A stretch of DNA of 64,000 nucleotides from an uncultured Aeriscardovia sp. (GTDB lineage Bacteria > Actinomycetota > Actinomycetes > Actinomycetales > Bifidobacteriaceae), in NCBI GenBank assembly GCA_903789535.1, contig CAIFES010000006.1:1-64000 (forward strand). The letters run 5' to 3'. The position numbers and the translations under genes are program-made. This document shows, piece after piece, positions 1 through 64,000 of the stretch (positions are counted from its first letter, which is position 1; each line of letters opens with the position of its first letter). Under the pieces are notes generated by a model that saw only the letters and a list, made by a program, of their open reading frames with translations, was not told the origin of the DNA and ran no database searches.

Positions 1-50
1 ACTGCCCCAACGGACAGGACCAGGAATAAACACCACGTTCTGTCCTATAA

Positions 51-242
51 CCCCAGGCTCAAGCTCGTGCCCAGGCACAACAGCAGGCGCAACAACAGCA
101 ACAACAGGCACCTGCACCGTCACGGGGCATCGTGCATGGAGGTGCATTCTGCTCGCCTTTGGGCGCGACAGGTACTTCCTCCGCCGGCAACACCCTGACA
201 TGCCGCACGGCATCCGACGGGCGCGCACGCTGGATGTATTGA
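51..242 (+). pseudogene. C-terminal fragment or remnant of a Gln-rich protein (QAQQQAQQQQQQAPAPSRGIVHGGAFCSPLGATGTSSAGNTLTCRTASDGRARWMY*)
   Basis: Plus-strand frame reads a plausible secreted/surface-protein tail (GAFCSP.GATG.TS.G..L.C..ASDGRARW), but an in-frame TAA at 48-50 cuts it from anything upstream; either a remnant or a frameshift at the window edge. Confidence 0.4.
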
Positions 243-491
243 GCCGGAATACTATCGCTGTCCGATTGCACTAATTGCACAGTATCCGTGAGAGGCATCA
301 CGACGCGTAATCAGATCAAGTTCAAGTAATCCGATACTCGGTGTCCTGCACCGGGTATGGCTGACGAATAGAGCGACAGCAGAAGCACGATAGGATATTC
401 ACCCGTAAGATGAACCGACCCGGCAGGATCTGCCGCCGTTCCGGTAGATCGCCCGTCCAGGGATGTCAACCCGGATCCGGCTTACCCGCCG

Positions 492-1745
492 TCAGAGCAC
501 GGACGGCAGTCCCATGCTCTCCCTCAGCCGTCTGGCCTGTTCGGGCAGCAGGCTCTTGTTCGCCTCGGCTATCCGTGCCACAGCACGCTGGGCAACCCTC
601 TCCGAGATCCCCGTCTCCCCAGGGTCATACGCCGCCTGCGCGTTCTCCAGAACGAGACGTCCCGTCGTCACAGCGATCTGCTCGACAATATCCGGGTCAA
701 GACCATTCTTTGCTGCCAGCGACCTCCAGTTTTCCCTGCGCACACCGCGCGCGTCACGCGCCCCGCCGATCTTCATCGCCAGCCCCGGATCTGTGGACGA
801 CCAGTAGGTCGTAGTCAGAAGGTCATACATGGGCGACAATCGGATCGACTCGCCGTCGAGAATAATCGAATAATTCTTGGCATGAGCATCGGCGTTGCCG
901 ATCGACACGTTGAATGCCATCCGCCGCACCCACTCATACGACAGCCTGTCAGACGGGTCCGCGGTATGCAGCAGCGACAAGACCATTCTGGCCGTCACAT
1001 CATATTTCCTCGACGGCGGCAACCCGAACGACTGGAGCAGGTCTTCAGAATGGATTCTCTCAACAGACCCGTCCGCCCGCCGCAGCCTGTCAAACCGTTC
1101 GACGATATATGTCTCCTCGCCGCCAAATACAGCCAGACCGGCATCGGGCACATCCATCCCACACAGACGGGCCAGTCTGTTCGAGGCTGCCTCCACCACG
1201 TCCACGTCGCTCCGGCCGGATGCTGACGGTTTGAGGATGTGCGTCGAGGCTATGGCGGCATTCGGCCAGTACCACTGTCCGCCTAAACGGGCCAGAGTGA
1301 ACTTGGGCTGGTTGCCCGCCAGCGAGAACCTCGCATGCGGGCTCGATGCCCACCACTGCTCCGGCACCGCCCTTAACTGGCGGATCTGCGAGGCGATGGC
1401 GTCATCATCCGCCCTGGGGGCGGGGTCGGAAGCCGGTGTAGGAAGTGTGTCGGCAGAAGAGAACACGATCCCGCCCGCCGAGTCTGCCGAATCGAGCAGG
1501 TCGAACACATCTGTCGACCGTGCGCCGGTTCTTTCGGCCATCATCCGTCTGAGCACAGGCGACTCGGGAAGAAGATTGTTGAGGAAGTTTGCAGGTGCTG
1601 CGGCACGCCACCCGCCCTCAAGCGGCAGGCTCAGACTGATCGGCGCGACAGCGGAACCATCATAAGAAAAACTGATGCGGCCGGCGGCATCCTGCGTGAA
1701 TGCGCCGACGGGCTGTCCGCGCAGCCATGCATGCAACACCCTCAT
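492..1745 (-). CDS. hipA: HipA-like serine/threonine kinase toxin
   Basis: SLAGNQPKF motif, NVSIGNADAHAKNY catalytic region, LSPMYDLL; overlaps upstream HTH ORF. Confidence 0.88.
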   Translation of the reverse strand: MRVLHAWLRGQPVGAFTQDAAGRISFSYDGSAVAPISLSLPLEGGWRAAAPANFLNNLLPESPVLRRMMAERTGARSTDVFDLLDSADSAGGIVFSSADTLPTPASDPAPRADDDAIASQIRQLRAVPEQWWASSPHARFSLAGNQPKFTLARLGGQWYWPNAAIASTHILKPSASGRSDVDVVEAASNRLARLCGMDVPDAGLAVFGGEETYIVERFDRLRRADGSVERIHSEDLLQSFGLPPSRKYDVTARMVLSLLHTADPSDRLSYEWVRRMAFNVSIGNADAHAKNYSIILDGESIRLSPMYDLLTTTYWSSTDPGLAMKIGGARDARGVRRENWRSLAAKNGLDPDIVEQIAVTTGRLVLENAQAAYDPGETGISERVAQRAVARIAEANKSLLPEQARRLRESMGLPSVL

Positions 1746-2095
1746 CAGCCGCGTGCCCCCAGAAAGCTATCAGCAGGGAACGCAAGCAGATCAAAGCCCA
1801 GCAGGACAGCCATGTTTTGAATAAGATCTGGCATGCCCTTGCCTGTCTCGAGAACGCGGCGCACTTGGTCTGTGTCCGTGCCGAGCCTAGCAGCAATCGC
1901 CTCCGCGTCCAGCCCCATCGCCTCCGCCCTCTGCGACAGGCGGTGCGCCAGCACGGCCGCATCGTGCGGGTAGAGCGGATCAAGCTTGGTCTGTATGTTC
2001 TCGGAATAGTTGGCCACACGCCGTGTATAGGCGGTCTGTCTCTCGCCCGAGGCGGGCAGCGTATACGCCAATGTCATCGCGCCCTCCTTCATCAC
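1745..2095 (-). CDS. HipB-like antitoxin / DNA-binding partner
   Basis: 116 aa ORF directly upstream of and overlapping the hipA start; helix-turn-helix-like AEAIAARLGTDTDQVRRVLETGKG. Confidence 0.65.
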   Translation of the reverse strand: MMKEGAMTLAYTLPASGERQTAYTRRVANYSENIQTKLDPLYPHDAAVLAHRLSQRAEAMGLDAEAIAARLGTDTDQVRRVLETGKGMPDLIQNMAVLLGFDLLAFPADSFLGARG

Positions 2096-2240
2096 GAACG
2101 ATAATCCATGTCTGCTCTGGATCGTGGCCCTCAGTCATCACAACAGCTTGCAGCCGAGTTTACTCCCGGTGCCCGTTTCGGTGTTCTGGGCGATAGGCAC
2201 CATGACTGTTCCATCACCCGGATCGATGAACGATACAGTC

Positions 2241-2283
2241 GGAAAAATAAAAAGGGTTCCGGGATTGCTCCCGGAACCCTTGC
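2241..2283 (-). terminator. Rho-independent terminator downstream of tRNA-Ser
   Basis: minus strand GCAAGGGTTCCGGGAGCAATCCCGGAACCCTTTTTATTTTT. Confidence 0.85.
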
Positions 2284-2286
2284 GCG

Positions 2287-2371
2287 CGGAGGATGCGAGA
2301 TTCGAACTCGCGAGGGCGTGAACCCAACCCGCTTTCCAAGCGAGCGCCATAGACCACTAGGCGAATCCTCC
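2287..2371 (-). tRNA. tRNA-Ser(GGA)
   Basis: minus strand GGAGGATTCGCCTAGTGGTCTATGGCGCTCGCTTGGAAAGCGGGTTGGGTTCACGCCCTCGCGAGTTCGAATCTCGCATCCTCCG; loop TTGGAAA gives anticodon GGA; long variable arm. Confidence 0.95.
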
Positions 2372-2638
2372 AAAATGGTCAACCAGAAGAGTATAACACG
2401 CGTACGCCCATCCCGTCGCCCTACCTGATAGCCGACATGTCGTGGCCGATTTTCGCAGCCCAATCCAGTGCGTCAATTCAATCTTCCTCCGTGATGCCCG
2501 CAATCGGCGATAATGGACACAGAACGCACAACGACAGCACCCGCCACGCGTACCGGCCGGGCGATCATCAATCCGACTGACCGATGATCGAAAACCGATG
2601 GGGACAGGCCGATGGCGAGGAAGCGAGAAAGAGCGATC

Positions 2639-3685
2639 ATGACGAACGCAGACGAGACGACGCAGACACCACAGACGACGAAGACAGCGGCCGATACCGC
2701 GACAAACACCGAGACTTCCAAACCTGCCGGCGCCACGAGAAGCGCATCGGCCCCTTCCAGCCGCCTGCTCATCGGCTCGCACGTGAGCCTTTCCGGCGAG
2801 AAGATGCTCGTCAACGCGGCCAAGGAGGGCATCGACTTCGACGCCTCCACCATCATGGTGTTCACCGGCGCACCGCAGAACACGCGCCGCAAGGACATCT
2901 CGCGCTTTCACGTGGAGGAGGGCCGCCGCCTGCTCGACGAGCACCATATCGCACCGCTCATCGTGCATGCGCCCTACATCATCAACCTCGCCAACACGAA
3001 GAAACCGGAGGCGCACGAGTTCGGCGTGAACTTCATGCTCGGCGAGCTGGAGCGCGCCGAGGCGATCGGTGCCACGGACATCAGCTTCCACCCGGGCGCG
3101 CATGTGGGCGCCGGCACGAAGGCCGGGATCGAGCAGCTTGCCCGGTCGCTTACGGAGATCTTCGAGAAGACGACCACCACGAAGGTGCGTATCGCCGTGG
3201 AGACGATGGCCGGCAAGGGCTCGGAGGTGTGCACCGACTTCGACCAGATGGGCGAGCTGCTGCGGCTGGTGGGCAGCCCGAGGCTCACCGTCACGTTCGA
3301 CACGTGCCATGTGTACGACTCCGGATACGACCTGAAGGACCATGCCGACGACGTGTTCGGTGAGTTCGACGAAAAGATCGGCCTCGACAAGCTGACCGTC
3401 TTCCATCTCAACGACTCGAAGTTCGGCCTCTCCTCGCACAAGGACCGGCACGCGAACATCGGCCAGGGCAAGCTCGGCTGGGACGCGCTCTACGGCATCG
3501 CCACCGACCTGCGTTTCGCCGCCGTGCCGAAGATCCTCGAGACGCCGGCCATCCCCGACCCGGCCGACCCGCACAAGCGCTACAACTGCTACAAGCGCGA
3601 GATCGCCGAGCTGCGCGCGGGCGTGTTCGACCCGGATCTACCGAAAAAGGTCCTTGCCGACAACGGCGTCGCCGCCACCGCGTGA
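2639..3685 (+). CDS. nfo: Endonuclease IV-type AP endonuclease
   Basis: LLIGSHVSLSG, VHAPYIINLAN, ISFHPGAHVG, TFDTCHVYDSGYD, FHLNDSK, DRHANIGQGKLG motifs. Confidence 0.93.
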   Translation: MTNADETTQTPQTTKTAADTATNTETSKPAGATRSASAPSSRLLIGSHVSLSGEKMLVNAAKEGIDFDASTIMVFTGAPQNTRRKDISRFHVEEGRRLLDEHHIAPLIVHAPYIINLANTKKPEAHEFGVNFMLGELERAEAIGATDISFHPGAHVGAGTKAGIEQLARSLTEIFEKTTTTKVRIAVETMAGKGSEVCTDFDQMGELLRLVGSPRLTVTFDTCHVYDSGYDLKDHADDVFGEFDEKIGLDKLTVFHLNDSKFGLSSHKDRHANIGQGKLGWDALYGIATDLRFAAVPKILETPAIPDPADPHKRYNCYKREIAELRAGVFDPDLPKKVLADNGVAATA

Positions 3686-3701
3686 AAGGTCCTATAGACC
3701 G

Positions 3702-5855
3702 TTACTCCGCCGTCTTCGCACCAGCGGCGGCCTTCGGGACCGTCGTCTTCGAGGTGAAGCCGTCCTTCTGCAGGTAGTGCCCGCCCACGGTCAGGTCGTA
3801 GGTGATGAGCTTGTAGTCGTGCAGCAGCCGCTTCTGGGTGGCGGTCAGCTTCTCCACGCGCTGGCCGTGCTCGTTGAGATAGACCGGCTTCTCCTCGAGC
3901 GCCCTGTCCCAGTCGGTGCCGAGCTTCGTCTCCAGCGGCGACTGCATGGCCGGCACCTGCTCGTGCAGGCGCGTGAGGAAGGCGAGATACGGCGTCACCT
4001 GCGCGTCCATCTGCCCCGCGGCCTGGGCCATCAGGTAGTTGGGCGAGGTGTAGGCCGCGTTGCCCTGCGTAGCACCCTGCCTCCTGCTCGCCTTGTTCGA
4101 CCAGATGAAGTAATCCGTCTCATGCATGGTCAGCGCGTACTTGGGGTTGCCGATCTCGTTGGGATAGATGCCCGGCAGATGGTCGCCGTACCAGATCACC
4201 GTCGTCGGTTTGTCGAGCGCGTCGAGATCGTCGAGGAACTTCTTCGTGGCCGCGTCCGTGTAGTTGATGCCGCGCGAATACGTGTTGATATTGCCCAGCT
4301 CGGAGGATCCCGCGCCCAGCGAGGACGAGGAGATGAACGGCTTGGGGTGGTAGTACTCGCCCGGATAGGGCATATGGTTCTGGATGGTCGCCATCTGCAC
4401 AAAATGCGTCTTGCCGGTATGCGAGCGCAGATAGTCGGTCACGTTCTGGTAGGAGTCGGCGTCGGAGACGAGCGGGTTCTTCTCCACCGTGCCCTTGTGC
4501 GTCACATACTCGGGCCCGTCGAGCGTCCAGAAGTGCGAGAAACCGAAGTTCTTGTAGTTGGAGTGACGCAGGTAGAGCAGACCGTTGGCCGCATGGAAGG
4601 CCACGGAGCTGCTGCCGGGCACGTTCCACAGCTGGTTGAAGCTCGTAGGAGACTCCCAGCGGGAGACGAACTGCTGGTAGGGCGATTTGAGCGAGGCATT
4701 GAAGTCCGCGGTGCTCAGGCCCGTGATCGCCTGGAACTCAAGGTTGGCCGTGCCGCCGCCATAGCCGGAGGAGAGCATGAGGCCGGCCGTCGTCTGCGTC
4801 TTGAGCGAGCGGATGTAGGGGATCGGATCGCCGCCTCTGAGGCTGATGCCCGGCACGCGCGTGGGGTCGGAGAATGATTCGGACAGGACGAGCACCACGT
4901 TCTGGTCGGTCAGCTTCTGGGCGCGCGTGGCGTTGATTTTCGCCGCCTCGGCAGTGTAGCGCCTGGAGACGGCGGCCATCGCCTTTTTCGAATAGCCTTC
5001 CGGCTCGTCCATCACCTTCACATAGAAACCGCGGAGAAGATCGAGTAGGGTGCCATTGAGGTTGGAATCCTTCTGGGCGTTGAAAAGCTTGGCCTGGTCA
5101 TCGAAGGCCATGGCGATGCCGTGCGCGGGCGACTCCATGTTGCCCACAGTGGCGGCGAACACGGTGAACGGCACCCACGGCACGCAGGCGAGCAGAATCT
5201 GGGCGACGATGCGCACGGGCGTGTTGCGCACATGCAGCACATGGCCGGCGCCGAAATACCAGCCGCATAGCACGGCGAGCGCGATGAGCACAATAATGCT
5301 GATGATGCCGATGGCGACCATCCTCCCCGAGCCGGTGGGCATGAAGGTGAGGATCTCGCCGGTGTTGCCGCCGGCCACCTGCAGGTCGGAGGCGAGGATG
5401 GGCTCGTTGCGGGCGAGCATCTTGATCTGGTTGGCCACCGAGTAGATGACGATGATCGACAGGAAAGTGGCGGTCCCGGCCCAGAAATGGTTGGTGAGGA
5501 AGACGAAACCGATGTAGAGGAGCATCAGCAGCAACAGGTTGAGCAGCAGGATGCGCCGGGGGGCGAACAGCACCTGGTCATGCAGGTAGGAGGAGAAGAC
5601 GTAATCGCGCAGCAGGCTCTGGCCGGGGTTGATGCTCCACTGCAGCAGCTCGAGCGCCAGGCACGAGACCGCGCAGAAAAGGACGACATAGAGCAGATCC
5701 GTCAGAACGCGCCACAACGGGTCAGTTGTGATCTTCATCACCGCCGGGCGGCGCACGTCGCGCAGACGGTGATGACGGGCGCGAGGCGCGCCGGTACTGC
5801 CGGCAACGGGCGAGGCGCCCACGTTCTCCTCGTCCTTGTGCATCTGAGCAGACAT
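3702..5855 (-). CDS. LTA synthase/phosphoglycerol transferase family membrane protein (sulfatase fold)
   Basis: N-terminal TM segments, then NVVLVLSESFSDPTRV, GGGTANLEFQAITG, TTVIWYGDHLPG. Confidence 0.88.
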   Translation of the reverse strand: MSAQMHKDEENVGASPVAGSTGAPRARHHRLRDVRRPAVMKITTDPLWRVLTDLLYVVLFCAVSCLALELLQWSINPGQSLLRDYVFSSYLHDQVLFAPRRILLLNLLLLMLLYIGFVFLTNHFWAGTATFLSIIVIYSVANQIKMLARNEPILASDLQVAGGNTGEILTFMPTGSGRMVAIGIISIIVLIALAVLCGWYFGAGHVLHVRNTPVRIVAQILLACVPWVPFTVFAATVGNMESPAHGIAMAFDDQAKLFNAQKDSNLNGTLLDLLRGFYVKVMDEPEGYSKKAMAAVSRRYTAEAAKINATRAQKLTDQNVVLVLSESFSDPTRVPGISLRGGDPIPYIRSLKTQTTAGLMLSSGYGGGTANLEFQAITGLSTADFNASLKSPYQQFVSRWESPTSFNQLWNVPGSSSVAFHAANGLLYLRHSNYKNFGFSHFWTLDGPEYVTHKGTVEKNPLVSDADSYQNVTDYLRSHTGKTHFVQMATIQNHMPYPGEYYHPKPFISSSSLGAGSSELGNINTYSRGINYTDAATKKFLDDLDALDKPTTVIWYGDHLPGIYPNEIGNPKYALTMHETDYFIWSNKASRRQGATQGNAAYTSPNYLMAQAAGQMDAQVTPYLAFLTRLHEQVPAMQSPLETKLGTDWDRALEEKPVYLNEHGQRVEKLTATQKRLLHDYKLITYDLTVGGHYLQKDGFTSKTTVPKAAAGAKTAE

Positions 5856-5937
5856 CAGTCTTCTCCCTCTCGGACACTGTCTGTGACACTGCCGCAGCGA
5901 CGATCCCCGCCGGGCCGGATACGTGACCGGACCGGAT

Positions 5938-5970
5938 ACGAAAAAAGGAACCGACGAGACGCCGGTTCCC
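5938..5970 (-). terminator. Rho-independent terminator downstream of second tRNA-Ser
   Basis: minus strand GGGAACCGGCGTCTCGTCGGTTCCTTTTTTCG. Confidence 0.75.
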
Positions 5971-5976
5971 TACCCG

Positions 5977-6061
5977 CGGAGGATGCGAGATTCGAACTCG
6001 CGAGGGCGTGAACCCAACCCGCTTTCCAAGCGAGCGCCATAGACCACTAGGCGAATCCTCC
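5977..6061 (-). tRNA. tRNA-Ser(GGA), second copy
   Basis: Identical over 85 nt to 2287-2371. Confidence 0.95.
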
Positions 6062-6437
6062 AACAAGATCCAGATGATCTGACTATCACAGAATAGCCCG
6101 TATGCGGACAAGCGCTTCCGGTCACCGGCAGCCACAGTCTGCGCACGAAAAAGTGCGACCGGGCACCCGCGACTGCAGCGGTTGGGCACCAGCGGCCAGA
6201 CCAGCCGGACATCGAGTGTCGTACAAGCCGGACAACACTTTGTAAATTTTCCGCCATCAACCACCACAATCGCGGGCAGTATTTTTACACTGTCTAGCGG
6301 CACAGGGGCGACGCCGACGACAATCTTCGGCAGCCGACGGCACCCCGCGAACGGAACGGAACGCAACAACAGCACACGCCACACGGCGTCAACGTCATAA
6401 CGCGTCAATGTCAGGAACACAGGAGGCAGGAAGGCTC

Positions 6438-7304
6438 ATGCGCTATTTCATCACCGGGGCGACAGGCCGGCTCGGCCGCGCCGTCGTCGCACGGCTGCTG
6501 CGCACCACCGAGCCCGATGACATCAGCCTTGGCGTGCATGACCTCGCCAAGGCGGGCATGTTCTCGGACACCGGCTGCCGCGTCACGCGCATCGATTACA
6601 GCGACATGAACATGCTGCCGGCCGCCTTCTTCGACACGGACGTGCTGATTTACATCCCCAGCGAGATGCAGAGCAGTCTGCGACGGGTGATCGAGCTGGA
6701 GCATGTGCTCGCCGCCGCCGAGCGCGCCGGTGTGGGCAACATTGTGGCGATGGGCTACATCGCCGACCAGGAGCGCAACCCGTTCGGCCTCTCCGCCTAT
6801 TACGGCTATCTGACGCGTCGCCTGTCGGCCAGCGCGTTGGCGTGGACGGTGATCCGCGACGGTGTGTACGCGGATATCGTCGCCGGCCATCTGCCCTCCA
6901 TCCTGCGCCGAGGCAAGGTGCGTTACCCGATGGGCAAAGGTGCCATCTCCTTTATTTCCATCGATGACTGCGCCGAGGCGTTCGCCGCGGTGGCGCGCAG
7001 CCCTGAGCTGCTGCAACGGCAGGCGGTCTACACCGTCACCGCGCAGAAGGCGTATTCCGGCAAGGATCTCGCTGCGCTCATCTCCGATATTTCCGGCACG
7101 TCTGTGCGCTACGAGCCGATGGAGGCCGTCGATTTCGCCGCGCTCTACGACGAGCCGGCCGAGGGGGATCTGCAGGCCTCGCTCTATCAGGCGGCGGCGC
7201 AAGGATATATGAACGAGACGGGCGGCGATTTTGCCGCCATCACCGGCCATGAGCCCAAGAGCCTGGCCGACGTGCTGAAAGAGGCGTTGCCCAGACAGCT
7301 GTGA
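6438..7304 (+). CDS. NmrA-like/SDR NAD(P)-binding protein
   Basis: MRYFITGATGRLGRAVVARLL Rossmann start; NmrA-like layout. Confidence 0.82.
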   Translation: MRYFITGATGRLGRAVVARLLRTTEPDDISLGVHDLAKAGMFSDTGCRVTRIDYSDMNMLPAAFFDTDVLIYIPSEMQSSLRRVIELEHVLAAAERAGVGNIVAMGYIADQERNPFGLSAYYGYLTRRLSASALAWTVIRDGVYADIVAGHLPSILRRGKVRYPMGKGAISFISIDDCAEAFAAVARSPELLQRQAVYTVTAQKAYSGKDLAALISDISGTSVRYEPMEAVDFAALYDEPAEGDLQASLYQAAAQGYMNETGGDFAAITGHEPKSLADVLKEALPRQL

Positions 7305-7437
7305 GAGGCCGATAACAGGCCGGGCCGGAAGATAACAGACTGGAAGACAACAGGCCGGGCCGGAATCTGAGAGTTCCGCGACATTCCTCCGACGCAGTTT
7401 GGGATGTTCGACGCAACGCACACGGCGTCGCGCGCGC

Positions 7438-8763
7438 TCACCGCATGGACAGCCGCGGGTCGCGCGCTCGGAACCGGCGCCCCACCGCGAGCAGCGATGC
7501 CGCACAACCGGAGGCGGCGAGCGCGAAGAGCGCCCCTGCCGCGCCGAGCCAGGCAAGGCCTGCAGAATCTTTGACGAGCCCGCCGACCGCCGCGCCGACG
7601 GTGATGCCCAGATTGAAGCTCATCGAGTTGAGCGAATTGGCGAGGTTGAGCGAGCCGGGATGAAATTGCATGGCCGAGTCAACGTAATCGATCTGGCTCG
7701 GGCTGTTCTGCAGATACATGCACGCGCCGATGCCGATCACGCTGGCGAGCACGAGCCAGACCTGGCCCGTCAGGCACCCAAGGCTGAGCAGCGCGAGCAG
7801 TCCGGCGTGCAGCAGATAGACCGGCCACATGCGCCCGAGCGGCTGCTCCACACTCCCCCGCCGGGCAAGACGGCCCGAATAGAGGTTGGAGAACAGCGCG
7901 GCGAGGCCGAACACGACGAGCGCGAGCGAGACATACCGTGGCGCGATGCCGCCGAAACGCGTGAGCACCGGCGAGATATAGGTGTAGAAGACGTAGGTGG
8001 CGGCGGCGCCGAAGAACACGCACGCCACACCCAGCAGGATGCGCGGGTCGGTGAAGAGCAGGAACTGGCTGAAAAAGCCCACGCGCATGGTGGAGGAGCG
8101 GCGCGGCAGCGTGAGCAGCATAACGACCAGCAGCACGGCGATGATGACGGTGACGATGTGGAACGCCCAGCGCCAGCCGAACGTGCCGGCCACCCATGTG
8201 CCGAACGGCACGCCGGCCACCGAGGCGATGGAGAAACCGGAGAACACCCAGGCCATGAACCGCGCGCGGTTTTCCGGCCGAGCGACCTGCGGCGAGAACG
8301 TCATGGCGACGGCCACCATCGTGCCGGCCACGAGCGCGACCACAAGCCGGGACAGGGCAAGCATGGCGTAGCCGGTGGCAAAGCCGGAGAGCGCGTTGCC
8401 GGCAAGGAAGATGCAGCCAAGCACCATATAGGCGTCAAAACGGCGGAAGCGCGAGGAGACGGCCGCCCCCAGCGGGGTGCAGACGGCATAGACGCCGGCG
8501 AAGAGCGAGACGAGGTTGCCCACCTGCGTCTGCGGGACGGCAAGGCCGCGGGCGATGTCGGGCAGGATGCCCATCATGAGGAACTCGTTCATTCCCAGCG
8601 CGAAGCTCATGCCCACAAGCGCGATGACCTGCACGCTCCAGAACCTGCCGGGCGCGGGCAGGCGGAGCTCCTCGCCGGATTTCTGGCCTGCCCGGGCGTT
8701 CGCGACAGCCGCGCTTCCCGCGCCGCCGCGCCCACTCTGACCATTCTTCCCGCCTGCTTCCAT
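7438..8763 (-). CDS. MFS transporter (arabinose efflux-like)
   Basis: 12-TM pattern, LGMNEFLMMGILPDIA, SFNLGITVGAAVGGL. Confidence 0.85.
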   Translation of the reverse strand: MEAGGKNGQSGRGGAGSAAVANARAGQKSGEELRLPAPGRFWSVQVIALVGMSFALGMNEFLMMGILPDIARGLAVPQTQVGNLVSLFAGVYAVCTPLGAAVSSRFRRFDAYMVLGCIFLAGNALSGFATGYAMLALSRLVVALVAGTMVAVAMTFSPQVARPENRARFMAWVFSGFSIASVAGVPFGTWVAGTFGWRWAFHIVTVIIAVLLVVMLLTLPRRSSTMRVGFFSQFLLFTDPRILLGVACVFFGAAATYVFYTYISPVLTRFGGIAPRYVSLALVVFGLAALFSNLYSGRLARRGSVEQPLGRMWPVYLLHAGLLALLSLGCLTGQVWLVLASVIGIGACMYLQNSPSQIDYVDSAMQFHPGSLNLANSLNSMSFNLGITVGAAVGGLVKDSAGLAWLGAAGALFALAASGCAASLLAVGRRFRARDPRLSMR

Positions 8764-9016
8764 ATGCGCGAATGTAGAAAAACCCGCCGACCTGCCCGTG
8801 AGCGCCCTTTCCTCATGTCACCTGACGAAACCCTCCGCCTGCCGCACCATCCGCCCCGCATCATCTGCCGCACATTGCCCTACCGTCTGCCGCATCTGTA
8901 TGCCGCTTATCACACCGGCACGAACGATGACGAAAATGTTCCGAACGTTAAAGGCGTGTTCTACCATTGTATCGGTCGACTAAACGACAGTCATATCCAG
9001 CAATAAGGAAGCGAAT

Positions 9017-10303
9017 ATGAGCAAGATCACTGACATCCATGCACGTGAGATCCTTGATTCCCGCGGCAACCCGACGGTCGAGGTCGAGCTGCACACCGAG
9101 GACGGCTCCTTCGGCCTCGGTTCCGTCCCGTCCGGCGCCTCCACCGGTGAGTTCGAGGCCCTCGAGAAGCGCGACGGCGACAAGTCCCGCTTCGGCGGCA
9201 AGGGTGAGCTCTCCGTCGTCGAGGCCCTCAACGGTGAGATCCGCGACGCGGTCCTCGGCTTCGACGCTGCCGACCAGCGCGGCCTCGACCGCAAGCTGAT
9301 CGAGCTCGACGGCACCCCGAACAAGGCACGCTTCGGCGCCAACGCCATCCTCGGCGTCTCCCTCGCCGCCCTGCACGCCTCCGCCAAGTCCGCCGGCGAG
9401 CCGCTCTACCGCTACATCGGCGGCACCAACGGCCACATCATCCCGGTCCCGTGCATGAACGTCCTCAACGGCGGCAAGCACGCCGTCTCCGATGTGGATA
9501 TCCAGGAGTTCATGCTCGTCCCGCTCGGCTTCGATACCTATGCCGAGGCCCTGCGCGCCGGCGCCGAGACGTACCACGCCCTCAAGTCCGTGCTCGTCTC
9601 CAAGAACCTCAACGTCGGTCTGGGCGACGAGGGCGGCTACGCGCCGAACCTCAAGTCCAACAAGGAGGCCTTCGACCTTCTGATGCAGGCCATCGAGAAG
9701 GCCGGCTACAAGCCGGGCGAGCAGATCGCCCTCGCCTTCGACGCCGCCTCCTCCGAGTTCTTCAACAAGGAGGACGGCACCTACAACTTCGACGGCGGCA
9801 AGAAGTCGTCCGAGGAGATGCTCGCCTACTACGAGGGTCTGCTCAAGGACTACCCGGTCGTCTCCATGGAGGATCCGTTCGACGAGGAGAGCTGGGACGA
9901 CTTCGCCAAGCTCACCGCGCAGATCGGCGACAAGGTGCAGATCGTCGGCGATGATCTCTTCGTCACCAACCCGAAGCGCCTGCAGAAGGGCATCGACCTC
10001 AAGGCCGCCAACTCCCTGCTCGTCAAGCTCAACCAGATCGGCTCCGTCACCGAGACCCTCGACGCCATGAAGCTCGCCTACCGCAACGGCTTCACCACCA
10101 TGGTCTCCCACCGTTCCGGCGAGACCCCGGACGACACCATCGCCGATCTGTCCGTGGGTATGAACGCCATGCAGATCAAGTCCGGTGCCCCGGCCCGCGG
10201 CGAGCGCGTCGCCAAGTACAACCAGCTGCTGCGCATCGAGGAGCGTCTGGGTGACGACTCCGAGTACGCCGGCCGCTCCGCCTTCCCGAAGTTCCAGGCC
10301 TGA
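9017..10303 (+). CDS. eno: Enolase
   Basis: [74 protein letters not shown]. Confidence 0.99.
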
Positions 10304-10378
10304 GACCTGCTCTTCGCGCCGGCTTTGATCGGCTTTCCGGATCCGGCCTGATTTTCAGGTCCGCGATCTGAGAAATAA

Positions 10379-10422
10379 GAGGAGCCTGTGACGCGAGCAA
10401 CGCCGCAGGCTCCCTTTGTATC
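10379..10422 (+). terminator. Putative terminator after eno
   Basis: GAGGAGCCTG...CAGGCTCCCTTTGT hairpin with T-rich tail. Confidence 0.65.
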
Positions 10423-10506
10423 TTGTTTTGTATCGTGTATCCGTTTTGTTCGTCTGTTCTGTCGTGCGGCCATACCAGAACATTGACCGATATGTGATTT
10501 TCGTCA

Positions 10507-10543
10507 CAAAAAAAGGCTGCCCTCACACAGAGGGCAGCCTAGG
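10507..10543 (-). terminator. Terminator of amino-acid ABC transporter operon
   Basis: minus strand AGGCTGCCCTCTGTGTGAGGGCAGCCTTTTTTT. Confidence 0.85.
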
Positions 10544-10586
10544 GAATCCTCTGCCGGGGAATCCTATCAGGCAATCAGCGAGGTGC

Positions 10587-11498
10587 TCAGAACCCGCGGA
10601 AGTGGCTGAAGAACTCCTTCGTGGCCGGATCCTGCGACTCGTCCATCACCTGCCTCGGCGTGCCGTCCTGGGCGATCACGCCGTTTCGCAGCAGCACCAC
10701 GCGGTCGGCGGCGTCATGGGCGAAGCTCATCTCGTGCGTGGCCATGAGGATGGTGGTGCCCTGCTTCTTGAGCTCGGTGACCATGTCGAGCACCTCGCCC
10801 ACGAGCATGGGGTCGAGCGCGGAGGTGATCTCGTCGAGCAGGAGCAGCTTCGGGCTTGTCATGAGCGCGCGGGCGATGGCGACGCGCTGCTGCTGGCCGC
10901 CGGAGAGCCTGCGCGGGTACGAGTCGGCCTTCTGGTCCATCTTGATGCGGGCAAGAAGATCCATCGCCCGGTCCTGCGCCTTTTTCTTGTCCCAGTGGTG
11001 CACCTTGATAGCCGCGAGCGTGAGGTTCTTGAGCACCGTCATGTGCGGGAACAGGTTGAACTGCTGGAAGACGACGCCGATCTGGGCGCGTACCTCGTCC
11101 GCATTGGCACGCGGGTCGGTGATGTCCTGGCCGTTGAGCCAGATCTGCCCATCGCTGACCTGCTCGAGCAGGTTGGCGCAGCGCATGAGGGTCGATTTGC
11201 CCGAGCCGGAGGGGCCGAGCAGGGCGACGACCTCGTGCTCGTGGACGTCGAAGGAGACGCCGCGCAGCACCTTCGTGCTCCCGTAGCTCTTCTTGACGTC
11301 CTGCAGGCGCAGGACGACACGGTCGGCACCGGTCTGGACGGGCGGCTGCGCGCCCGGCTCCGGGTCGGGCACGAGCAGCGCCTGCCGTTCGGCACGCGTG
11401 AGGCGCTCGGCCTTCTTCTCTTCCTCCGAGCGTTCCCTCTCGGACTGGTCGGCAGAATCGACCCTGTCGCCGGCAGGACTCCAGTGGATGAGGCTCAT
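10587..11498 (-). CDS. Polar amino-acid ABC transporter ATP-binding protein
   Basis: Walker A GPSGSGKST, signature LSGGQQQRVAIARAL, LLLDEITSALDP. Confidence 0.93.
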   Translation of the reverse strand: MSLIHWSPAGDRVDSADQSERERSEEEKKAERLTRAERQALLVPDPEPGAQPPVQTGADRVVLRLQDVKKSYGSTKVLRGVSFDVHEHEVVALLGPSGSGKSTLMRCANLLEQVSDGQIWLNGQDITDPRANADEVRAQIGVVFQQFNLFPHMTVLKNLTLAAIKVHHWDKKKAQDRAMDLLARIKMDQKADSYPRRLSGGQQQRVAIARALMTSPKLLLLDEITSALDPMLVGEVLDMVTELKKQGTTILMATHEMSFAHDAADRVVLLRNGVIAQDGTPRQVMDESQDPATKEFFSHFRGF

Positions 11499-12373
11499 AC
11501 GGTTCCCCCGTTCTGCTCGCGCTTGCGAAGACGCGCGGAATACCAGTCATTGAGGAGGATGAACGGCACGCTGGCGAGGATGAACAGCAGGCTCGCCACC
11601 ACGTACGGCGTGAAGTTGTACGTCTGGGCCACCTGCACCTGCGCGGCGCGCACGGCGTCGATGGCGCCGAGCACAGAGATGAGGCCCGCGTCCTTCTGCA
11701 TGCCGATGAAATCGTTGACAAGGGCGGGTGCCACGCTGCGCAGCGCCTGCGGGATGACGACGAGCCGGATGGTCTGGCCCGAGGTGAGCCCGAGCGAGCG
11801 GGCCGAGGCGCGCTGGGCGGGGCTGACGTCCTCGAACCCGGCACGCAGCACCTCGGAGACGTAGGTGGAGTAGCACAGGATGATGGCCACGGTCCCGAGC
11901 AGCGCGGCGGGGATGCGGCCGAAGATGCCCAGGCCCGGGATGCCGAAACCGATGAGGTAGAGCACCACGAGCATCGGCACGCCGCGCATGAGCGTGGTGT
12001 AGACGGCGGTGATCACGCGCAGCGGGAACAGCACGGCGGAGGTGCTCGTGCGGATGATCGCCAGCAGCGTGCCGAGGATCGCCACACCGATCACGGAGAA
12101 GAACAGGACCTCCCCGTTGAGGGCGAGGCCCTTGAGCACCTCGGGGAACGACTCGGCGAAATATTTGGGCGAGAAGAATGTCTCGCGCACGCGCGGCCAG
12201 CCGGGCGAGAAGTGCAGGCCAAGAGCCACGAGCACGGCGAGAATGAGCGTGCTCGCCAGGGAGATGCCCACGGACTTGAGGCTCTGGGTGCGCCGGTACT
12301 CGCGCCGGCTCTGCTCCACGCCGCTCAGGCCCGGGTCATCGGCGGGGAAAATGACGGAGGAGAACGATGCCAT
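11495..12373 (-). CDS. Amino-acid ABC transporter permease
   Basis: EVLRAGFEDVSPAQRASARSLGLTSGQTIRLVVIPQALR EAA-type loop; overlaps the ATPase start. Confidence 0.92.
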   Translation of the reverse strand: MASFSSVIFPADDPGLSGVEQSRREYRRTQSLKSVGISLASTLILAVLVALGLHFSPGWPRVRETFFSPKYFAESFPEVLKGLALNGEVLFFSVIGVAILGTLLAIIRTSTSAVLFPLRVITAVYTTLMRGVPMLVVLYLIGFGIPGLGIFGRIPAALLGTVAIILCYSTYVSEVLRAGFEDVSPAQRASARSLGLTSGQTIRLVVIPQALRSVAPALVNDFIGMQKDAGLISVLGAIDAVRAAQVQVAQTYNFTPYVVASLLFILASVPFILLNDWYSARLRKREQNGGTV

Positions 12374-12383
12374 GCGCGGCCGC

Positions 12384-13271
12384 TCACTTCTTGAGGGTCG
12401 GCACGCCGGTGGTGTAGTCGGCAAGCCACTTCTTCTGCAGGGCGGCGAGGCTGCCATCCTTCTTCATGGCGTTGAGCGCCTTGGTGACGACCGGCGTGAG
12501 CGAGGAGCCCTTCGGCAGCACGAAGCCAAAACCGTATTTATCCTCGGTGCCCGGGATCTGGCCGACCACCTTGCCGTCGCGCACCTGCTTTGTGCGCACC
12601 ATGTTGACGCTGATGGTGGTGGCGGTCACGAGCGCGTCGATCTGGCCGGAGTCGAGCGCCTCGACGGCGTCGGCGTTGGTGTCGAACACCTTGGTGTTGT
12701 CGGAGACGGACTTGGCCACGTTGTACGACTCGGTGCCCACCATGGCGCCCACGAGCGCGTGGCGGAAATCGGAGACCTTGGTGGCGTTGGCGAACTTGCC
12801 GCGCTTGGAGACGAGGAGCGCCTGGGTGCCCTTGAAGTAGCTCGGGGAGAAGTCGACGGCTTTGCGGCGCTCGGGGGTGATGCCGAACTCCTGCATGGCC
12901 ATGTCCCAGTCCTTGGGGCCGGGGGCGATGCCGGCCTCGTAGGTGCAGCGCGTCCATTTGACCTGTTTGGCGGAATAGCCCATGCGCTTGGCGAGCGCGT
13001 AGACGAGGGCAGACTCAAAGCCCTTGCCGCTCTGCGGCTTGTTGTCGAACACCCACGGCGTGTAGGCGGGCAGGCCGGCAGCCACAGTGAGGGTGTTCTT
13101 GGCGACGGTGTTGTATGAGGCGGTCTTCGCGGACGCCGCGGTGGACGTCGCGGAGCCGGCGGAGGCGGAGGAGGCGCCTGTGCTGCCGCACGCCGCCGTG
13201 AGGGCAAGCGCGGCCACGGTGCCGGTGGCGGTGAGCAAACGGATGAGATGTCGTGCTTGGCGGATGGTCAT
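12384..13271 (-). CDS. Amino-acid ABC transporter substrate-binding lipoprotein
   Basis: Lipobox-like LALTAACGS; SBP_bac_3-like body with MQEFGITPERRKAVDFSPSYF. Confidence 0.9.
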   Translation of the reverse strand: MTIRQARHLIRLLTATGTVAALALTAACGSTGASSASAGSATSTAASAKTASYNTVAKNTLTVAAGLPAYTPWVFDNKPQSGKGFESALVYALAKRMGYSAKQVKWTRCTYEAGIAPGPKDWDMAMQEFGITPERRKAVDFSPSYFKGTQALLVSKRGKFANATKVSDFRHALVGAMVGTESYNVAKSVSDNTKVFDTNADAVEALDSGQIDALVTATTISVNMVRTKQVRDGKVVGQIPGTEDKYGFGFVLPKGSSLTPVVTKALNAMKKDGSLAALQKKWLADYTTGVPTLKK

Positions 13272-13469
13272 GTGATCCTTCTCAATGCCTCGAAAGCGAG
13301 CCCGTCCCCCGGCTCTCCGACCGACGGGGCGGACATCGTCCGGCGATCTCGACGCGGGGACGACGCGACCACCGTACCGGCACTTTTATTTCGATTTGGT
13401 TTCCAATTGATGAATTAACACATGTCGTGTTTGTTTCCCGCTGTCGTGGCCACGCGAAAGTCTAAACGC

Positions 13470-14315
13470 ATGGACACACGCAATAACAAGCCCATCGCTA
13501 TCCTGACCGCCCTGTATTCCGAGGCGGAGGTCTTTCTCGACGCTCTTGATGACAAAAAAATTCTGAAACAATTTGGATCACTTTACGCCACCGGAACGCT
13601 GCATGGCGTGCCGGCCGTCGTCTGCGTGGGCGGCGAGGGCCGTGCCGCCTCCGCGGCCGCCGCGCAGACGCTGTGCTGCCTCTACCATCCCCGGGCGTTG
13701 ATCTTCTCCGGCATCGCCGGCAGCATCAGCCCGCGCCTGGAGGTGGGCGACATCATCCTGTGCCGCAGCCTGCTGTACATGGAGACGAACACGAAGGTCA
13801 TCGCCGAATGCGACCCGTGGCAGGCACGCTTCTCCTCCGCACCGCAGCTGGTCGACCTCGCCCGCGCCGTGGCCGACGCGCAGGGCTATGCCCGCATCCC
13901 CTCGCTCGAGGAGGACGCGGCCGCCGGACGCGACGTGGACACCGTGAGGCCCGAAGGCGCGGCGCCGCGCTACATGATCGGCACCATCACCACGAGCGAC
14001 CAGTTCAACACCGACCCGCAGGTGCTCGCCCACACACGCCGCGATCTGCACGGCGACGGCGAGGAGATGGAGGGCGCCTCCGCGGCCCACATCAGCGCGA
14101 AGAACCGCGTGCCGTTCCTCGCCATCCGCTCGATCAGCAACCCGTGCGGCCAGAGCCCGCAGCAGCTCGAGGCGCAGCAGGACACCATGCGCAGCACGGC
14201 CCACGCCGCCGCGCATCTGGGTCTGGGCGTGATCGCCGAGCTCGCGCACCGTCCCGACGACTGGCTCGAGCCGGCCGCGGTCGGCACCCCCGGCCCGGAC
14301 GCCTACACGTTCTGA
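13470..14315 (+). CDS. MTA/SAH nucleosidase-like (nucleoside phosphorylase superfamily) protein
   Basis: IAILTALYSEAEVF, SGIAGSISPRLEVGDIILC, EEMEGASAAHISAKNRVPFLAIRSISN. Confidence 0.78.
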   Translation: MDTRNNKPIAILTALYSEAEVFLDALDDKKILKQFGSLYATGTLHGVPAVVCVGGEGRAASAAAAQTLCCLYHPRALIFSGIAGSISPRLEVGDIILCRSLLYMETNTKVIAECDPWQARFSSAPQLVDLARAVADAQGYARIPSLEEDAAAGRDVDTVRPEGAAPRYMIGTITTSDQFNTDPQVLAHTRRDLHGDGEEMEGASAAHISAKNRVPFLAIRSISNPCGQSPQQLEAQQDTMRSTAHAAAHLGLGVIAELAHRPDDWLEPAAVGTPGPDAYTF

Positions 14316-14461
14316 GACGGGGTTTCGCAGGAAATTCTCTGAGGGCTTCTCCCAGCACGCAGATTCGGCGGGCGCGGTATTTTTCTGCCTGTCAACACGC
14401 GCAGTGATCGCAACACATGCAGTGATCGGCACAGGAAGATCGAAGAAGGAGAGGCAGAAAA

Positions 14462-15772
14462 ATGAGCAGTTCCGTTACCGCGGCCCGCACACAGGCCGGC
14501 ACCGCCCCCGAGCAGGGCGGTCGTTTCACCGGCAAGGCCATCCTGCAGCTGCTGAGCCTGTCGTTCATGTCGTTCGCGCTGGGCATGTCGCAGTTCCTCA
14601 TCGTCGGCATGCTGCCCTCGGTGGCGAGCGGGCTGAAGATCAGCCCCGCCGTGGCCAACCAGCTCACCGTCTGGTATGCGATCGGCGTCTGCGCGGGCCT
14701 GGCCCTGCTGCCCATCGCGCGCAAGGTGACCGCGCGCTGGTTCATGTTCCTCATGGGCGCGCTCATCCTGCTGGGCAACCTGCTCACCTTCGCGCTCGGC
14801 AACTGGGCCGCGGGCGCCTGGGGCTGGCTGCTCTTCTCCCGCTTCATCGCCGGTCTGCCGCACGGCACATTCTTCGGCGCCGACTCGCTGCTCGCACCGC
14901 GCCTCGCCCCCAAAGGCAAGGAGGGCCAGGGCCTGTCGATCGTGGTGACCGGCCAGACCGTCGCCAATATCATCGGCGTGCCGGTCGGCGCGGCACTGGC
15001 CGCCTCCATCGGCTGGGCGAACGTCTACCTCATCATCGTCGCCGTCGCCGCCGTGGCGATGATCCTCGCCGCCGCCACCCTGCCGGACCTGCTCATCGTC
15101 GACCAGAACAAACAGAAGAAGGGCGTCGTCGTCTCCGCCATGCGCCACGCCCCGTTCTGGGTCGGCCTCATCGCCATCTATCTGGGCGCCACCGGCTACT
15201 TCACCTGGTACAACAACGTGAGCAGCTGGGCCACGCAGGACGGGCACTTCACCTCCGGCGGCTTCACCGCGCTGAGCACCACCTGGATGCTCGTGGTGGC
15301 CGGCATCGGCATGTTCATCGGCTCCACGCTCTCCGGGCGCCTCGTCGACAAGTGGTCGCCCGCGCGCTCGACCACGTTCGGCCTCGTGTGGGAATGCGTC
15401 GCGCTGCTGCTCGTCGCCCTGCTCACCCCGGTGCTCCCCGGCAATGCCTGGCTCGTCTATGTGCTCGTCTTCCTCGCCACCTGCTCGCTGTTCTATGTCT
15501 CCGGCACGCCGGCGCAGCTCGTCGCCAATGATCTGACGGCCGCAGGCCTGACGGGCGGCGTCGTGTTCAACCTCGCCGTCAACGCCGGCAACTTCACCGG
15601 CACGCTCATCTCCGGCCCGGTCGAGGAGGCGAGCGGCACATGGGGCACGGCCGCCTGGCTCGGCTTCGGCATCGCGCTCGTCTCGCTCGTCCTGTTCTTC
15701 TACCTCATCAAGAATGAGGACAAGAACCGTGCCACGCTCGTGGGCGAGGTCGAGGGCGGAAAGATCGACTGA
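14462..15772 (+). CDS. MFS transporter
   Basis: MSFALGMSQFLIVGMLPSVASGL and 12-TM pattern; strong SD AAGGAGAGG. Confidence 0.87.
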   Translation: MSSSVTAARTQAGTAPEQGGRFTGKAILQLLSLSFMSFALGMSQFLIVGMLPSVASGLKISPAVANQLTVWYAIGVCAGLALLPIARKVTARWFMFLMGALILLGNLLTFALGNWAAGAWGWLLFSRFIAGLPHGTFFGADSLLAPRLAPKGKEGQGLSIVVTGQTVANIIGVPVGAALAASIGWANVYLIIVAVAAVAMILAAATLPDLLIVDQNKQKKGVVVSAMRHAPFWVGLIAIYLGATGYFTWYNNVSSWATQDGHFTSGGFTALSTTWMLVVAGIGMFIGSTLSGRLVDKWSPARSTTFGLVWECVALLLVALLTPVLPGNAWLVYVLVFLATCSLFYVSGTPAQLVANDLTAAGLTGGVVFNLAVNAGNFTGTLISGPVEEASGTWGTAAWLGFGIALVSLVLFFYLIKNEDKNRATLVGEVEGGKID

Positions 15773-16812
15773 TGGCCCGTCGCACGCGCGCCGGCTCCGG
15801 CCGCTCCGGCTCGGCCGGGCGGTCGTCCGGTGCCCCGCGCCCGACCCGACAGCGCACAGCCCGACAGCAGTCGGGCGAAAAGTACTCTGCACGGACGCGA
15901 ACCTCACGTCAGCGCCCTGCCCGGCGCCGGCCTTCCTCCCGCCGCAGTTCCTCGCGTTCTTCTTCGTACGCCCGCTCGCGCGGCGGAACACGGACGGCCG
16001 ACCAGAATCTGTCGAAAAGCCGGGCGATCCTGCTCGTCTGCCTCATCACCGTCCTCGCCGTCGCCTTCGCCGGCCTCATGGCCCACGAGCATGACCTCGC
16101 GCAGCTGAAACAGAGCCAGACGAGCGAGGCGGAGAAATATGATTTCAACCCCGGCCGCATCGTCTCGGACGCGAAATTCTTCGACTCCTCGGCGATGACC
16201 GCCACGCAGGTGCAGGCGTTTCTCAACGAGAAGGGCGCCGCCTGCACGGGTGACATGTGCCTGCGCTCCGCCGCCTTCGCCACGCGCTCGATCGCCAAGG
16301 ACGCCGAGTGCAACGGCTACGAGGGCGGGGGCAGGCAGTCGGCGGCGCGGATCATCGACCAGACTGCCCGCAGTTGCCGGATCAGCCAGCGCACGCTGCT
16401 CGTCATGCTCGAAAAAGAGCAGGGCCTGATCCGCACCACCCAGCCCACCACGCGCAAATACGCCGCCGCCATGGGTCTTTCCTGCCCCGACACGGCAAAG
16501 TGCGACACCACGTATGCCGGCTTCTTCGAGCAGGTGTACGGGGCGGCCAGGCGGCTTCGCTACTACCAGGACCATCCCGACCAGTACAACTATCATTCCG
16601 GCCGGGTGAACACGATCGCCTACAGCCCTGATTCCTCCTGCGGCACCGGTCGTGTGTACATCGAGAACACGGCGACCGCGCTGCTGTACATCTACACGCC
16701 CTACCAGCCCAACAAGGCGGCGCTTTCCGGCTCGTTCGGCGACCGCTGCTCCTCGTACGGCAACCTCAATTTCTCGCGCCTGTGGAGGCAGTGGTTCGGC
16801 TCGACCGACTGA
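15772..16812 (+). CDS. Conserved membrane-anchored exported protein of the actinobacterial 'hemagglutinin'-annotated type
   Basis: Basic/Ser N-terminus, one TM, then FNPGRIVSDAKFFDSSAMTATQVQAFLNEKG... YIYTPYQPNKAAL... YGNLNFSRLWRQWFGST; starts on the upstream stop codon. Confidence 0.65.
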   Translation: MARRTRAGSGRSGSAGRSSGAPRPTRQRTARQQSGEKYSARTRTSRQRPARRRPSSRRSSSRSSSYARSRGGTRTADQNLSKSRAILLVCLITVLAVAFAGLMAHEHDLAQLKQSQTSEAEKYDFNPGRIVSDAKFFDSSAMTATQVQAFLNEKGAACTGDMCLRSAAFATRSIAKDAECNGYEGGGRQSAARIIDQTARSCRISQRTLLVMLEKEQGLIRTTQPTTRKYAAAMGLSCPDTAKCDTTYAGFFEQVYGAARRLRYYQDHPDQYNYHSGRVNTIAYSPDSSCGTGRVYIENTATALLYIYTPYQPNKAALSGSFGDRCSSYGNLNFSRLWRQWFGSTD

Positions 16813-17049
16813 CGCCCTGCCAGGCAGGAATGATCCGCCCCGCCCGATGGTCTGCGCGGCCTGATGACCCGCACATGGCTCACACGCTGGAAGTCCGGCC
16901 CGCGCTACGGGCTGTGTAGCGGTGGTAGAATTGATGCTCTGGTGCGCGGCGCCCGCCTGACAAAATGCGGGTCGCCGCCTTTTGTTGTTTTCGGCAGCGA
17001 CAGAGAACAACAGTCGTAAGGAATGCCAGTCGCGGAAACAGAAGTAACA

Positions 17050-19092
17050 ATGTCACAACCCGTCCAGACGGCTCGTACGTCGCAGCAGCGGCAGAAGTCC
17101 TCGCTTCTAGCGGAGTTCTGCAAGGAGAACATCGCCCTCTTCGTCACGATCGGCGTCGGCATCATCGCCGGCATCCTGTGGAATCTCGGCAAAGTCCCGA
17201 ACATCATCGCCATCGTCCTCATCGTGGCGATGACGCTCTATTCCATTTATGACGATGTGAAGGCCATCATCGCCGACCTCAAGGCAGGGCATGTGGGCGC
17301 CGATGTGCTCGCCGTCATCTCGCTTGTCGCCGCGCTCGGCGTGCAGCAGTTCTGGGCCGCCTGGGTGGTTGACCTCATGGTCTTCTCCGGCGCCGCCATC
17401 GAGAGCTATGCGGACAGCCGCGCCAAGCGCAACCTCACCCTCCTGCTCGACGCCGCGCCGAGCGAGGCGCACGTCATCACCACGAGCGACCCCACGCATG
17501 ATGCACGCCAGTGGAAGACCGTGCCCGTGGAGCAGGTCGCCGTCGGCGATCATCTGCTCGTGCGCCCGGGCGAGACCGTGCCGGTCGACGGCGTGCTCGA
17601 GTCCGAGACCGCCACGCTCGATCTGTCGATGATCAACGGCGAGCCGCTGCCGCGCGATATGGAGAACGGTGAGAAGGTGGTCTCCGGCGCCATCAACGGC
17701 TCGGCGGCCATGCGCATGCGCGCCACCGCGCGCTCGGGCGACTCGCAATACCAGAAGATCCTCGACCTCGTGCGCTCCGCCGAGACCTCCCGCGCCACCG
17801 TGGTGCGCTCGGCCGACATCCTCGCCGTGCCGTTCACCATCATCTCCTTGACGATCGGCATCGTCGCCTGGATCTGCACCGCCTCGACGATGGGCTTCGC
17901 CGAGGGCGCGCTGCGCTTCACACAGGTGCTCGTGCTCGCCACCCCGTGCCCGCTGCTCATCGCCGCACCTGTGGCCTACATGGGTGGCACCGGACGCCTG
18001 GCCCACGCGGGCATCATCATCAAGACGCAGGACGTGCTCGAGAACCTCGGCCGCGTGACGCACATCTTCTTCGACAAGACCGGTACTCTGACCGACAAGC
18101 GCCCGGACGTCTCGCGCGTGGACACCGTGGCCGGCTCCCCATGGACGGGCGCACAGGTGCTCGCCTTCGCCGGCCCGCTGGAGAAATACTCCGTGCACAT
18201 CCTCGCCCACGGCATCGTGAAGGCCTCGCGCGAGACGGCAAAGAAGGACCAGCTCGCCGCACCGGAGATCCACTCCGTGCGCGAGGACCCGGGCAACGGC
18301 GTCGAGGGCAGCGTCAACGGGCACCTCGTGCGCGTCGGCCGCCACAGCTTCGTCCTCGGCACGGCCGACGAGGCCGACCGGGCCTCGCAGGACGCGCTGC
18401 TCGCCGGTCTGCCGGCCCTCGCCCCCAACGAGATGCACACGTACGTCTCCGTGGACGGCAAGGCCGCCGGCCGCATCGTGCTGGAGGACTTCGCCCGCAC
18501 CAATGCGGCCGAGTCGATCGACGAGCTCAAGAAGATGGGCATCACGCGCCTGACCATGCTCACCGGCGACAAACAGGCCTCTGCCGACGCGGTCGCCCGC
18601 CAGATCGGCATCACCGATGTGCGCGCCGAGCTGCTGCCGCAGGAGAAGGTGGACGCCGTGGCGGCCGCCCACAACGAGCCCGCACCGAAGATGGCCGGTA
18701 TTGTCCGGCTCATGCGTCGCCTGGCGGGAATCAAGGAGGAGCATGCCGTGACGATGATGGTGGGCGACGGCGTCAACGACGCCCCCACGCTCGCCTCGGC
18801 CGATATCGGCATCGCCATGACCGACGGCTCGACCACCGCCGCCTCCGAGTCCGCGCAGGTGGTGATCATGAACGACGACATCGCCATGGTCCCGCAGGCC
18901 GTGCGCATCTCGCGCCAGACGAAGCGCACGATGCTGCAGGCCACCACCACCGGTCTGAGCCTGGCGATCATCCTCATGGTGTTCGCCGCGTTCAACTTCA
19001 TCCCGGTGGTCATCGGCGCCATCCTGCAGGAGTTCGTCGATGTCGTCTCCATCCTGTGGGGTCTGACCGCCCTGTTCGATAAGAAAAAGTAA
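17050..19092 (+). CDS. P1B-type heavy-metal transporting ATPase
   Basis: DKTGTLTDKRP, ATPCPLLIAAP TM motif, MLTGDKQASADAVARQIG, VGDGVNDAPTLASADIGIAM; no N-terminal HMA domain. Confidence 0.92.
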   Translation: MSQPVQTARTSQQRQKSSLLAEFCKENIALFVTIGVGIIAGILWNLGKVPNIIAIVLIVAMTLYSIYDDVKAIIADLKAGHVGADVLAVISLVAALGVQQFWAAWVVDLMVFSGAAIESYADSRAKRNLTLLLDAAPSEAHVITTSDPTHDARQWKTVPVEQVAVGDHLLVRPGETVPVDGVLESETATLDLSMINGEPLPRDMENGEKVVSGAINGSAAMRMRATARSGDSQYQKILDLVRSAETSRATVVRSADILAVPFTIISLTIGIVAWICTASTMGFAEGALRFTQVLVLATPCPLLIAAPVAYMGGTGRLAHAGIIIKTQDVLENLGRVTHIFFDKTGTLTDKRPDVSRVDTVAGSPWTGAQVLAFAGPLEKYSVHILAHGIVKASRETAKKDQLAAPEIHSVREDPGNGVEGSVNGHLVRVGRHSFVLGTADEADRASQDALLAGLPALAPNEMHTYVSVDGKAAGRIVLEDFARTNAAESIDELKKMGITRLTMLTGDKQASADAVARQIGITDVRAELLPQEKVDAVAAAHNEPAPKMAGIVRLMRRLAGIKEEHAVTMMVGDGVNDAPTLASADIGIAMTDGSTTAASESAQVVIMNDDIAMVPQAVRISRQTKRTMLQATTTGLSLAIILMVFAAFNFIPVVIGAILQEFVDVVSILWGLTALFDKKK

Positions 19093-19137
19093 GGCGACAA
19101 AAGAAGTCTGACAATCCCGGTTTTGCTGTCAGACGTA

Positions 19138-19177
19138 CAGACGCCCGTCCGGATATCCTTCCGGACGGGCGTTTGTG
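19138..19177 (+). terminator. Terminator after P1B ATPase
   Basis: ACGCCCGTCCGGATATCCTTCCGGACGGGCGTTTGTGT. Confidence 0.85.
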
Positions 19178-19210
19178 TCTGCAGCACTATCCAAACTGAT
19201 AGACCAGCGC

Positions 19211-19984
19211 TTATTTTCTGATCGCCATGCCGTACTCGCCGGCTAGGCCCTCCAACCTGGGGGCGCCGTAGCGGGCGGCGAGCAGACGGAACCGCTCGGC
19301 ATTGGACTGGCCGAACCGCGCCGCCGAGCGGTAGGCCACCGGCAGCGAGACGAAGTCCGGCGGGTCGGACTTGGTGTGGAACTTGTCGGCGAACATCACC
19401 AGCTCCTGCTCGATGGTGCGCGGCAGATAGTCGTCCGGCGGCAGCGGCAGCCGCTGGGCGACCACCTCGCTGCGCGTGATGCCCACACCCGTATGGTTGC
19501 GGGCGAATTCGGCGATCTCCAGCCCGCAGCGCTCCTCCAGCAGGCAGAGATAGCCCTCCAGCCCGTGGAAGATATAGCGATGACGGTCGAACGTGCGCCC
19601 GTCGGGCAGGAAGATGCGGTAGACGCCGATGTCATGCACGAGGGCGCCCACCGCCACGAGCTGCAGATCAGGCAGCGCCCCGTTCCACGGACGCGGCACG
19701 GGGACGGCCGTCCCCGGCTCCGTCTGCCGGGCCTGACGCAGATGCTCGCCCAGCCCCACCGCGATGCGCGCCACAATCTGGCAGTGCGTCCACAACTTGT
19801 CGAACGCGAAATCGCTCGGCGCGAGCGCGCGGTGCAGTTTCTCCAGCCGCTCGAAACTGAACGGCTCGCCCTGCGGGTCGCGCACGTGGTCGAACACGCC
19901 CCGGATCCTCTCCGGCGGCGCCGGGGCGACCATCACCGTGCCGGCCAGGCCGTCCGGATCCTCTTCTGACAAAAATTTCTGCAT
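19211..19984 (-). CDS. HD-domain protein (predicted phosphohydrolase)
   Basis: LVAVGALVHDIGVYRIF (HD) and H-rich context; start taken at MQKFLSEEDPDG. Confidence 0.72.
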   Translation of the reverse strand: MQKFLSEEDPDGLAGTVMVAPAPPERIRGVFDHVRDPQGEPFSFERLEKLHRALAPSDFAFDKLWTHCQIVARIAVGLGEHLRQARQTEPGTAVPVPRPWNGALPDLQLVAVGALVHDIGVYRIFLPDGRTFDRHRYIFHGLEGYLCLLEERCGLEIAEFARNHTGVGITRSEVVAQRLPLPPDDYLPRTIEQELVMFADKFHTKSDPPDFVSLPVAYRSAARFGQSNAERFRLLAARYGAPRLEGLAGEYGMAIRK

Positions 19985-20185
19985 ATTTTCGATTCTAAGC
20001 GGGCAGAATAAGCACATCGGCCAGAAAAACCAGACGCCGTAAAATCTGAGAAGAAGCGTCCTTCGCAGGACGGATCGTGCCGATCGTGCCCCTGGTGGGC
20101 ATCCGCCCACCCTGCGGCGACGGGACGCGCAGACATGATGCAGGAAACTGCGATCACAGAATCATCCGCACAGAAAGAGGCTTGT

Positions 20186-21724
20186 ATGGCGCAGAACCCG
20201 GACGCATGGGCCAATCCCCTGCGCGACGCGGAGGATCTCCGTCTGCCGAGGATCGCCGGGCCGTGCTCGGTCGTCATCTTCGGCGTGACCGGCGACCTCG
20301 CGCGCAAGAAACTGCTGCCGGCCATCTACGATCTGGCCAACCGCGGCCTCCTGCCGCCCCAGTTCGGCCTGACCGGTTTTGGACGGCGCGAGTGGAGCAA
20401 CGAGTATTTCGCCGACTGGGTCCGGCAGCATGTGAAGGAAAACTGCCGCACACCATTCCGCGAGTCCACCTGGCAGCAGCTGGCCGGCGGGATCCGTTTC
20501 GTCAACGGCACGTTCGACGACCCGGACGCCTTCCTGCGTCTGTCGCAGACGGTGCAGGAGCTGGATGCCACGCGCAACACGCACGGCAACCACGCGTTCT
20601 ACCTGTCCGTGCCGCCGTGGGCGTTCCCCATCGTGGCCGAGCAGCTGGCGAAGTCCGGCCTGTCGCATTCGCAGGGCGACGCCTGGCGGCGCGTGATCAT
20701 CGAGAAACCGTTCGGCCATGACCTTGCCTCCGCCAAGGAGCTCGACCGCGTCATCTCCTCGGTCTTCTCGCCCGACTCGGTCTTCCGCATCGACCACTAT
20801 CTGGGCAAGGAGACGGTGCAGAACCTTCTGGCGATGCGCTTTTCCAACATGCTCTTCGAGCCGATCTGGAACAACCATTACGTCGACCACGTCCAGATCA
20901 CGATGGCCGAGGATATCGGCATCGGCTCGCGTGCCGGCTATTACGACGGCATCGGCGCCGCACGCGATGTGATCCAGAACCATCTGCTCCAGCTCATGGC
21001 CGTGACCGCCATGGACGAGCCGGTCGATTTCTCCGCCCGCAACATCCACTACGAGAAGGCCAAGGTCCTCTCCGCCGTCCGGCTGCCCAAGGACCTGGCC
21101 GCCCACACCGCGCGCGGCCAGTATGCCGAGGGCTGGCAGGGCCAGGAGCATGTGCCCGGCTACCTGCAGGAGCGCGGCATCAGCCCGGATTCGACCACCG
21201 AGACGTATGCGGCCATCAAGCTGTGGATCGACAACTGGCGCTGGGCGGGCGTGCCGTTCTATCTGCGCACCGGCAAGCGCCTGGGCAAGCGCGTCACCGA
21301 GATCGCCGTCGTGTTCAAGTCTGCGCCGCACCAGCCGTTCCCCGCCAACGCGGTGCAGGAGCACGGCCCGAACGAGATCGTCTTCCGCATCCAGCCGAAC
21401 GAGGGCATCACCCTGCGCTTCGGTTCCAAGGTCCCCGGCTCCACCATGGAGGTGCGGGACGTGAATATGGACTTCAGCTATGGCAGCTCGTTCACCGAGT
21501 CGAGCCCGGAGGCGTACGAGCGCCTCATCCTCGACGTGCTGCTCGGCGAGCCGCCGCTCTTCCCCACCACGCAGGAGGTCAATCTCTCGTGGAAGATCCT
21601 CGACCCGATCGAGAAGTTCTGGTCCACGCAGGGCCAGCCCGAGCAGTACGAGTCCGGCACCTGGGGTCCGGACTGCACTGACAAAATGATGGCGAACGAC
21701 CATCGCGCCTGGAGGCTGCCATGA
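20186..21724 (+). CDS. zwf: Glucose-6-phosphate 1-dehydrogenase
   Basis: VVIFGVTGDLARKKLLPA, RIDHYLGKETVQNLLAMRF, FYLRTGKRL. Confidence 0.97.
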   Translation: MAQNPDAWANPLRDAEDLRLPRIAGPCSVVIFGVTGDLARKKLLPAIYDLANRGLLPPQFGLTGFGRREWSNEYFADWVRQHVKENCRTPFRESTWQQLAGGIRFVNGTFDDPDAFLRLSQTVQELDATRNTHGNHAFYLSVPPWAFPIVAEQLAKSGLSHSQGDAWRRVIIEKPFGHDLASAKELDRVISSVFSPDSVFRIDHYLGKETVQNLLAMRFSNMLFEPIWNNHYVDHVQITMAEDIGIGSRAGYYDGIGAARDVIQNHLLQLMAVTAMDEPVDFSARNIHYEKAKVLSAVRLPKDLAAHTARGQYAEGWQGQEHVPGYLQERGISPDSTTETYAAIKLWIDNWRWAGVPFYLRTGKRLGKRVTEIAVVFKSAPHQPFPANAVQEHGPNEIVFRIQPNEGITLRFGSKVPGSTMEVRDVNMDFSYGSSFTESSPEAYERLILDVLLGEPPLFPTTQEVNLSWKILDPIEKFWSTQGQPEQYESGTWGPDCTDKMMANDHRAWRLP

Positions 21725-22965
21725 TCCTCACACTCAACGACACATCGACGAAGCAGATTGCCGATCAGCTCGAATCCATGCACATCCGCCGAGGCGAGGA
21801 CGCGCAGGGCCGCGTGCTCACCCTGCTCATCAGCTGCCGGCAGGAGGATCTGGAGCCGGCGCTCAAGGCCGCCAACGCGGCGAGCTGGGAGCACCCGTGC
21901 CGTGTGATCGCCATCGTTCCCGGCTCACCGCGCCTTGTGACACAGCCGGCCGATGACGGCGGTCCCGACAATGGCACCGCGGACGGGCCCGCCGACTCCG
22001 ACGCACAGGTGAAGGTGGTCGGCCCGGTGGCTTCGAACGGCCTGGAGACCGTGGAGGTCGCCGGCGACAAGCCGATCACCGCCTTCCGCCAGGATTCGCG
22101 CCTCGACGCAGAAATCAGGTTCGGTGCCGACGCGGGCGCGAGCGAGATCATTGTCCTGCGTCCCAGCGGCGAGCTCGTCTCGCATCTCGACACGCTCGTC
22201 ATCCCGCTGATGGTGGCCGACACGCCGGTCGTCGTCTGGTGGCCGGGCGTGCCACCGACCAATCCATCGAAGGACCCGCTCGGCAGGCTTGCGACCGTGC
22301 GCATCACCGACGCGGCCAACACGCCGGACCCGGCGGGCACGTTCGCGCGTCTGAGCCAGCACGACACCCCGCAGGATGTGGATCTCTCATGGACACATCT
22401 GACGCTGTGGCGCGCCCAGCTCGCCTCCATGCTCGACCAGAGCCCGCATTCGCGCATCCGCTCCGCACAGATCACCGGGCAGAACGGCAACCTCTCCGTG
22501 CTGCTGCTCGCCGGCTGGATCAACGTGCAGGCGCATGTGCCGGTGCGCATCGTGTGGAACTCGCGCGCCGAGGGCATCCAGCAGGTCAGCCTGCAGTGCG
22601 ATGACGGCGATTACGTGATCGACCGGTGCAGCTGCGCGTCCCCGCAGGGCGCGGCGCAGCAGGACGCCGACACGTCGGGCACAGCGGAATCGGGCGCATC
22701 AGAAGGCACGTCGAAATCGGGCACGTCAGAGCCAGGCAGGTCGGAATCCGGCGCAGCGCACCCGGGCGATTCCGCCGATCCGACGGGCGAGCAGGCGTGG
22801 GTCACCACCCCCGGCTCCCCCAAGCCGCAGATGGTCTCGCTCCCCCACCGCACCCGCACCGAGTGCCTCGGCGAGGAACTGGGCCGCCTCTACCCCGACA
22901 AGGTGTGGGCGCGCGTGGTCCAGTCGGATCTGAGCTTCGAACAGAGCTACGCGGAGGAGGACTGA
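21721..22965 (+). CDS. opcA: OpcA, G6PDH assembly protein
   Basis: Overlaps zwf; RVLTLLISC, PLMVADTPVVVWWPGVPP. Confidence 0.9.
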   Translation: MILTLNDTSTKQIADQLESMHIRRGEDAQGRVLTLLISCRQEDLEPALKAANAASWEHPCRVIAIVPGSPRLVTQPADDGGPDNGTADGPADSDAQVKVVGPVASNGLETVEVAGDKPITAFRQDSRLDAEIRFGADAGASEIIVLRPSGELVSHLDTLVIPLMVADTPVVVWWPGVPPTNPSKDPLGRLATVRITDAANTPDPAGTFARLSQHDTPQDVDLSWTHLTLWRAQLASMLDQSPHSRIRSAQITGQNGNLSVLLLAGWINVQAHVPVRIVWNSRAEGIQQVSLQCDDGDYVIDRCSCASPQGAAQQDADTSGTAESGASEGTSKSGTSEPGRSESGAAHPGDSADPTGEQAWVTTPGSPKPQMVSLPHRTRTECLGEELGRLYPDKVWARVVQSDLSFEQSYAEED

Positions 22966-23816
22966 TGGCGGATCAGGCAGAACAGCGTGCACGCGGTCTG
23001 GCCCCGCGCACGATCGTGCGTTATGCCGACGAGCGCGGTGTGGTGGAGGCCGCCAGCACCCGTCTGCTGCTGCGTGTCATCGACCTGCTCTCCGACGGCC
23101 GGCGGCGGGTGGATCTGGCTGTGACGGGCGGCAGCGATGGCATCGAGATGCTCCGGCTCACCGGGATCAATCCCCTTGCCGCCTCCGTCGACTGGAAACG
23201 CGTGCACTTCTGGTGGGGTGACGAGCGTTTCGTACCGGCCGACGACCCGGATCGCAACGCCCTGCAGGCGCGTCAGGCGCTCCTCAGCCGTCTCATGGCC
23301 GATTTCGGGCTGCCGGAGGACAACATCCACGAGATGCCCGCCGATACCCGCGATTTCGTCGCCCGTCAGGATGCCTCCGACGAGGAGGACGAGCAGGCCG
23401 TTCGCTCGGCGGCGGCTGCCTATCAGCATGAGATGGTCACACAGATGGGCGATCACCCCGCGTTCGACATCGCCTGGTTCGGCATGGGGCCGGACGGCCA
23501 TTTCGCCTCGCTCATGCCCGGTCTGCCCGGCATCCGTCTTGACGACCCGAACATGCTCACGTGCGGCGTGACGCACTCGCCCAAGCTGCCGCCGCTGCGC
23601 GTCTCGCTCACCGTTCCGGCCATCCAGTCCTCGCATGAGGTGTGGGTGATCGCCTCGGGCGAGCGCAAGCGCGAGGCACTGGCCAAGGCGCTCGGTGCGC
23701 CCGGCACGCCGGCGGATGGTGGGGATTTCGATGATCCCGATGTGCCGGTGACATTTGCCGCCGGCCGCGAGCGCACGCTGTGGATGGTGGACACCGTCGC
23801 CGCGCCGATTGCGTGA
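22965..23816 (+). CDS. pgl: 6-phosphogluconolactonase
   Basis: TGGSDGIEML, VHFWWGDERFVPADDPDRN, MGPDGHFASLMPG; start overlaps opcA stop (TGATG). Confidence 0.93.
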   Translation: MADQAEQRARGLAPRTIVRYADERGVVEAASTRLLLRVIDLLSDGRRRVDLAVTGGSDGIEMLRLTGINPLAASVDWKRVHFWWGDERFVPADDPDRNALQARQALLSRLMADFGLPEDNIHEMPADTRDFVARQDASDEEDEQAVRSAAAAYQHEMVTQMGDHPAFDIAWFGMGPDGHFASLMPGLPGIRLDDPNMLTCGVTHSPKLPPLRVSLTVPAIQSSHEVWVIASGERKREALAKALGAPGTPADGGDFDDPDVPVTFAAGRERTLWMVDTVAAPIA

Positions 23817-23973
23817 GCGGCGCCATTCTGTGTGAACGAGCCGCGCCGTTTGCATAAGCCGCACTGTTTGCGTGGCCAGCGCTGCTCAAACGAGCCGCGC
23901 TGGCCGCCCACCCACTCCTCTCCCACAACCAGAAGAGCTGCAACAGCGCTGACTTCCCATCCCTCTCCCTACA

Positions 23974-24120
23974 ACCCAAAAGCCCCGGTCAGGTTGGTGA
24001 CCGGGGCTGGGAGAGAAGGAGAAGGGAAAGTTTCAATTATCAGTCTGTCTGGGCTGCGGCACCCGTTTCGACCCGTCTGCGGGATATCTCCCGTTTGCTG
24101 ACATCTTCTATATAAGCCGA
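23974..24120 (-). ncRNA. Putative small RNA, family copy 1
   Basis: minus strand: TTATATAGAAG start box ... GATAATTGAAACTTTCCCTTCTCCTTCTCTCCCAGCCCCGGTCACCAACCTGACCGGGGCTTTTGGGTTG; same layout as three other loci in the window. Confidence 0.65.
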
Positions 24121-24310
24121 CGTCGCTTGGCGGATCCTGCCGCGCCACTTCCTATTATCTGTACCTTTGCTGGGAGTTATCTGGGAACCGGACAGTGCCG
24201 CTTCGTCGATACACAGCGTCATCTTTCCCGGTCAGCCCATCTGCCGGGTTTCTCCTGCTTCCTGTTCGGCGTCGTCTCATCCGCGGGTGGCCGTTACCCG
24301 CGGATGGCCG

Positions 24311-25015
24311 TCACCCGCGGATGGTGAGATACTCGTCGACCGGCATACGTCGCATATGCACGTCGTTGATCCGCGCGTCAGTGGCATGGCCGATGCCCAT
24401 CCCCATGACCAGCAGTTCATCATTGGGGATCCCCAGCACCGGCTTGACCTCCTCCGGATACCGGATGAACTCATAGGCGACAATCGAGTCATAGCCGAGG
24501 TTCTTCGCCGCGAGCGCCAGCGTCTGCTCGAATGCGCCGAGATCAAGCAGACTCCATGGCGCCAGCTGCTGGAGCGTGAGATAGACGAAAGTGCCTGCGT
24601 TGAACAGACGCCCGTTTGACAATGCCATCGCCGAAAAAGAATCGACCTGTGCGAGCGCATCGGCGCCCATACGCGCCTTCTCGCGCGAACCCAGGGCGGC
24701 ACGGGCGCTGTATGAGCCGATCTGCGTGCCGAAACCGTCCATATTTCTGCGCGCCTGTGGGCCATAGTCCATCCGGTGGAACACCGGCACATCGGCATGC
24801 CCGCTCTTTCCCGCCATATCAGCTTTCTCGTGGGCGATACGGATTTTCTCCGCCACATCCCCTCTGGCCACATAGACGCGCCACGGCTGCTCGTTGGCCG
24901 AACTCGGCGCGAGTCCCGCCTCCTCGACGATGGCGCGGATGTCCTTCTCCGGCACCGGCCTGCCGTCGAAATCGCGGACGGAATGCCTGCCACGCACCAC
25001 CTGATCGAAATCCAT
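24311..25015 (-). CDS. Nitroreductase family protein (paralog 1)
   Basis: MDFDQVVRGRHSVRDFDGRPVPEKDIRAIVEEAGLAPSSANEQPWRVYV. Confidence 0.88.
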   Translation of the reverse strand: MDFDQVVRGRHSVRDFDGRPVPEKDIRAIVEEAGLAPSSANEQPWRVYVARGDVAEKIRIAHEKADMAGKSGHADVPVFHRMDYGPQARRNMDGFGTQIGSYSARAALGSREKARMGADALAQVDSFSAMALSNGRLFNAGTFVYLTLQQLAPWSLLDLGAFEQTLALAAKNLGYDSIVAYEFIRYPEEVKPVLGIPNDELLVMGMGIGHATDARINDVHMRRMPVDEYLTIRG

Positions 25016-25316
25016 GAGTACTCCTTGTCGTCGTTCGAGGCCGTCGGTCTGCGTTTCCTGATTGGTAGTGTGATCCGCATCCACTGGTCTGTATCTGCTG
25101 ATCCTCGTCCGCTGATAGCCCGGCCACCATGCTGGCAGGCTGCTGGCTGTCACACGGGATTCTTATGACTACAAGTGTCACGCATAGATCGACCAGGCGT
25201 AATACCGTTTCTCGCATCGCTGAAGCGGGAATAATCAGGAACAGCGCTCACTGGGCGCATCAGAATCGCGACCGGTTGCCGTGATGGCACCGCGCCCGCT
25301 CGCGATGCTCCCTGAC

Positions 25317-25467
25317 AACAAGAAAACCCCGGGCATTTCGCTCGGGGCATCTCGGATTTGAGGAGAGAAGGAAGGATTCAGTTATCGCGGACGGGGCGGA
25401 ATGGGTGTTCGTCTCGTCCCCGGCTTCCGGGCTGCGGTTCCTTTCGGCTGGTAGCTTCTATATAACC
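25317..25467 (-). ncRNA. Putative small RNA, family copy 2
   Basis: minus strand: GGTTATATAGAAGCTACC...GATAACTGAATCCTTCCTTCTCTCCTCAAATCCGAGATGCCCCGAGCGAAATGCCCGGGGTTTTCTTGTT; nearly identical to copy 3. Confidence 0.7.
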
Positions 25468-25722
25468 GTGGCTTCCTTGGCGGATTCTGTCGTGACAGTT
25501 CCGATAACCTGCGCCTTCGCTGGGAGTTTTCTGGGAACAGCAGACCCTTCCTGAACTTCTCATGCCACCCGTCCCACCTGTGCGCGGGTTTGTGCGCACA
25601 ACAGCCGGCGGCCTGTCTGCAGTCTATGGCACTTACGACGACCGAACCCTGCCGCACCCGCGACAGCCCGAACCTCGTCTCTGACTGCCTGCACAGATGT
25701 TCATCTATTGCATAGATGCCAT

Positions 25723-26526
25723 CTATTTACGGATGGTGAGGTACTCGTCGACCGGCATGCGGCGGGCATGCAAGCCGTTGATCGGCGCGTCCGTGGCATG
25801 GCCGACGGCCATGCCGATCACCAGCACCTCGTTGTCCGGGATGCCCAGAACCGGCCTGACCTCCTCCGGATAGCGGACAAGCTCGTAGGCGATCATTGTG
25901 TCATACCCGCGATTCTTCGCCGCCAGGGCGAGCGTCTGCTCGAACGCGCCGAGATCAAGCAGATTCCACTGGTTCATCTTCTGCTGGAGTGCGAGATAGA
26001 TGACGGTACCGGCATTGAACAGACGCGCATTGGTCAGGGCCATAGGCGCCGGATGCGCCGGACGGCCCGCCGCGGCCCCTGCCGCCGCGCTCTGGCCGTG
26101 TTCCTGCGCAGCAGAAAGATCAGGATGATCCGCTCGATCCGGTCCGACGGATTCTTTCTGCGCCTCGTCCTGCACACGCAGACGCGCCTTCTCCTGCGAA
26201 CCGCGGCCGGCGTCAGCCGCGAGGGCACGGGTCTGCACACCGAAGGCGGCCATATTGCGCTGCGGCTGCTCGCCCCACTCGGTGCGATGCGAGGTGGGCA
26301 CATCGGAATGACCGCGCACGCCTGCCGTATCCGCCTTCTCGTGGGCGGCACGAATCCGGTCCATCACCGCGCCTGTGGCCACATAGACACGCCACGGCTG
26401 CGTGTCGCCCCAGCTCGGCGCCAGGCCCGCCTCCTCGACGATGGCCCGGATATCCTTCTCAGGAACCGGTTCCCCGTCAAAATCACGGACGGAATGCCTG
26501 CCACGCACGACCTCATCAAAATCCAT
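25723..26526 (-). CDS. Nitroreductase family protein (paralog 2, with internal low-complexity insertion)
   Basis: MDFDEVVRGRHSVRDFDGEPVPEKDIRAIVEEAGLAPSWGDTQPWRVYV; close paralog of 24311-25015. Confidence 0.88.
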   Translation of the reverse strand: MDFDEVVRGRHSVRDFDGEPVPEKDIRAIVEEAGLAPSWGDTQPWRVYVATGAVMDRIRAAHEKADTAGVRGHSDVPTSHRTEWGEQPQRNMAAFGVQTRALAADAGRGSQEKARLRVQDEAQKESVGPDRADHPDLSAAQEHGQSAAAGAAAGRPAHPAPMALTNARLFNAGTVIYLALQQKMNQWNLLDLGAFEQTLALAAKNRGYDTMIAYELVRYPEEVRPVLGIPDNEVLVIGMAVGHATDAPINGLHARRMPVDEYLTIRK

Positions 26527-26588
26527 GAATGCTCCTTGATATCGATATCGTGTCTGCGAATGTATCGTCTGCGGATGGTATCCCCACA

Positions 26589-26739
26589 ACAAGAAAACCC
26601 CGGGCATTTCGCTCGGGGCATCTCGGATTTGAGGAGAGAAGGAAAAGGATTCAGTTATCGCGGACGGGGCGGAATGGGTGTTCGTCTCGTCTCCGGCTTC
26701 CGGGCTGCGGTTCCTTTCGGCTGGTAGCTTCTATATAAC
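26589..26739 (-). ncRNA. Putative small RNA, family copy 3
   Basis: minus strand GGTTATATAGAAGCTACCAGCCGAAAGG...GATAACTGAATCCTTTTCCTTCTCTCC...CCCCGAGCGAAATGCCCGGGGTTTTCTTGTT. Confidence 0.7.
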
Positions 26740-26864
26740 CCGCCGACCCTTGTACACTCCTTTCTGTCTCCTCATGTTTTCTGACGCATTTCATCCCAGA
26801 TCGCTGACAGCAGTCTGATGAAAAGCTGAGAATGTCAGCTTTGGAAAAGCTGAAAGCGTCGGGG

Positions 26865-26905
26865 CCCACAGCACCGGGATTGAGGGTGCTGCGGGCCCGT
26901 AGCGC
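26865..26905 (-). terminator. gnd terminator
   Basis: minus strand CGGGCCCGCAGCACCCTCAATCCCGGTGCTGTGGGCCCCG hairpin followed by a moderately T-rich segment. Confidence 0.6.
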
Positions 26906-26915
26906 CAAAGTCGGG

Positions 26916-28430
26916 TCAGTTCTTCTTCACGTCCTGGCCGGTCTTGAACTTGAGCTGGGAGGCGTACTCGGTGTGCTCCTCCTGGATCTCGTTCTGGTCC
27001 TTGGTGGCCCACAGCGTGTGGAACACGCCAGGACGATCCACACGACCGTAGGTGTGCGAACCGAAGAAGTCGCGCTGCGCCTGGATGAGCGCGGCCGGCA
27101 GCCTCTTGGAACGCAGGCCGTCGTAGTAGGCCAGCGAGCTGCTGAACGCCGGGGCGGGCACGCCGCCGAGCGCGGCCTTGGCCACCACGTTGCGCCAGGC
27201 GTCCTGCGCCTCGGTCAGCGACCTCTCGAAGTACGGGTCGAAGACGAGCGAGCTCGTCATCTTGCCCGAATCGTAGGCGTCGGAGATGCGGTTGAGGAAC
27301 TGGGCACGGATGATGCAGCCGGCCCTCCAGATGCGCGCGACGGCACCGAGATCGATGTCCCAGCCATACTGGCGGGCACCCTCGGCGATCTCGTCGAAGC
27401 CCTGCGCGTAGGCGATGATCTTCGAGGCGTAGAGGGCCTTGCGCACGTCCTCCACGAAGTCGTCGACCGACTCGCCGTTCAGATCGATATGCGCCTCCGG
27501 GCCGGCAAGATGCTTGTCCTGCGCCTCGTGACGCTGCTCCTCGCGCTCGGACAGGCCACGTGCGAACACAGCCTCGCCGATGGAGGGGACCGGGACGGGC
27601 AGGCCGAGGGCCGTCTGGACGGTCCACGTGCCGGTACCCTTCATCTCCGCCTCGTCCACGATGATGTCGACGAACGGCTTGCCGGTCTTCGCATCCACAT
27701 GGCGCAGCAGGTCGGCGGTGATATCGATGAGATAGCTGTTGAGCTCGCCCTTGTTCCACTCGTCGAAGATGTCGGCGATCTTCGCCGGCTCGAGGCCCAG
27801 GCCCCGGCGCAGCAGGTCGTAGCTCTCGGCGATGAGCTGCATATCGGCGTACTCGATGCCGTTGTGCACCATCTTGACGAAGTGGCCGGCGCCGTTCTCA
27901 CCGATATGGGTGACGCACGGCGTGCCGTCGGGGGCCTTGGCGGCGATCGACTCGAGGATCGGCCCGAGCGTCTTCCACGACTTCTCCGGGCCGCCGGGCA
28001 TGATGGACGGCCCGAGGAGGGCGCCCTGCTCGCCGCCGGAGACACCCATGCCCACGAAGTTGAGACCGCGGGCGGCCATCTCCTTCTCACGGCGCATGGT
28101 GTCCTTGAAGAACGTGTTGCCGCCGTCGATGATGATGTCACCCGGCTCCATGAGATCGGCGAGGGCATGGATCATCTTCTCGGTGGGATTGCCGGCCTTG
28201 ATCATGATGATGGCGGTGCGCGGCTTGGCCAGGGAGCCGACGAACTCCTCCAGCGTCTTGGAGGGGATGAACTCGCCCTCGTCACCGTGATCCTTGATCA
28301 GCTCGTCCGTGCGCCAGCCGGAACGGTTGTAGACAGCGACAGTGTTGCCGTGACGGGCGAGGTTGCGTGCGAGGCTTGCCCCCATGGCCGCCAGACCGAC
28401 GACGCCGATGTTCGCTTTCTTCTCAGCCAT
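26916..28430 (-). CDS. gnd: 6-phosphogluconate dehydrogenase (decarboxylating)
   Basis: NIGVVGLAAMGASLARNLARHG, DIIIDGGNTFFKDT, GVSGGEQGALLGPSIMPGG, GTGTWTVQTAL. Confidence 0.97.
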   Translation of the reverse strand: MAEKKANIGVVGLAAMGASLARNLARHGNTVAVYNRSGWRTDELIKDHGDEGEFIPSKTLEEFVGSLAKPRTAIIMIKAGNPTEKMIHALADLMEPGDIIIDGGNTFFKDTMRREKEMAARGLNFVGMGVSGGEQGALLGPSIMPGGPEKSWKTLGPILESIAAKAPDGTPCVTHIGENGAGHFVKMVHNGIEYADMQLIAESYDLLRRGLGLEPAKIADIFDEWNKGELNSYLIDITADLLRHVDAKTGKPFVDIIVDEAEMKGTGTWTVQTALGLPVPVPSIGEAVFARGLSEREEQRHEAQDKHLAGPEAHIDLNGESVDDFVEDVRKALYASKIIAYAQGFDEIAEGARQYGWDIDLGAVARIWRAGCIIRAQFLNRISDAYDSGKMTSSLVFDPYFERSLTEAQDAWRNVVAKAALGGVPAPAFSSSLAYYDGLRSKRLPAALIQAQRDFFGSHTYGRVDRPGVFHTLWATKDQNEIQEEHTEYASQLKFKTGQDVKKN

Positions 28431-28714
28431 AAATGTCCTTTCATGCCTGTGACGGGCACCGACGGCCGCACCAGCGCGGCACGGGTGCCGTGTCACGACA
28501 TCCGATGGAAGAGATGTACATCGGCCATTTTATGAGGACGACCGCACGCCCCCGCCGCTGTTTCAGCCGTTTTCCTTCTCAGCGAAGAGACCGGGAGATA
28601 CGAGTGATCGGGGGCAAAAATAAACGCGAGCGGAGGGCGAGAAGACACAGGCGATGAGGAGCGGAAGAAGCCGGGGAGCTGCGGCACGCGCCGGATAAGG
28701 CGCGCGCCGATCAC

Positions 28715-31498
28715 TCACTTGCGACGGATGGCCTTCTTCCGGCCTGTTCCTTTTCCAGCCTGTCGTCTTCCGGCGGATTTGCCCGCTTTTGAGACCTTGA
28801 CCGCCTGCCGGGCCTCGGCCTTCTCGACCTTTTCCTCCTGTTTCTGCTCTGCCTTTTCGACCTTCTCTTCGTGCTTCTTCTCGGCCTTTTCGACCTTCTC
28901 TTCCTGCTTCTGTTCGGCCTTCTCGGCCTTGCGCTCCTCGCGCTCCTTCTCACGCTCGGCCTTGCGGGCCTGCTTCTCCGCCTCCTTGGCGGCCTCCTTC
29001 GCGGCCTTCTCCTGTTGGCGCTGGAGAACGGCTTCGAGGGTCACGGGGCGCTTGACCTTGCGCAGGGCAATGCGCTTGAGCGGGGCGACCGGTTCGGTGG
29101 CCACGAACACCGGCTGCGTCTCGGTGATCGGATTGTAGGCGGCGAGGCCGAACCACTTGGCGGGGTTACCGCACACGCGGCGCAGCGCGTACTTGATGCG
29201 CAGCGCGGTCGCGCCGGACTGGTCGATCTTCGACTCGGGCATGAGATCCTTGTGGATCAGCACATAGGTGATGTGGCCGATCTGCTGGTCGTCGTCAAGC
29301 TTGGGGTAGATCGTCGTCTGCTCCGGCAGCTCACCCGAATCGACGAGGTCATGCATGATCTGGTGCAGATAGATGGCCACGGACTGGCGGATCTTGAAGC
29401 CCAGGCGCAGACGCACACGGAACATGTACGGCGTGCCGAAGCTCTCCACCGAGTACTCACGGGTGAACGGGTCGTCGGTCGTCTCCACGGACACCGCCCA
29501 CCAGGCCCTCGCGCGCTTGGGAGTGTTGGAGAAGATCGAATAGAAGATGTCCGTGTCGAGACGGCGCATCTCCGAGTCGGACGTCAGATAGACGAGGTTG
29601 TCGGCGAAATACGGCACCGTGGCATCACGATGCAGCATATCGAGGGCGGGCAGGAACTCGTCCGGCGACAGGTGCCGGCGCTGCGAGCGCTCGACGGCCG
29701 TGCCCTTGTCCCATGCGTACATGACGGTCAGGATCAGCAGCGTGAGGATCATGGTGAACCAGCCGCCGGTCATGAACTTGTTGAGCGAGGAGACGAAGAA
29801 CAGAATCTGGATGGACAGGAACACCACCAGGAACACGATGGCCCAGAAACGCTGGTGCCAGGCGTACCAGATGTAGTTGAACAGCAGGATGACCGTCATG
29901 ATCATCGTGATGGTCAGGGCCAGACCGTAGGCGTTGGTCATGCGGTCCGAGGTCCGGAAGGTGAACAGCACGATGAGCGTGGAGACGCACAGCACCGTGT
30001 TGATGGCCGGAATGTAGATCTGGCCGCGCGTGGAGGCCGGGTAGCGCACCTGCAGATGCGGCATCCAGTTGAGGCTCGTCGCCTCGGAGACCATGGTGAA
30101 CGCGCCGGTGATGAGCGCCTGGGAGGCGATGATGCCGGCGGTGACGGAGAGGATGACGGCGATCGTCTTCCATGTGTCGTTGGGCATCATCTCGAAGAAC
30201 GGGTTGATCAGGCCGGTCTTGTACTGCGGCAGCGCCTTGTTCTTGAGCATCCACGCGCCCTGGCCGAAGTAGCAGAACACGAGCGAGAGGTTGATGAGCG
30301 GCCAGGTGGCGTAGATCGAGCCGCGGCCCACGTGGCCCATATCGGAATAGAGGGCCTCGGCGCCGGTGGTGGACAGGAAGACCGTGCCCATGATGAAGAT
30401 GCCGGACTTGTTGCCCGGGCTGAAGAGGAACTTGATGCCCAGCACCGGGTCGAGAGCGCGGAACACCTGCCACTGCCCGTCGAGATTGATGATGCCCATG
30501 ATGGCGATGAAGGCGAACCAGACAGAGACAATGCTGCCGAACACCTTGCCGATGGACTCCGTGCCACGCGACTGGACGAGGAACAGGATGATGATGATGA
30601 TCGCCGTGATGACCATTGTCGCCGAGGCGTTCTGGGAGAAGAACGCCTTGAGCGGCGGCAGCGTGTTGAGGCCCTCGACGGCGGAGGAGATGGAGACGGC
30701 GGGCGTGAGGACGGAATCGGCGAGGAACGCCGCGCCGCCGACCATGGCGGGGATCCACAGCCAGTGCGCGTAACGGCGCACGAGGGAGTAGAGCGCGAAG
30801 ATGCCGCCCTCACCCTTGTTGTCCACACGCATGGCGATGAGCACATGGTTGACGGTGGTCACCAGCGTGATGGACCAGAACAGCAGCGAGAGCAGGCCGA
30901 GCACGCTCTCCTCACTGACCTTCGAGAGGGCGCCGCCCTGGCCCTGGATGAAGCTCTGCGCCGTGTAGAGCGGGGAGGTGCCGATATCGCCGTAGACGAC
31001 GCCCATGGCGACGATGCACATGGAGAATTTGATGCGGTCCGGGCCGGACTGGAGCTTGTGCCACCAGCGGCCGAGGGCCGTGCGTGCGGGGCGCTCGGGC
31101 TCGGTCTTCTTCGTCTGCGCGGCCTCGCGTGCCTTGCGGCGCGCCTCGCGCTCCTCTTTGCTGATCGCGCTGGTGGTGATCTTCGGGGCGGCGGCGGTGA
31201 TGCCCTTGAGGGCGATGGAGCCGGTGTCCTCGATACGGTGCAGATCGATGCGGTTGAGGCGGACGGTGGCCGCCTCCTCCACGGCGCGGCGCTCTGCCGC
31301 CGCCTGTGCCGTCTGCTGGTCCTGCACGCCCTGTGCGCCCGGCAGATCCTGCACGCCCTGCTGCTGGCTTTGCGCGCCCTCGGCAGGCGTGCCGGCGGTC
31401 GTGTCCGTGGACGCCCCCGATGCCGTCTGGTCGTGCGGACCGGCCATCGCGGCCTGATCCGTGTCGGAACGAGGAGACTCCTCACGCGTGGTCATCAA
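28715..31498 (-). CDS. kup: Kup-type potassium uptake protein with extended N-terminus and charged C-terminal repeat tail
   Basis: MGVVYGDIGTSPLYTAQSF, MRVDNKGEGGIFALYSLVRR, GTVFLSTTGAEALYSDMGHVGRGSI. Confidence 0.93.
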   Translation of the reverse strand: MMTTREESPRSDTDQAAMAGPHDQTASGASTDTTAGTPAEGAQSQQQGVQDLPGAQGVQDQQTAQAAAERRAVEEAATVRLNRIDLHRIEDTGSIALKGITAAAPKITTSAISKEEREARRKAREAAQTKKTEPERPARTALGRWWHKLQSGPDRIKFSMCIVAMGVVYGDIGTSPLYTAQSFIQGQGGALSKVSEESVLGLLSLLFWSITLVTTVNHVLIAMRVDNKGEGGIFALYSLVRRYAHWLWIPAMVGGAAFLADSVLTPAVSISSAVEGLNTLPPLKAFFSQNASATMVITAIIIIILFLVQSRGTESIGKVFGSIVSVWFAFIAIMGIINLDGQWQVFRALDPVLGIKFLFSPGNKSGIFIMGTVFLSTTGAEALYSDMGHVGRGSIYATWPLINLSLVFCYFGQGAWMLKNKALPQYKTGLINPFFEMMPNDTWKTIAVILSVTAGIIASQALITGAFTMVSEATSLNWMPHLQVRYPASTRGQIYIPAINTVLCVSTLIVLFTFRTSDRMTNAYGLALTITMIMTVILLFNYIWYAWHQRFWAIVFLVVFLSIQILFFVSSLNKFMTGGWFTMILTLLILTVMYAWDKGTAVERSQRRHLSPDEFLPALDMLHRDATVPYFADNLVYLTSDSEMRRLDTDIFYSIFSNTPKRARAWWAVSVETTDDPFTREYSVESFGTPYMFRVRLRLGFKIRQSVAIYLHQIMHDLVDSGELPEQTTIYPKLDDDQQIGHITYVLIHKDLMPESKIDQSGATALRIKYALRRVCGNPAKWFGLAAYNPITETQPVFVATEPVAPLKRIALRKVKRPVTLEAVLQRQQEKAAKEAAKEAEKQARKAEREKEREERKAEKAEQKQEEKVEKAEKKHEEKVEKAEQKQEEKVEKAEARQAVKVSKAGKSAGRRQAGKGTGRKKAIRRK

Positions 31499-31805
31499 TC
31501 AACCTCCATAACGGTGGCATGCCACCGTTTCGAAAGCAATCCGGCCGTCCGTGGACGGTCATGCCGTCGGCCTTCTCTCCCAAGATTCCGGCGGCTCACA
31601 GGCCTTATGGCCATATCAGTCAGACGCAAAGACACTACTGTAGGCGAAGACGAACCCAACCTTCACATTTCACGATGCTCTTCCTGTCGGGACGGCGCCC
31701 GTGTACGCCCTCGGCCGTGCGGGACCGCTCCCAGCGCAAGCTCTCTGTGCAAGCCCGTTCGGCGCCTCGCACAAGTACTGCGCAAGCCTGTCCGGCGCCT
31801 TGTGC

Positions 31806-32807
31806 CTATCTCGCCGCGGCAGGAGGCCCGGACTGTTCCGGCAGCGGCGGCAGACGGTACAGCCGCTGCGCGTTCGCCCGTGTGCGACGCGCCAGCTCCT
31901 CCACCGGCATGTCGAGCACATCCGCCATGGCACGCAACGTGTAGGGCACCATCTGCGGCGCGTTCGTGCGCCCCCTCCACGGTGCCGGCGTCAGGTAGGG
32001 CGCGTCCGTCTCCACCAGCACATGATCGAGGTCTATCACGCGCAATGCCTGCCGCAGCCGCTCGTTCGAGGGGAACGTGACCGTTCCGGAGAAGCTGAGA
32101 TACCAGCCATGCTCGCGTGCGATACGCGCCGTGTCGGCGTCGGCCGCGTACGAGTGGAACACGGCCCCGGCCTCGGGCGCTCCATCGGCAAGCAGGATCC
32201 TGACCACATCCTCGTCGGCCTGCCGGTCATGGATCTGTACGGGCAGACCGAGCTGCTTGGCCAGATCGATATGGTCGCGGAATGCCTGACGCTGCAGGCC
32301 GCGTGCCGGCTCCCCGGTACGGAAGTAGTCGAGGCCGGTCTCCCCGATCGTCACCACGACGCCCGGGTTCGACCGTGCGAGCCGCGCCACATGGTCCAGA
32401 GCCTCGTCGAACGGCATGTCGTGCCACGGCTCATACACGACGGACAGGCCGTCCGGACCGGGGGCACCATGATGGCCATGCAAGACGGCCTCGGTGGGGT
32501 GGATGGCCAGGCCGGCGAACACGCGGCCGGGATGGGCGAGCGCCAGATCGACGGCCGGCTGCAATTCTGGAAGCGTGCAGCCCACATCCACGATCTGGCG
32601 GATGCCGACAAAGCCGGCAAAATCCAGCAGCTCATCGGCGCTGTAGACCGGCACGACCGGCATCTGCCGGTCGTCGGCCTGCCGCGACTGTTCCTGCGCG
32701 TACGAGACGACCGAGACCACATGGGTGTGGTCATCGATCGTCCAATCCGGCAGGGCCGCGGGCAGCGGGGCCCATGCCCGGGAATGGTGATGACGGCCTT
32801 TTGTCAT
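31806..32807 (-). CDS. TatD family metal-dependent hydrolase
   Basis: DDHTHVV, GLAIHPTEA, IGETGLDYFR, LVETDAPYLTPAPWRGRTN. Confidence 0.9.
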   Translation of the reverse strand: MTKGRHHHSRAWAPLPAALPDWTIDDHTHVVSVVSYAQEQSRQADDRQMPVVPVYSADELLDFAGFVGIRQIVDVGCTLPELQPAVDLALAHPGRVFAGLAIHPTEAVLHGHHGAPGPDGLSVVYEPWHDMPFDEALDHVARLARSNPGVVVTIGETGLDYFRTGEPARGLQRQAFRDHIDLAKQLGLPVQIHDRQADEDVVRILLADGAPEAGAVFHSYAADADTARIAREHGWYLSFSGTVTFPSNERLRQALRVIDLDHVLVETDAPYLTPAPWRGRTNAPQMVPYTLRAMADVLDMPVEELARRTRANAQRLYRLPPLPEQSGPPAAAR

Positions 32808-32811
32808 CGGC

Positions 32812-34797
32812 TCAGTCCTCTGCGGTAGACGCGGCAGGCGACGCAGACGCGGCGGCCGAGTCGGTGGAAGGATCCGCCGTCTGCCGCTTCTGCATGGCAT
32901 CATCGGCGTCGCTGGCCGATTCCTTCGCTGATTCTTTCTTGGCGAGCTGCGCCTTGGCAGCGGCCAGACGTGCCTTCTCCGCTTCCTGGCGCTGCTTGAT
33001 CTGCCGACGGGAGCGCTCGACCTCCTCCTTGACCGCTTCGGGCGGGATCTTGGCGAAGATCGGATGCGGCTTGGCGAGCGTGACGTTCTCCGTCATTTTC
33101 GCCGGCGCCCATGGCGCCACCGTCTTTCCGAGCTCGTAGTCGCCGGTCAGGATCGGGTAGCTGAAGCCCTGCCGATCAAGATCATCGACGCGCTCCATGC
33201 GTGGCAGCGGGGCGATGACGCCGGGCTGGCCGAGCGTCTGCCACACCTTCTGCGAGCTGCCGGGAAGGAACGGGGCGAGCAGCAGGTCGAGATCGAGCAC
33301 GGCCTGGGCGGCGGTGTGCAGCACCTGGGCCAGACGATCCTTGTCGGTGATCTTCCACGGCTCGGTATCGGAGATGTACTTGTTCGTCTCGCCAGCGAGC
33401 CGCATCACCTCCCCGAGGGCGGCATGCTGGTGCTGCGTCTCGAGGTCGTGGCCCACCGTCTCGAAGCCCTTCTCCACCTGGGCGAGCAGGGCGGTGTCAA
33501 CCGGCTGCAGGTCTTTGGCGTCGACGGACGGGATGGTGCCGAAGTCCTTGTACAGCAGCGTCGCCACACGGTTGACGAGGTTGCCCCATCCGGCGACGAG
33601 CTCCTCGTTGTTGTGCCGGACGAACTCGGACCAGCGGAAATCGGCATCCTGGCTCTCCGGACCGGCGATGCTGATGTAGTAGCGCACCGCGTCGGCCGAG
33701 TAGCGCGAGAGGATGTCACGCACGTAGATGACGATGCCGCGGGAGCTGGAGAACTGCTTGCCCTCCATCGTCATGAACGCAGAGGCGACCACCTGCTCTG
33801 GCAGGTTGAGACGGCCGTACTCGCCGGGCTCGCCACCCTTGTCGCCCTCGCCGTTGTAAGCGAGGATCTCACTGGGCCAGATCTGCGAATGGAAGGTGAT
33901 GTTGTCCTTGCCCATGAAGTAATAGGCGGGCGAGGCGGGGTCGTTCCACCATTTGCGCCACTCGTCGGCGGTGGAGAAACGGCGCGCCCATTCGATGGAG
34001 GCCGACAGATAGCCGATCACGGCGTCGAACCACACGTACAGGCGCTTGTTCGGGTTGTCGATCCAGCCGTCGACGGGCACGGGGATGCCCCAGTCGATGT
34101 CACGGGTGATGGCACGCGGCTTGACCTCCTTGAACAGCCCCTTGGAGAAGTTGATGACATTCGTGCGCCAGTCAGTGCGGGTGTCGAGCCAGGCGAGGTT
34201 GGCCTTGGCCAGCGCCGGCAGATCGAGGAAGTAATGCTCCGACTGCTTGAAGATCGGCGTCTCGCCGTTGATCTTGGAGCGAGGGTTGATCAGATCGGTG
34301 GGATCGAGCTCGTTGCCGCAGTTGTCACACTGATCGCCGCGAGCGCCGTCGTAGCCGCAGATCGGGCAGGTGCCCTCGATATACCGGTCCGGCAGCGTGC
34401 GGCCGTTTGAGGGGCTGATCGCCACTTTCTGGACGCCCTTGTAGATATAGCCGTTCTTGAGGCACTGGCGGAACAGCTCCTGCACCACCTTCTCGTGGTT
34501 GCCGGTGGTGGTGCGGGTGAACAGGTCGTAGCTCAGGCCGAGGTTCTTGAGATCGGTGGCGATGATCTCGTTGTACTCATCGGCGGTCTGCTGGGCCGTA
34601 CGGCCTTCCTTCTCCGCCTGGACGAGGATGGGGGTGCCGTGCTCGTCGGTGCCGGAGACCATGAGCACCTTGTTGCCCTTCATGCGCTCATAGCGCGCGA
34701 AAACGTCAGAGGGGACGCCGAAACCGGCGACATGGCCGATATGCCGCGGGCCGTTCGCATACGGCCAGGCGACTGCTACAAGAACGTGTTTTGTCAT
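32812..34797 (-). CDS. metG: Methionyl-tRNA synthetase with Lys/Ala/Ser-rich C-terminal tail
   Basis: [55 protein letters not shown] (KMSKS-like). Confidence 0.96.
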
Positions 34798-35009
34798 AGC
34801 TCCGAGTATCCGCCCGCCAAACGACATGGTGAAATATGAAAACACTGAAACGACGGGGTTTTGACACCGTTGTGGACTGCCGGTGGAAAAGAAAATCGAG
34901 TTATCCACCGCTGTCCACATCCACGGGAGACAGGCAGGGTTATCCACAGTTTCCACCGCGCAACATTTTGCTCCCAACCGGCCCGCGCCATCGCCATAGC
35001 GTCGTGGTC

Positions 35010-35732
35010 ATGACCATTCACACCGCATCCCCTCCCATCCCCCTGCCGGACGTGATCCATGCCGACGAGCTGCCGGGCCCGACCGCGCTCGCCTGGCTGC
35101 AGAGACAGGGCAAGGCCGTGCTTGTCGACGCCGCGACCGCCGTGAGCACACTTGTGCCCGATTCCGTCCCGCGCCGGGCAGAAGTGGCGGCACGTCTGCT
35201 GCCACGGCGCTGCACCGCCTGCGGGCTCCTGGCGCTGTGGGTCTGGGAGGGCGGAACGTTCCCGGCACGTCTTGAGGCGCTGTGCGCCCAGCAGTCCAAG
35301 ACGCCGGTGCCGCATAGCGTCCGTCTGCTGCAACGCCGGCTCGCGCCCGGCGAGAGCATGGACATCGCCGGTCTGGAGGTCACCACTCCTCTGCGCACCG
35401 CGGTCGATCTTGCCTGTCTGCCCGACGACGTGTTCGACGAGCGCGTGGGCGCCGGCCATTTCGTCACGTTTCTGGTGCACCACGGGCTGAGCATGCACGA
35501 CTGCCTCGTCCGCGTGGAACAGAACTGCCGCGCGGTGGGCTATGGAACCGGCCGACGGCGTCTGGAGGCACTGGAGGCACGACCGGAGGTGCGCCTGCTG
35601 CTCACCCCGCTGCGATCAGCCCCTGCACGCCGGCGCGAACCGGCCGGAAAACGTCCTGCAGGCTGCCGCCCTGGCCCTGCCCGACGCCGCTCCCCGCCGT
35701 CGGTGCCCTCGCCCGTACGCCGGACCGGCTGA
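35010..35732 (+). CDS. AbiEi antitoxin-like domain protein, C-terminus atypical
   Basis: CTACGLLALWVWEGG...VTTPLRTAVDLAC resembles actinobacterial AbiEi-type proteins; last ~50 codons become Arg/Pro-rich, possibly frameshifted. Confidence 0.5.
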   Translation: MTIHTASPPIPLPDVIHADELPGPTALAWLQRQGKAVLVDAATAVSTLVPDSVPRRAEVAARLLPRRCTACGLLALWVWEGGTFPARLEALCAQQSKTPVPHSVRLLQRRLAPGESMDIAGLEVTTPLRTAVDLACLPDDVFDERVGAGHFVTFLVHHGLSMHDCLVRVEQNCRAVGYGTGRRRLEALEARPEVRLLLTPLRSAPARRREPAGKRPAGCRPGPARRRSPPSVPSPVRRTG

Positions 35733-35830
35733 TCTGTGCAGAGTGACGAAAACCCGCGAGTCCGTCAGCCGCCACAGTCGTCAGCAAGAAAACCCACTAA
35801 CGAATCCATCAACAAAACCAAGGAGAACAA

Positions 35831-36676
35831 ATGGACACAGCAATCGCCGCATCAGCGGGCGCTGTCACATCACCAGCCGCTTTCCCAGCTGCTGAGACCT
35901 CGACGGCATCGGATGCCACGACGGCAAGACCGTTCACCGTGCCAACACTCGCACCGGTCCCACTCGCCGCACCATCAGCGACCGGACCGGCGAGAGCACG
36001 GACAGCAGGAGTGGCAGGATCCTCGCGGCCGCCGGCCACACCGTACAGACATCGCCCCTCACACGCCCGTCATGCCCGGCATGGCCGTCATGCGCTGATA
36101 CCGGCCGGCAAACCGGACACGGGGTATGACGAAACCGGGCAGCGCGTTTGTGAGCAGCCTGACAAACGGCTTTCAAGCGCCGGTCGTCTGCAACGCTTCC
36201 TCAGCACCCCCGTGACCGCGCCCTTGGAACGACAGACGTCCACGGCACGGCCTCCGGCATGTCCATCAATGACGCGTCCCTCGTCGTCATCCTCCGCCTC
36301 TCCGCTCACGCGTCTGAAGGGATGGTCCGCGCCTACCACGACGACGGATGTCAGCGCACTACCGGCCCCTCCCCCGCCGCTTGACGAGAAGATGACGATG
36401 GATCCGTCGACCCCGTTGTCGATGTTGTGGACCATCGCGCGCAACCACCCCGATCTGCGCCGATGGCTCATCGTCAATCCGTCGGCACCGCCCGAGCTGC
36501 TCGAATACATCGCCCAGGCCGGAGGCCCCGGCGTGAATCAGGGCCTGCGCGTGCTGTTCAACGCGCTTGACACGCTCGGCGACCACGCCCATGCCGCGCG
36601 GCTGCTCCCCGCGGTGCTGCAGGCTGATTCAGGGGCGATCGATGCGAGCCTGGCCGGCACGACGGAAATGGTGTAG
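35831..36676 (+). CDS. Variant leucine-rich-repeat (LRV)-like protein
   Basis: DPSTPLSMLWTIARNHPDLRRWLIVNPSAPPELLEYIAQAGGPGVNQGLRVLFNAL; N-terminal half low complexity. Confidence 0.55.
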   Translation: MDTAIAASAGAVTSPAAFPAAETSTASDATTARPFTVPTLAPVPLAAPSATGPARARTAGVAGSSRPPATPYRHRPSHARHARHGRHALIPAGKPDTGYDETGQRVCEQPDKRLSSAGRLQRFLSTPVTAPLERQTSTARPPACPSMTRPSSSSSASPLTRLKGWSAPTTTTDVSALPAPPPPLDEKMTMDPSTPLSMLWTIARNHPDLRRWLIVNPSAPPELLEYIAQAGGPGVNQGLRVLFNALDTLGDHAHAARLLPAVLQADSGAIDASLAGTTEMV

Positions 36677-36783
36677 GCAGGGCGGGAAACAGACCGGCAG
36701 AACGAAAGTCCGGCAAAACGGTGGTAGAGACCATCAGAACGGAGATGGAGACAGAAAAATGGTGGAAAAGGTAAGCGTGAGGC

Positions 36784-37851
36784 TCAGTCACCGGTCCCGG
36801 CGGCCCCCGCCTTGGCGGCGAGCGCGGCCTGATAGACCGCCTTGCGGCTGACGAGCGTGCCGTCGGGCAGCGGATGGGCGGCGACCACATCGCGGATGGC
36901 ATCCTTGAGGCGCACGCCCTCGCTTTCCTGGCGCTGACGCGCGAGGGAGGCGAGCTCCTCAAGCGTGGGAACACCCTGGCTCTGGGCGGCCTGCGCCATC
37001 TCCTGCCGGTCGGCACCGCCGACGACGAGCACGATCTCGCCGCGCGGCGGATCACGCCGCACCGACTCGAGCAGACCGGCGACGGTGGAGCGGCGCACCT
37101 GTTCGTAGTTCTTCGTCAGCTCACGCGCGAGCACCATCGGCCGGTCGGGCGGCAGGATCTGCGCGAACGACTCCATGGTCTCCTCGATGCGCTGCGGGCT
37201 CTCGTAGAACACGCTTGTGCGCGGCTCGGTGAGCAGTTGGCGGATACGTGCCAGCCGCTCGGAGCGGCGACGGGGCACGAAGCCCTCATAGCAGAACCTG
37301 TCTGTCGGCAGCCCGGACAGCGCCAGCGCGTCGAGCACGGCCGAGGGGCCGGGGGCGCAGGTGATGGGCAGGTGCCGTTCGATCGCCCTGCCGATGATGG
37401 CGTGGCCCGGATCGTTGATGGTGGGCATGCCGGCGTCGGAGACGACGAGCACGACGGCGCCTTCCTGGACGCGGTCGAGCAGACCGTCGGCACGTGCGTC
37501 CTCATTGTGGTCGTGGTAGGCGGTGACACGCCCTGTCACACGCACGCCGAGACGATTGGCGAGATCGTAGAGACGACGTGTGTCCTCGGCGGCGACGATA
37601 TCGGCCGTGGCCAGAAAATGCCGAAGTCTCGCGGAAGCATCGCCCATGTTGCCGATCGGGGTGGCCGCGAGCACGACCATGCCCTCGCCCGCCGTACGCC
37701 CGTCGGCGTGGGTGCGCTCGCCGTGTGCCTCCGCGAGCGCATCCGGATCGCGCTCGATGACAGGCTTTGCCGTGCCCTGATCCATGTTCTCGCTCATGCC
37801 ACCAGTATCGGGCGCGCGGCTGACGCCGTCCGAGACAGGCATGAGTGTCAA
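36784..37851 (-). CDS. rsmI: 16S rRNA (cytidine1402-2'-O)-methyltransferase
   Basis: LAATPIGNMGDASARL, AAEDTRR, VSDAGMPTINDPG, CAPGPSAVLDALALSGLPTDRF, ELTKNYEQ. Confidence 0.95.
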   Translation of the reverse strand: MTLMPVSDGVSRAPDTGGMSENMDQGTAKPVIERDPDALAEAHGERTHADGRTAGEGMVVLAATPIGNMGDASARLRHFLATADIVAAEDTRRLYDLANRLGVRVTGRVTAYHDHNEDARADGLLDRVQEGAVVLVVSDAGMPTINDPGHAIIGRAIERHLPITCAPGPSAVLDALALSGLPTDRFCYEGFVPRRRSERLARIRQLLTEPRTSVFYESPQRIEETMESFAQILPPDRPMVLARELTKNYEQVRRSTVAGLLESVRRDPPRGEIVLVVGGADRQEMAQAAQSQGVPTLEELASLARQRQESEGVRLKDAIRDVVAAHPLPDGTLVSRKAVYQAALAAKAGAAGTGD

Positions 37852-37984
37852 CGGATGACGGGTATCGCAGGGACAGCTATCGAAAGGGCAACTATCGGAG
37901 GGACAGCAGCCGATTACCGCTGTATGTAGCAGACCGGATCAGCGGCGTGTTGTCCACACAGGCGCAGGATGTCGGCGTCCTCCG

Positions 37985-37993
37985 TGTGGATAA
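37985..37993 (+). promoter_or_regulatory. DnaA box upstream of nrdJ
   Basis: TGTGGATAA, exact reverse complement of TTATCCACA; one-mismatch box TTGTCCACA at 37950-37958. Confidence 0.6.
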
Positions 37994-38015
37994 AAATAGC
38001 CGGCAATCTCACACA

Positions 38016-38062
38016 GCGCTAGATATAGCGCATGTCGTGCGACTGTGTAGCATATATAGTGC
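38016..38062 (+). promoter_or_regulatory. Tandem NrdR-like boxes upstream of nrdJ
   Basis: GCGCTAGATATAGCGC (38016-38031) and GTAGCATATATAGTGC (38047-38062), start-to-start 31 bp, resembling ACACTATATATAGTGT. Confidence 0.65.
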
Positions 38063-38190
38063 TTTTGACCGAGACATCCGCTGTTTCGTCCACCGCCCGC
38101 GTTATGGGCGCGGGACCGGCGAAGACAGGCAGGATGCGCATATCTATCAACGGACATCACCACCGATGCCCGCGTTCATGGGAGGACGAG

Positions 38191-40452
38191 ATGACGACGA
38201 CGGATCCGATCCGGCTCAGCGACGACTTCATCAGGCAGGCCACCAGCGAGATCACCCCGCACTGGGGACCGCTCGGCTGGGTGACCTACAAGCGCACGTA
38301 CGCCCGCTTCCTTGATGACAAGAACCGGTCGGAGAACTGGGCCGAGACCGTCAAGCGCACCATCGAGGGAAACATCAACCTCGACCCGCGCCTGAAGCCC
38401 AACGAGATCGGCCTGATCGACCCGGCCGTCATCACGGCCGACACGCAGGAGGCACAGGATCTGTTCCGCCTCATCTACGGCCTTGCCGCCACGCCCTCGG
38501 GCCGCAACCTGTGGGTGAGCGGCACGCCCTACCAGCGTGCGCACGGCGACTCGCTCAACAACTGCTGGTTCGTCGCCATCCGGCCCCAGGCCTACGGCGA
38601 CTCGGAGATCGTCCCGCCGTATCTCAAGCAGGACCAGAAGGCTGTCTCCATGCCGTACGCGTTTATGTTCGACGAGCTGATGAAGGGCGGCGGCGTCGGC
38701 TTCTCCGTCACCCGCAAGAACGTCTCGCAGCTGCCGCAGGTCGACCGCACCGTGCCGGTGACCGTCATCATGGGCAAGTCCAACGGCTCCTACGATGAGT
38801 GCCTCAAGGCCGGCGCGCAGGACCGCGATGAGTGGGTCGCCGCACACGGGGATCCCGCCGACGACCCGAGCGTCTACTTCTATGACCTCGAGGACTCGCG
38901 CGAGGGCTGGGTGTATGCGCTCGCCGCCGTCATCGACGCGCACTTCGGCTACTTCGACCAGTCGAAGACCTCCGTCGTGCTCGACATGACGCGCATCCGC
39001 CAGCGCGGCGCCAAGATCCACGGTTTCGGCGGAACCGCCTCCGGCGCCGCCCCGCTCATCGAGATGCTGCTCGACGTCAACACCGTGCTCAACCAGGCCG
39101 CGGGCCGCGGGCTGACCGCCGTGGACGCTACCGACATCTCCAACCTCGTGGGCAAGGCCGTGGTGGCAGGCAATGTGCGCCGTTCCGCGGAGCTCGCCCT
39201 GGGCGACTGGGATGACGACGGTTTCCGCACGATGAAGCAGGACGAGGACAAGCTCATGCACCACCGCTGGGCGTCCAACAACTCCGTGGTCGTCTCCGGC
39301 AAGCCCGAACAGTACGAGGCGGTCGCCAAGGATGTGGTCGTCCACGGCGAGCCGGGCATCGTCGATCTGAATCTCTCGCGCCAGTACGGCCGTCTCATCG
39401 ACGGGCCGACCAACGCCGACCCGTACGCCGAGGGCACCAACCCGTGCGGCGAGATCACGCTGGAGAACGGTGAGCCGTGCAACCTGTTCGAGATCTTCCC
39501 CTCCATCGCCGAGCAGCAGGGCTGGGACATGAAGGAGGTCTTCCGTCTCGCCGTCCGCTTCGCCAAGCGCGTGACGTTCGGCCACTATGACTGGCAGGTC
39601 TCGCGCGACGTCATCACCCGCAACCGTCGTATCGGTATCTCGATGAGCGGCATCCAGGACTGGATCCTCCAGCACTTCGGCCACCGCGTCGTCACCGGCT
39701 ACAAGCAGGAGCAGCAGGCCGACGGCTCCACCCGCCGCGTGCCCGTCTATGATCCCGAGGCCGTCAAGGCTTTCGACGGCTTCTACCATGACGTGCTCGA
39801 GGCGGACAAGGAGTATTCGCAGGAGCTGGGCTGCAACACCTCCATCAAGCACACCACCGTCAAACCTTCGGGCACGGTGGCCAAGCTCGCCGGCGCCTCC
39901 GAGGGCATGCACTTCCACTACGCCGGCTACCTCATCCAGCGCATCCGCTTCCAGGACAGCGACCCGCTGCTGCCGGCGCTGATGGCCAGCGGCTATCACA
40001 TCGAGCCGGATGTGTACACGAAGCACACCATGTGCGTGGAGTTCCCGGTGAAGGCGCCGAACGCCGACTCGCCGCAGTTCGCCTCGGCCGGCACCGTCTC
40101 CGCCGAGGAGCAGCTGGCCAACCAGTCGTTCCTGCAGACGTACTGGTCCGACAATGCCGTCTCCTGCACGGTCACGTTCCAGAAGGAGGAGGCGCAGGAT
40201 CTGCCGCGCATCCTCTCGGAGTTCGCCGGCAAGATCAAGTCGACCTCCATGCTCCAGTACATCGGCTCGGGCCTGACGCAGGCGCCGAAGGAGCCGATCA
40301 GCAAGGAGCAGTATGAGCAGCGCGCCGCACAGATCATCGACGACCCGCGCGAGGCATTCAACCGCCTCAACATCGCCAATGGCCGCTCCGAGAAGGATCT
40401 GACGCTCGTGGACCAGTCCGACTGCGAGTCGGGCGCCTGCCCGGTGCGCTGA
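38191..40452 (+). CDS. nrdJ: Class II adenosylcobalamin-dependent ribonucleoside-triphosphate reductase (monomeric, L. leichmannii type)
   Basis: PHWGPLGWVTYKRTYARFL, RSENWAETVKR..EGNINLDPRL, GDSLNNCWFVAIRPQ, KLMHHRWASNNSV, NPCGEI.L.NGEPCNLFE, TVKPSGTVAKLAGASEGMHFHYA, C-terminal CESGACP. Confidence 0.95.
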   Translation: MTTTDPIRLSDDFIRQATSEITPHWGPLGWVTYKRTYARFLDDKNRSENWAETVKRTIEGNINLDPRLKPNEIGLIDPAVITADTQEAQDLFRLIYGLAATPSGRNLWVSGTPYQRAHGDSLNNCWFVAIRPQAYGDSEIVPPYLKQDQKAVSMPYAFMFDELMKGGGVGFSVTRKNVSQLPQVDRTVPVTVIMGKSNGSYDECLKAGAQDRDEWVAAHGDPADDPSVYFYDLEDSREGWVYALAAVIDAHFGYFDQSKTSVVLDMTRIRQRGAKIHGFGGTASGAAPLIEMLLDVNTVLNQAAGRGLTAVDATDISNLVGKAVVAGNVRRSAELALGDWDDDGFRTMKQDEDKLMHHRWASNNSVVVSGKPEQYEAVAKDVVVHGEPGIVDLNLSRQYGRLIDGPTNADPYAEGTNPCGEITLENGEPCNLFEIFPSIAEQQGWDMKEVFRLAVRFAKRVTFGHYDWQVSRDVITRNRRIGISMSGIQDWILQHFGHRVVTGYKQEQQADGSTRRVPVYDPEAVKAFDGFYHDVLEADKEYSQELGCNTSIKHTTVKPSGTVAKLAGASEGMHFHYAGYLIQRIRFQDSDPLLPALMASGYHIEPDVYTKHTMCVEFPVKAPNADSPQFASAGTVSAEEQLANQSFLQTYWSDNAVSCTVTFQKEEAQDLPRILSEFAGKIKSTSMLQYIGSGLTQAPKEPISKEQYEQRAAQIIDDPREAFNRLNIANGRSEKDLTLVDQSDCESGACPVR

Positions 40453-40514
40453 TACCGGCAGCACAGAGGCGACATAGATAAGGCGACACAGACAGGCAAA
40501 GGATCGGTGCGATC

Positions 40515-41456
40515 ATGCACAACCACACGCGGGTCGCACCGTTCGAGCGCCTGACCGTCCCGGCCGCGCTCTGGTATTTCCTCGCGCTGCTGCTGGTGGC
40601 AGCGACGGTGATGCAGGCGCGCGTCGAGCTGGAGATCCTCGCCGCCATGGTGGTGGTGATCCTGCTGTGCGGCGAGCGCCGGCGCCTTGCCTCCGCCCTC
40701 GTGGGAGGCACCATCGCCGGGCTGTTTGTGGCGATGCTGACGCTGCTGCTGCATTATCAGGGCGACGACGTGCTCGTGCGATGGGGGCCTGTCACCATCA
40801 CCGCCGAGGGCGCAGGTTGGGCGGTATGCCTGGGACTCGGGATGGTCATCATCGTCCTCTCTTCTCTGCTGCAGACGTTCGCCTTGCGACGCTCGGGTCT
40901 TGTGCCCGGCCTGTCACGACTGGCGATGCGCACAACCCTCGTCTGTGCGATGGCGATCGCGATCATCCCCTCGGTGGCGGCCCGGCTGCGTCAGCTTTTC
41001 GCGCTCGAGGAGGCGATGCCGGAATCAGCCTCGGGCACGCATTTCCCACGGCTACGAATCCTGACGTACGCGATCCTCGCCGAGACGCTCGAGGATGCCT
41101 CGAACCGCGTCTCCACGCTCGCACTGCTAGGGACGGGGACGACAGGCAGAACAGCGCAGCGGATCAGGGGCGGCAGCCAAGAGGCCAAGGTCGCGTCGGT
41201 TCCCGGGATACGTCCGGAAAAGTCTGCAGCGCTGCAGCCTGCGCAGACCGGACGCGCACGGCGTGTGCGCTCGTGGTGCTTTGCGCTCGTCGTCGCCGTG
41301 CTGTTCGCGCTCATCCTGCTGCCCGGCGCCGGCCGTCCCGCTGCATCGCTATCAATGGCCCCCGCTGTATTGCCCGACGTCCCGGCCATCATTCTCACGG
41401 CACTGCCGCTGCTTTTCGAAGGAGGTGAACGGCTATGGAGTCGATCGCGCGCCTGA
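40515..41456 (+). CDS. cbrV: ECF transporter transmembrane (T) component, CbrV-like
   Basis: Multi-TM N-terminal region, ARLRQLFALEEAM and ILAETLEDA coupling-helix-like segments; directly upstream of the duplicated ATPase. Confidence 0.7.
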   Translation: MHNHTRVAPFERLTVPAALWYFLALLLVAATVMQARVELEILAAMVVVILLCGERRRLASALVGGTIAGLFVAMLTLLLHYQGDDVLVRWGPVTITAEGAGWAVCLGLGMVIIVLSSLLQTFALRRSGLVPGLSRLAMRTTLVCAMAIAIIPSVAARLRQLFALEEAMPESASGTHFPRLRILTYAILAETLEDASNRVSTLALLGTGTTGRTAQRIRGGSQEAKVASVPGIRPEKSAALQPAQTGRARRVRSWCFALVVAVLFALILLPGAGRPAASLSMAPAVLPDVPAIILTALPLLFEGGERLWSRSRA

Positions 41457-43486
41457 AGGATTTCACCTTCCGGTACCCGCATTCGGGCCGCGGGCTTGAC
41501 CATGTGAGCCTGACCGTCCGCCCGGCGGATTTCATCGCCGTCGCCGGGCTGACCGGCAGCGGTAAGACCACCCTGCTGCGCCATCTCAAACCGGAGGCGT
41601 ACCCCGGCGGCACGCGGTCGGGCGGGATCGAGCTGCTGGGCACCGCCCCCACCAATCTTCTTGGCAGCAGCGAGATCTCGTACGTCCCCCAGCGCCCGCG
41701 CGAGGCGCTCATCGCCGGCAGCCTGCGCGACGAGCTGCTCCTGCGCCTGTCCGCGCACGCGCCAAGCCACCCCGCAGGCACCGCGGACGACGGTCTCGCC
41801 ACCGGTCTGCAGGTCAGTGACATCGTCGGCTTCCTCGGCCTCGCGCATCTGCTCGACACCCCGCTCGGCAACCTGTCCGAGGGCCAGGCGCAGCTCGTCG
41901 CCCTCGCCGCGGCCCTCGCCGCGCGTCCCCGCCTGCTGCTGCTCGACGAGCCCACGGCGAGCCTCGACTCCGTCACGCGCCGCACGACGCTCGACCTGCT
42001 GCGCCGGCTCAACCAGGACATCGGCATGACCATCGTGATGACCGAGCATCATCTGCAGGGGGTGATCGAGATCGCCACCCGGCTCGTCGCATTGGAAGAC
42101 GGCACGGTGGTGGCCGACGGGCGCCCTCGAGAGGCCATCCGGCGCCTGTGGGACGGCGGGCAGCACCGGCGCGCGCTCGTGCCGGACATCCCTGGCTGGT
42201 TTTTGCGGCAGGAAGCAGATTCGCAGCAAAATGTGACTTCCCGGCAGGGCGAAACCGCGCATCGGGATGCGGACCTGCAACAAGCTCCACAGCAAGACCC
42301 ACAGCACAACAGGACGTTGCGCCGTGTCCGCGATGACAACGATGACAACACAACGATGGCCGAACATCCGGATGGGCATCATTCGCGTCATCCGCATCAT
42401 CTGATGGCCGATCGTCTGCCGCTGACCGTCTCGGAGGGTCGTCGCGCGCTCGACCATATCGGGCAGTCATTCCGGCCACACCCACAGCAGTCTGCACACG
42501 GCACGGTGCAGACCCGGACGCCCGATTCCACCAATGCACACGCGGCAGCGGCCACCAGCAGGTCTGACGCCGCCGACGGATTCATCCCCATGGCCACGCC
42601 GGGTTCCCGTGCGTTCACACTCTCCGATGTGACCGTCTCCTATCCGGGGCTGCCCGGCCCGGCCGTGGAGGATCTGACGCTGTCCGCCCGCTATGGCGAG
42701 ATCCTCGCCATCACCGGCCAGTCCGGCAGCGGAAAGAGCACCCTGCTCAACCTGCTCTTCGGTTCCATCCGCCCTGATTTCGGCACGGTCAACTGGTACC
42801 CGGATGCCGACGGGGCGCAGGATGCCAGGCCGCACGACGACAGTCCGCACGACAAGGCAAACGATCGCGATGATAGAGACGATGGCGATACAGACGATAC
42901 GACGGGCAGCGCAGACAGGCGTGAGACAAGCACAGACAGGCATACCGGCTTCCTCACGCGGCTGATGCACCACCGTCTCCAGCACCGCCCGCATCGTCGT
43001 CCCGCCCGGCTCATGCGCGGGGCAATCGCCTACCTCCCCCAGGATGTGCGCGCGGTGCTCAACCTGGAAGCGGGCCGCCATCCTGATCGCATCGACGAGG
43101 TGACCGACCCGCTCAACCAGAGCATCGGCCAGCAGCAGCTGGAGGCGCTGGACATCATCATCGCCCAGAACCGCCGCGTCCTGTTGCTCGATGAGCCCAC
43201 GCAGGGTCTCGACGCGCTGCAGAAGCGACATGTCGGCCGTCTGCTGCGCGAACAAGCCGCGCAGGGGCGCCTCATCGTGCTGACCACCCATGACCCCGGT
43301 TTTTACGCCGATTACGCCACCAGGGCGGTCGTGCTGCTGGCAGGACGGCTCGTCGCCGACGGTCTGCCGCGTCACATCGTCTCCTCGCTCGAATATTCGA
43401 CCACCGACCTGCATCGCCTGCTCGCCGATCGCGAGCCGGGCGTGCTCACCATGGCCGATCTGGACGAACCCCGCAGACTTCCGTAG
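41435..43486 (+). CDS. cbrU: Duplicated ECF transporter ATPase (A component), CbrU-like
   Basis: Two ABC domains: GLTGSGKTTLL...LLLDEPTASLDS and ITGQSGSGKSTLL...LLLDEPTQGLDA. Confidence 0.82.
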   Translation: MESIARLKDFTFRYPHSGRGLDHVSLTVRPADFIAVAGLTGSGKTTLLRHLKPEAYPGGTRSGGIELLGTAPTNLLGSSEISYVPQRPREALIAGSLRDELLLRLSAHAPSHPAGTADDGLATGLQVSDIVGFLGLAHLLDTPLGNLSEGQAQLVALAAALAARPRLLLLDEPTASLDSVTRRTTLDLLRRLNQDIGMTIVMTEHHLQGVIEIATRLVALEDGTVVADGRPREAIRRLWDGGQHRRALVPDIPGWFLRQEADSQQNVTSRQGETAHRDADLQQAPQQDPQHNRTLRRVRDDNDDNTTMAEHPDGHHSRHPHHLMADRLPLTVSEGRRALDHIGQSFRPHPQQSAHGTVQTRTPDSTNAHAAAATSRSDAADGFIPMATPGSRAFTLSDVTVSYPGLPGPAVEDLTLSARYGEILAITGQSGSGKSTLLNLLFGSIRPDFGTVNWYPDADGAQDARPHDDSPHDKANDRDDRDDGDTDDTTGSADRRETSTDRHTGFLTRLMHHRLQHRPHRRPARLMRGAIAYLPQDVRAVLNLEAGRHPDRIDEVTDPLNQSIGQQQLEALDIIIAQNRRVLLLDEPTQGLDALQKRHVGRLLREQAAQGRLIVLTTHDPGFYADYATRAVVLLAGRLVADGLPRHIVSSLEYSTTDLHRLLADREPGVLTMADLDEPRRLP

Positions 43487-43580
43487 CGACGTCGTCCAGC
43501 ACAAAATCCTCCACACATCCATCGGCCCGCAAAGACAGACGTCCATCAGCAAATCTTCCACAAAGAAAGGAACACCAACA

Positions 43581-44348
43581 ATGACAGACACACAGAAAAC
43601 ACCTGACCAGACACCCGACCAGAACAGCGCAGGCACCGGCAAGAGCCTGTCCGCCCACGCCCGCCACAGTCTTGATATTGCGCTCGGCGTGGTGGCAGCC
43701 GTCGTCCTCATCGTGCTCAGCCTGCTGACCCTCGCCAAGACCGGCTCGGCCTTCGCCTGGGTGACCATCGCCATCCCGGTGGTGCTCGCGCTCGTGTTCT
43801 GGATCCTCGAAAAGCGCACTCTCTCGCCGGCGACCGTCGGTATCGTCGTCGCGGTCATCGCCATCGCCTGCGCGCTTCGGGCGCTGCGCATCCCCGTCCA
43901 GGGCATCCAGTTCACCAACTGGCTCGTCATTCTCGTGGGCCTCGCGCTCGGGGCGCATGCCGGCTTCCTGACCGGTGCGCTCATCCCGCTCATCTCCAAC
44001 ATCTATCTGGGCCAGGGATCATGGACGCCGTGGCAGATGCTCGCCTGGGGACTGCTGGGCGCGATGGCCGGCTGGATCAGCACGCAGAAGTGGGCCCGCA
44101 ACCGCTGGGCGATGCTCGGCTGGGGCATCCTCTCCTCCTACGTGTACGGCCTGATCATGAACTTCGAGTCGTATCTCTATTCGATGGGCACCCAGTACGC
44201 GACGGGCTTCTGGAAGGCGATCGCGCTCGGGCTTCCCGGTGACTCCATCAGCGCCGCGGTGACCGGCGTGCTGCTGCTCATCACCGTGCCGTGGGCGGTC
44301 GACCTCATCCGTCGCACGTACGCGCGGCACGAGACCGTCACGGCCTGA
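43581..44348 (+). CDS. cbrT: ECF transporter substrate-binding (S) component, CbrT-like (predicted cobalamin)
   Basis: Multi-TM protein with ACALRALRIPVQGIQFTNWLVILVGLALGAHAGFLTGALIPLISNIYLGQG; genomic context nrdJ/ECF/PduO. Confidence 0.72.
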   Translation: MTDTQKTPDQTPDQNSAGTGKSLSAHARHSLDIALGVVAAVVLIVLSLLTLAKTGSAFAWVTIAIPVVLALVFWILEKRTLSPATVGIVVAVIAIACALRALRIPVQGIQFTNWLVILVGLALGAHAGFLTGALIPLISNIYLGQGSWTPWQMLAWGLLGAMAGWISTQKWARNRWAMLGWGILSSYVYGLIMNFESYLYSMGTQYATGFWKAIALGLPGDSISAAVTGVLLLITVPWAVDLIRRTYARHETVTA

Positions 44349-44649
44349 GCAGGAACCTCGCCGGAGAAGTCTCGCCGAAAAGAAATCTGATATCGGCACG
44401 AAATCCGGTCCGCCAGTTTTCCACATTTCAGGAAGACCGGTTGACCGGATTTTTTGTCGGCTAAGCTGGAAAAAAAGACCGCAGCAGCCGCGCCATGACG
44501 CCGTTCACATGCCGTCCGGCACACCACCGCACATGCATGGCGCAGAGCCGACGATCCACAGTCTGACCATCCGCAGCCTGACGGCGTCTGACGGCACGAT
44601 CAGACGGAACGTCCGCACGGATGCGATCCATATGGACAAGGAGGTCACC

Positions 44650-45348
44650 ATGGGTGAGACCACAGACCGGCACAGCAGCACGCCGACCGCCTCGAACGGC
44701 GGGCACAAGGGCACGATCAGCCCGCAGGCGGAACGGCTCATCGAGCACGCGCATCATACCGCGAAGATCTACACGCGCCGCGGCGACCGCGGTTTCTCCG
44801 CCCAGCTGGACGGCTCGCATCTGTCGAAGGCGTCGGCGCAGATCCGCGCCGTGGGGCGGTGCGACTCGGCACAGAGCTGGCTCGGCGTGGTCATCGCCGG
44901 CCTCTCCCCCGCCTGCCAGGAGCTCAGGAAGCCGCTCATCGACGTGCAGCGCTCCCTCTACCGGCTGCAATCGGATCTTTCCGTGCCGGGCTGCCGGCTC
45001 ATCACCTCGGATGACACGACCGGCCTAGAACAGCAGATCGACGCATGGAACGATGCCGTGCCGCACATCCCCGCGTTCATCCTGCCCGGCGGCTCGCCCA
45101 CCGGCGCCGCCCTGCAGTACGCCCGCACGCTCGTACGCGACGCGGAGCGGGCGATCGTCTCCTTCGCCGACGAGCAGCCCGACCGTGTGCCCACCACCGA
45201 CAAGAAGTACATCAACCGCCTCTCCGACTATCTGTTCACCATGGCCACGTACGCCAACCATCTCGACGGGGTCAAAGAGACGCTGAGCAAAGAGGAATCA
45301 GACCAGCCGCAGGGTGTGGCGGCTGAGCAGGCCGGGGCACGGGAATAG
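44650..45348 (+). CDS. PduO-type ATP:cob(I)alamin adenosyltransferase
   Basis: IYTRRGDRGFSAQLDGSHLSK, LQSDLSVPGCRL, FILPGGSPTGAALQYARTLVRDAERAIV, INRLSDYLFTMATYANH; SD AAGGAGG before ATG 44650. Confidence 0.83.
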   Translation: MGETTDRHSSTPTASNGGHKGTISPQAERLIEHAHHTAKIYTRRGDRGFSAQLDGSHLSKASAQIRAVGRCDSAQSWLGVVIAGLSPACQELRKPLIDVQRSLYRLQSDLSVPGCRLITSDDTTGLEQQIDAWNDAVPHIPAFILPGGSPTGAALQYARTLVRDAERAIVSFADEQPDRVPTTDKKYINRLSDYLFTMATYANHLDGVKETLSKEESDQPQGVAAEQAGARE

Positions 45349-45482
45349 GCCCGGGCCGCCGCGCTGACGCGGGACGCGAAAACGCGCTGACGCGGCACTC
45401 ACACGGGGATCACGCACCAACGCGACGAGCCGCACAGGCACGGAACAATCTGAAAAAATCGAGATCAATCAGAGAAATCAGG

Positions 45483-46325
45483 GTGTCAGAAATGTCAGAA
45501 CAAACTGCAGACCGCACCGGGTCATCAGCAGGATCCTCAACGCTGCCGCGCATCGCGGTGCTGACGGGCGCGGGCATCTCCACCTCCGCCGGTATCCCCG
45601 ACTTCCGTGGGCCGAACGGCGTGTGGACAAAGCATCCAGACCAGACGCGTGTCTATGACATCGATGCCTTCCTCTCCAGCAAGGAGGCACGTGAATACTC
45701 GTGGCGCTGGCAGAAGGAGTCGCCGGTGTGGACGGCGCAGCCCGGTCGCGCTCATCACGCGCTCGTCCGGCTGCGCGACGCAGGCATCCTGACGGTGATC
45801 GCCACGCAGAATTTCGACGGTCTGCATGAGAAAGCGCAGAAACAGTGGGGAAAGGATGACGATACGAGCTATATCGTCAATCTGCACGGCACCATCGCCA
45901 CCTCGCACTGCCTGCGCTGCGGCAAGAAATATGACACCGCGCAGATCATGGATCGCCTCGATGAGGAGCCAGACCCGCACTGCCACAAGCCGCTGCCCGA
46001 TGACGGGGAAATCACCGGCCGGCAGTGCGGCGGTCTGCTCAAGACGGACGTGACCTATTTCGGCGAGGCGCTGCCCGACGGAGCGATGGACAAGGCCGAG
46101 CGGCTCATCCTCGGCTCCGACGAGCTGTGGGTGATCGGCTCGACGCTGGAGGTGTTCCCTGCGGCCTCGCTTGTGCCGATCGCCGCGCAGGCGAATATCC
46201 CGATCACCATCATGAACATGGGTTCCACGCAGTTCGACTATCTGGCGAGCCGGTATATCACCGACCCGATTCAGGACGCGCTGCCGGCGCTTGTCAAGAA
46301 GACGCTTGAGGGCGCCAAGCGCTGA
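45483..46325 (+). CDS. cobB: NAD-dependent protein deacylase (sirtuin)
   Basis: VLTGAGISTSAGIPDFRGPNGVW, TQNFDGLHE, LHGT, CxxC pair, VIGSTLEVFPAASL. Confidence 0.93.
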   Translation: MSEMSEQTADRTGSSAGSSTLPRIAVLTGAGISTSAGIPDFRGPNGVWTKHPDQTRVYDIDAFLSSKEAREYSWRWQKESPVWTAQPGRAHHALVRLRDAGILTVIATQNFDGLHEKAQKQWGKDDDTSYIVNLHGTIATSHCLRCGKKYDTAQIMDRLDEEPDPHCHKPLPDDGEITGRQCGGLLKTDVTYFGEALPDGAMDKAERLILGSDELWVIGSTLEVFPAASLVPIAAQANIPITIMNMGSTQFDYLASRYITDPIQDALPALVKKTLEGAKR

Positions 46326-46360
46326 CAGACATCACGCACGAATCGTAAGGCAGCACAAAA

Positions 46361-46402
46361 CGCAGCGGGGCGACCATCTTCACGACGGTCGCCCCGTTCT
46401 AG
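46361..46402. terminator. Terminator between cobB and the convergent SDR gene
   Basis: CGGGGCGACCATCTTCACGACGGTCGCCCCGTTCT. Confidence 0.75.
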
Positions 46403-46437
46403 TCGTTCAGGCCCTCAGTCGGGCTCGACCGGTTTTC

Positions 46438-47091
46438 TCACTTCTTGAGGAACGGCGGACGGTCACCATCCGTGCCGGGCTGGTTGACGCCGATCGAATC
46501 GCGCACATCCTTGGAAGGATCCTCGATCACCGAGACGATGTAGGCAGCGGTTGCCTTGCGCGAGACCTGCGTGCCCTTAAACGGCTCATTACGGTTCTCG
46601 CTCGTCGTCTCGAACTCGGTATTGTCCTCATCGGTCAGCCAGGCCGGGCGCACGATGGTGTAATCGAGATCGCTCTTCTGGATCACCTGCGCGGCAGCGT
46701 GGTAGGTCGTCAGATAATCGCCAAGATATGCCTTGTTCCAGCGGCCGAACTCACCGGGCACCTCATCGTCGATGCCGAGCGAGGACGTCCAGATGAGGCG
46801 CTTGACGCCGGCCTTGTCCATCTGCTCGACGAGCACGTGCGCCTGGTCGATCACCTTGCCGGCAAGGCTGGCGTAGACGACGTCCTGCCCGGCGACGGCC
46901 TTGGCGATGTCGTCGGCGTTGGTGGCGTCACCCTCGATGACGGTGACGTTGGAAGCGTCCTTGAGATCCTGCGGAAGCTTGCTGATGTGGTGGACGAACA
47001 GCGTGAGATTGATGCCGTCCTTGTTTGCGAGCATACGGTCGGCCCAGAGGGCGATGCGGCTGGTGGCACCGATGACAGCGACGTTGGTCAT
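46438..47091 (-). CDS. NAD(P)H-binding SDR/NmrA-like protein
   Basis: MTNVAVIGATSRIALWADRML, Rossmann fold; DYTIVRPAWLTDE. Confidence 0.85.
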   Translation of the reverse strand: MTNVAVIGATSRIALWADRMLANKDGINLTLFVHHISKLPQDLKDASNVTVIEGDATNADDIAKAVAGQDVVYASLAGKVIDQAHVLVEQMDKAGVKRLIWTSSLGIDDEVPGEFGRWNKAYLGDYLTTYHAAAQVIQKSDLDYTIVRPAWLTDEDNTEFETTSENRNEPFKGTQVSRKATAAYIVSVIEDPSKDVRDSIGVNQPGTDGDRPPFLKK

Positions 47092-47449
47092 TGTTTCTCC
47101 CTTTCTTTCAGGTCGGATCCGGCTGCGGATGGCTGATCGGCGCTCACGCCGGCCGGCCTTCAATCCGACCGGATGCCGTGCACGACGGCGCCGTACCGAT
47201 CAGTCAGTCCCCGGACCGGATCCGACAATTGCCAGGCCACCTCCCTCGATCGCGCGAAAGTCTCGTTGATCTGCGATAGAGTCGCCGATCCGCGGTCTCC
47301 GTGCCGATCTTGGGTGAATCTGACTGCTTCTTGTTGCATCTACAAATGTAGTTTGGATGTCGATGACCTTCCACCGCTTCATCCCAAAGAAAAGTCATCG
47401 GCGCGTCGGGAATAAATCCAGACAGATCAAAACACAACAATAAGGATCC

Positions 47450-47665
47450 GCGCGCGCTGTAGCTCAAGCACAATTCCCACGCACCACGGCTCAGGTGAGA
47501 TTCCCACGCGCACCCGGACTCGGGCAAGGTTCCAACGCACTGTGGCCCAGACGAGATTCCCGTGCGCACAGCTCGGACAAGCGACCCGAGCCATAGACCG
47601 CACACCTCGGCTCAGGCAAGGTTCCCGCGCACACGGCTCAGGCAAGCGACCCGAGCCACAGGCCG
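47450..47665. repeat. Degenerate short repeats downstream of crcB
   Basis: Recurring units ggctcaggYRagattcccRcgcgcac and gctcRgRcaagcgacccgagccAYaggcc; the last includes the crcB stop codon. Confidence 0.6.
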
Positions 47666-48015
47666 AGCGCCCCGGCAATAAGCGAGAGCGCGAACATACC
47701 GCCCGTATGCCACAGCGCGCGCCACGGGTGTTCGCCACGCAGCAGACGCACGCCCTCGACCTCCGCGGTAGAGAACGTCGAATAGCCGCCGAGCAGCCCT
47801 GTGCCGAGCACGAGGCTGACGGCTTTGGGCGCACCGAGCGCCCCCGTCAGGCCGGTCAACAGGCCGAGCAGGAAGCACGCCGAACAGTTGATAGCGAACG
47901 TGCCCATCGGCACAGGAAGTCGATTGTGGGCGGAGACGGCCTGATCGACAAGATAACGGCAGGCGCCGCCCACGCCCGCGGCGAGGCAGAGCAGAAGAAA
48001 GATACCAAAGCTCAT
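47638..48015 (-). CDS. crcB: CrcB/Fluc fluoride channel subunit (short paralog)
   Basis: GGACRYLVDQAV, PMGTFAINCSACFLLGLLTG, GTGLLGGYSTFSTAEVEG. Confidence 0.9.
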   Translation of the reverse strand: MSFGIFLLLCLAAGVGGACRYLVDQAVSAHNRLPVPMGTFAINCSACFLLGLLTGLTGALGAPKAVSLVLGTGLLGGYSTFSTAEVEGVRLLRGEHPWRALWHTGGMFALSLIAGALGLWLGSLA

Positions 48016-48653
48016 CGCCTGCCTCCTTCCTGTCTGTCGGCTGCTGCATCCTGCGCATCTTCTTGCACGCCGACGCCGGCTTGTGAGTCCGCCTCATCAA
48101 TGACCGTCTCGTTCTCGGCATCGACAACCGCATCAGTGCCAGAGCCGGTATGCGTGTTGGATTGTCCGCCCGGACGGCAGCATGCCCTCCCGAGCCAGTC
48201 GCCAAGGATGACCATGAGCCAGCCGGCGAGGACCGAACCGATACCGTAGGCGAGCGCCAGGCCCACGCGTTCCTGCCCCAGACGCGTGACGACCTCGAGG
48301 AGGAACGTGCTGTAGGTGGTGAGCCCGCCCATCACGCCGGTACCGAGCAGCAGACGCAGCACCATGCGCCGGTGCGAGCCGGAGGAATCATGCGCATGCT
48401 CGGCGGCAAGCTCGCGCGCATCCAGCACCGCGTAGAGCAGACCGAGCAGAAACGCGCCGGCGAGGTTGACGATGAGCGTGCCCACAGGCACGGCGTCTTT
48501 GGGCAGCGGCAGCAGCCCGATGCCCGCACGGATGCCGGCACCGACCATCGCGCCAAGGGCGACGAGCCCCGCGCCCTCGAGCGTGCCGATCGCGCGAGTC
48601 TTCGCTTCCGGGGCTCTCGTTTTCTTTACTTCTGCTGTTTGTCCTGCTTCCAC
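48012..48653 (-). CDS. crcB: CrcB/Fluc fluoride channel subunit (long paralog)
   Basis: GAMVGAGIRAGIG, PVGTLIVNLAGAFLLGLLYA, GTGVMGGLTTYSTFLLEV; overlaps next gene by 4 bp. Confidence 0.9.
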   Translation of the reverse strand: MEAGQTAEVKKTRAPEAKTRAIGTLEGAGLVALGAMVGAGIRAGIGLLPLPKDAVPVGTLIVNLAGAFLLGLLYAVLDARELAAEHAHDSSGSHRRMVLRLLLGTGVMGGLTTYSTFLLEVVTRLGQERVGLALAYGIGSVLAGWLMVILGDWLGRACCRPGGQSNTHTGSGTDAVVDAENETVIDEADSQAGVGVQEDAQDAAADRQEGGRR

Positions 48654-48753
48654 TTTTCGGCTCCTTGTGTGGCATGACCGGCTAACGCGGAACAGGAACC
48701 ATCAGCGGCTGACGTGCGCCCACACGCCGGCTCGCGGTTCAGGCAAAGATGCC

Positions 48754-48814
48754 CCAGGCGAGTCCCATCACCCGATTCCAGCCCGGCGGAACGGGCGAGT
48801 CCCATCACCCGATT
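48754..48814 (+). repeat. Two direct copies of GGCGAGTCCCATCACCCGATTCC
   Basis: Perfect 23-bp direct repeat with ~12-bp spacer. Confidence 0.8.
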
Positions 48815-48946
48815 CCGACCGATACTTCTGACCTTGCGGAACGCACTCACTCTACCGCGCTCGTTGTCTTCGCCGACAGTATGCCCGGTCGGGCAGAGGC
48901 TGATCTCCAAGGTGGCTGTCAGACGTTTTGGAACGCCCACGGACGA

Positions 48947-48974
48947 AAAGACCCCGCCGAAGCGGGGTCTGATA
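48947..48974 (-). terminator. purA terminator
   Basis: minus strand AGACCCCGCTTCGGCGGGGTCTTTTCG. Confidence 0.85.
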
Positions 48975-49040
48975 CTCATGTCTGGCTGCAGTGGTCGTGC
49001 GATGCCGTTGGCAAGGCACCGACCCGAACAGCCGAGACGT

Positions 49041-50342
49041 TCAGTCGACGAGCGGGTGCAGGCGGATCACGTGGTCGCGCTGCGGGCCGTTGCCCACCAG
49101 CGAGATGCGGCAGCCGGCGAGCTCCTCAAGACGGCGCACGTACGTCTGCGCTGCAGCCGGCAGCCTGTCGAAGTCGGTGATGCCGGTGATGTTCTCGTCC
49201 CAGCCGTCCAGCTCCTCGTAGACCGGCTTGGCGGAGTCGAACAGCCCCTGGTCGACGGGCAGCTCGGTCACGCGCCTGACGGAGCCGTCGTGGTCGGTGA
49301 TGTCGTAGGCCACGCACACCGGGATCTTCTTGAGGCCGGTGAGGGTGTCGAGCTTGGTGATGACGAGGTCCGTGAGCCCGTTGACGCGCACGGCATAGCG
49401 CACCACGAGCGCGTCGAACCAGCCGGTGCGGCGCGGGCGCTTGGTGACCACGCCGTACTCATGACCGCGGTCACGCAGCCACTGGCCGGACTCGTCGAAC
49501 AGCTCCGTGGGGAACGGGCCGGCGCCCACGCGGGTGGTGTACGCCTTGGACACGCCCACCACGCGGGTGATCTTGGTCGGGCCGACGCCCGTGCCGGTGC
49601 AGGCGCCGCCGGCGGTGGGGTTGGAGGAGGTGACGAACGGATAGGTGCCGTGGTCGATATCGAGCATGGTGGCCTGACCGCCCTCGAACAGCACGTTTTT
49701 GCCCTCATCGAGCGCCTTGTTGAGCACAAGCGAGGTGTCGGCGGCATACGGGCGCAGCTGCTCGCCATACGTGAGCAGCTCGTCGACCACCTTGTGCGCG
49801 TCGAGGGGCTCGGCGCCGTAAATCTTGGTGAGCAGCTCGTTCTTGAGCGCGAGGTTCTGCTCCACCTTGGCGGTGACGGCCTTCTCGTCGAACAGATCGG
49901 CCACGCGGATGCCGATGCGGTTGATCTTGTCAGCGTAAGTGGGGCCGATGCCGCGGCCGGTGGTGCCGATCTTGCGCTTGCCCAGATGCGACTCGGAGAC
50001 ACGGTCGAGGTAGCGGTGGTAGCCGGTGGTCACCTGCGCGGACAGCGAGATGAGCAGGTGCGAGGTGTCGACGCCGCGCTGCTCGAGCGAGGCCTTCTCC
50101 TCCACGAGCTCCTTGGGGTCGAGGGCGACGCCGTTGCCGATGACGGCGGTCACGCCCGGGTTGACGATGCCGGAGGGCATCAGGCGCAGCGCATAGGTCT
50201 GGTCGCCGACGACGACGGTGTGCCCGGCGTTGGAGCCGCCGTTGTAGCGGGCGACGTAATCCATCTTTCCGGCGATGAGGTCGGTGGCCTTGCCTTTGCC
50301 CTCGTCACCCCACTGTGCTCCGACGACGATGATTCCTGCCAT
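49041..50342 (-). CDS. purA: Adenylosuccinate synthetase
   Basis: [47 protein letters not shown]. Confidence 0.98.
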
Positions 50343-50486
50343 ATGGGTCCCCCTCTTTCGCTCGCGCGACGACCTCGGCCCGGCTCGGTGCCGGACGGCT
50401 GAAAACCGTTCAACACTACACACGCCGGTCAACTCGTATTTACCCGCACGAAACACAATCGCTCTGCATGCCATGCGGACAGTTTC

Positions 50487-50600
50487 TTTCCCGTCCCCAA
50501 GAAAGTTCGGCTCCCGGAAATTCGGCTCCCCGAAATTCGGCTCCCCGTCCCCAAGAAAGTTCGACTCCCGGAAAGTTCAGCTCCCGTCCTAAGAAAACGG
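50487..50600. repeat. Imperfect tandem repeats (CCCGTCCCCAAGAAAGTTCGGCTCCCGGAAATTCGGCTCCC units)
   Basis: Units cccgtcccaagaaagttcgRctcccggaaa and aaattcggctcccc iterated. Confidence 0.8.
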
Positions 50601-50671
50601 GACGAAAAACAGGACAACAAACGAAAGACAGGAAAAACAGCCGACACATCATCTGTCTGGGAAAAATCCGT

Positions 50672-50805
50672 CTAAAAAACAGAAAAGCCCCGGGGGAGAA
50701 AGGAAAGACCGGGGCAATCTGCGGAGAGAAGGAGAAGTTGAATTATGACCTCGATGACCTCGCGGCCGCCCCACCTCGTTCTTGCTCAGTGGCGACACCA
50801 TTATG
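50672..50805 (-). ncRNA. Putative small RNA, family copy 4
   Basis: minus strand CATAAT box ... GTCATAATTCAACTTCTCCTTCTCTCCGCAGATTGCCCCGGTCTTTCCTTTCTCCCCCGGGGCTTTTCTGTTTTTT. Confidence 0.62.
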
Positions 50806-50975
50806 AAACCTCGCGGGGCTTGGAGGAGCCTGCCGCTGTTCTTCGGATAACCTTCCGTTTGCCTGAAAGAATCCTGAGAGCAGATCTGACAGCCCCGAAA
50901 CAGTCCTGAGAGAGAACCGCGATACAGGCCAGACAGCAATCAGACAACAAAACAGGCCGGGACAATCCGGATATC

Positions 50976-52358
50976 TCAGATCTGCTGCGCGTCGGCGGCA
51001 GGCTCGGAGAAGCGGGAGCGGTCGCCCTCGAAGGTGAGCGTGACGGTGCCGGTCTTGCCGTTACGGTTCTTGGCGACGATGATGTCCGCCTCGCCGGGCC
51101 GGTCGTCGGGATCGTACTGGTCGGGCCGGTGCACGAGCAGCACCATATCGGCGTCCTGCTCGATGGAGCCGGACTCGCGCAGATCGGAGAGCTGCGGCTT
51201 CTTGTCCTGACGCTGCTCCGGGCCGCGGTTGAGCTGAGAGAGCGCGATCACCGGCACATCCAGCTCCTTGGCGAGGAGCTTGAGCGAGCGGGAGAACTCG
51301 GAGACCTCCTGCTGGCGCGACTCGACTTGCTGGGTGCTCGAGAGCAGCTGGAGATAATCGATCACCACCAGGCCCAGGCGCGACTTGGCGGCCATGGACC
51401 GGCAGGCGGCGCGGATCTCCATCAGCGACATGGAGGCCGAGTCGTCGAACATGAGCGTGCTGCGCGAGAAGGCGTCGCGGGTGCGCTCGATGGCGGACCA
51501 GTCGCGGTCGTCGGGACGCCCGGCATTGCCGGCGGCCGGGTTGAGCAGCACGGCGAGTGGCACGTTCGACTCGGCCGACAGCAGCCTCTCGGTCAGCTCG
51601 ACATGGCCCATCTCGAGGGAGAAGTAGGCGGTGGGAATGCCGTCAGGAAACTCGTCGCTCCTCTCGTGCAGCGCGGCGTGCCGAGCGAAATCCATGGCGA
51701 GCGTCGACTTGCCCATGGCCGGGCGGCCGGCGACGATGACGAGCTGGCCCGGCTGCAGACCGTTGGTGAGCTTGTCCAGCTCGGAGAAGCCGGTGGACAG
51801 GCCGCGCTTCATGTTGCCGCTCTGCAGGTTGCTGATGAGCTGCGAGGCCTCATCGATGGAGGACTGCAGCGAGATGAGATGCTGGGTGCTGCGATCGTCG
51901 CCGAGGGCGAAGACCGCGCTCTGGGCGCGGTTGACCACGTCCTCGGCCTGCTCGGACTGGCCGGTCAGTCCCATCTCGGTGATCTTCTGGCCGGTGTCGA
52001 CCACCTTGCGCAGCAGCGACTCGCGCTTGAGGATGTCCGCATAGCGCACGGCGTAGCCGCCGATCACGCCCTTCTCCACAAGCTCAAGCAGACGGTCCAT
52101 GCCGCCGGCCTCGTCGAGACGGCCCTCATTGCGCAGCTTGTCCGCCACGAGGTTGACGTCCGTCTTGTTGCCCTCACGGTAGAGTTCCTCGCACGCCTGG
52201 AACACGACCTTGTTCTTGGGCTGGTAGAAATCGTCCTCATTGATATGGGAGACGATCTCGCCGAGGGTGTCCGGACTGAGGATGATGCCTCCGAGCAGCG
52301 CCTCCTCCATCGTGTCGTCATGCGGGGCGGCAAAGTATCTGCTGTCATCGAGTGCCAT
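50976..52358 (-). CDS. dnaB: Replicative DNA helicase
   Basis: EEALLGGIILSPD, IVAGRPAMGKSTLAMDFARH, VIDYLQLL, ALSQLNRGPEQR. Confidence 0.97.
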   Translation of the reverse strand: MALDDSRYFAAPHDDTMEEALLGGIILSPDTLGEIVSHINEDDFYQPKNKVVFQACEELYREGNKTDVNLVADKLRNEGRLDEAGGMDRLLELVEKGVIGGYAVRYADILKRESLLRKVVDTGQKITEMGLTGQSEQAEDVVNRAQSAVFALGDDRSTQHLISLQSSIDEASQLISNLQSGNMKRGLSTGFSELDKLTNGLQPGQLVIVAGRPAMGKSTLAMDFARHAALHERSDEFPDGIPTAYFSLEMGHVELTERLLSAESNVPLAVLLNPAAGNAGRPDDRDWSAIERTRDAFSRSTLMFDDSASMSLMEIRAACRSMAAKSRLGLVVIDYLQLLSSTQQVESRQQEVSEFSRSLKLLAKELDVPVIALSQLNRGPEQRQDKKPQLSDLRESGSIEQDADMVLLVHRPDQYDPDDRPGEADIIVAKNRNGKTGTVTLTFEGDRSRFSEPAADAQQI

Positions 52359-52470
52359 GCGTCTCATCCTACGAATCCGGGGCGCCCGGGCGGATTATTT
52401 CTCTCAGATGGGGAAAACTCGGCATCACCACGTGTTCATATCTGTTTTTGTCCACCCATCGGCGCTGTGA

Positions 52471-52575
52471 TGTGGATAACTCGGAAGAAGAAAGCACAGT
52501 TTTCCACATAACCGCATCATTGCATGGGGATAATTCACCGAGTTATCCACATGATGGGGATAACCGTGTGGATAA
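52471..52575. promoter_or_regulatory. DnaA-box cluster between dnaB and uppP
   Basis: Exact boxes TGTGGATAA 52471-52479, TTATCCACA 52543-52551, TGTGGATAA 52567-52575; one-mismatch boxes at 52500-52508, 52525-52533, 52555-52563. Confidence 0.75.
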
Positions 52576-52863
52576 CTTGTTGACGAAGCAGACCCTCTTT
52601 CCCGACATTTCTGTCCCCGTTCGCCTCTTTCTGTCTCCGTCCGCCATTGGGCGATGATGTTTGCCGCGATTGCCGCCGAGCAATCGCTCTGCCCATTCTC
52701 ACTGTTGCCTGATCGGTGCGCCCGTCCTGTGGAGATCGACCGAGCAGCAGGCAGGCGGCCTTGCGGCAGGCGGACGGCGCGGGCAGTCTGTAGGGTGGTT
52801 TTCGCCGGTCCGCACCTTGAGTTCCGCATCAGGGGCGGGACACGGACGAGCAAAGAAGGGACA

Positions 52864-53691
52864 ATGCTGGATATTCTCAAATCGGCCCTCCTCGGCATCA
52901 TCGAGGGCATCACCGAATTTCTGCCGATCTCCTCGACCGGGCATCTGTATCTGGCCGACTACGTGATCAAACTCGACCAGTCGGCGGCGTTCAACAACAT
53001 GTTCAACGTCGTCATCCAGCTGGGCGCCATCCTCGCCGTCCTCGTCATCTACTTCAACCGACTCAACCCGTGGGCCCCCTCCAAGACCGAGGAGGAGAAG
53101 CACGGCACATGGAGCCTGTGGGGCAAGGTGATCGTCGCCGTGCTGCCGTCCGTCATCGTCGGGCTGCCGCTCAACAGCTGGCTGGAGGACCATGCCACCA
53201 CCTGGCAGGTGATCTCCGCCACGCTCATCATCTACGGCATCGCGTTCATCGTGCTCGAGAACTTCTATGCCAAGAAGACGCCGCGCGTGACGAGCATGGC
53301 ACGCCTGTCCTACCCGCTGGCACTGGGGATCGGCTGCTTCCAGGTGCTCTCGCTCGTGCCGGGCACCTCCCGCTCGGGCGCCACCATCATGGGCGCCATG
53401 CTCATCGGCGCCTCCCGCCCGGTGGCCGCCGAGTTCAGCTTCTTCCTCGCCATCCCCACGATGTTCGGCGCCTCGCTGCTCAAGCTCGTCAAATACTTCG
53501 CCTCCGGCGCCGGCTTCACCGGCCTGCAGGTCGGGATCCTGCTGACCGGCATGGTCGTCTCGTTCGTCGTGGCATGGATCGCCGTCAAGTTCCTGCTCAA
53601 GTACATCCAGACGCACGACTTCAAGCCGTTCGGCTGGTACCGCATCATCCTGGGCGTGGTGGTGATCGCCGTCGGCGTCATCGCCGGCTGA
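52864..53691 (+). CDS. uppP: Undecaprenyl-diphosphatase (BacA/UppP)
   Basis: [37 protein letters not shown]. Confidence 0.96.
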
Positions 53692-53722
53692 CAGCTGACA
53701 TCAGCCAGAACGCCGAATACAC

Positions 53723-53758
53723 GAATGCCCCGCAAGGTTCTTCCCTGCGGGGCATTCT
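53723..53758 (+). terminator. uppP terminator
   Basis: GAATGCCCCGCAAGGTTCTTCCCTGCGGGGCATTCTT. Confidence 0.85.
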
Positions 53759-53835
53759 TGCTGATACTGGTTTCCGCCGGCATCCGACGATAGATGACGG
53801 ATGACGATAGATGACGGATACCGCGCGGATAACGC

Positions 53836-54174
53836 TCAGAGCGCGGAGGCATCCTCCTCGCCCGTGTTGATGCGCAGCAGACGCTCGACGGGCGTCACCC
53901 ACACGAAGCCGTCGCCGGCCTCGCCGGTCTTCGCCGCCTCCACAATGCGTTCGACAAGCAGGTCGACGTCCTCGTCGGAGGCGAGCACCTCCACGCGGAT
54001 GCGCCGGATGAGATCCACGTTGTAGCGGGCCCCGCGGTAATACTCCACGTGCCCCTCCTCATGGCCGAAGCCGGAGACCGTCGAAAGCGTCAGACCATGC
54101 ACACCCGCCGAGGCGAGGGAGGCTTTGACGCTGTCGAGCCGGGAATATTTGACAATCGCCGTGATGAGTTTCAT
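53836..54174 (-). CDS. glnK: P-II nitrogen regulatory protein
   Basis: MKLITAIVKYSRLDSVKASLASAGVHGLTLSTVSGFG, EYYRGARYNVDLI, GDGFVWVTPVERLLRINTGE. Confidence 0.93.
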   Translation of the reverse strand: MKLITAIVKYSRLDSVKASLASAGVHGLTLSTVSGFGHEEGHVEYYRGARYNVDLIRRIRVEVLASDEDVDLLVERIVEAAKTGEAGDGFVWVTPVERLLRINTGEEDASAL

Positions 54175-55463
54175 CACTTTGCCTCCTTGAAGACGGAGTT
54201 GATGAAGTCCTCGAAATCGTAGCCGCGCTCGCCCTGGTCGCTGATATCGGTGCCGAGCAGCTCCTGCTCCAGTGACAGGCGCCAGCCCATCGTCTTCTCC
54301 AGAACGAAGGCGATCAGACCGGTCAGCAGGAACGCCCACGCACCCAGCAGCACGACGGCGATGGCCTGCGCCCCGAGCAGCACCCCGCCCCCGCCGAGCA
54401 GCAGGCCGTGGTCGGCGGCAAAGAAGCCGACCAGCAGCATGCCGAGCATGCCGGGGATTCCGAAGACCGCCACCACGTCGAACGCATCATCGTAGCCGAG
54501 ACGGTATTTGAGCGAGACGGCCAGACGGCAGACGATGCCGGAGATCAGACCGGTCACCAGCGCCCACAGGGGCGAGACGACATCCGCGCCCGGGGCGATG
54601 GCGACGAGGCCGGCGATCAGACCGGAGACGGCACCGAGCGCCGTGGCATGGCCGTTGCGCACGCGCTCGGAGACCATCCATGCGATCATCGACGCCGACG
54701 CCGCGAGGAACGCGGAGACGGCGGTGTAGCCGGCGGTGGCGGACGAGGAGCCGGACTTGCCGCCCAGCAGCCCGATGAAGCCGATGGCCGCCAGGCACGC
54801 CCCGAGCATGGACAGCGGCAGATTGTGCGGCTTGAGCGGCACGATGTGGTACGAGGCGCGACGGCCGATGATGAGCACGATGGCGAGCGCGGAGAACGCG
54901 GCCACCTCGAAGACGACCGCCCCGCCGGCCAGATCGTGCGCCGGGGTGCCGATCAGGCGCGAGAACGCGCCGTCGGCGGCGAACAGGCCCGACGGGCTCC
55001 ACATCATGTGCGCGGCCGGGGCAAAGACGAGGCTCACCCAGAAGATGGCGAAGACCATCCATGTGCCCACCTTGATGCGCTCGGCGACGGCGCCGATGAT
55101 GACGATCAGTGCGAGCGCGGCGAGCGCCCCCTCGAGCAGCACGTCGATGGAGCGCGGGTAGAGGGCGCCTTTGACGGCCACGGAGGTGAACACGCCGTTG
55201 CGCGAGGCGATGGTATCGCGCAGCAGGAAACCGGTGGCCGGGTCGCCGATGATGCCGGCCCCGTCATGCCCGGCGAAGGCGAGCGACCAGCCCCACAGCG
55301 CCCAGACAATGGCGGTGACGCCTGCACCCGCCACACCGAGGGTGATGATATTCAGCACGTTTTTGGCGCGCGCGAGACCTGCGTAATAAAACACGATCCC
55401 CACGCACAGCAACACGACGAGTGCCGCCGAGGCGAGAACCCACGCGGTATTTCCACTATCCAT
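54174..55463 (-). CDS. amt: Ammonium transporter
   Basis: AHMMWSPSGLFA, DLAGGAVVFEVAAFSALAIVLIIGRR, DDAFDVVAVFGIPGMLGMLLVG. Confidence 0.94.
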   Translation of the reverse strand: MDSGNTAWVLASAALVVLLCVGIVFYYAGLARAKNVLNIITLGVAGAGVTAIVWALWGWSLAFAGHDGAGIIGDPATGFLLRDTIASRNGVFTSVAVKGALYPRSIDVLLEGALAALALIVIIGAVAERIKVGTWMVFAIFWVSLVFAPAAHMMWSPSGLFAADGAFSRLIGTPAHDLAGGAVVFEVAAFSALAIVLIIGRRASYHIVPLKPHNLPLSMLGACLAAIGFIGLLGGKSGSSSATAGYTAVSAFLAASASMIAWMVSERVRNGHATALGAVSGLIAGLVAIAPGADVVSPLWALVTGLISGIVCRLAVSLKYRLGYDDAFDVVAVFGIPGMLGMLLVGFFAADHGLLLGGGGVLLGAQAIAVVLLGAWAFLLTGLIAFVLEKTMGWRLSLEQELLGTDISDQGERGYDFEDFINSVFKEAK

Positions 55464-55541
55464 CTGCGCTCCTCTGTTCAGCCGTCCAACGAATATTCAC
55501 TCAGATCAGAACAGACGCCGGCACCCGGGCCGGCAAACGGC

Positions 55542-56813
55542 TCACTGCGCCCGGTCCTGGCCCACGAGGCCGTCGACGAAGCTTGCCGGGTCGAACACGG
55601 CGAGATCGTCGGGTCCCTCGCCCAGACCGACGAGCTTGACCGGCACGCCGAGCTCGTCCTGGACGGAGATGACGACACCACCCTTGGCCGAGCCGTCGAG
55701 CTTGGTGAGTACCACGCCGGTCACACCGATCGCCTGGGCGAACACGCGCGCCTGCTCGGTGCCGTTGCGGCCCACCGTGGCGTCGAGCACGAGCAGCACC
55801 TCGTCCACCGGCGTGACCTTCTCGACCACGCGGCGGATCTTGCCCAGCTCGTCCATGAGATTCTTCTTGTTCTGGAGCCTGCCCGCGGTGTCGATGAGCA
55901 GCACGTCCGTGCCGTCGGCGACGGCCTTCTGCGCGGCATCATAGGCCACGGAGGCGGGGTCGGCGCCGTCATGGTCGGCACGCACGAGGCCGATGCCCGA
56001 TGTGTTCGCCCAGGTGGCGAGCTGATCGGCGGCAGCCGCGCGGAACGTGTCGGCGGCGGCGAAGAGCACGGATTTGCCCTCGGCGACGAGCAGACGGCCC
56101 AGTTTGCCCACGGTGGTCGTCTTACCCGAGCCGTTGACGCCCACCATGATGATGACCTGCGGCTTCTTCTTCTGCGCCCCCGGCCGCAGCGCGACGAGCG
56201 AGCGGTCCTCATGGCCGGCGTCCACCAGTTCGAGCAGCCGTGTGCGCAATGCCTGGCGCACGGCCTTCGGGTCACGCTCGCCGCTGATGCGCGCGTCCTT
56301 CTTCAGCGCATCGACGAGCCGCTCGCTCGCGTCGGCACCCACGTCGGCGAGCAGGAGCGTGTCCTCCAGATCCTCCCAGTCGGATTCGGAGAGGTGGTCG
56401 CGGGTGAGGATGCCGAACAGCGCCTTGCCGAACCTGCTCTGGCTGGAGGCGAGACGGGCGCGCAGCCGCACCCCGCGCGAGGCGCCGGACTCCGGTTTTG
56501 CCACCGCAGGACCCGCCGATGAGACCGCTTCCGTCGTCGGCGTCGTCTCCATGGTGCCGGTCTTGTCAGCCGGCGCTTGTCCGACCGTGACCTGTTCAGC
56601 CGTGGCCTGCGCCCGGCTCTGCGCACCCGTGTGCGCGGCCGTACTCTGCGCGGCCTTCCGGCGTGCCGCGGCGATCTGCTCGTTGGTCTGCCGGGCCTGC
56701 TCGGCGCGGCGGCGGCTTTTTTTCACCGACCGCGCGGTCGCGATCACGATGCCCAGCACCACGGCGAGCACCACGATGATGGCGACAAGAATCCATATCT
56801 GCGTCTGCGTCAT
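55542..56813 (-). CDS. ftsY: Signal recognition particle receptor FtsY
   Basis: GVNGSGKTTTVGKLGRLL, AADTFRAAAADQL, LIDTAGRLQNKKNLMDEL, LTKLDGSAKGGVV. Confidence 0.97.
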   Translation of the reverse strand: MTQTQIWILVAIIVVLAVVLGIVIATARSVKKSRRRAEQARQTNEQIAAARRKAAQSTAAHTGAQSRAQATAEQVTVGQAPADKTGTMETTPTTEAVSSAGPAVAKPESGASRGVRLRARLASSQSRFGKALFGILTRDHLSESDWEDLEDTLLLADVGADASERLVDALKKDARISGERDPKAVRQALRTRLLELVDAGHEDRSLVALRPGAQKKKPQVIIMVGVNGSGKTTTVGKLGRLLVAEGKSVLFAAADTFRAAAADQLATWANTSGIGLVRADHDGADPASVAYDAAQKAVADGTDVLLIDTAGRLQNKKNLMDELGKIRRVVEKVTPVDEVLLVLDATVGRNGTEQARVFAQAIGVTGVVLTKLDGSAKGGVVISVQDELGVPVKLVGLGEGPDDLAVFDPASFVDGLVGQDRAQ

Positions 56814-56960
56814 ACTTCTCAGCTTAAAGCGCGGCGGAAACGAGACAGGTCAGAAAGACGGATTGTGGAAAACTGGCGAGCGCCCCGCGGCAACCCGCGC
56901 GCCCAGCACACCTGCCTATGCGCTTCAGCACACCGCGCGCTCAGCACAGCGCCCGCGCGC

Positions 56961-57359
56961 TCAGCGCGACTGCCTGTGCGGGGAGGCCGCGCGGGTGGCG
57001 GTGGCACCATGGTCATGGGAGGACAGATGCACCTCCACCACGGAGGAGCTGGTGGTGACAACCGGCTTCGTGCCCGCCGGCGCATCCTGGGCGGTCGAGC
57101 CCGGTGTGGCCCCCGTGCGCGGGGCGATACGCATGCCCGGCGCCACCACGCGGTTGGAGCCACGCCGCTCCTCGACGTGCCGCGCATGACGACGCTCCCA
57201 TTCCACCGTGTCGGGGACATGGGAGGAGAGTGCGTTGTGGTAGGACTCGGCCTTCGCCAGTGCGAGCAGTATGAGACCGAGAACGGCTATGGCAGCAACC
57301 CAGACAAAGATGATCCACCCCATAAATCCCAATTGTGCCATCGGGCTGGGAGACGGCAC
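56961..57359 (-). CDS. Hypothetical membrane protein
   Basis: 132 aa ORF with N-terminal TM (LGFMGWIIFVWVAAIAVLGLILLALAKAESYHN). Confidence 0.6.
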   Translation of the reverse strand: MPSPSPMAQLGFMGWIIFVWVAAIAVLGLILLALAKAESYHNALSSHVPDTVEWERRHARHVEERRGSNRVVAPGMRIAPRTGATPGSTAQDAPAGTKPVVTTSSSVVEVHLSSHDHGATATRAASPHRQSR

Positions 57360-57376
57360 GTGACAAGATGGGGATC

Positions 57377-58480
57377 ATGACGCGGACAGCACGAATGAGC
57401 GCAGGAGAGCGCCGTGAGCAGCTCCTGACGGTGGGCCGCGCGCTCTTCGCCCATGAGGGCTATGAGGCGGTGAGCGTGGAGGAGATCGCCGCGAAGGCAG
57501 GCGTGAGCAAGCCGATCGTCTACGAGCATTTCGGTGGCAAGGAGGGCCTGTACGCCGTCGTCGTCGACCGCGAGATGCGCGCCTTCACCACCACGCTCGC
57601 CGATGCCCTTTCCGACGCCTCCGTGCCCCCGCAGCAGATCGTGGAGCGCACGTCGATGGCGCTGCTCGGCTACATCGAGAACAATCCCGAGGGATTCGGC
57701 GTGCTCGTGCGCGACTCGCCCACCACCGATCCGGACGGCTCGTTCAGCTCCCTGCTCGGCGACGTCTCCACCCGCGTGGAGAGCCTGCTCGCCCGGGCGT
57801 TCCGCGTGCACGGCATCCCCGTGGAATCGGCGCCGTACTATGCGCAGATGCTGGTGGGGATGACGATCTTCGTAGGCCAGTACTGGGCCGACCGGCATGA
57901 TATCGACAAAGAGACACTGGCCGCCTACATCTCCAACCTCGCCTGGAACGGGCTGGCACGCATGCACCGCCATCCGCGTCTGCGCTATGAGGGCGCCCAT
58001 CCGCTGGAAGAGCAGCTCCGCGCCAGAAAGATGTCCGCAGACAAGAACGGCCAGGCACCGCGAACATCACCGACGACGCAAAGCGGCACGAAGGCCGTCC
58101 CCGGCAACGGCTCCACCATCGCGGCGGTCGCCGCCGGCACCATCCCCGCAGAACCCGACAGGCATGAGCTCAAAGCGGAGTACAAGGCAAGCAAGCGCCG
58201 TCTGAAGGCCGAGTACAAGGCGAGCAAACGCGCGGCGAAGGCCGCCGACGCCGTCCGCGCCGACGCGCACACTGAAAGCAGTGCAGGCTCGCGCACGATG
58301 ACCGCCCATGCGTCACAGACCGCCCATGCGTCACAGACATCACAGGCATCGGGCACGCCGGACACACTGAACGCGCCTGACGCGGATGCGCACAGCGCGG
58401 ACCCGCACACGAAAAACGCACAGAACGGCGACGGCACGAACAACCGTGCGCCGCAGGAGGGGCAGCATGCTTCTGAGTGA
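57377..58480 (+). CDS. TetR/AcrR family regulator with extended charged C-terminal tail
   Basis: [47 protein letters not shown]. Confidence 0.88.
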
Positions 58481-59048
58481 CCACGATATCCGCGCCGCCA
58501 TCGAGGGCGGCGACGTCGAGCTCAGCCCGTTCACACCGGAGATGATCCAGCCCTCGTCCGTCGACGTCCGGCTCGACCGCTTCTTCCGCGTGTTCAACTC
58601 GCGCGAGTACACGTATATCGATCCCTCGGAGAACCAGGGGGCGCTCACCGAGCAGTTCGAGGTCGGCCCCGACGAGCCGTGGATCCTGCACCCAGGCGAG
58701 TTCATCCTCGGCTCCACCTGGGAGAACATCAGGCTCTCCCCCTCCATCGCCGCGCGTCTGGAGGGCAAGAGCTCGCTCGGACGTCTGGGCATCCTCACCC
58801 ACTCGACCGCCGGTTTCATCGACCCGGGCTTCGACGGGCATATCACCCTCGAGCTGTCGAACGTCAATACGCTGCCGGTCAAGCTGTGGCCGGGCATGAA
58901 GATCGGCCAGGTCTGCTTCTTCCAGCTCAGCTCGCCGGCCGACCACCCGTACGGCTCGCAGGAGGCCGGCTCCCACTATCAGGGCCAGCGCGGCCCGACC
59001 CCCTCGCGCTCCTACGAGAATTTCTACCGCGCCCGCATCGAGGACTGA
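58467..59048 (+). CDS. dcd: dCTP deaminase
   Basis: [55 protein letters not shown]. Confidence 0.96.
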
Positions 59049-59058
59049 GCAGCAATTC

Positions 59059-60468
59059 TCACTCGGTCGAGATGAATTTTCGCACGGCGAGGTAGTAGAC
59101 GAGCCCGGCCGCGCAGATCAGCGCGTAGATGAGAAACAGGTTGGAGTAGATCGCCGCAGACCCCGTGGCACCGATAATGCTGCCGCCCGCGAGCGCCGGA
59201 GAGGCGAGCAGGCCGCCGAAGATGGCGGTGCCCGTTGAGGGGCTCACATTCATCGCCAGGTCGTTCATTCCCACGCCGCGTCCCTGTTCGTCGGGGGCAA
59301 GGGTGCCCAGCACCGTGCTGGTGATCGGCGAGTAGAGCATGGCCAGCCCGCCGTAGAACAGGCCTGAGCCGATGGCGAGCGGCACGAGTCCCGCCTTGAC
59401 GCACAGCACTTCGAGCAGCAGCCCGGCCACCACCGACGAGGCGCCAAGAATGATCGTCCTCTGTTCGCCGATCGCCCGCACCACGCGTCCCGAGCACACG
59501 CCGGAGACGACGGCGAGAATGTAGCCGGGCAGCAGCACGAGCGAGACCTGCGCGGCGCTGATCCCGTACAGTCTCGGCCCGAGCACGTTGAAGACCGGCG
59601 TGAACGAAAAGTTGACGAAATAGATGATGACGATGACGAGGATCGAGGCGATCCAGCGCCTGTTATGCAGGAACCGCGGGGTGAGGAATGGGCGCGCGGC
59701 ATGGCGTATATACACGGAGAACGCCACAAGCAGGCCGGCGGCGACCAGCAGCAGCCACCAGCGGTAATAGCTGAAGAACAGCGTGACGGCGCCGATCGCG
59801 CCGCCGAACAGGAGGAAACCGGGCACGTCGACGTGCGCGTGTCGGTTCTCCCCTTCCGGCAGGTCACGCAGCAATGCCGGCAGCAGGAACACGGCGAGCA
59901 ACGGCAGCAGGAACAGATACGCCCAGTCGATCTGCGAGATGAAGCCCGCGCTGAGCACGCCGAGGGCCGTGGAGAGCTGGTAGCCGGCGGTGAAGATGCC
60001 GAAGAAGACGACCTTGTCCCGTTCGGGCAGATATTTCGCGGCGACGACGAGGTAGACCGATCCGGCGACCTGCCCGCCCGCTGTCTGCAGCGTTCGGGCC
60101 ACGATCACCAGCCAGATGTTCGAATGCAGTGCGAAGCCCAGTATCGAGCCGGCGAGCAGCAGTGCGATGCCGGCGACGGTCATCTTGCGCAATGAGACAT
60201 AGTCGGCGAGCGAGCCGTAGACGAAGCAGACGATCCCCAGCACGAGCGAGGGGATGGCGGTGATGAGCTGGGCCTGGGCGGGGGCGTGGAGATCCTCGCC
60301 GATGGTGGTGAAGATGAAGCCGAACGCCTGCAGGCACAGCACACTCAGCACATAGATGGCGAGCAGGAATGCGAGCGCAGCCTTGATCTGACGCGGAGAA
60401 CGGGGATTCTTGGCCAGATTCTGCTCCTGCGTATCTGGCCTTTGTGCGGTGGGATTGCCGGAAGTCAC
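59059..60468 (-). CDS. MFS transporter
   Basis: 12-14 TM pattern, AIPSLVLGIVCFVYGSLADYVSLRKM, GVGMNDLAMNVSPSTGTAIFGGL. Confidence 0.86.
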   Translation of the reverse strand: MTSGNPTAQRPDTQEQNLAKNPRSPRQIKAALAFLLAIYVLSVLCLQAFGFIFTTIGEDLHAPAQAQLITAIPSLVLGIVCFVYGSLADYVSLRKMTVAGIALLLAGSILGFALHSNIWLVIVARTLQTAGGQVAGSVYLVVAAKYLPERDKVVFFGIFTAGYQLSTALGVLSAGFISQIDWAYLFLLPLLAVFLLPALLRDLPEGENRHAHVDVPGFLLFGGAIGAVTLFFSYYRWWLLLVAAGLLVAFSVYIRHAARPFLTPRFLHNRRWIASILVIVIIYFVNFSFTPVFNVLGPRLYGISAAQVSLVLLPGYILAVVSGVCSGRVVRAIGEQRTIILGASSVVAGLLLEVLCVKAGLVPLAIGSGLFYGGLAMLYSPITSTVLGTLAPDEQGRGVGMNDLAMNVSPSTGTAIFGGLLASPALAGGSIIGATGSAAIYSNLFLIYALICAAGLVYYLAVRKFISTE

Positions 60469-60792
60469 CCGCCCAGTCTATCGATTCGCGCGCATTTATC
60501 TTGCGGAAAGCAGCGCACAGCGGCGGGGTACAGCTGGCAGATGAGCGGCGACATGTGTCGCGCGACGCCTGCCTGGGCGTCAACGCAGAGACCGCCTTCC
60601 ACACCCAAAACACAAAAGGACCCGATGGGCGGAAGCTCGTCCACACCCGTCCGTCGTAGACATTTCGCATACGTGTTCGCACGCAGTCGTTTTTCTATTG
60701 TTTATATATTTGCTTAATTATTTACTGACATCGTCATATCATTGTTAATACATATTGACTTCATCATACTGTCAGAGAAAGCCGTGCCTCCA

Positions 60793-61077
60793 ATGACCAC
60801 AACAGCGCGACAGGCCACAAACGAAATGACGACCGTGAGTTTTCGTACCAACCGCCAAATAAAGGAAGAGGCAAAACAGCTCTACTCCTCCCTCGGTATG
60901 GATCTTTCCACAGCCATCAATATCTTTTTGCGCCAATCGATCCGCGACAACGGCATCCCCTTCCATATCTCCGCCTCGTCACAGGCAAACATGGAAGCAC
61001 GCCACGAAGCGGAGAACCATATCGGCAAATCATTCGCCACAACCGACGATCTGATGAAGGATCTGCTGGATGCTTAA
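60793..61077 (+). CDS. RelB/DinJ-family antitoxin
   Basis: TTVSFRTNRQIKEEAKQLYSSLGMDLSTAINIFLRQSIRDNGIPF ribbon-helix-helix. Confidence 0.87.
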   Translation: MTTTARQATNEMTTVSFRTNRQIKEEAKQLYSSLGMDLSTAINIFLRQSIRDNGIPFHISASSQANMEARHEAENHIGKSFATTDDLMKDLLDA

Positions 61078-61351
61078 ATCGGTCTTTCGCACACAGCGAT
61101 TCAAACGGGATATCAAGGCACTGCTGAAAAAGCATTATCGCCCGGAGATTCTCAAGAACGCGATCACTGCGCTAATGGACCAAGATCAGTCGCTGTTACG
61201 GACAAAATACCGGGATCACGCCCTCACCGGTGAATGGACAGGCTACCGCGAAATCCACTGCAGCGGCGACTGGCTGATTATTTACCGCATCAATAAAGCA
61301 GAACTCCAGCTTGTTCTCGTGCGTTCCGGCTCGCATGACGAGCTGTTCTGA
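61070..61351 (+). CDS. YafQ/RelE-family mRNA interferase toxin
   Basis: TQRFKRDIKALLKK, YRDHALTGEWTGYREIHCSGDWLIIYRI, GSHDELF; overlaps antitoxin by 8 bp. Confidence 0.9.
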   Translation: MLKSVFRTQRFKRDIKALLKKHYRPEILKNAITALMDQDQSLLRTKYRDHALTGEWTGYREIHCSGDWLIIYRINKAELQLVLVRSGSHDELF

Positions 61352-61547
61352 ACCATCCGCACACCCGACAACAATGCCGGACGCCCGACTAACAAACATG
61401 GGACGCCCCGGAAAAATCCAGGAGCGTCCCATGTTGCCATATCAGGATCGTCGACAGCTCAGAGCCGGCGACCGTCCATCACGACCGCCGGAGCCGTACC
61501 GTCCGACCCGGTCTGACTCAGTCTGAGTCAGATTGGCTCAGTCCGGC

Positions 61548-64000
61548 TCAGTCGTTGCGACGGCGTGCGACCACCGTGCCCGCACCGAGGCTGCACAGCA
61601 CGACGGCGGCGCTGATGGCGAGCAGCGAGTCCGCGCCTGTGGAAGCGAGGGCCTTGCCCTGCTTGGACGCGGCAGCCGTGGCACCGTTCTTGGCATTCGG
61701 CTTGGCGCTCGGCGCGGCGGACTTCTTCGTGCCGGTCTGCCTGGCGGAATCCGTGCCCTTGCCGGTGTTCGAGGAATCCGGCTGCGACGGCGTGGATGGC
61801 TTTGCCGGCTTGTCGGCATCCTTGCCGGCGTCCTTGTTACCAGCGTCCTTGCCCGAATCCGCATCGCCGGAATGGCTGTCACCGGAGTGGCCGGGCTGAT
61901 CCGGGTTGTCAGGTTTGCTCGGCTGGTCCGGATTCTCAGGCTTATCAGGCTCGCTCGGCTGGTCAGGGTTGCTCGGCTGATCCGGATTCACAGGCTGATC
62001 AGGGTTGTCAGGTTTGCTCGGCTGGTCAGGGTTCTCCGGCTTGCTGGGCTGATCAGGATTATCCGGCTGGTCGGGATTCTCCGGCTGCTTCGAGGCGTCC
62101 TCATCCGCCTTCTTGGCGGCATCCAGTTCCTTCTTTGCCGCATCAAGCGCCGCCTGGGCGTCGGAGACGGCCTTCGTCGCCTTCGTCACCGCGGCATCTG
62201 CGGCATCAGCCTTCTTCTGGGCCTCCTGCGCCGTCTTCTGGGCGGGGACGAGCGCGGCAACCGCATCGTCATACGCCTTCTGGGCATCGGCGACGTGCTT
62301 GTCATGCTGCTCGGTGGCGGACTTGAGGCTCTCCCTGGCGGCATCGAGGGCGGACTGCGCCTTGTCGACGGCGCCTTGTGCGGCGGCGACCGCCTGATGG
62401 CGCGCGTTGGCGGCCGTCAGATTCTTGTCGGCAGCCTCCTTGGCGGCCTTGGCGGAATCCACCTTCTGCTGCAGATCCGCGAGATCGGCGCTCTTGCCGG
62501 CCTGCGCGTCCTGCAGGGCCTTCCTGGCGGCGGCAAGCGCAGTATCCGCGGCCTGCTGGTCGGCCTGAGCCGTGGCGAGCGCCTTATCAGCGGCGGTCTT
62601 GGCATCCTGCGCGGCGGTGAGGGCCGTGGCGGCCTGGAACTGCGCGGTCTGGGCGGAAGACAGATCGCGTGCTGCGCTCTGCGCGGCGGCCCGCTTTGCC
62701 GCAAGGTCGTTGGCAGCAGCGTCGGCGGCAGCCTGCGCCGTCTCCACCTTCGCCTTCGCGTCCGCATATGCCTGCGGCGCATTATCGAGCTTGCTGACGT
62801 AAGAGTTTACAAGGTTCGTGAACTCGTCGACGGTGTAGTCAGGGGCATCAGACGTCGCCTGGAAAACGACATCCCCGGCTTTCCCATCGGCTTTGTTGAC
62901 GGCAAGACCGAACGACGAACGATTGCTGTCAATGAAGTTGAGAAAATGTCCGACCTGCCCGTAAAAAGCGGAATCGCGCGCATAGACCCATGAGGAATCA
63001 TGACGGTGGGCGCCCAGCGCGGCGTCGGTCTTGGCGGCATTCTCGAACACACGCTTCTCTTCTGTGTACCATCCGTCAAATGGCCAGTTCTTATCCGTCG
63101 TGGTGGTGGACTTGCCAGTCTCGTCCATCGACCAGTGCGTACGGCCTATTTCATTATCAGGGATCGAATCCCACACGCGCGGATCGTTCGAGCCTTCGTA
63201 ATCAGTCGATTGCTCCGGCACGAGCCACGCGACGTTTTCCAGACCCGTTCCATAGAAATCACCGGTCTTCGCCTGGGCATGGTCTTCAACCGCGTTCGAG
63301 AAGAGAGAGTCAAGCTGAGAACCGACGACACCCTCAATGCTGATACCGAGGGTGCGCACTCCTTCCGTGCTACGGATGCTGTTGACCGCCGACAGGTATG
63401 ACAGCGATGCCTGCATTTCCTCAAGGCTCAGCGCGTTCCCCTGCTTGCCAAGTGCCGGCTTGACATACTTGTCGTACCAGACTGCCTTGCCAGAAGCATG
63501 ATTGACGAACAATGTGGTCCGGTCCTGATGCTCATGCGAGGTACCGTCCAGCCAGCTCTTCGCCATCTGAGCATGCGCCTTCTGCGCTGAAGTGGAGTTC
63601 GGATCCGCGATGATGGAATCGAGCAGACCGGACACACCCTTGGCCTTCTGTGCATCGGCATTGTCCGCCGCGGACTTGAGCGAGTCAGCCTGTGCCTTGG
63701 CGGAAGCGAGGGCGCTGTCGGCGGCCGTCTTGGCCGCCTGTGCGTCGGTCACGGCCTGATCCGCTGTCTTCTTTGCATTCTGCTTCGCGGTGACATCGCT
63801 GTCAGCGGCCGACTGCGCGTTCTGTGCGTTCGAGAGGGCTGCGGCGGCCGAGGTGGCTGCCGACTGCCTGGAGGAAACCTGCGAATCAGCCTGTTTCTTT
63901 GCGTTCTCGGCATCGGCAACGGCCTTCTGGGCACCGGAGAGATCCGTGGCACCCTGGGCGGCGGCAAGCGCGTCCTGCGCGGCCTGCAGTTTCTGCGCCG
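61548..64000 (-). CDS. Ala-rich cell-surface protein, partial (N-terminus beyond window), LAXTG-type sorting signal
   Basis: C-terminus LASTGADSLLAISAAVVLCSLGAGTVVARRRND; NPDQPxxP repeats, Ala/Lys coiled coil, globular CAP-like segment (GHFLNFIDSNRSSFGLAV); frame remains open to the window end. Confidence 0.85.
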   Translation of the reverse strand, partial: AQKLQAAQDALAAAQGATDLSGAQKAVADAENAKKQADSQVSSRQSAATSAAAALSNAQNAQSAADSDVTAKQNAKKTADQAVTDAQAAKTAADSALASAKAQADSLKSAADNADAQKAKGVSGLLDSIIADPNSTSAQKAHAQMAKSWLDGTSHEHQDRTTLFVNHASGKAVWYDKYVKPALGKQGNALSLEEMQASLSYLSAVNSIRSTEGVRTLGISIEGVVGSQLDSLFSNAVEDHAQAKTGDFYGTGLENVAWLVPEQSTDYEGSNDPRVWDSIPDNEIGRTHWSMDETGKSTTTTDKNWPFDGWYTEEKRVFENAAKTDAALGAHRHDSSWVYARDSAFYGQVGHFLNFIDSNRSSFGLAVNKADGKAGDVVFQATSDAPDYTVDEFTNLVNSYVSKLDNAPQAYADAKAKVETAQAAADAAANDLAAKRAAAQSAARDLSSAQTAQFQAATALTAAQDAKTAADKALATAQADQQAADTALAAARKALQDAQAGKSADLADLQQKVDSAKAAKEAADKNLTAANARHQAVAAAQGAVDKAQSALDAARESLKSATEQHDKHVADAQKAYDDAVAALVPAQKTAQEAQKKADAADAAVTKATKAVSDAQAALDAAKKELDAAKKADEDASKQPENPDQPDNPDQPSKPENPDQPSKPDNPDQPVNPDQPSNPDQPSEPDKPENPDQPSKPDNPDQPGHSGDSHSGDADSGKDAGNKDAGKDADKPAKPSTPSQPDSSNTGKGTDSARQTGTKKSAAPSAKPNAKNGATAAASKQGKALASTGADSLLAISAAVVLCSLGAGTVVARRRND

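Follow-up and report, generated by a model that had tools for sequence, protein, structure and literature searches.

Three copies of an sRNA between gnd and pgl of an uncultured Aeriscardovia sp., and a fourth copy between dnaB and purA, almost certainly belong to a genuine, conserved family of RNA genes, judging from sequence comparison across the Bifidobacteriaceae. Members of the family are conserved, end in a terminator, carry promoter half-sites in regular phase and covarying hairpins, and are complementary to ribosome-binding sites. We consider it likely that the four copies (c1–c4) are trans-acting anti-SD sRNAs under the control of an OmpR-type response regulator.

sRNA and nitroreductase genes alternate between gnd and pgl

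The window analyzed here is a stretch of 64,000 nucleotides, in which an initial annotation had described alternating nitroreductase and sRNA genes. This alternation was borne out in the interval bounded by gnd and pgl: the minus-strand order is c1, NTR2, c2, NTR1, c3, with strand and spacing as claimed, the c1 terminator ending ~64 nt before the start of NTR2 and the c2 terminator ~300 nt before the start of NTR1. The features of the array and of c4 are as follows.

26588–26732, minus strand: sRNA c1, 5' end ~26732, terminator ~26597–26618; 98% identity to c2, core match
26633–26658, minus strand: c1 core AUAACUGAAUCCUUUUCCUUCUCUCC, putative anti-SD tract; core pattern match
25723–26526, minus strand: NTR2, nitroreductase, 267 aa; PF00881, E 4e-26
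25520–25537, minus strand: c2 promoter, direct repeat TTCCCAG-N4-CTCCCAG of 11-bp period, putative OmpR-type half-sites
25317–25459, minus strand: sRNA c2, terminator ~25327–25347; similarity to c1, core match
25362–25385, minus strand: c2 core, putative anti-SD tract; core pattern match
24311–25015, minus strand: NTR1, nitroreductase, 234 aa; PF00881, E 3.5e-24
24170–24187, minus strand: c3 promoter, direct repeat TTCCCAG-N4-CTCCCAG of 11-bp period
23975–24109, minus strand: sRNA c3, terminator 23981–24008; core match
24010–24040, minus strand: c3 core, putative anti-SD tract; core pattern match
50862–50880, minus strand: c4 promoter, direct repeat CTCTCAG-N4-CTTTCAG
50670–50797, minus strand: sRNA c4, dnaB–purA interval; core match
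50723–50746, minus strand: c4 core, putative anti-SD tract; core pattern match

Copies c1 and c2 are 98–100% identical across ~155 nt. Copy c3 is divergent from both; it keeps the core motif, and 92 nt of its promoter region are 77% like that of c2. The box TTATATAGAAG has 3 occurrences in the window, where 0.05 would be expected, and the pattern ATAAYTSAAN{3,18}CTTCTCYCC matched the whole genome at exactly the c1, c2, c3 and c4 sites (backward control, 0).

The sRNA family is widespread in Bifidobacteriaceae

A looser family pattern, ATAAYTSAANYH followed by twelve pyrimidines (that is, the core AUAAYUGAA and a CU-rich tract), was found in 164 of 189 Bifidobacteriaceae genomes at 1–9 copies per genome, with ~1 match in the backward control. 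The strict core pattern was present in 20/189 of these genomes (control, 0). Across the class, 297 genomes searched with the looser pattern returned this genome and one other (1/296 other class members). Against Rfam 15 the window yielded only two tRNAs at gathering score, and relaxing the E-value gave nothing convincing for the sRNA family; a known Rfam family was rejected as its identity because no match to it reached the gathering cut-off.

Family copies lie at varied sites, often 3' of metG, and sometimes form groups of two or three spanning a few kilobases. In two other Aeriscardovia genomes (L130, L132) a copy is found just upstream of purA, like c4. No nitroreductase was recognized among the neighbors in the sampled contexts, which were assessed as clustered ORFs. 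Since the family occurs at many sites in 164/189 genomes and no pairing with nitroreductases was recognized in the sampled contexts, the copies are best read as independent sRNAs with terminators of their own, as the fourth copy had initially suggested. The same annotation had also considered that c1 and c2 might each be a terminating leader of the enzyme gene that follows (NTR2 and NTR1, respectively), with read-through in certain conditions, and the position of the c1 terminator, just 64 nt before NTR2 on the same strand, would suit such a role. We nevertheless regard it as unlikely: c3, c4 and sampled family copies stand beside varied, unrelated genes, the nitroreductase between gnd and pgl of a sister genome has no such element, and the duplication of c1/c2 is far younger than the split of the enzymes. 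A leader or riboswitch role was rejected for the copies at large because no single gene class accompanies them.

Enzymes and sRNAs most likely reached the interval separately

NTR1 and NTR2 are the sole PF00881 nitroreductases of the genome (86 and 93 bits, respectively, for a cut-off of 23.5), and the solved structures closest to them are plain nitroreductases, e.g. 3gr3 and NfnB. An sRNA+enzyme unit had been proposed to have duplicated. The sequences do not bear this out, as c1 and c2 share 98% identity versus 60% protein identity and 75–81% DNA identity between NTR1 and NTR2, and unit duplication was rejected on this mismatch in age between sRNA copies and enzyme copies. Judged by these identities, c1 and c2 duplicated much more recently than NTR1 and NTR2 split; an older sRNA duplication could be masked by gene conversion between the two sRNA copies.

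Synteny does not favor a duplicated unit either. In the sister Aeriscardovia UMB00048 (L036, L037) one nitroreductase occupies the gnd–pgl interval and another lies elsewhere; the latter is the best relative of NTR2 (65%). Despite the gnd–pgl nitroreductase, the sister's genome (G002) contains no match to the sRNA core. In the nitroreductase tree the four Aeriscardovia genes form one clade (99/98) with unresolved branching inside it. The two Aeriscardovia genomes with a copy upstream of purA (83–84% complete), in which such a nitroreductase was not found, hold two sRNA copies each. This comparison with sister genomes, proposed alongside the initial annotation, points to separate arrival: with a sister nitroreductase lacking the core, and other Aeriscardovia carrying sRNAs where the nitroreductase was not found, the enzymes and the sRNAs most likely came to the gnd–pgl interval independently of each other.

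The block shared by c1 and c2 is delimited by the -10 box and the terminator, leaving the upstream control region outside; consequently c1 is without the upstream repeats of c2, and 11-bp-period repeats are absent from it. An exact ~155-bp block common to c1 and c2, together with many copies per genome at different sites, might also be left by a small MITE-like mobile repeat that carries a terminator by chance. We find this very unlikely, because the sites have diverged strongly and yet keep promoter phasing, hairpins, core and terminator, because inspection of the c1/c2 block by eye showed neither clear terminal repeats nor clear target duplications, and because viral, plasmid and phage searches gave no matches. 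NTR1 and NTR2 are probably bystanders that are expressed on their own, and their link to the sRNAs is probably a local accident. An imperfect palindrome CTCGATAACACGGTTATTACGAG, possibly a repressor operator, lies immediately upstream of the sister's nitroreductase (L037:7960–8000), which suggests that the enzyme is under control of its own. A second, distant nitroreductase-like ORF, divergent, adjoins the gnd–pgl nitroreductase of the sister Aeriscardovia (L037:7328–7915).

Half-sites with an 11-bp period precede the sRNAs

TYNCAG direct repeats of period 11 were found at 19 of 88 copies; shuffles gave 0.1, and other periods 0–4. When 62 non-redundant copies were aligned on the -10 box, CAG at -43, CAG at -32 and AAG at -10 fell into a common 11-bp phase, followed by GGTTATATAG; no good -35 hexamer was evident in the aligned promoters. 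A family promoter contains up to four half-sites of the form TYYCAG/CCAAG. At c2, c3, c4 and in L130/L132 the repeats are 22–24 bp further out, equal to two more 11-bp turns. Promoters that OmpR-type response regulators activate are laid out in this way, and the resemblance to those of CiaR is close. An OmpR/PhoB-type regulator would bind the tandem half-sites, whose 11-bp series ends ~11 bp before the TATATA box, and its binding would most likely be required for transcription of the sRNA.

Two hairpins precede the core and a terminator

Comparison of ~90 copies gives the following order of elements: a promoter, hairpins A and B, AUAAYUGAA, a CU tract that is ~15–25 nt long, and a terminator that is GC-rich and ends in a T-run. 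Members are ~110–145 nt long, with two 5' hairpins and an intrinsic terminator. As the 5' part did not align across all two-hairpin copies, covariation was assessed with MAFFT/RNAalifold in a subset of 10 sequences that represent the commonest type. In this alignment 94% of the hairpin pair cells were standard and both partners had changed in 8 pairs, compared with 2.2 for shuffles and 0–3 for slid controls, with much of the covariation coming from a single divergent copy (L149). The single-sequence folding energy of c3 was below that of shuffles (z -2.0); those of c1, c2 and c4 were not.

The CU tract varies in length and remains pyrimidine-only throughout, which would also be compatible with titration of a CU-specific protein instead of binding to mRNA. 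This explanation appears improbable, given that AUAAYUGAA and the tract mirror a ribosome-binding site and that perfect SD complementarity is present in this genome.

The core mirrors a ribosome-binding site

The complement of the core consists of GAGAGAAGAAGG, a spacer and ATG, an idealized SD-spacer-start arrangement. The SD-complementary part was present in the copies inspected; the C before AUAA, which would pair in the AUG, was found in 42/90 copies, so that complementarity to AUG is not universal. Because GAGAGAAGAAGG-N-ATG occurs on the opposite strand of many copies, a gene for a small protein might begin there. Such an antisense gene is highly improbable: its ATG is kept in under half of the copies (42/90), ORF lengths vary between copies (by eye), and the T-run of the GC hairpin lies on the sRNA strand, with the promoter facing the same way.

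Under the preferred anti-SD reading, the unpaired AUAAYUGAA and CU-rich tract would mirror the SD-spacer-start region, and the CU tract would pair with purine-rich ribosome-binding sites, blocking translation initiation of several mRNAs; messages with GAGAGAAG-type start regions would be the expected targets. We infer the expression, regulator, repression and target set of the family, and purine-rich SDs match any CU tract.

In this genome GGAGAGAAGGA has exactly seven sites. Four belong to the sRNAs, and of the three outside them two lie 4–8 nt before long ORFs. One of these two ORFs, the best predicted target, overlaps the right side of the window and encodes a surface protein of 999 aa whose N-terminus is signal-like and whose C-terminus is LPXTG-like; the predicted duplex of c1 with its SD and start region reaches -32.5 kcal/mol. 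This gene (window 61548–64000, on to ~64548) also contains a repetitive PDNPDQPSKPENPDQP stretch, with repeats at 61894–62114. The other of the two, a nagA-like amidohydrolase, would form a duplex of -32.9 kcal/mol with c4. Its ORF (L230, contig C6 near 80.8 kb) includes a low-complexity segment rich in G as well as three unknown residues, oddities that are probably an assembly defect.

The nitroreductases themselves were rejected as targets, since the start regions of NTR1 and NTR2 gave weak duplexes of -10 to -15 kcal/mol. An amino-acid binding protein encoded in the window had the top duplex energy and was also rejected, because the pairing site lies 5' of its SD. On the minus strand at window 31570–31580, GGAGAGAAGGC differs by one mismatch from the sRNA complement and stands ~70 nt 5' of the start of a kup-like ORF.

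Bifidobacterium start regions with AGAGAAGAAG include those of amino-acid binding proteins, uracil/xanthine and cytosine permeases, a sodium:solute symporter, an ECF riboflavin transporter and a pilin. Secreted or polytopic products made up 12/25 families among the predicted targets versus 6/22 with a control SD, a tendency short of significance (p = 0.23, for classes picked after looking), and replication of the targets in a second genus obtained few real ORFs. For these reasons we present the targets as proposals.

Parallels with known multicopy sRNAs

The streptococcal csRNAs form the CiaRH regulon, and CiaR promoters carry TTTAAG-N5-TTTAAG 10 bp before the -10 box (PMC3091779). Like the csRNAs, the bifidobacterial sRNAs exist in several similar copies per genome, have hairpins plus a terminator and would expose a putatively unpaired SD-complementary region, with its AUG part in under half of the bifidobacterial copies (PMC3091779). 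Their promoters likewise have direct repeats of 11-bp period, the last one 10–11 bp before the -10 box (PMC3091779). Unlike in the csRNAs, the half-site is TYYCAG/CCAAG instead of TTTAAG, up to four half-sites occur, and the host is actinobacterial (PMC3091779). The CiaR repeat NTTAAG-N5-TTTAAG was not found upstream of the sRNAs, where the period of 11 is shared and the half-site is TYNCAG.

LhrC1–5 of Listeria are multicopy sRNAs controlled by LisRK; two loops and a linker hold their three UCCC sites, which block translation, and a cell-wall protein is a target (PMC4132741). The resemblance lies in multiple copies, CU-rich sites, two-component control, blocked translation and a cell-wall target, the last three being only predicted in bifidobacteria; the difference is that a single long CU tract adjoins AUAAYUGAA (PMC4132741). 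We did not find three redundant UCCC sites in the family, whose single CU tract follows hairpin B and precedes the terminator. As half-site, number of CU sites and host group differ, the family is not a member of csRNA or LhrC. The best explanation, by analogy, is that the bifidobacterial sRNAs work like csRNAs and LhrC while being unrelated to them by sequence. More tentatively, multicopy anti-SD sRNAs controlled by a response regulator might form an sRNA regulon across Bifidobacteriaceae that globally restrains the translation of nutrient-uptake and surface proteins, an actinobacterial csRNA/LhrC counterpart of independent origin.

In the main text of two reports on bifidobacterial sRNAs, which deal with transcriptome-based predictions or with housekeeping RNAs and riboswitches, the c1–c4 family is not described (PMC4338058, PMC5746004). 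One of the predictions, B. animalis IGR-136, is an intergenic sRNA of 102 nt adjoining a response regulator (PMC4338058). Compared by its description, it is similarly a small intergenic RNA with a terminator from the same bacterial family (PMC4338058), and it may or may not be a member of the c1–c4 family. A conserved multicopy family with a common promoter code and pairing tract offers direct access to post-transcriptional regulation in a gut genus of importance. In architecture it is a parallel to the systems of Streptococcus and Listeria, whose phylum is unrelated.

Other features of the window

Two near-identical tRNA genes (94% over 103 nt) lie at 2278–2380 and 5968–6070, on either side of an ltaS-like gene. 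A tandem direct repeat of 65 nt, whose units are 77% alike, is located at 47544–47673.
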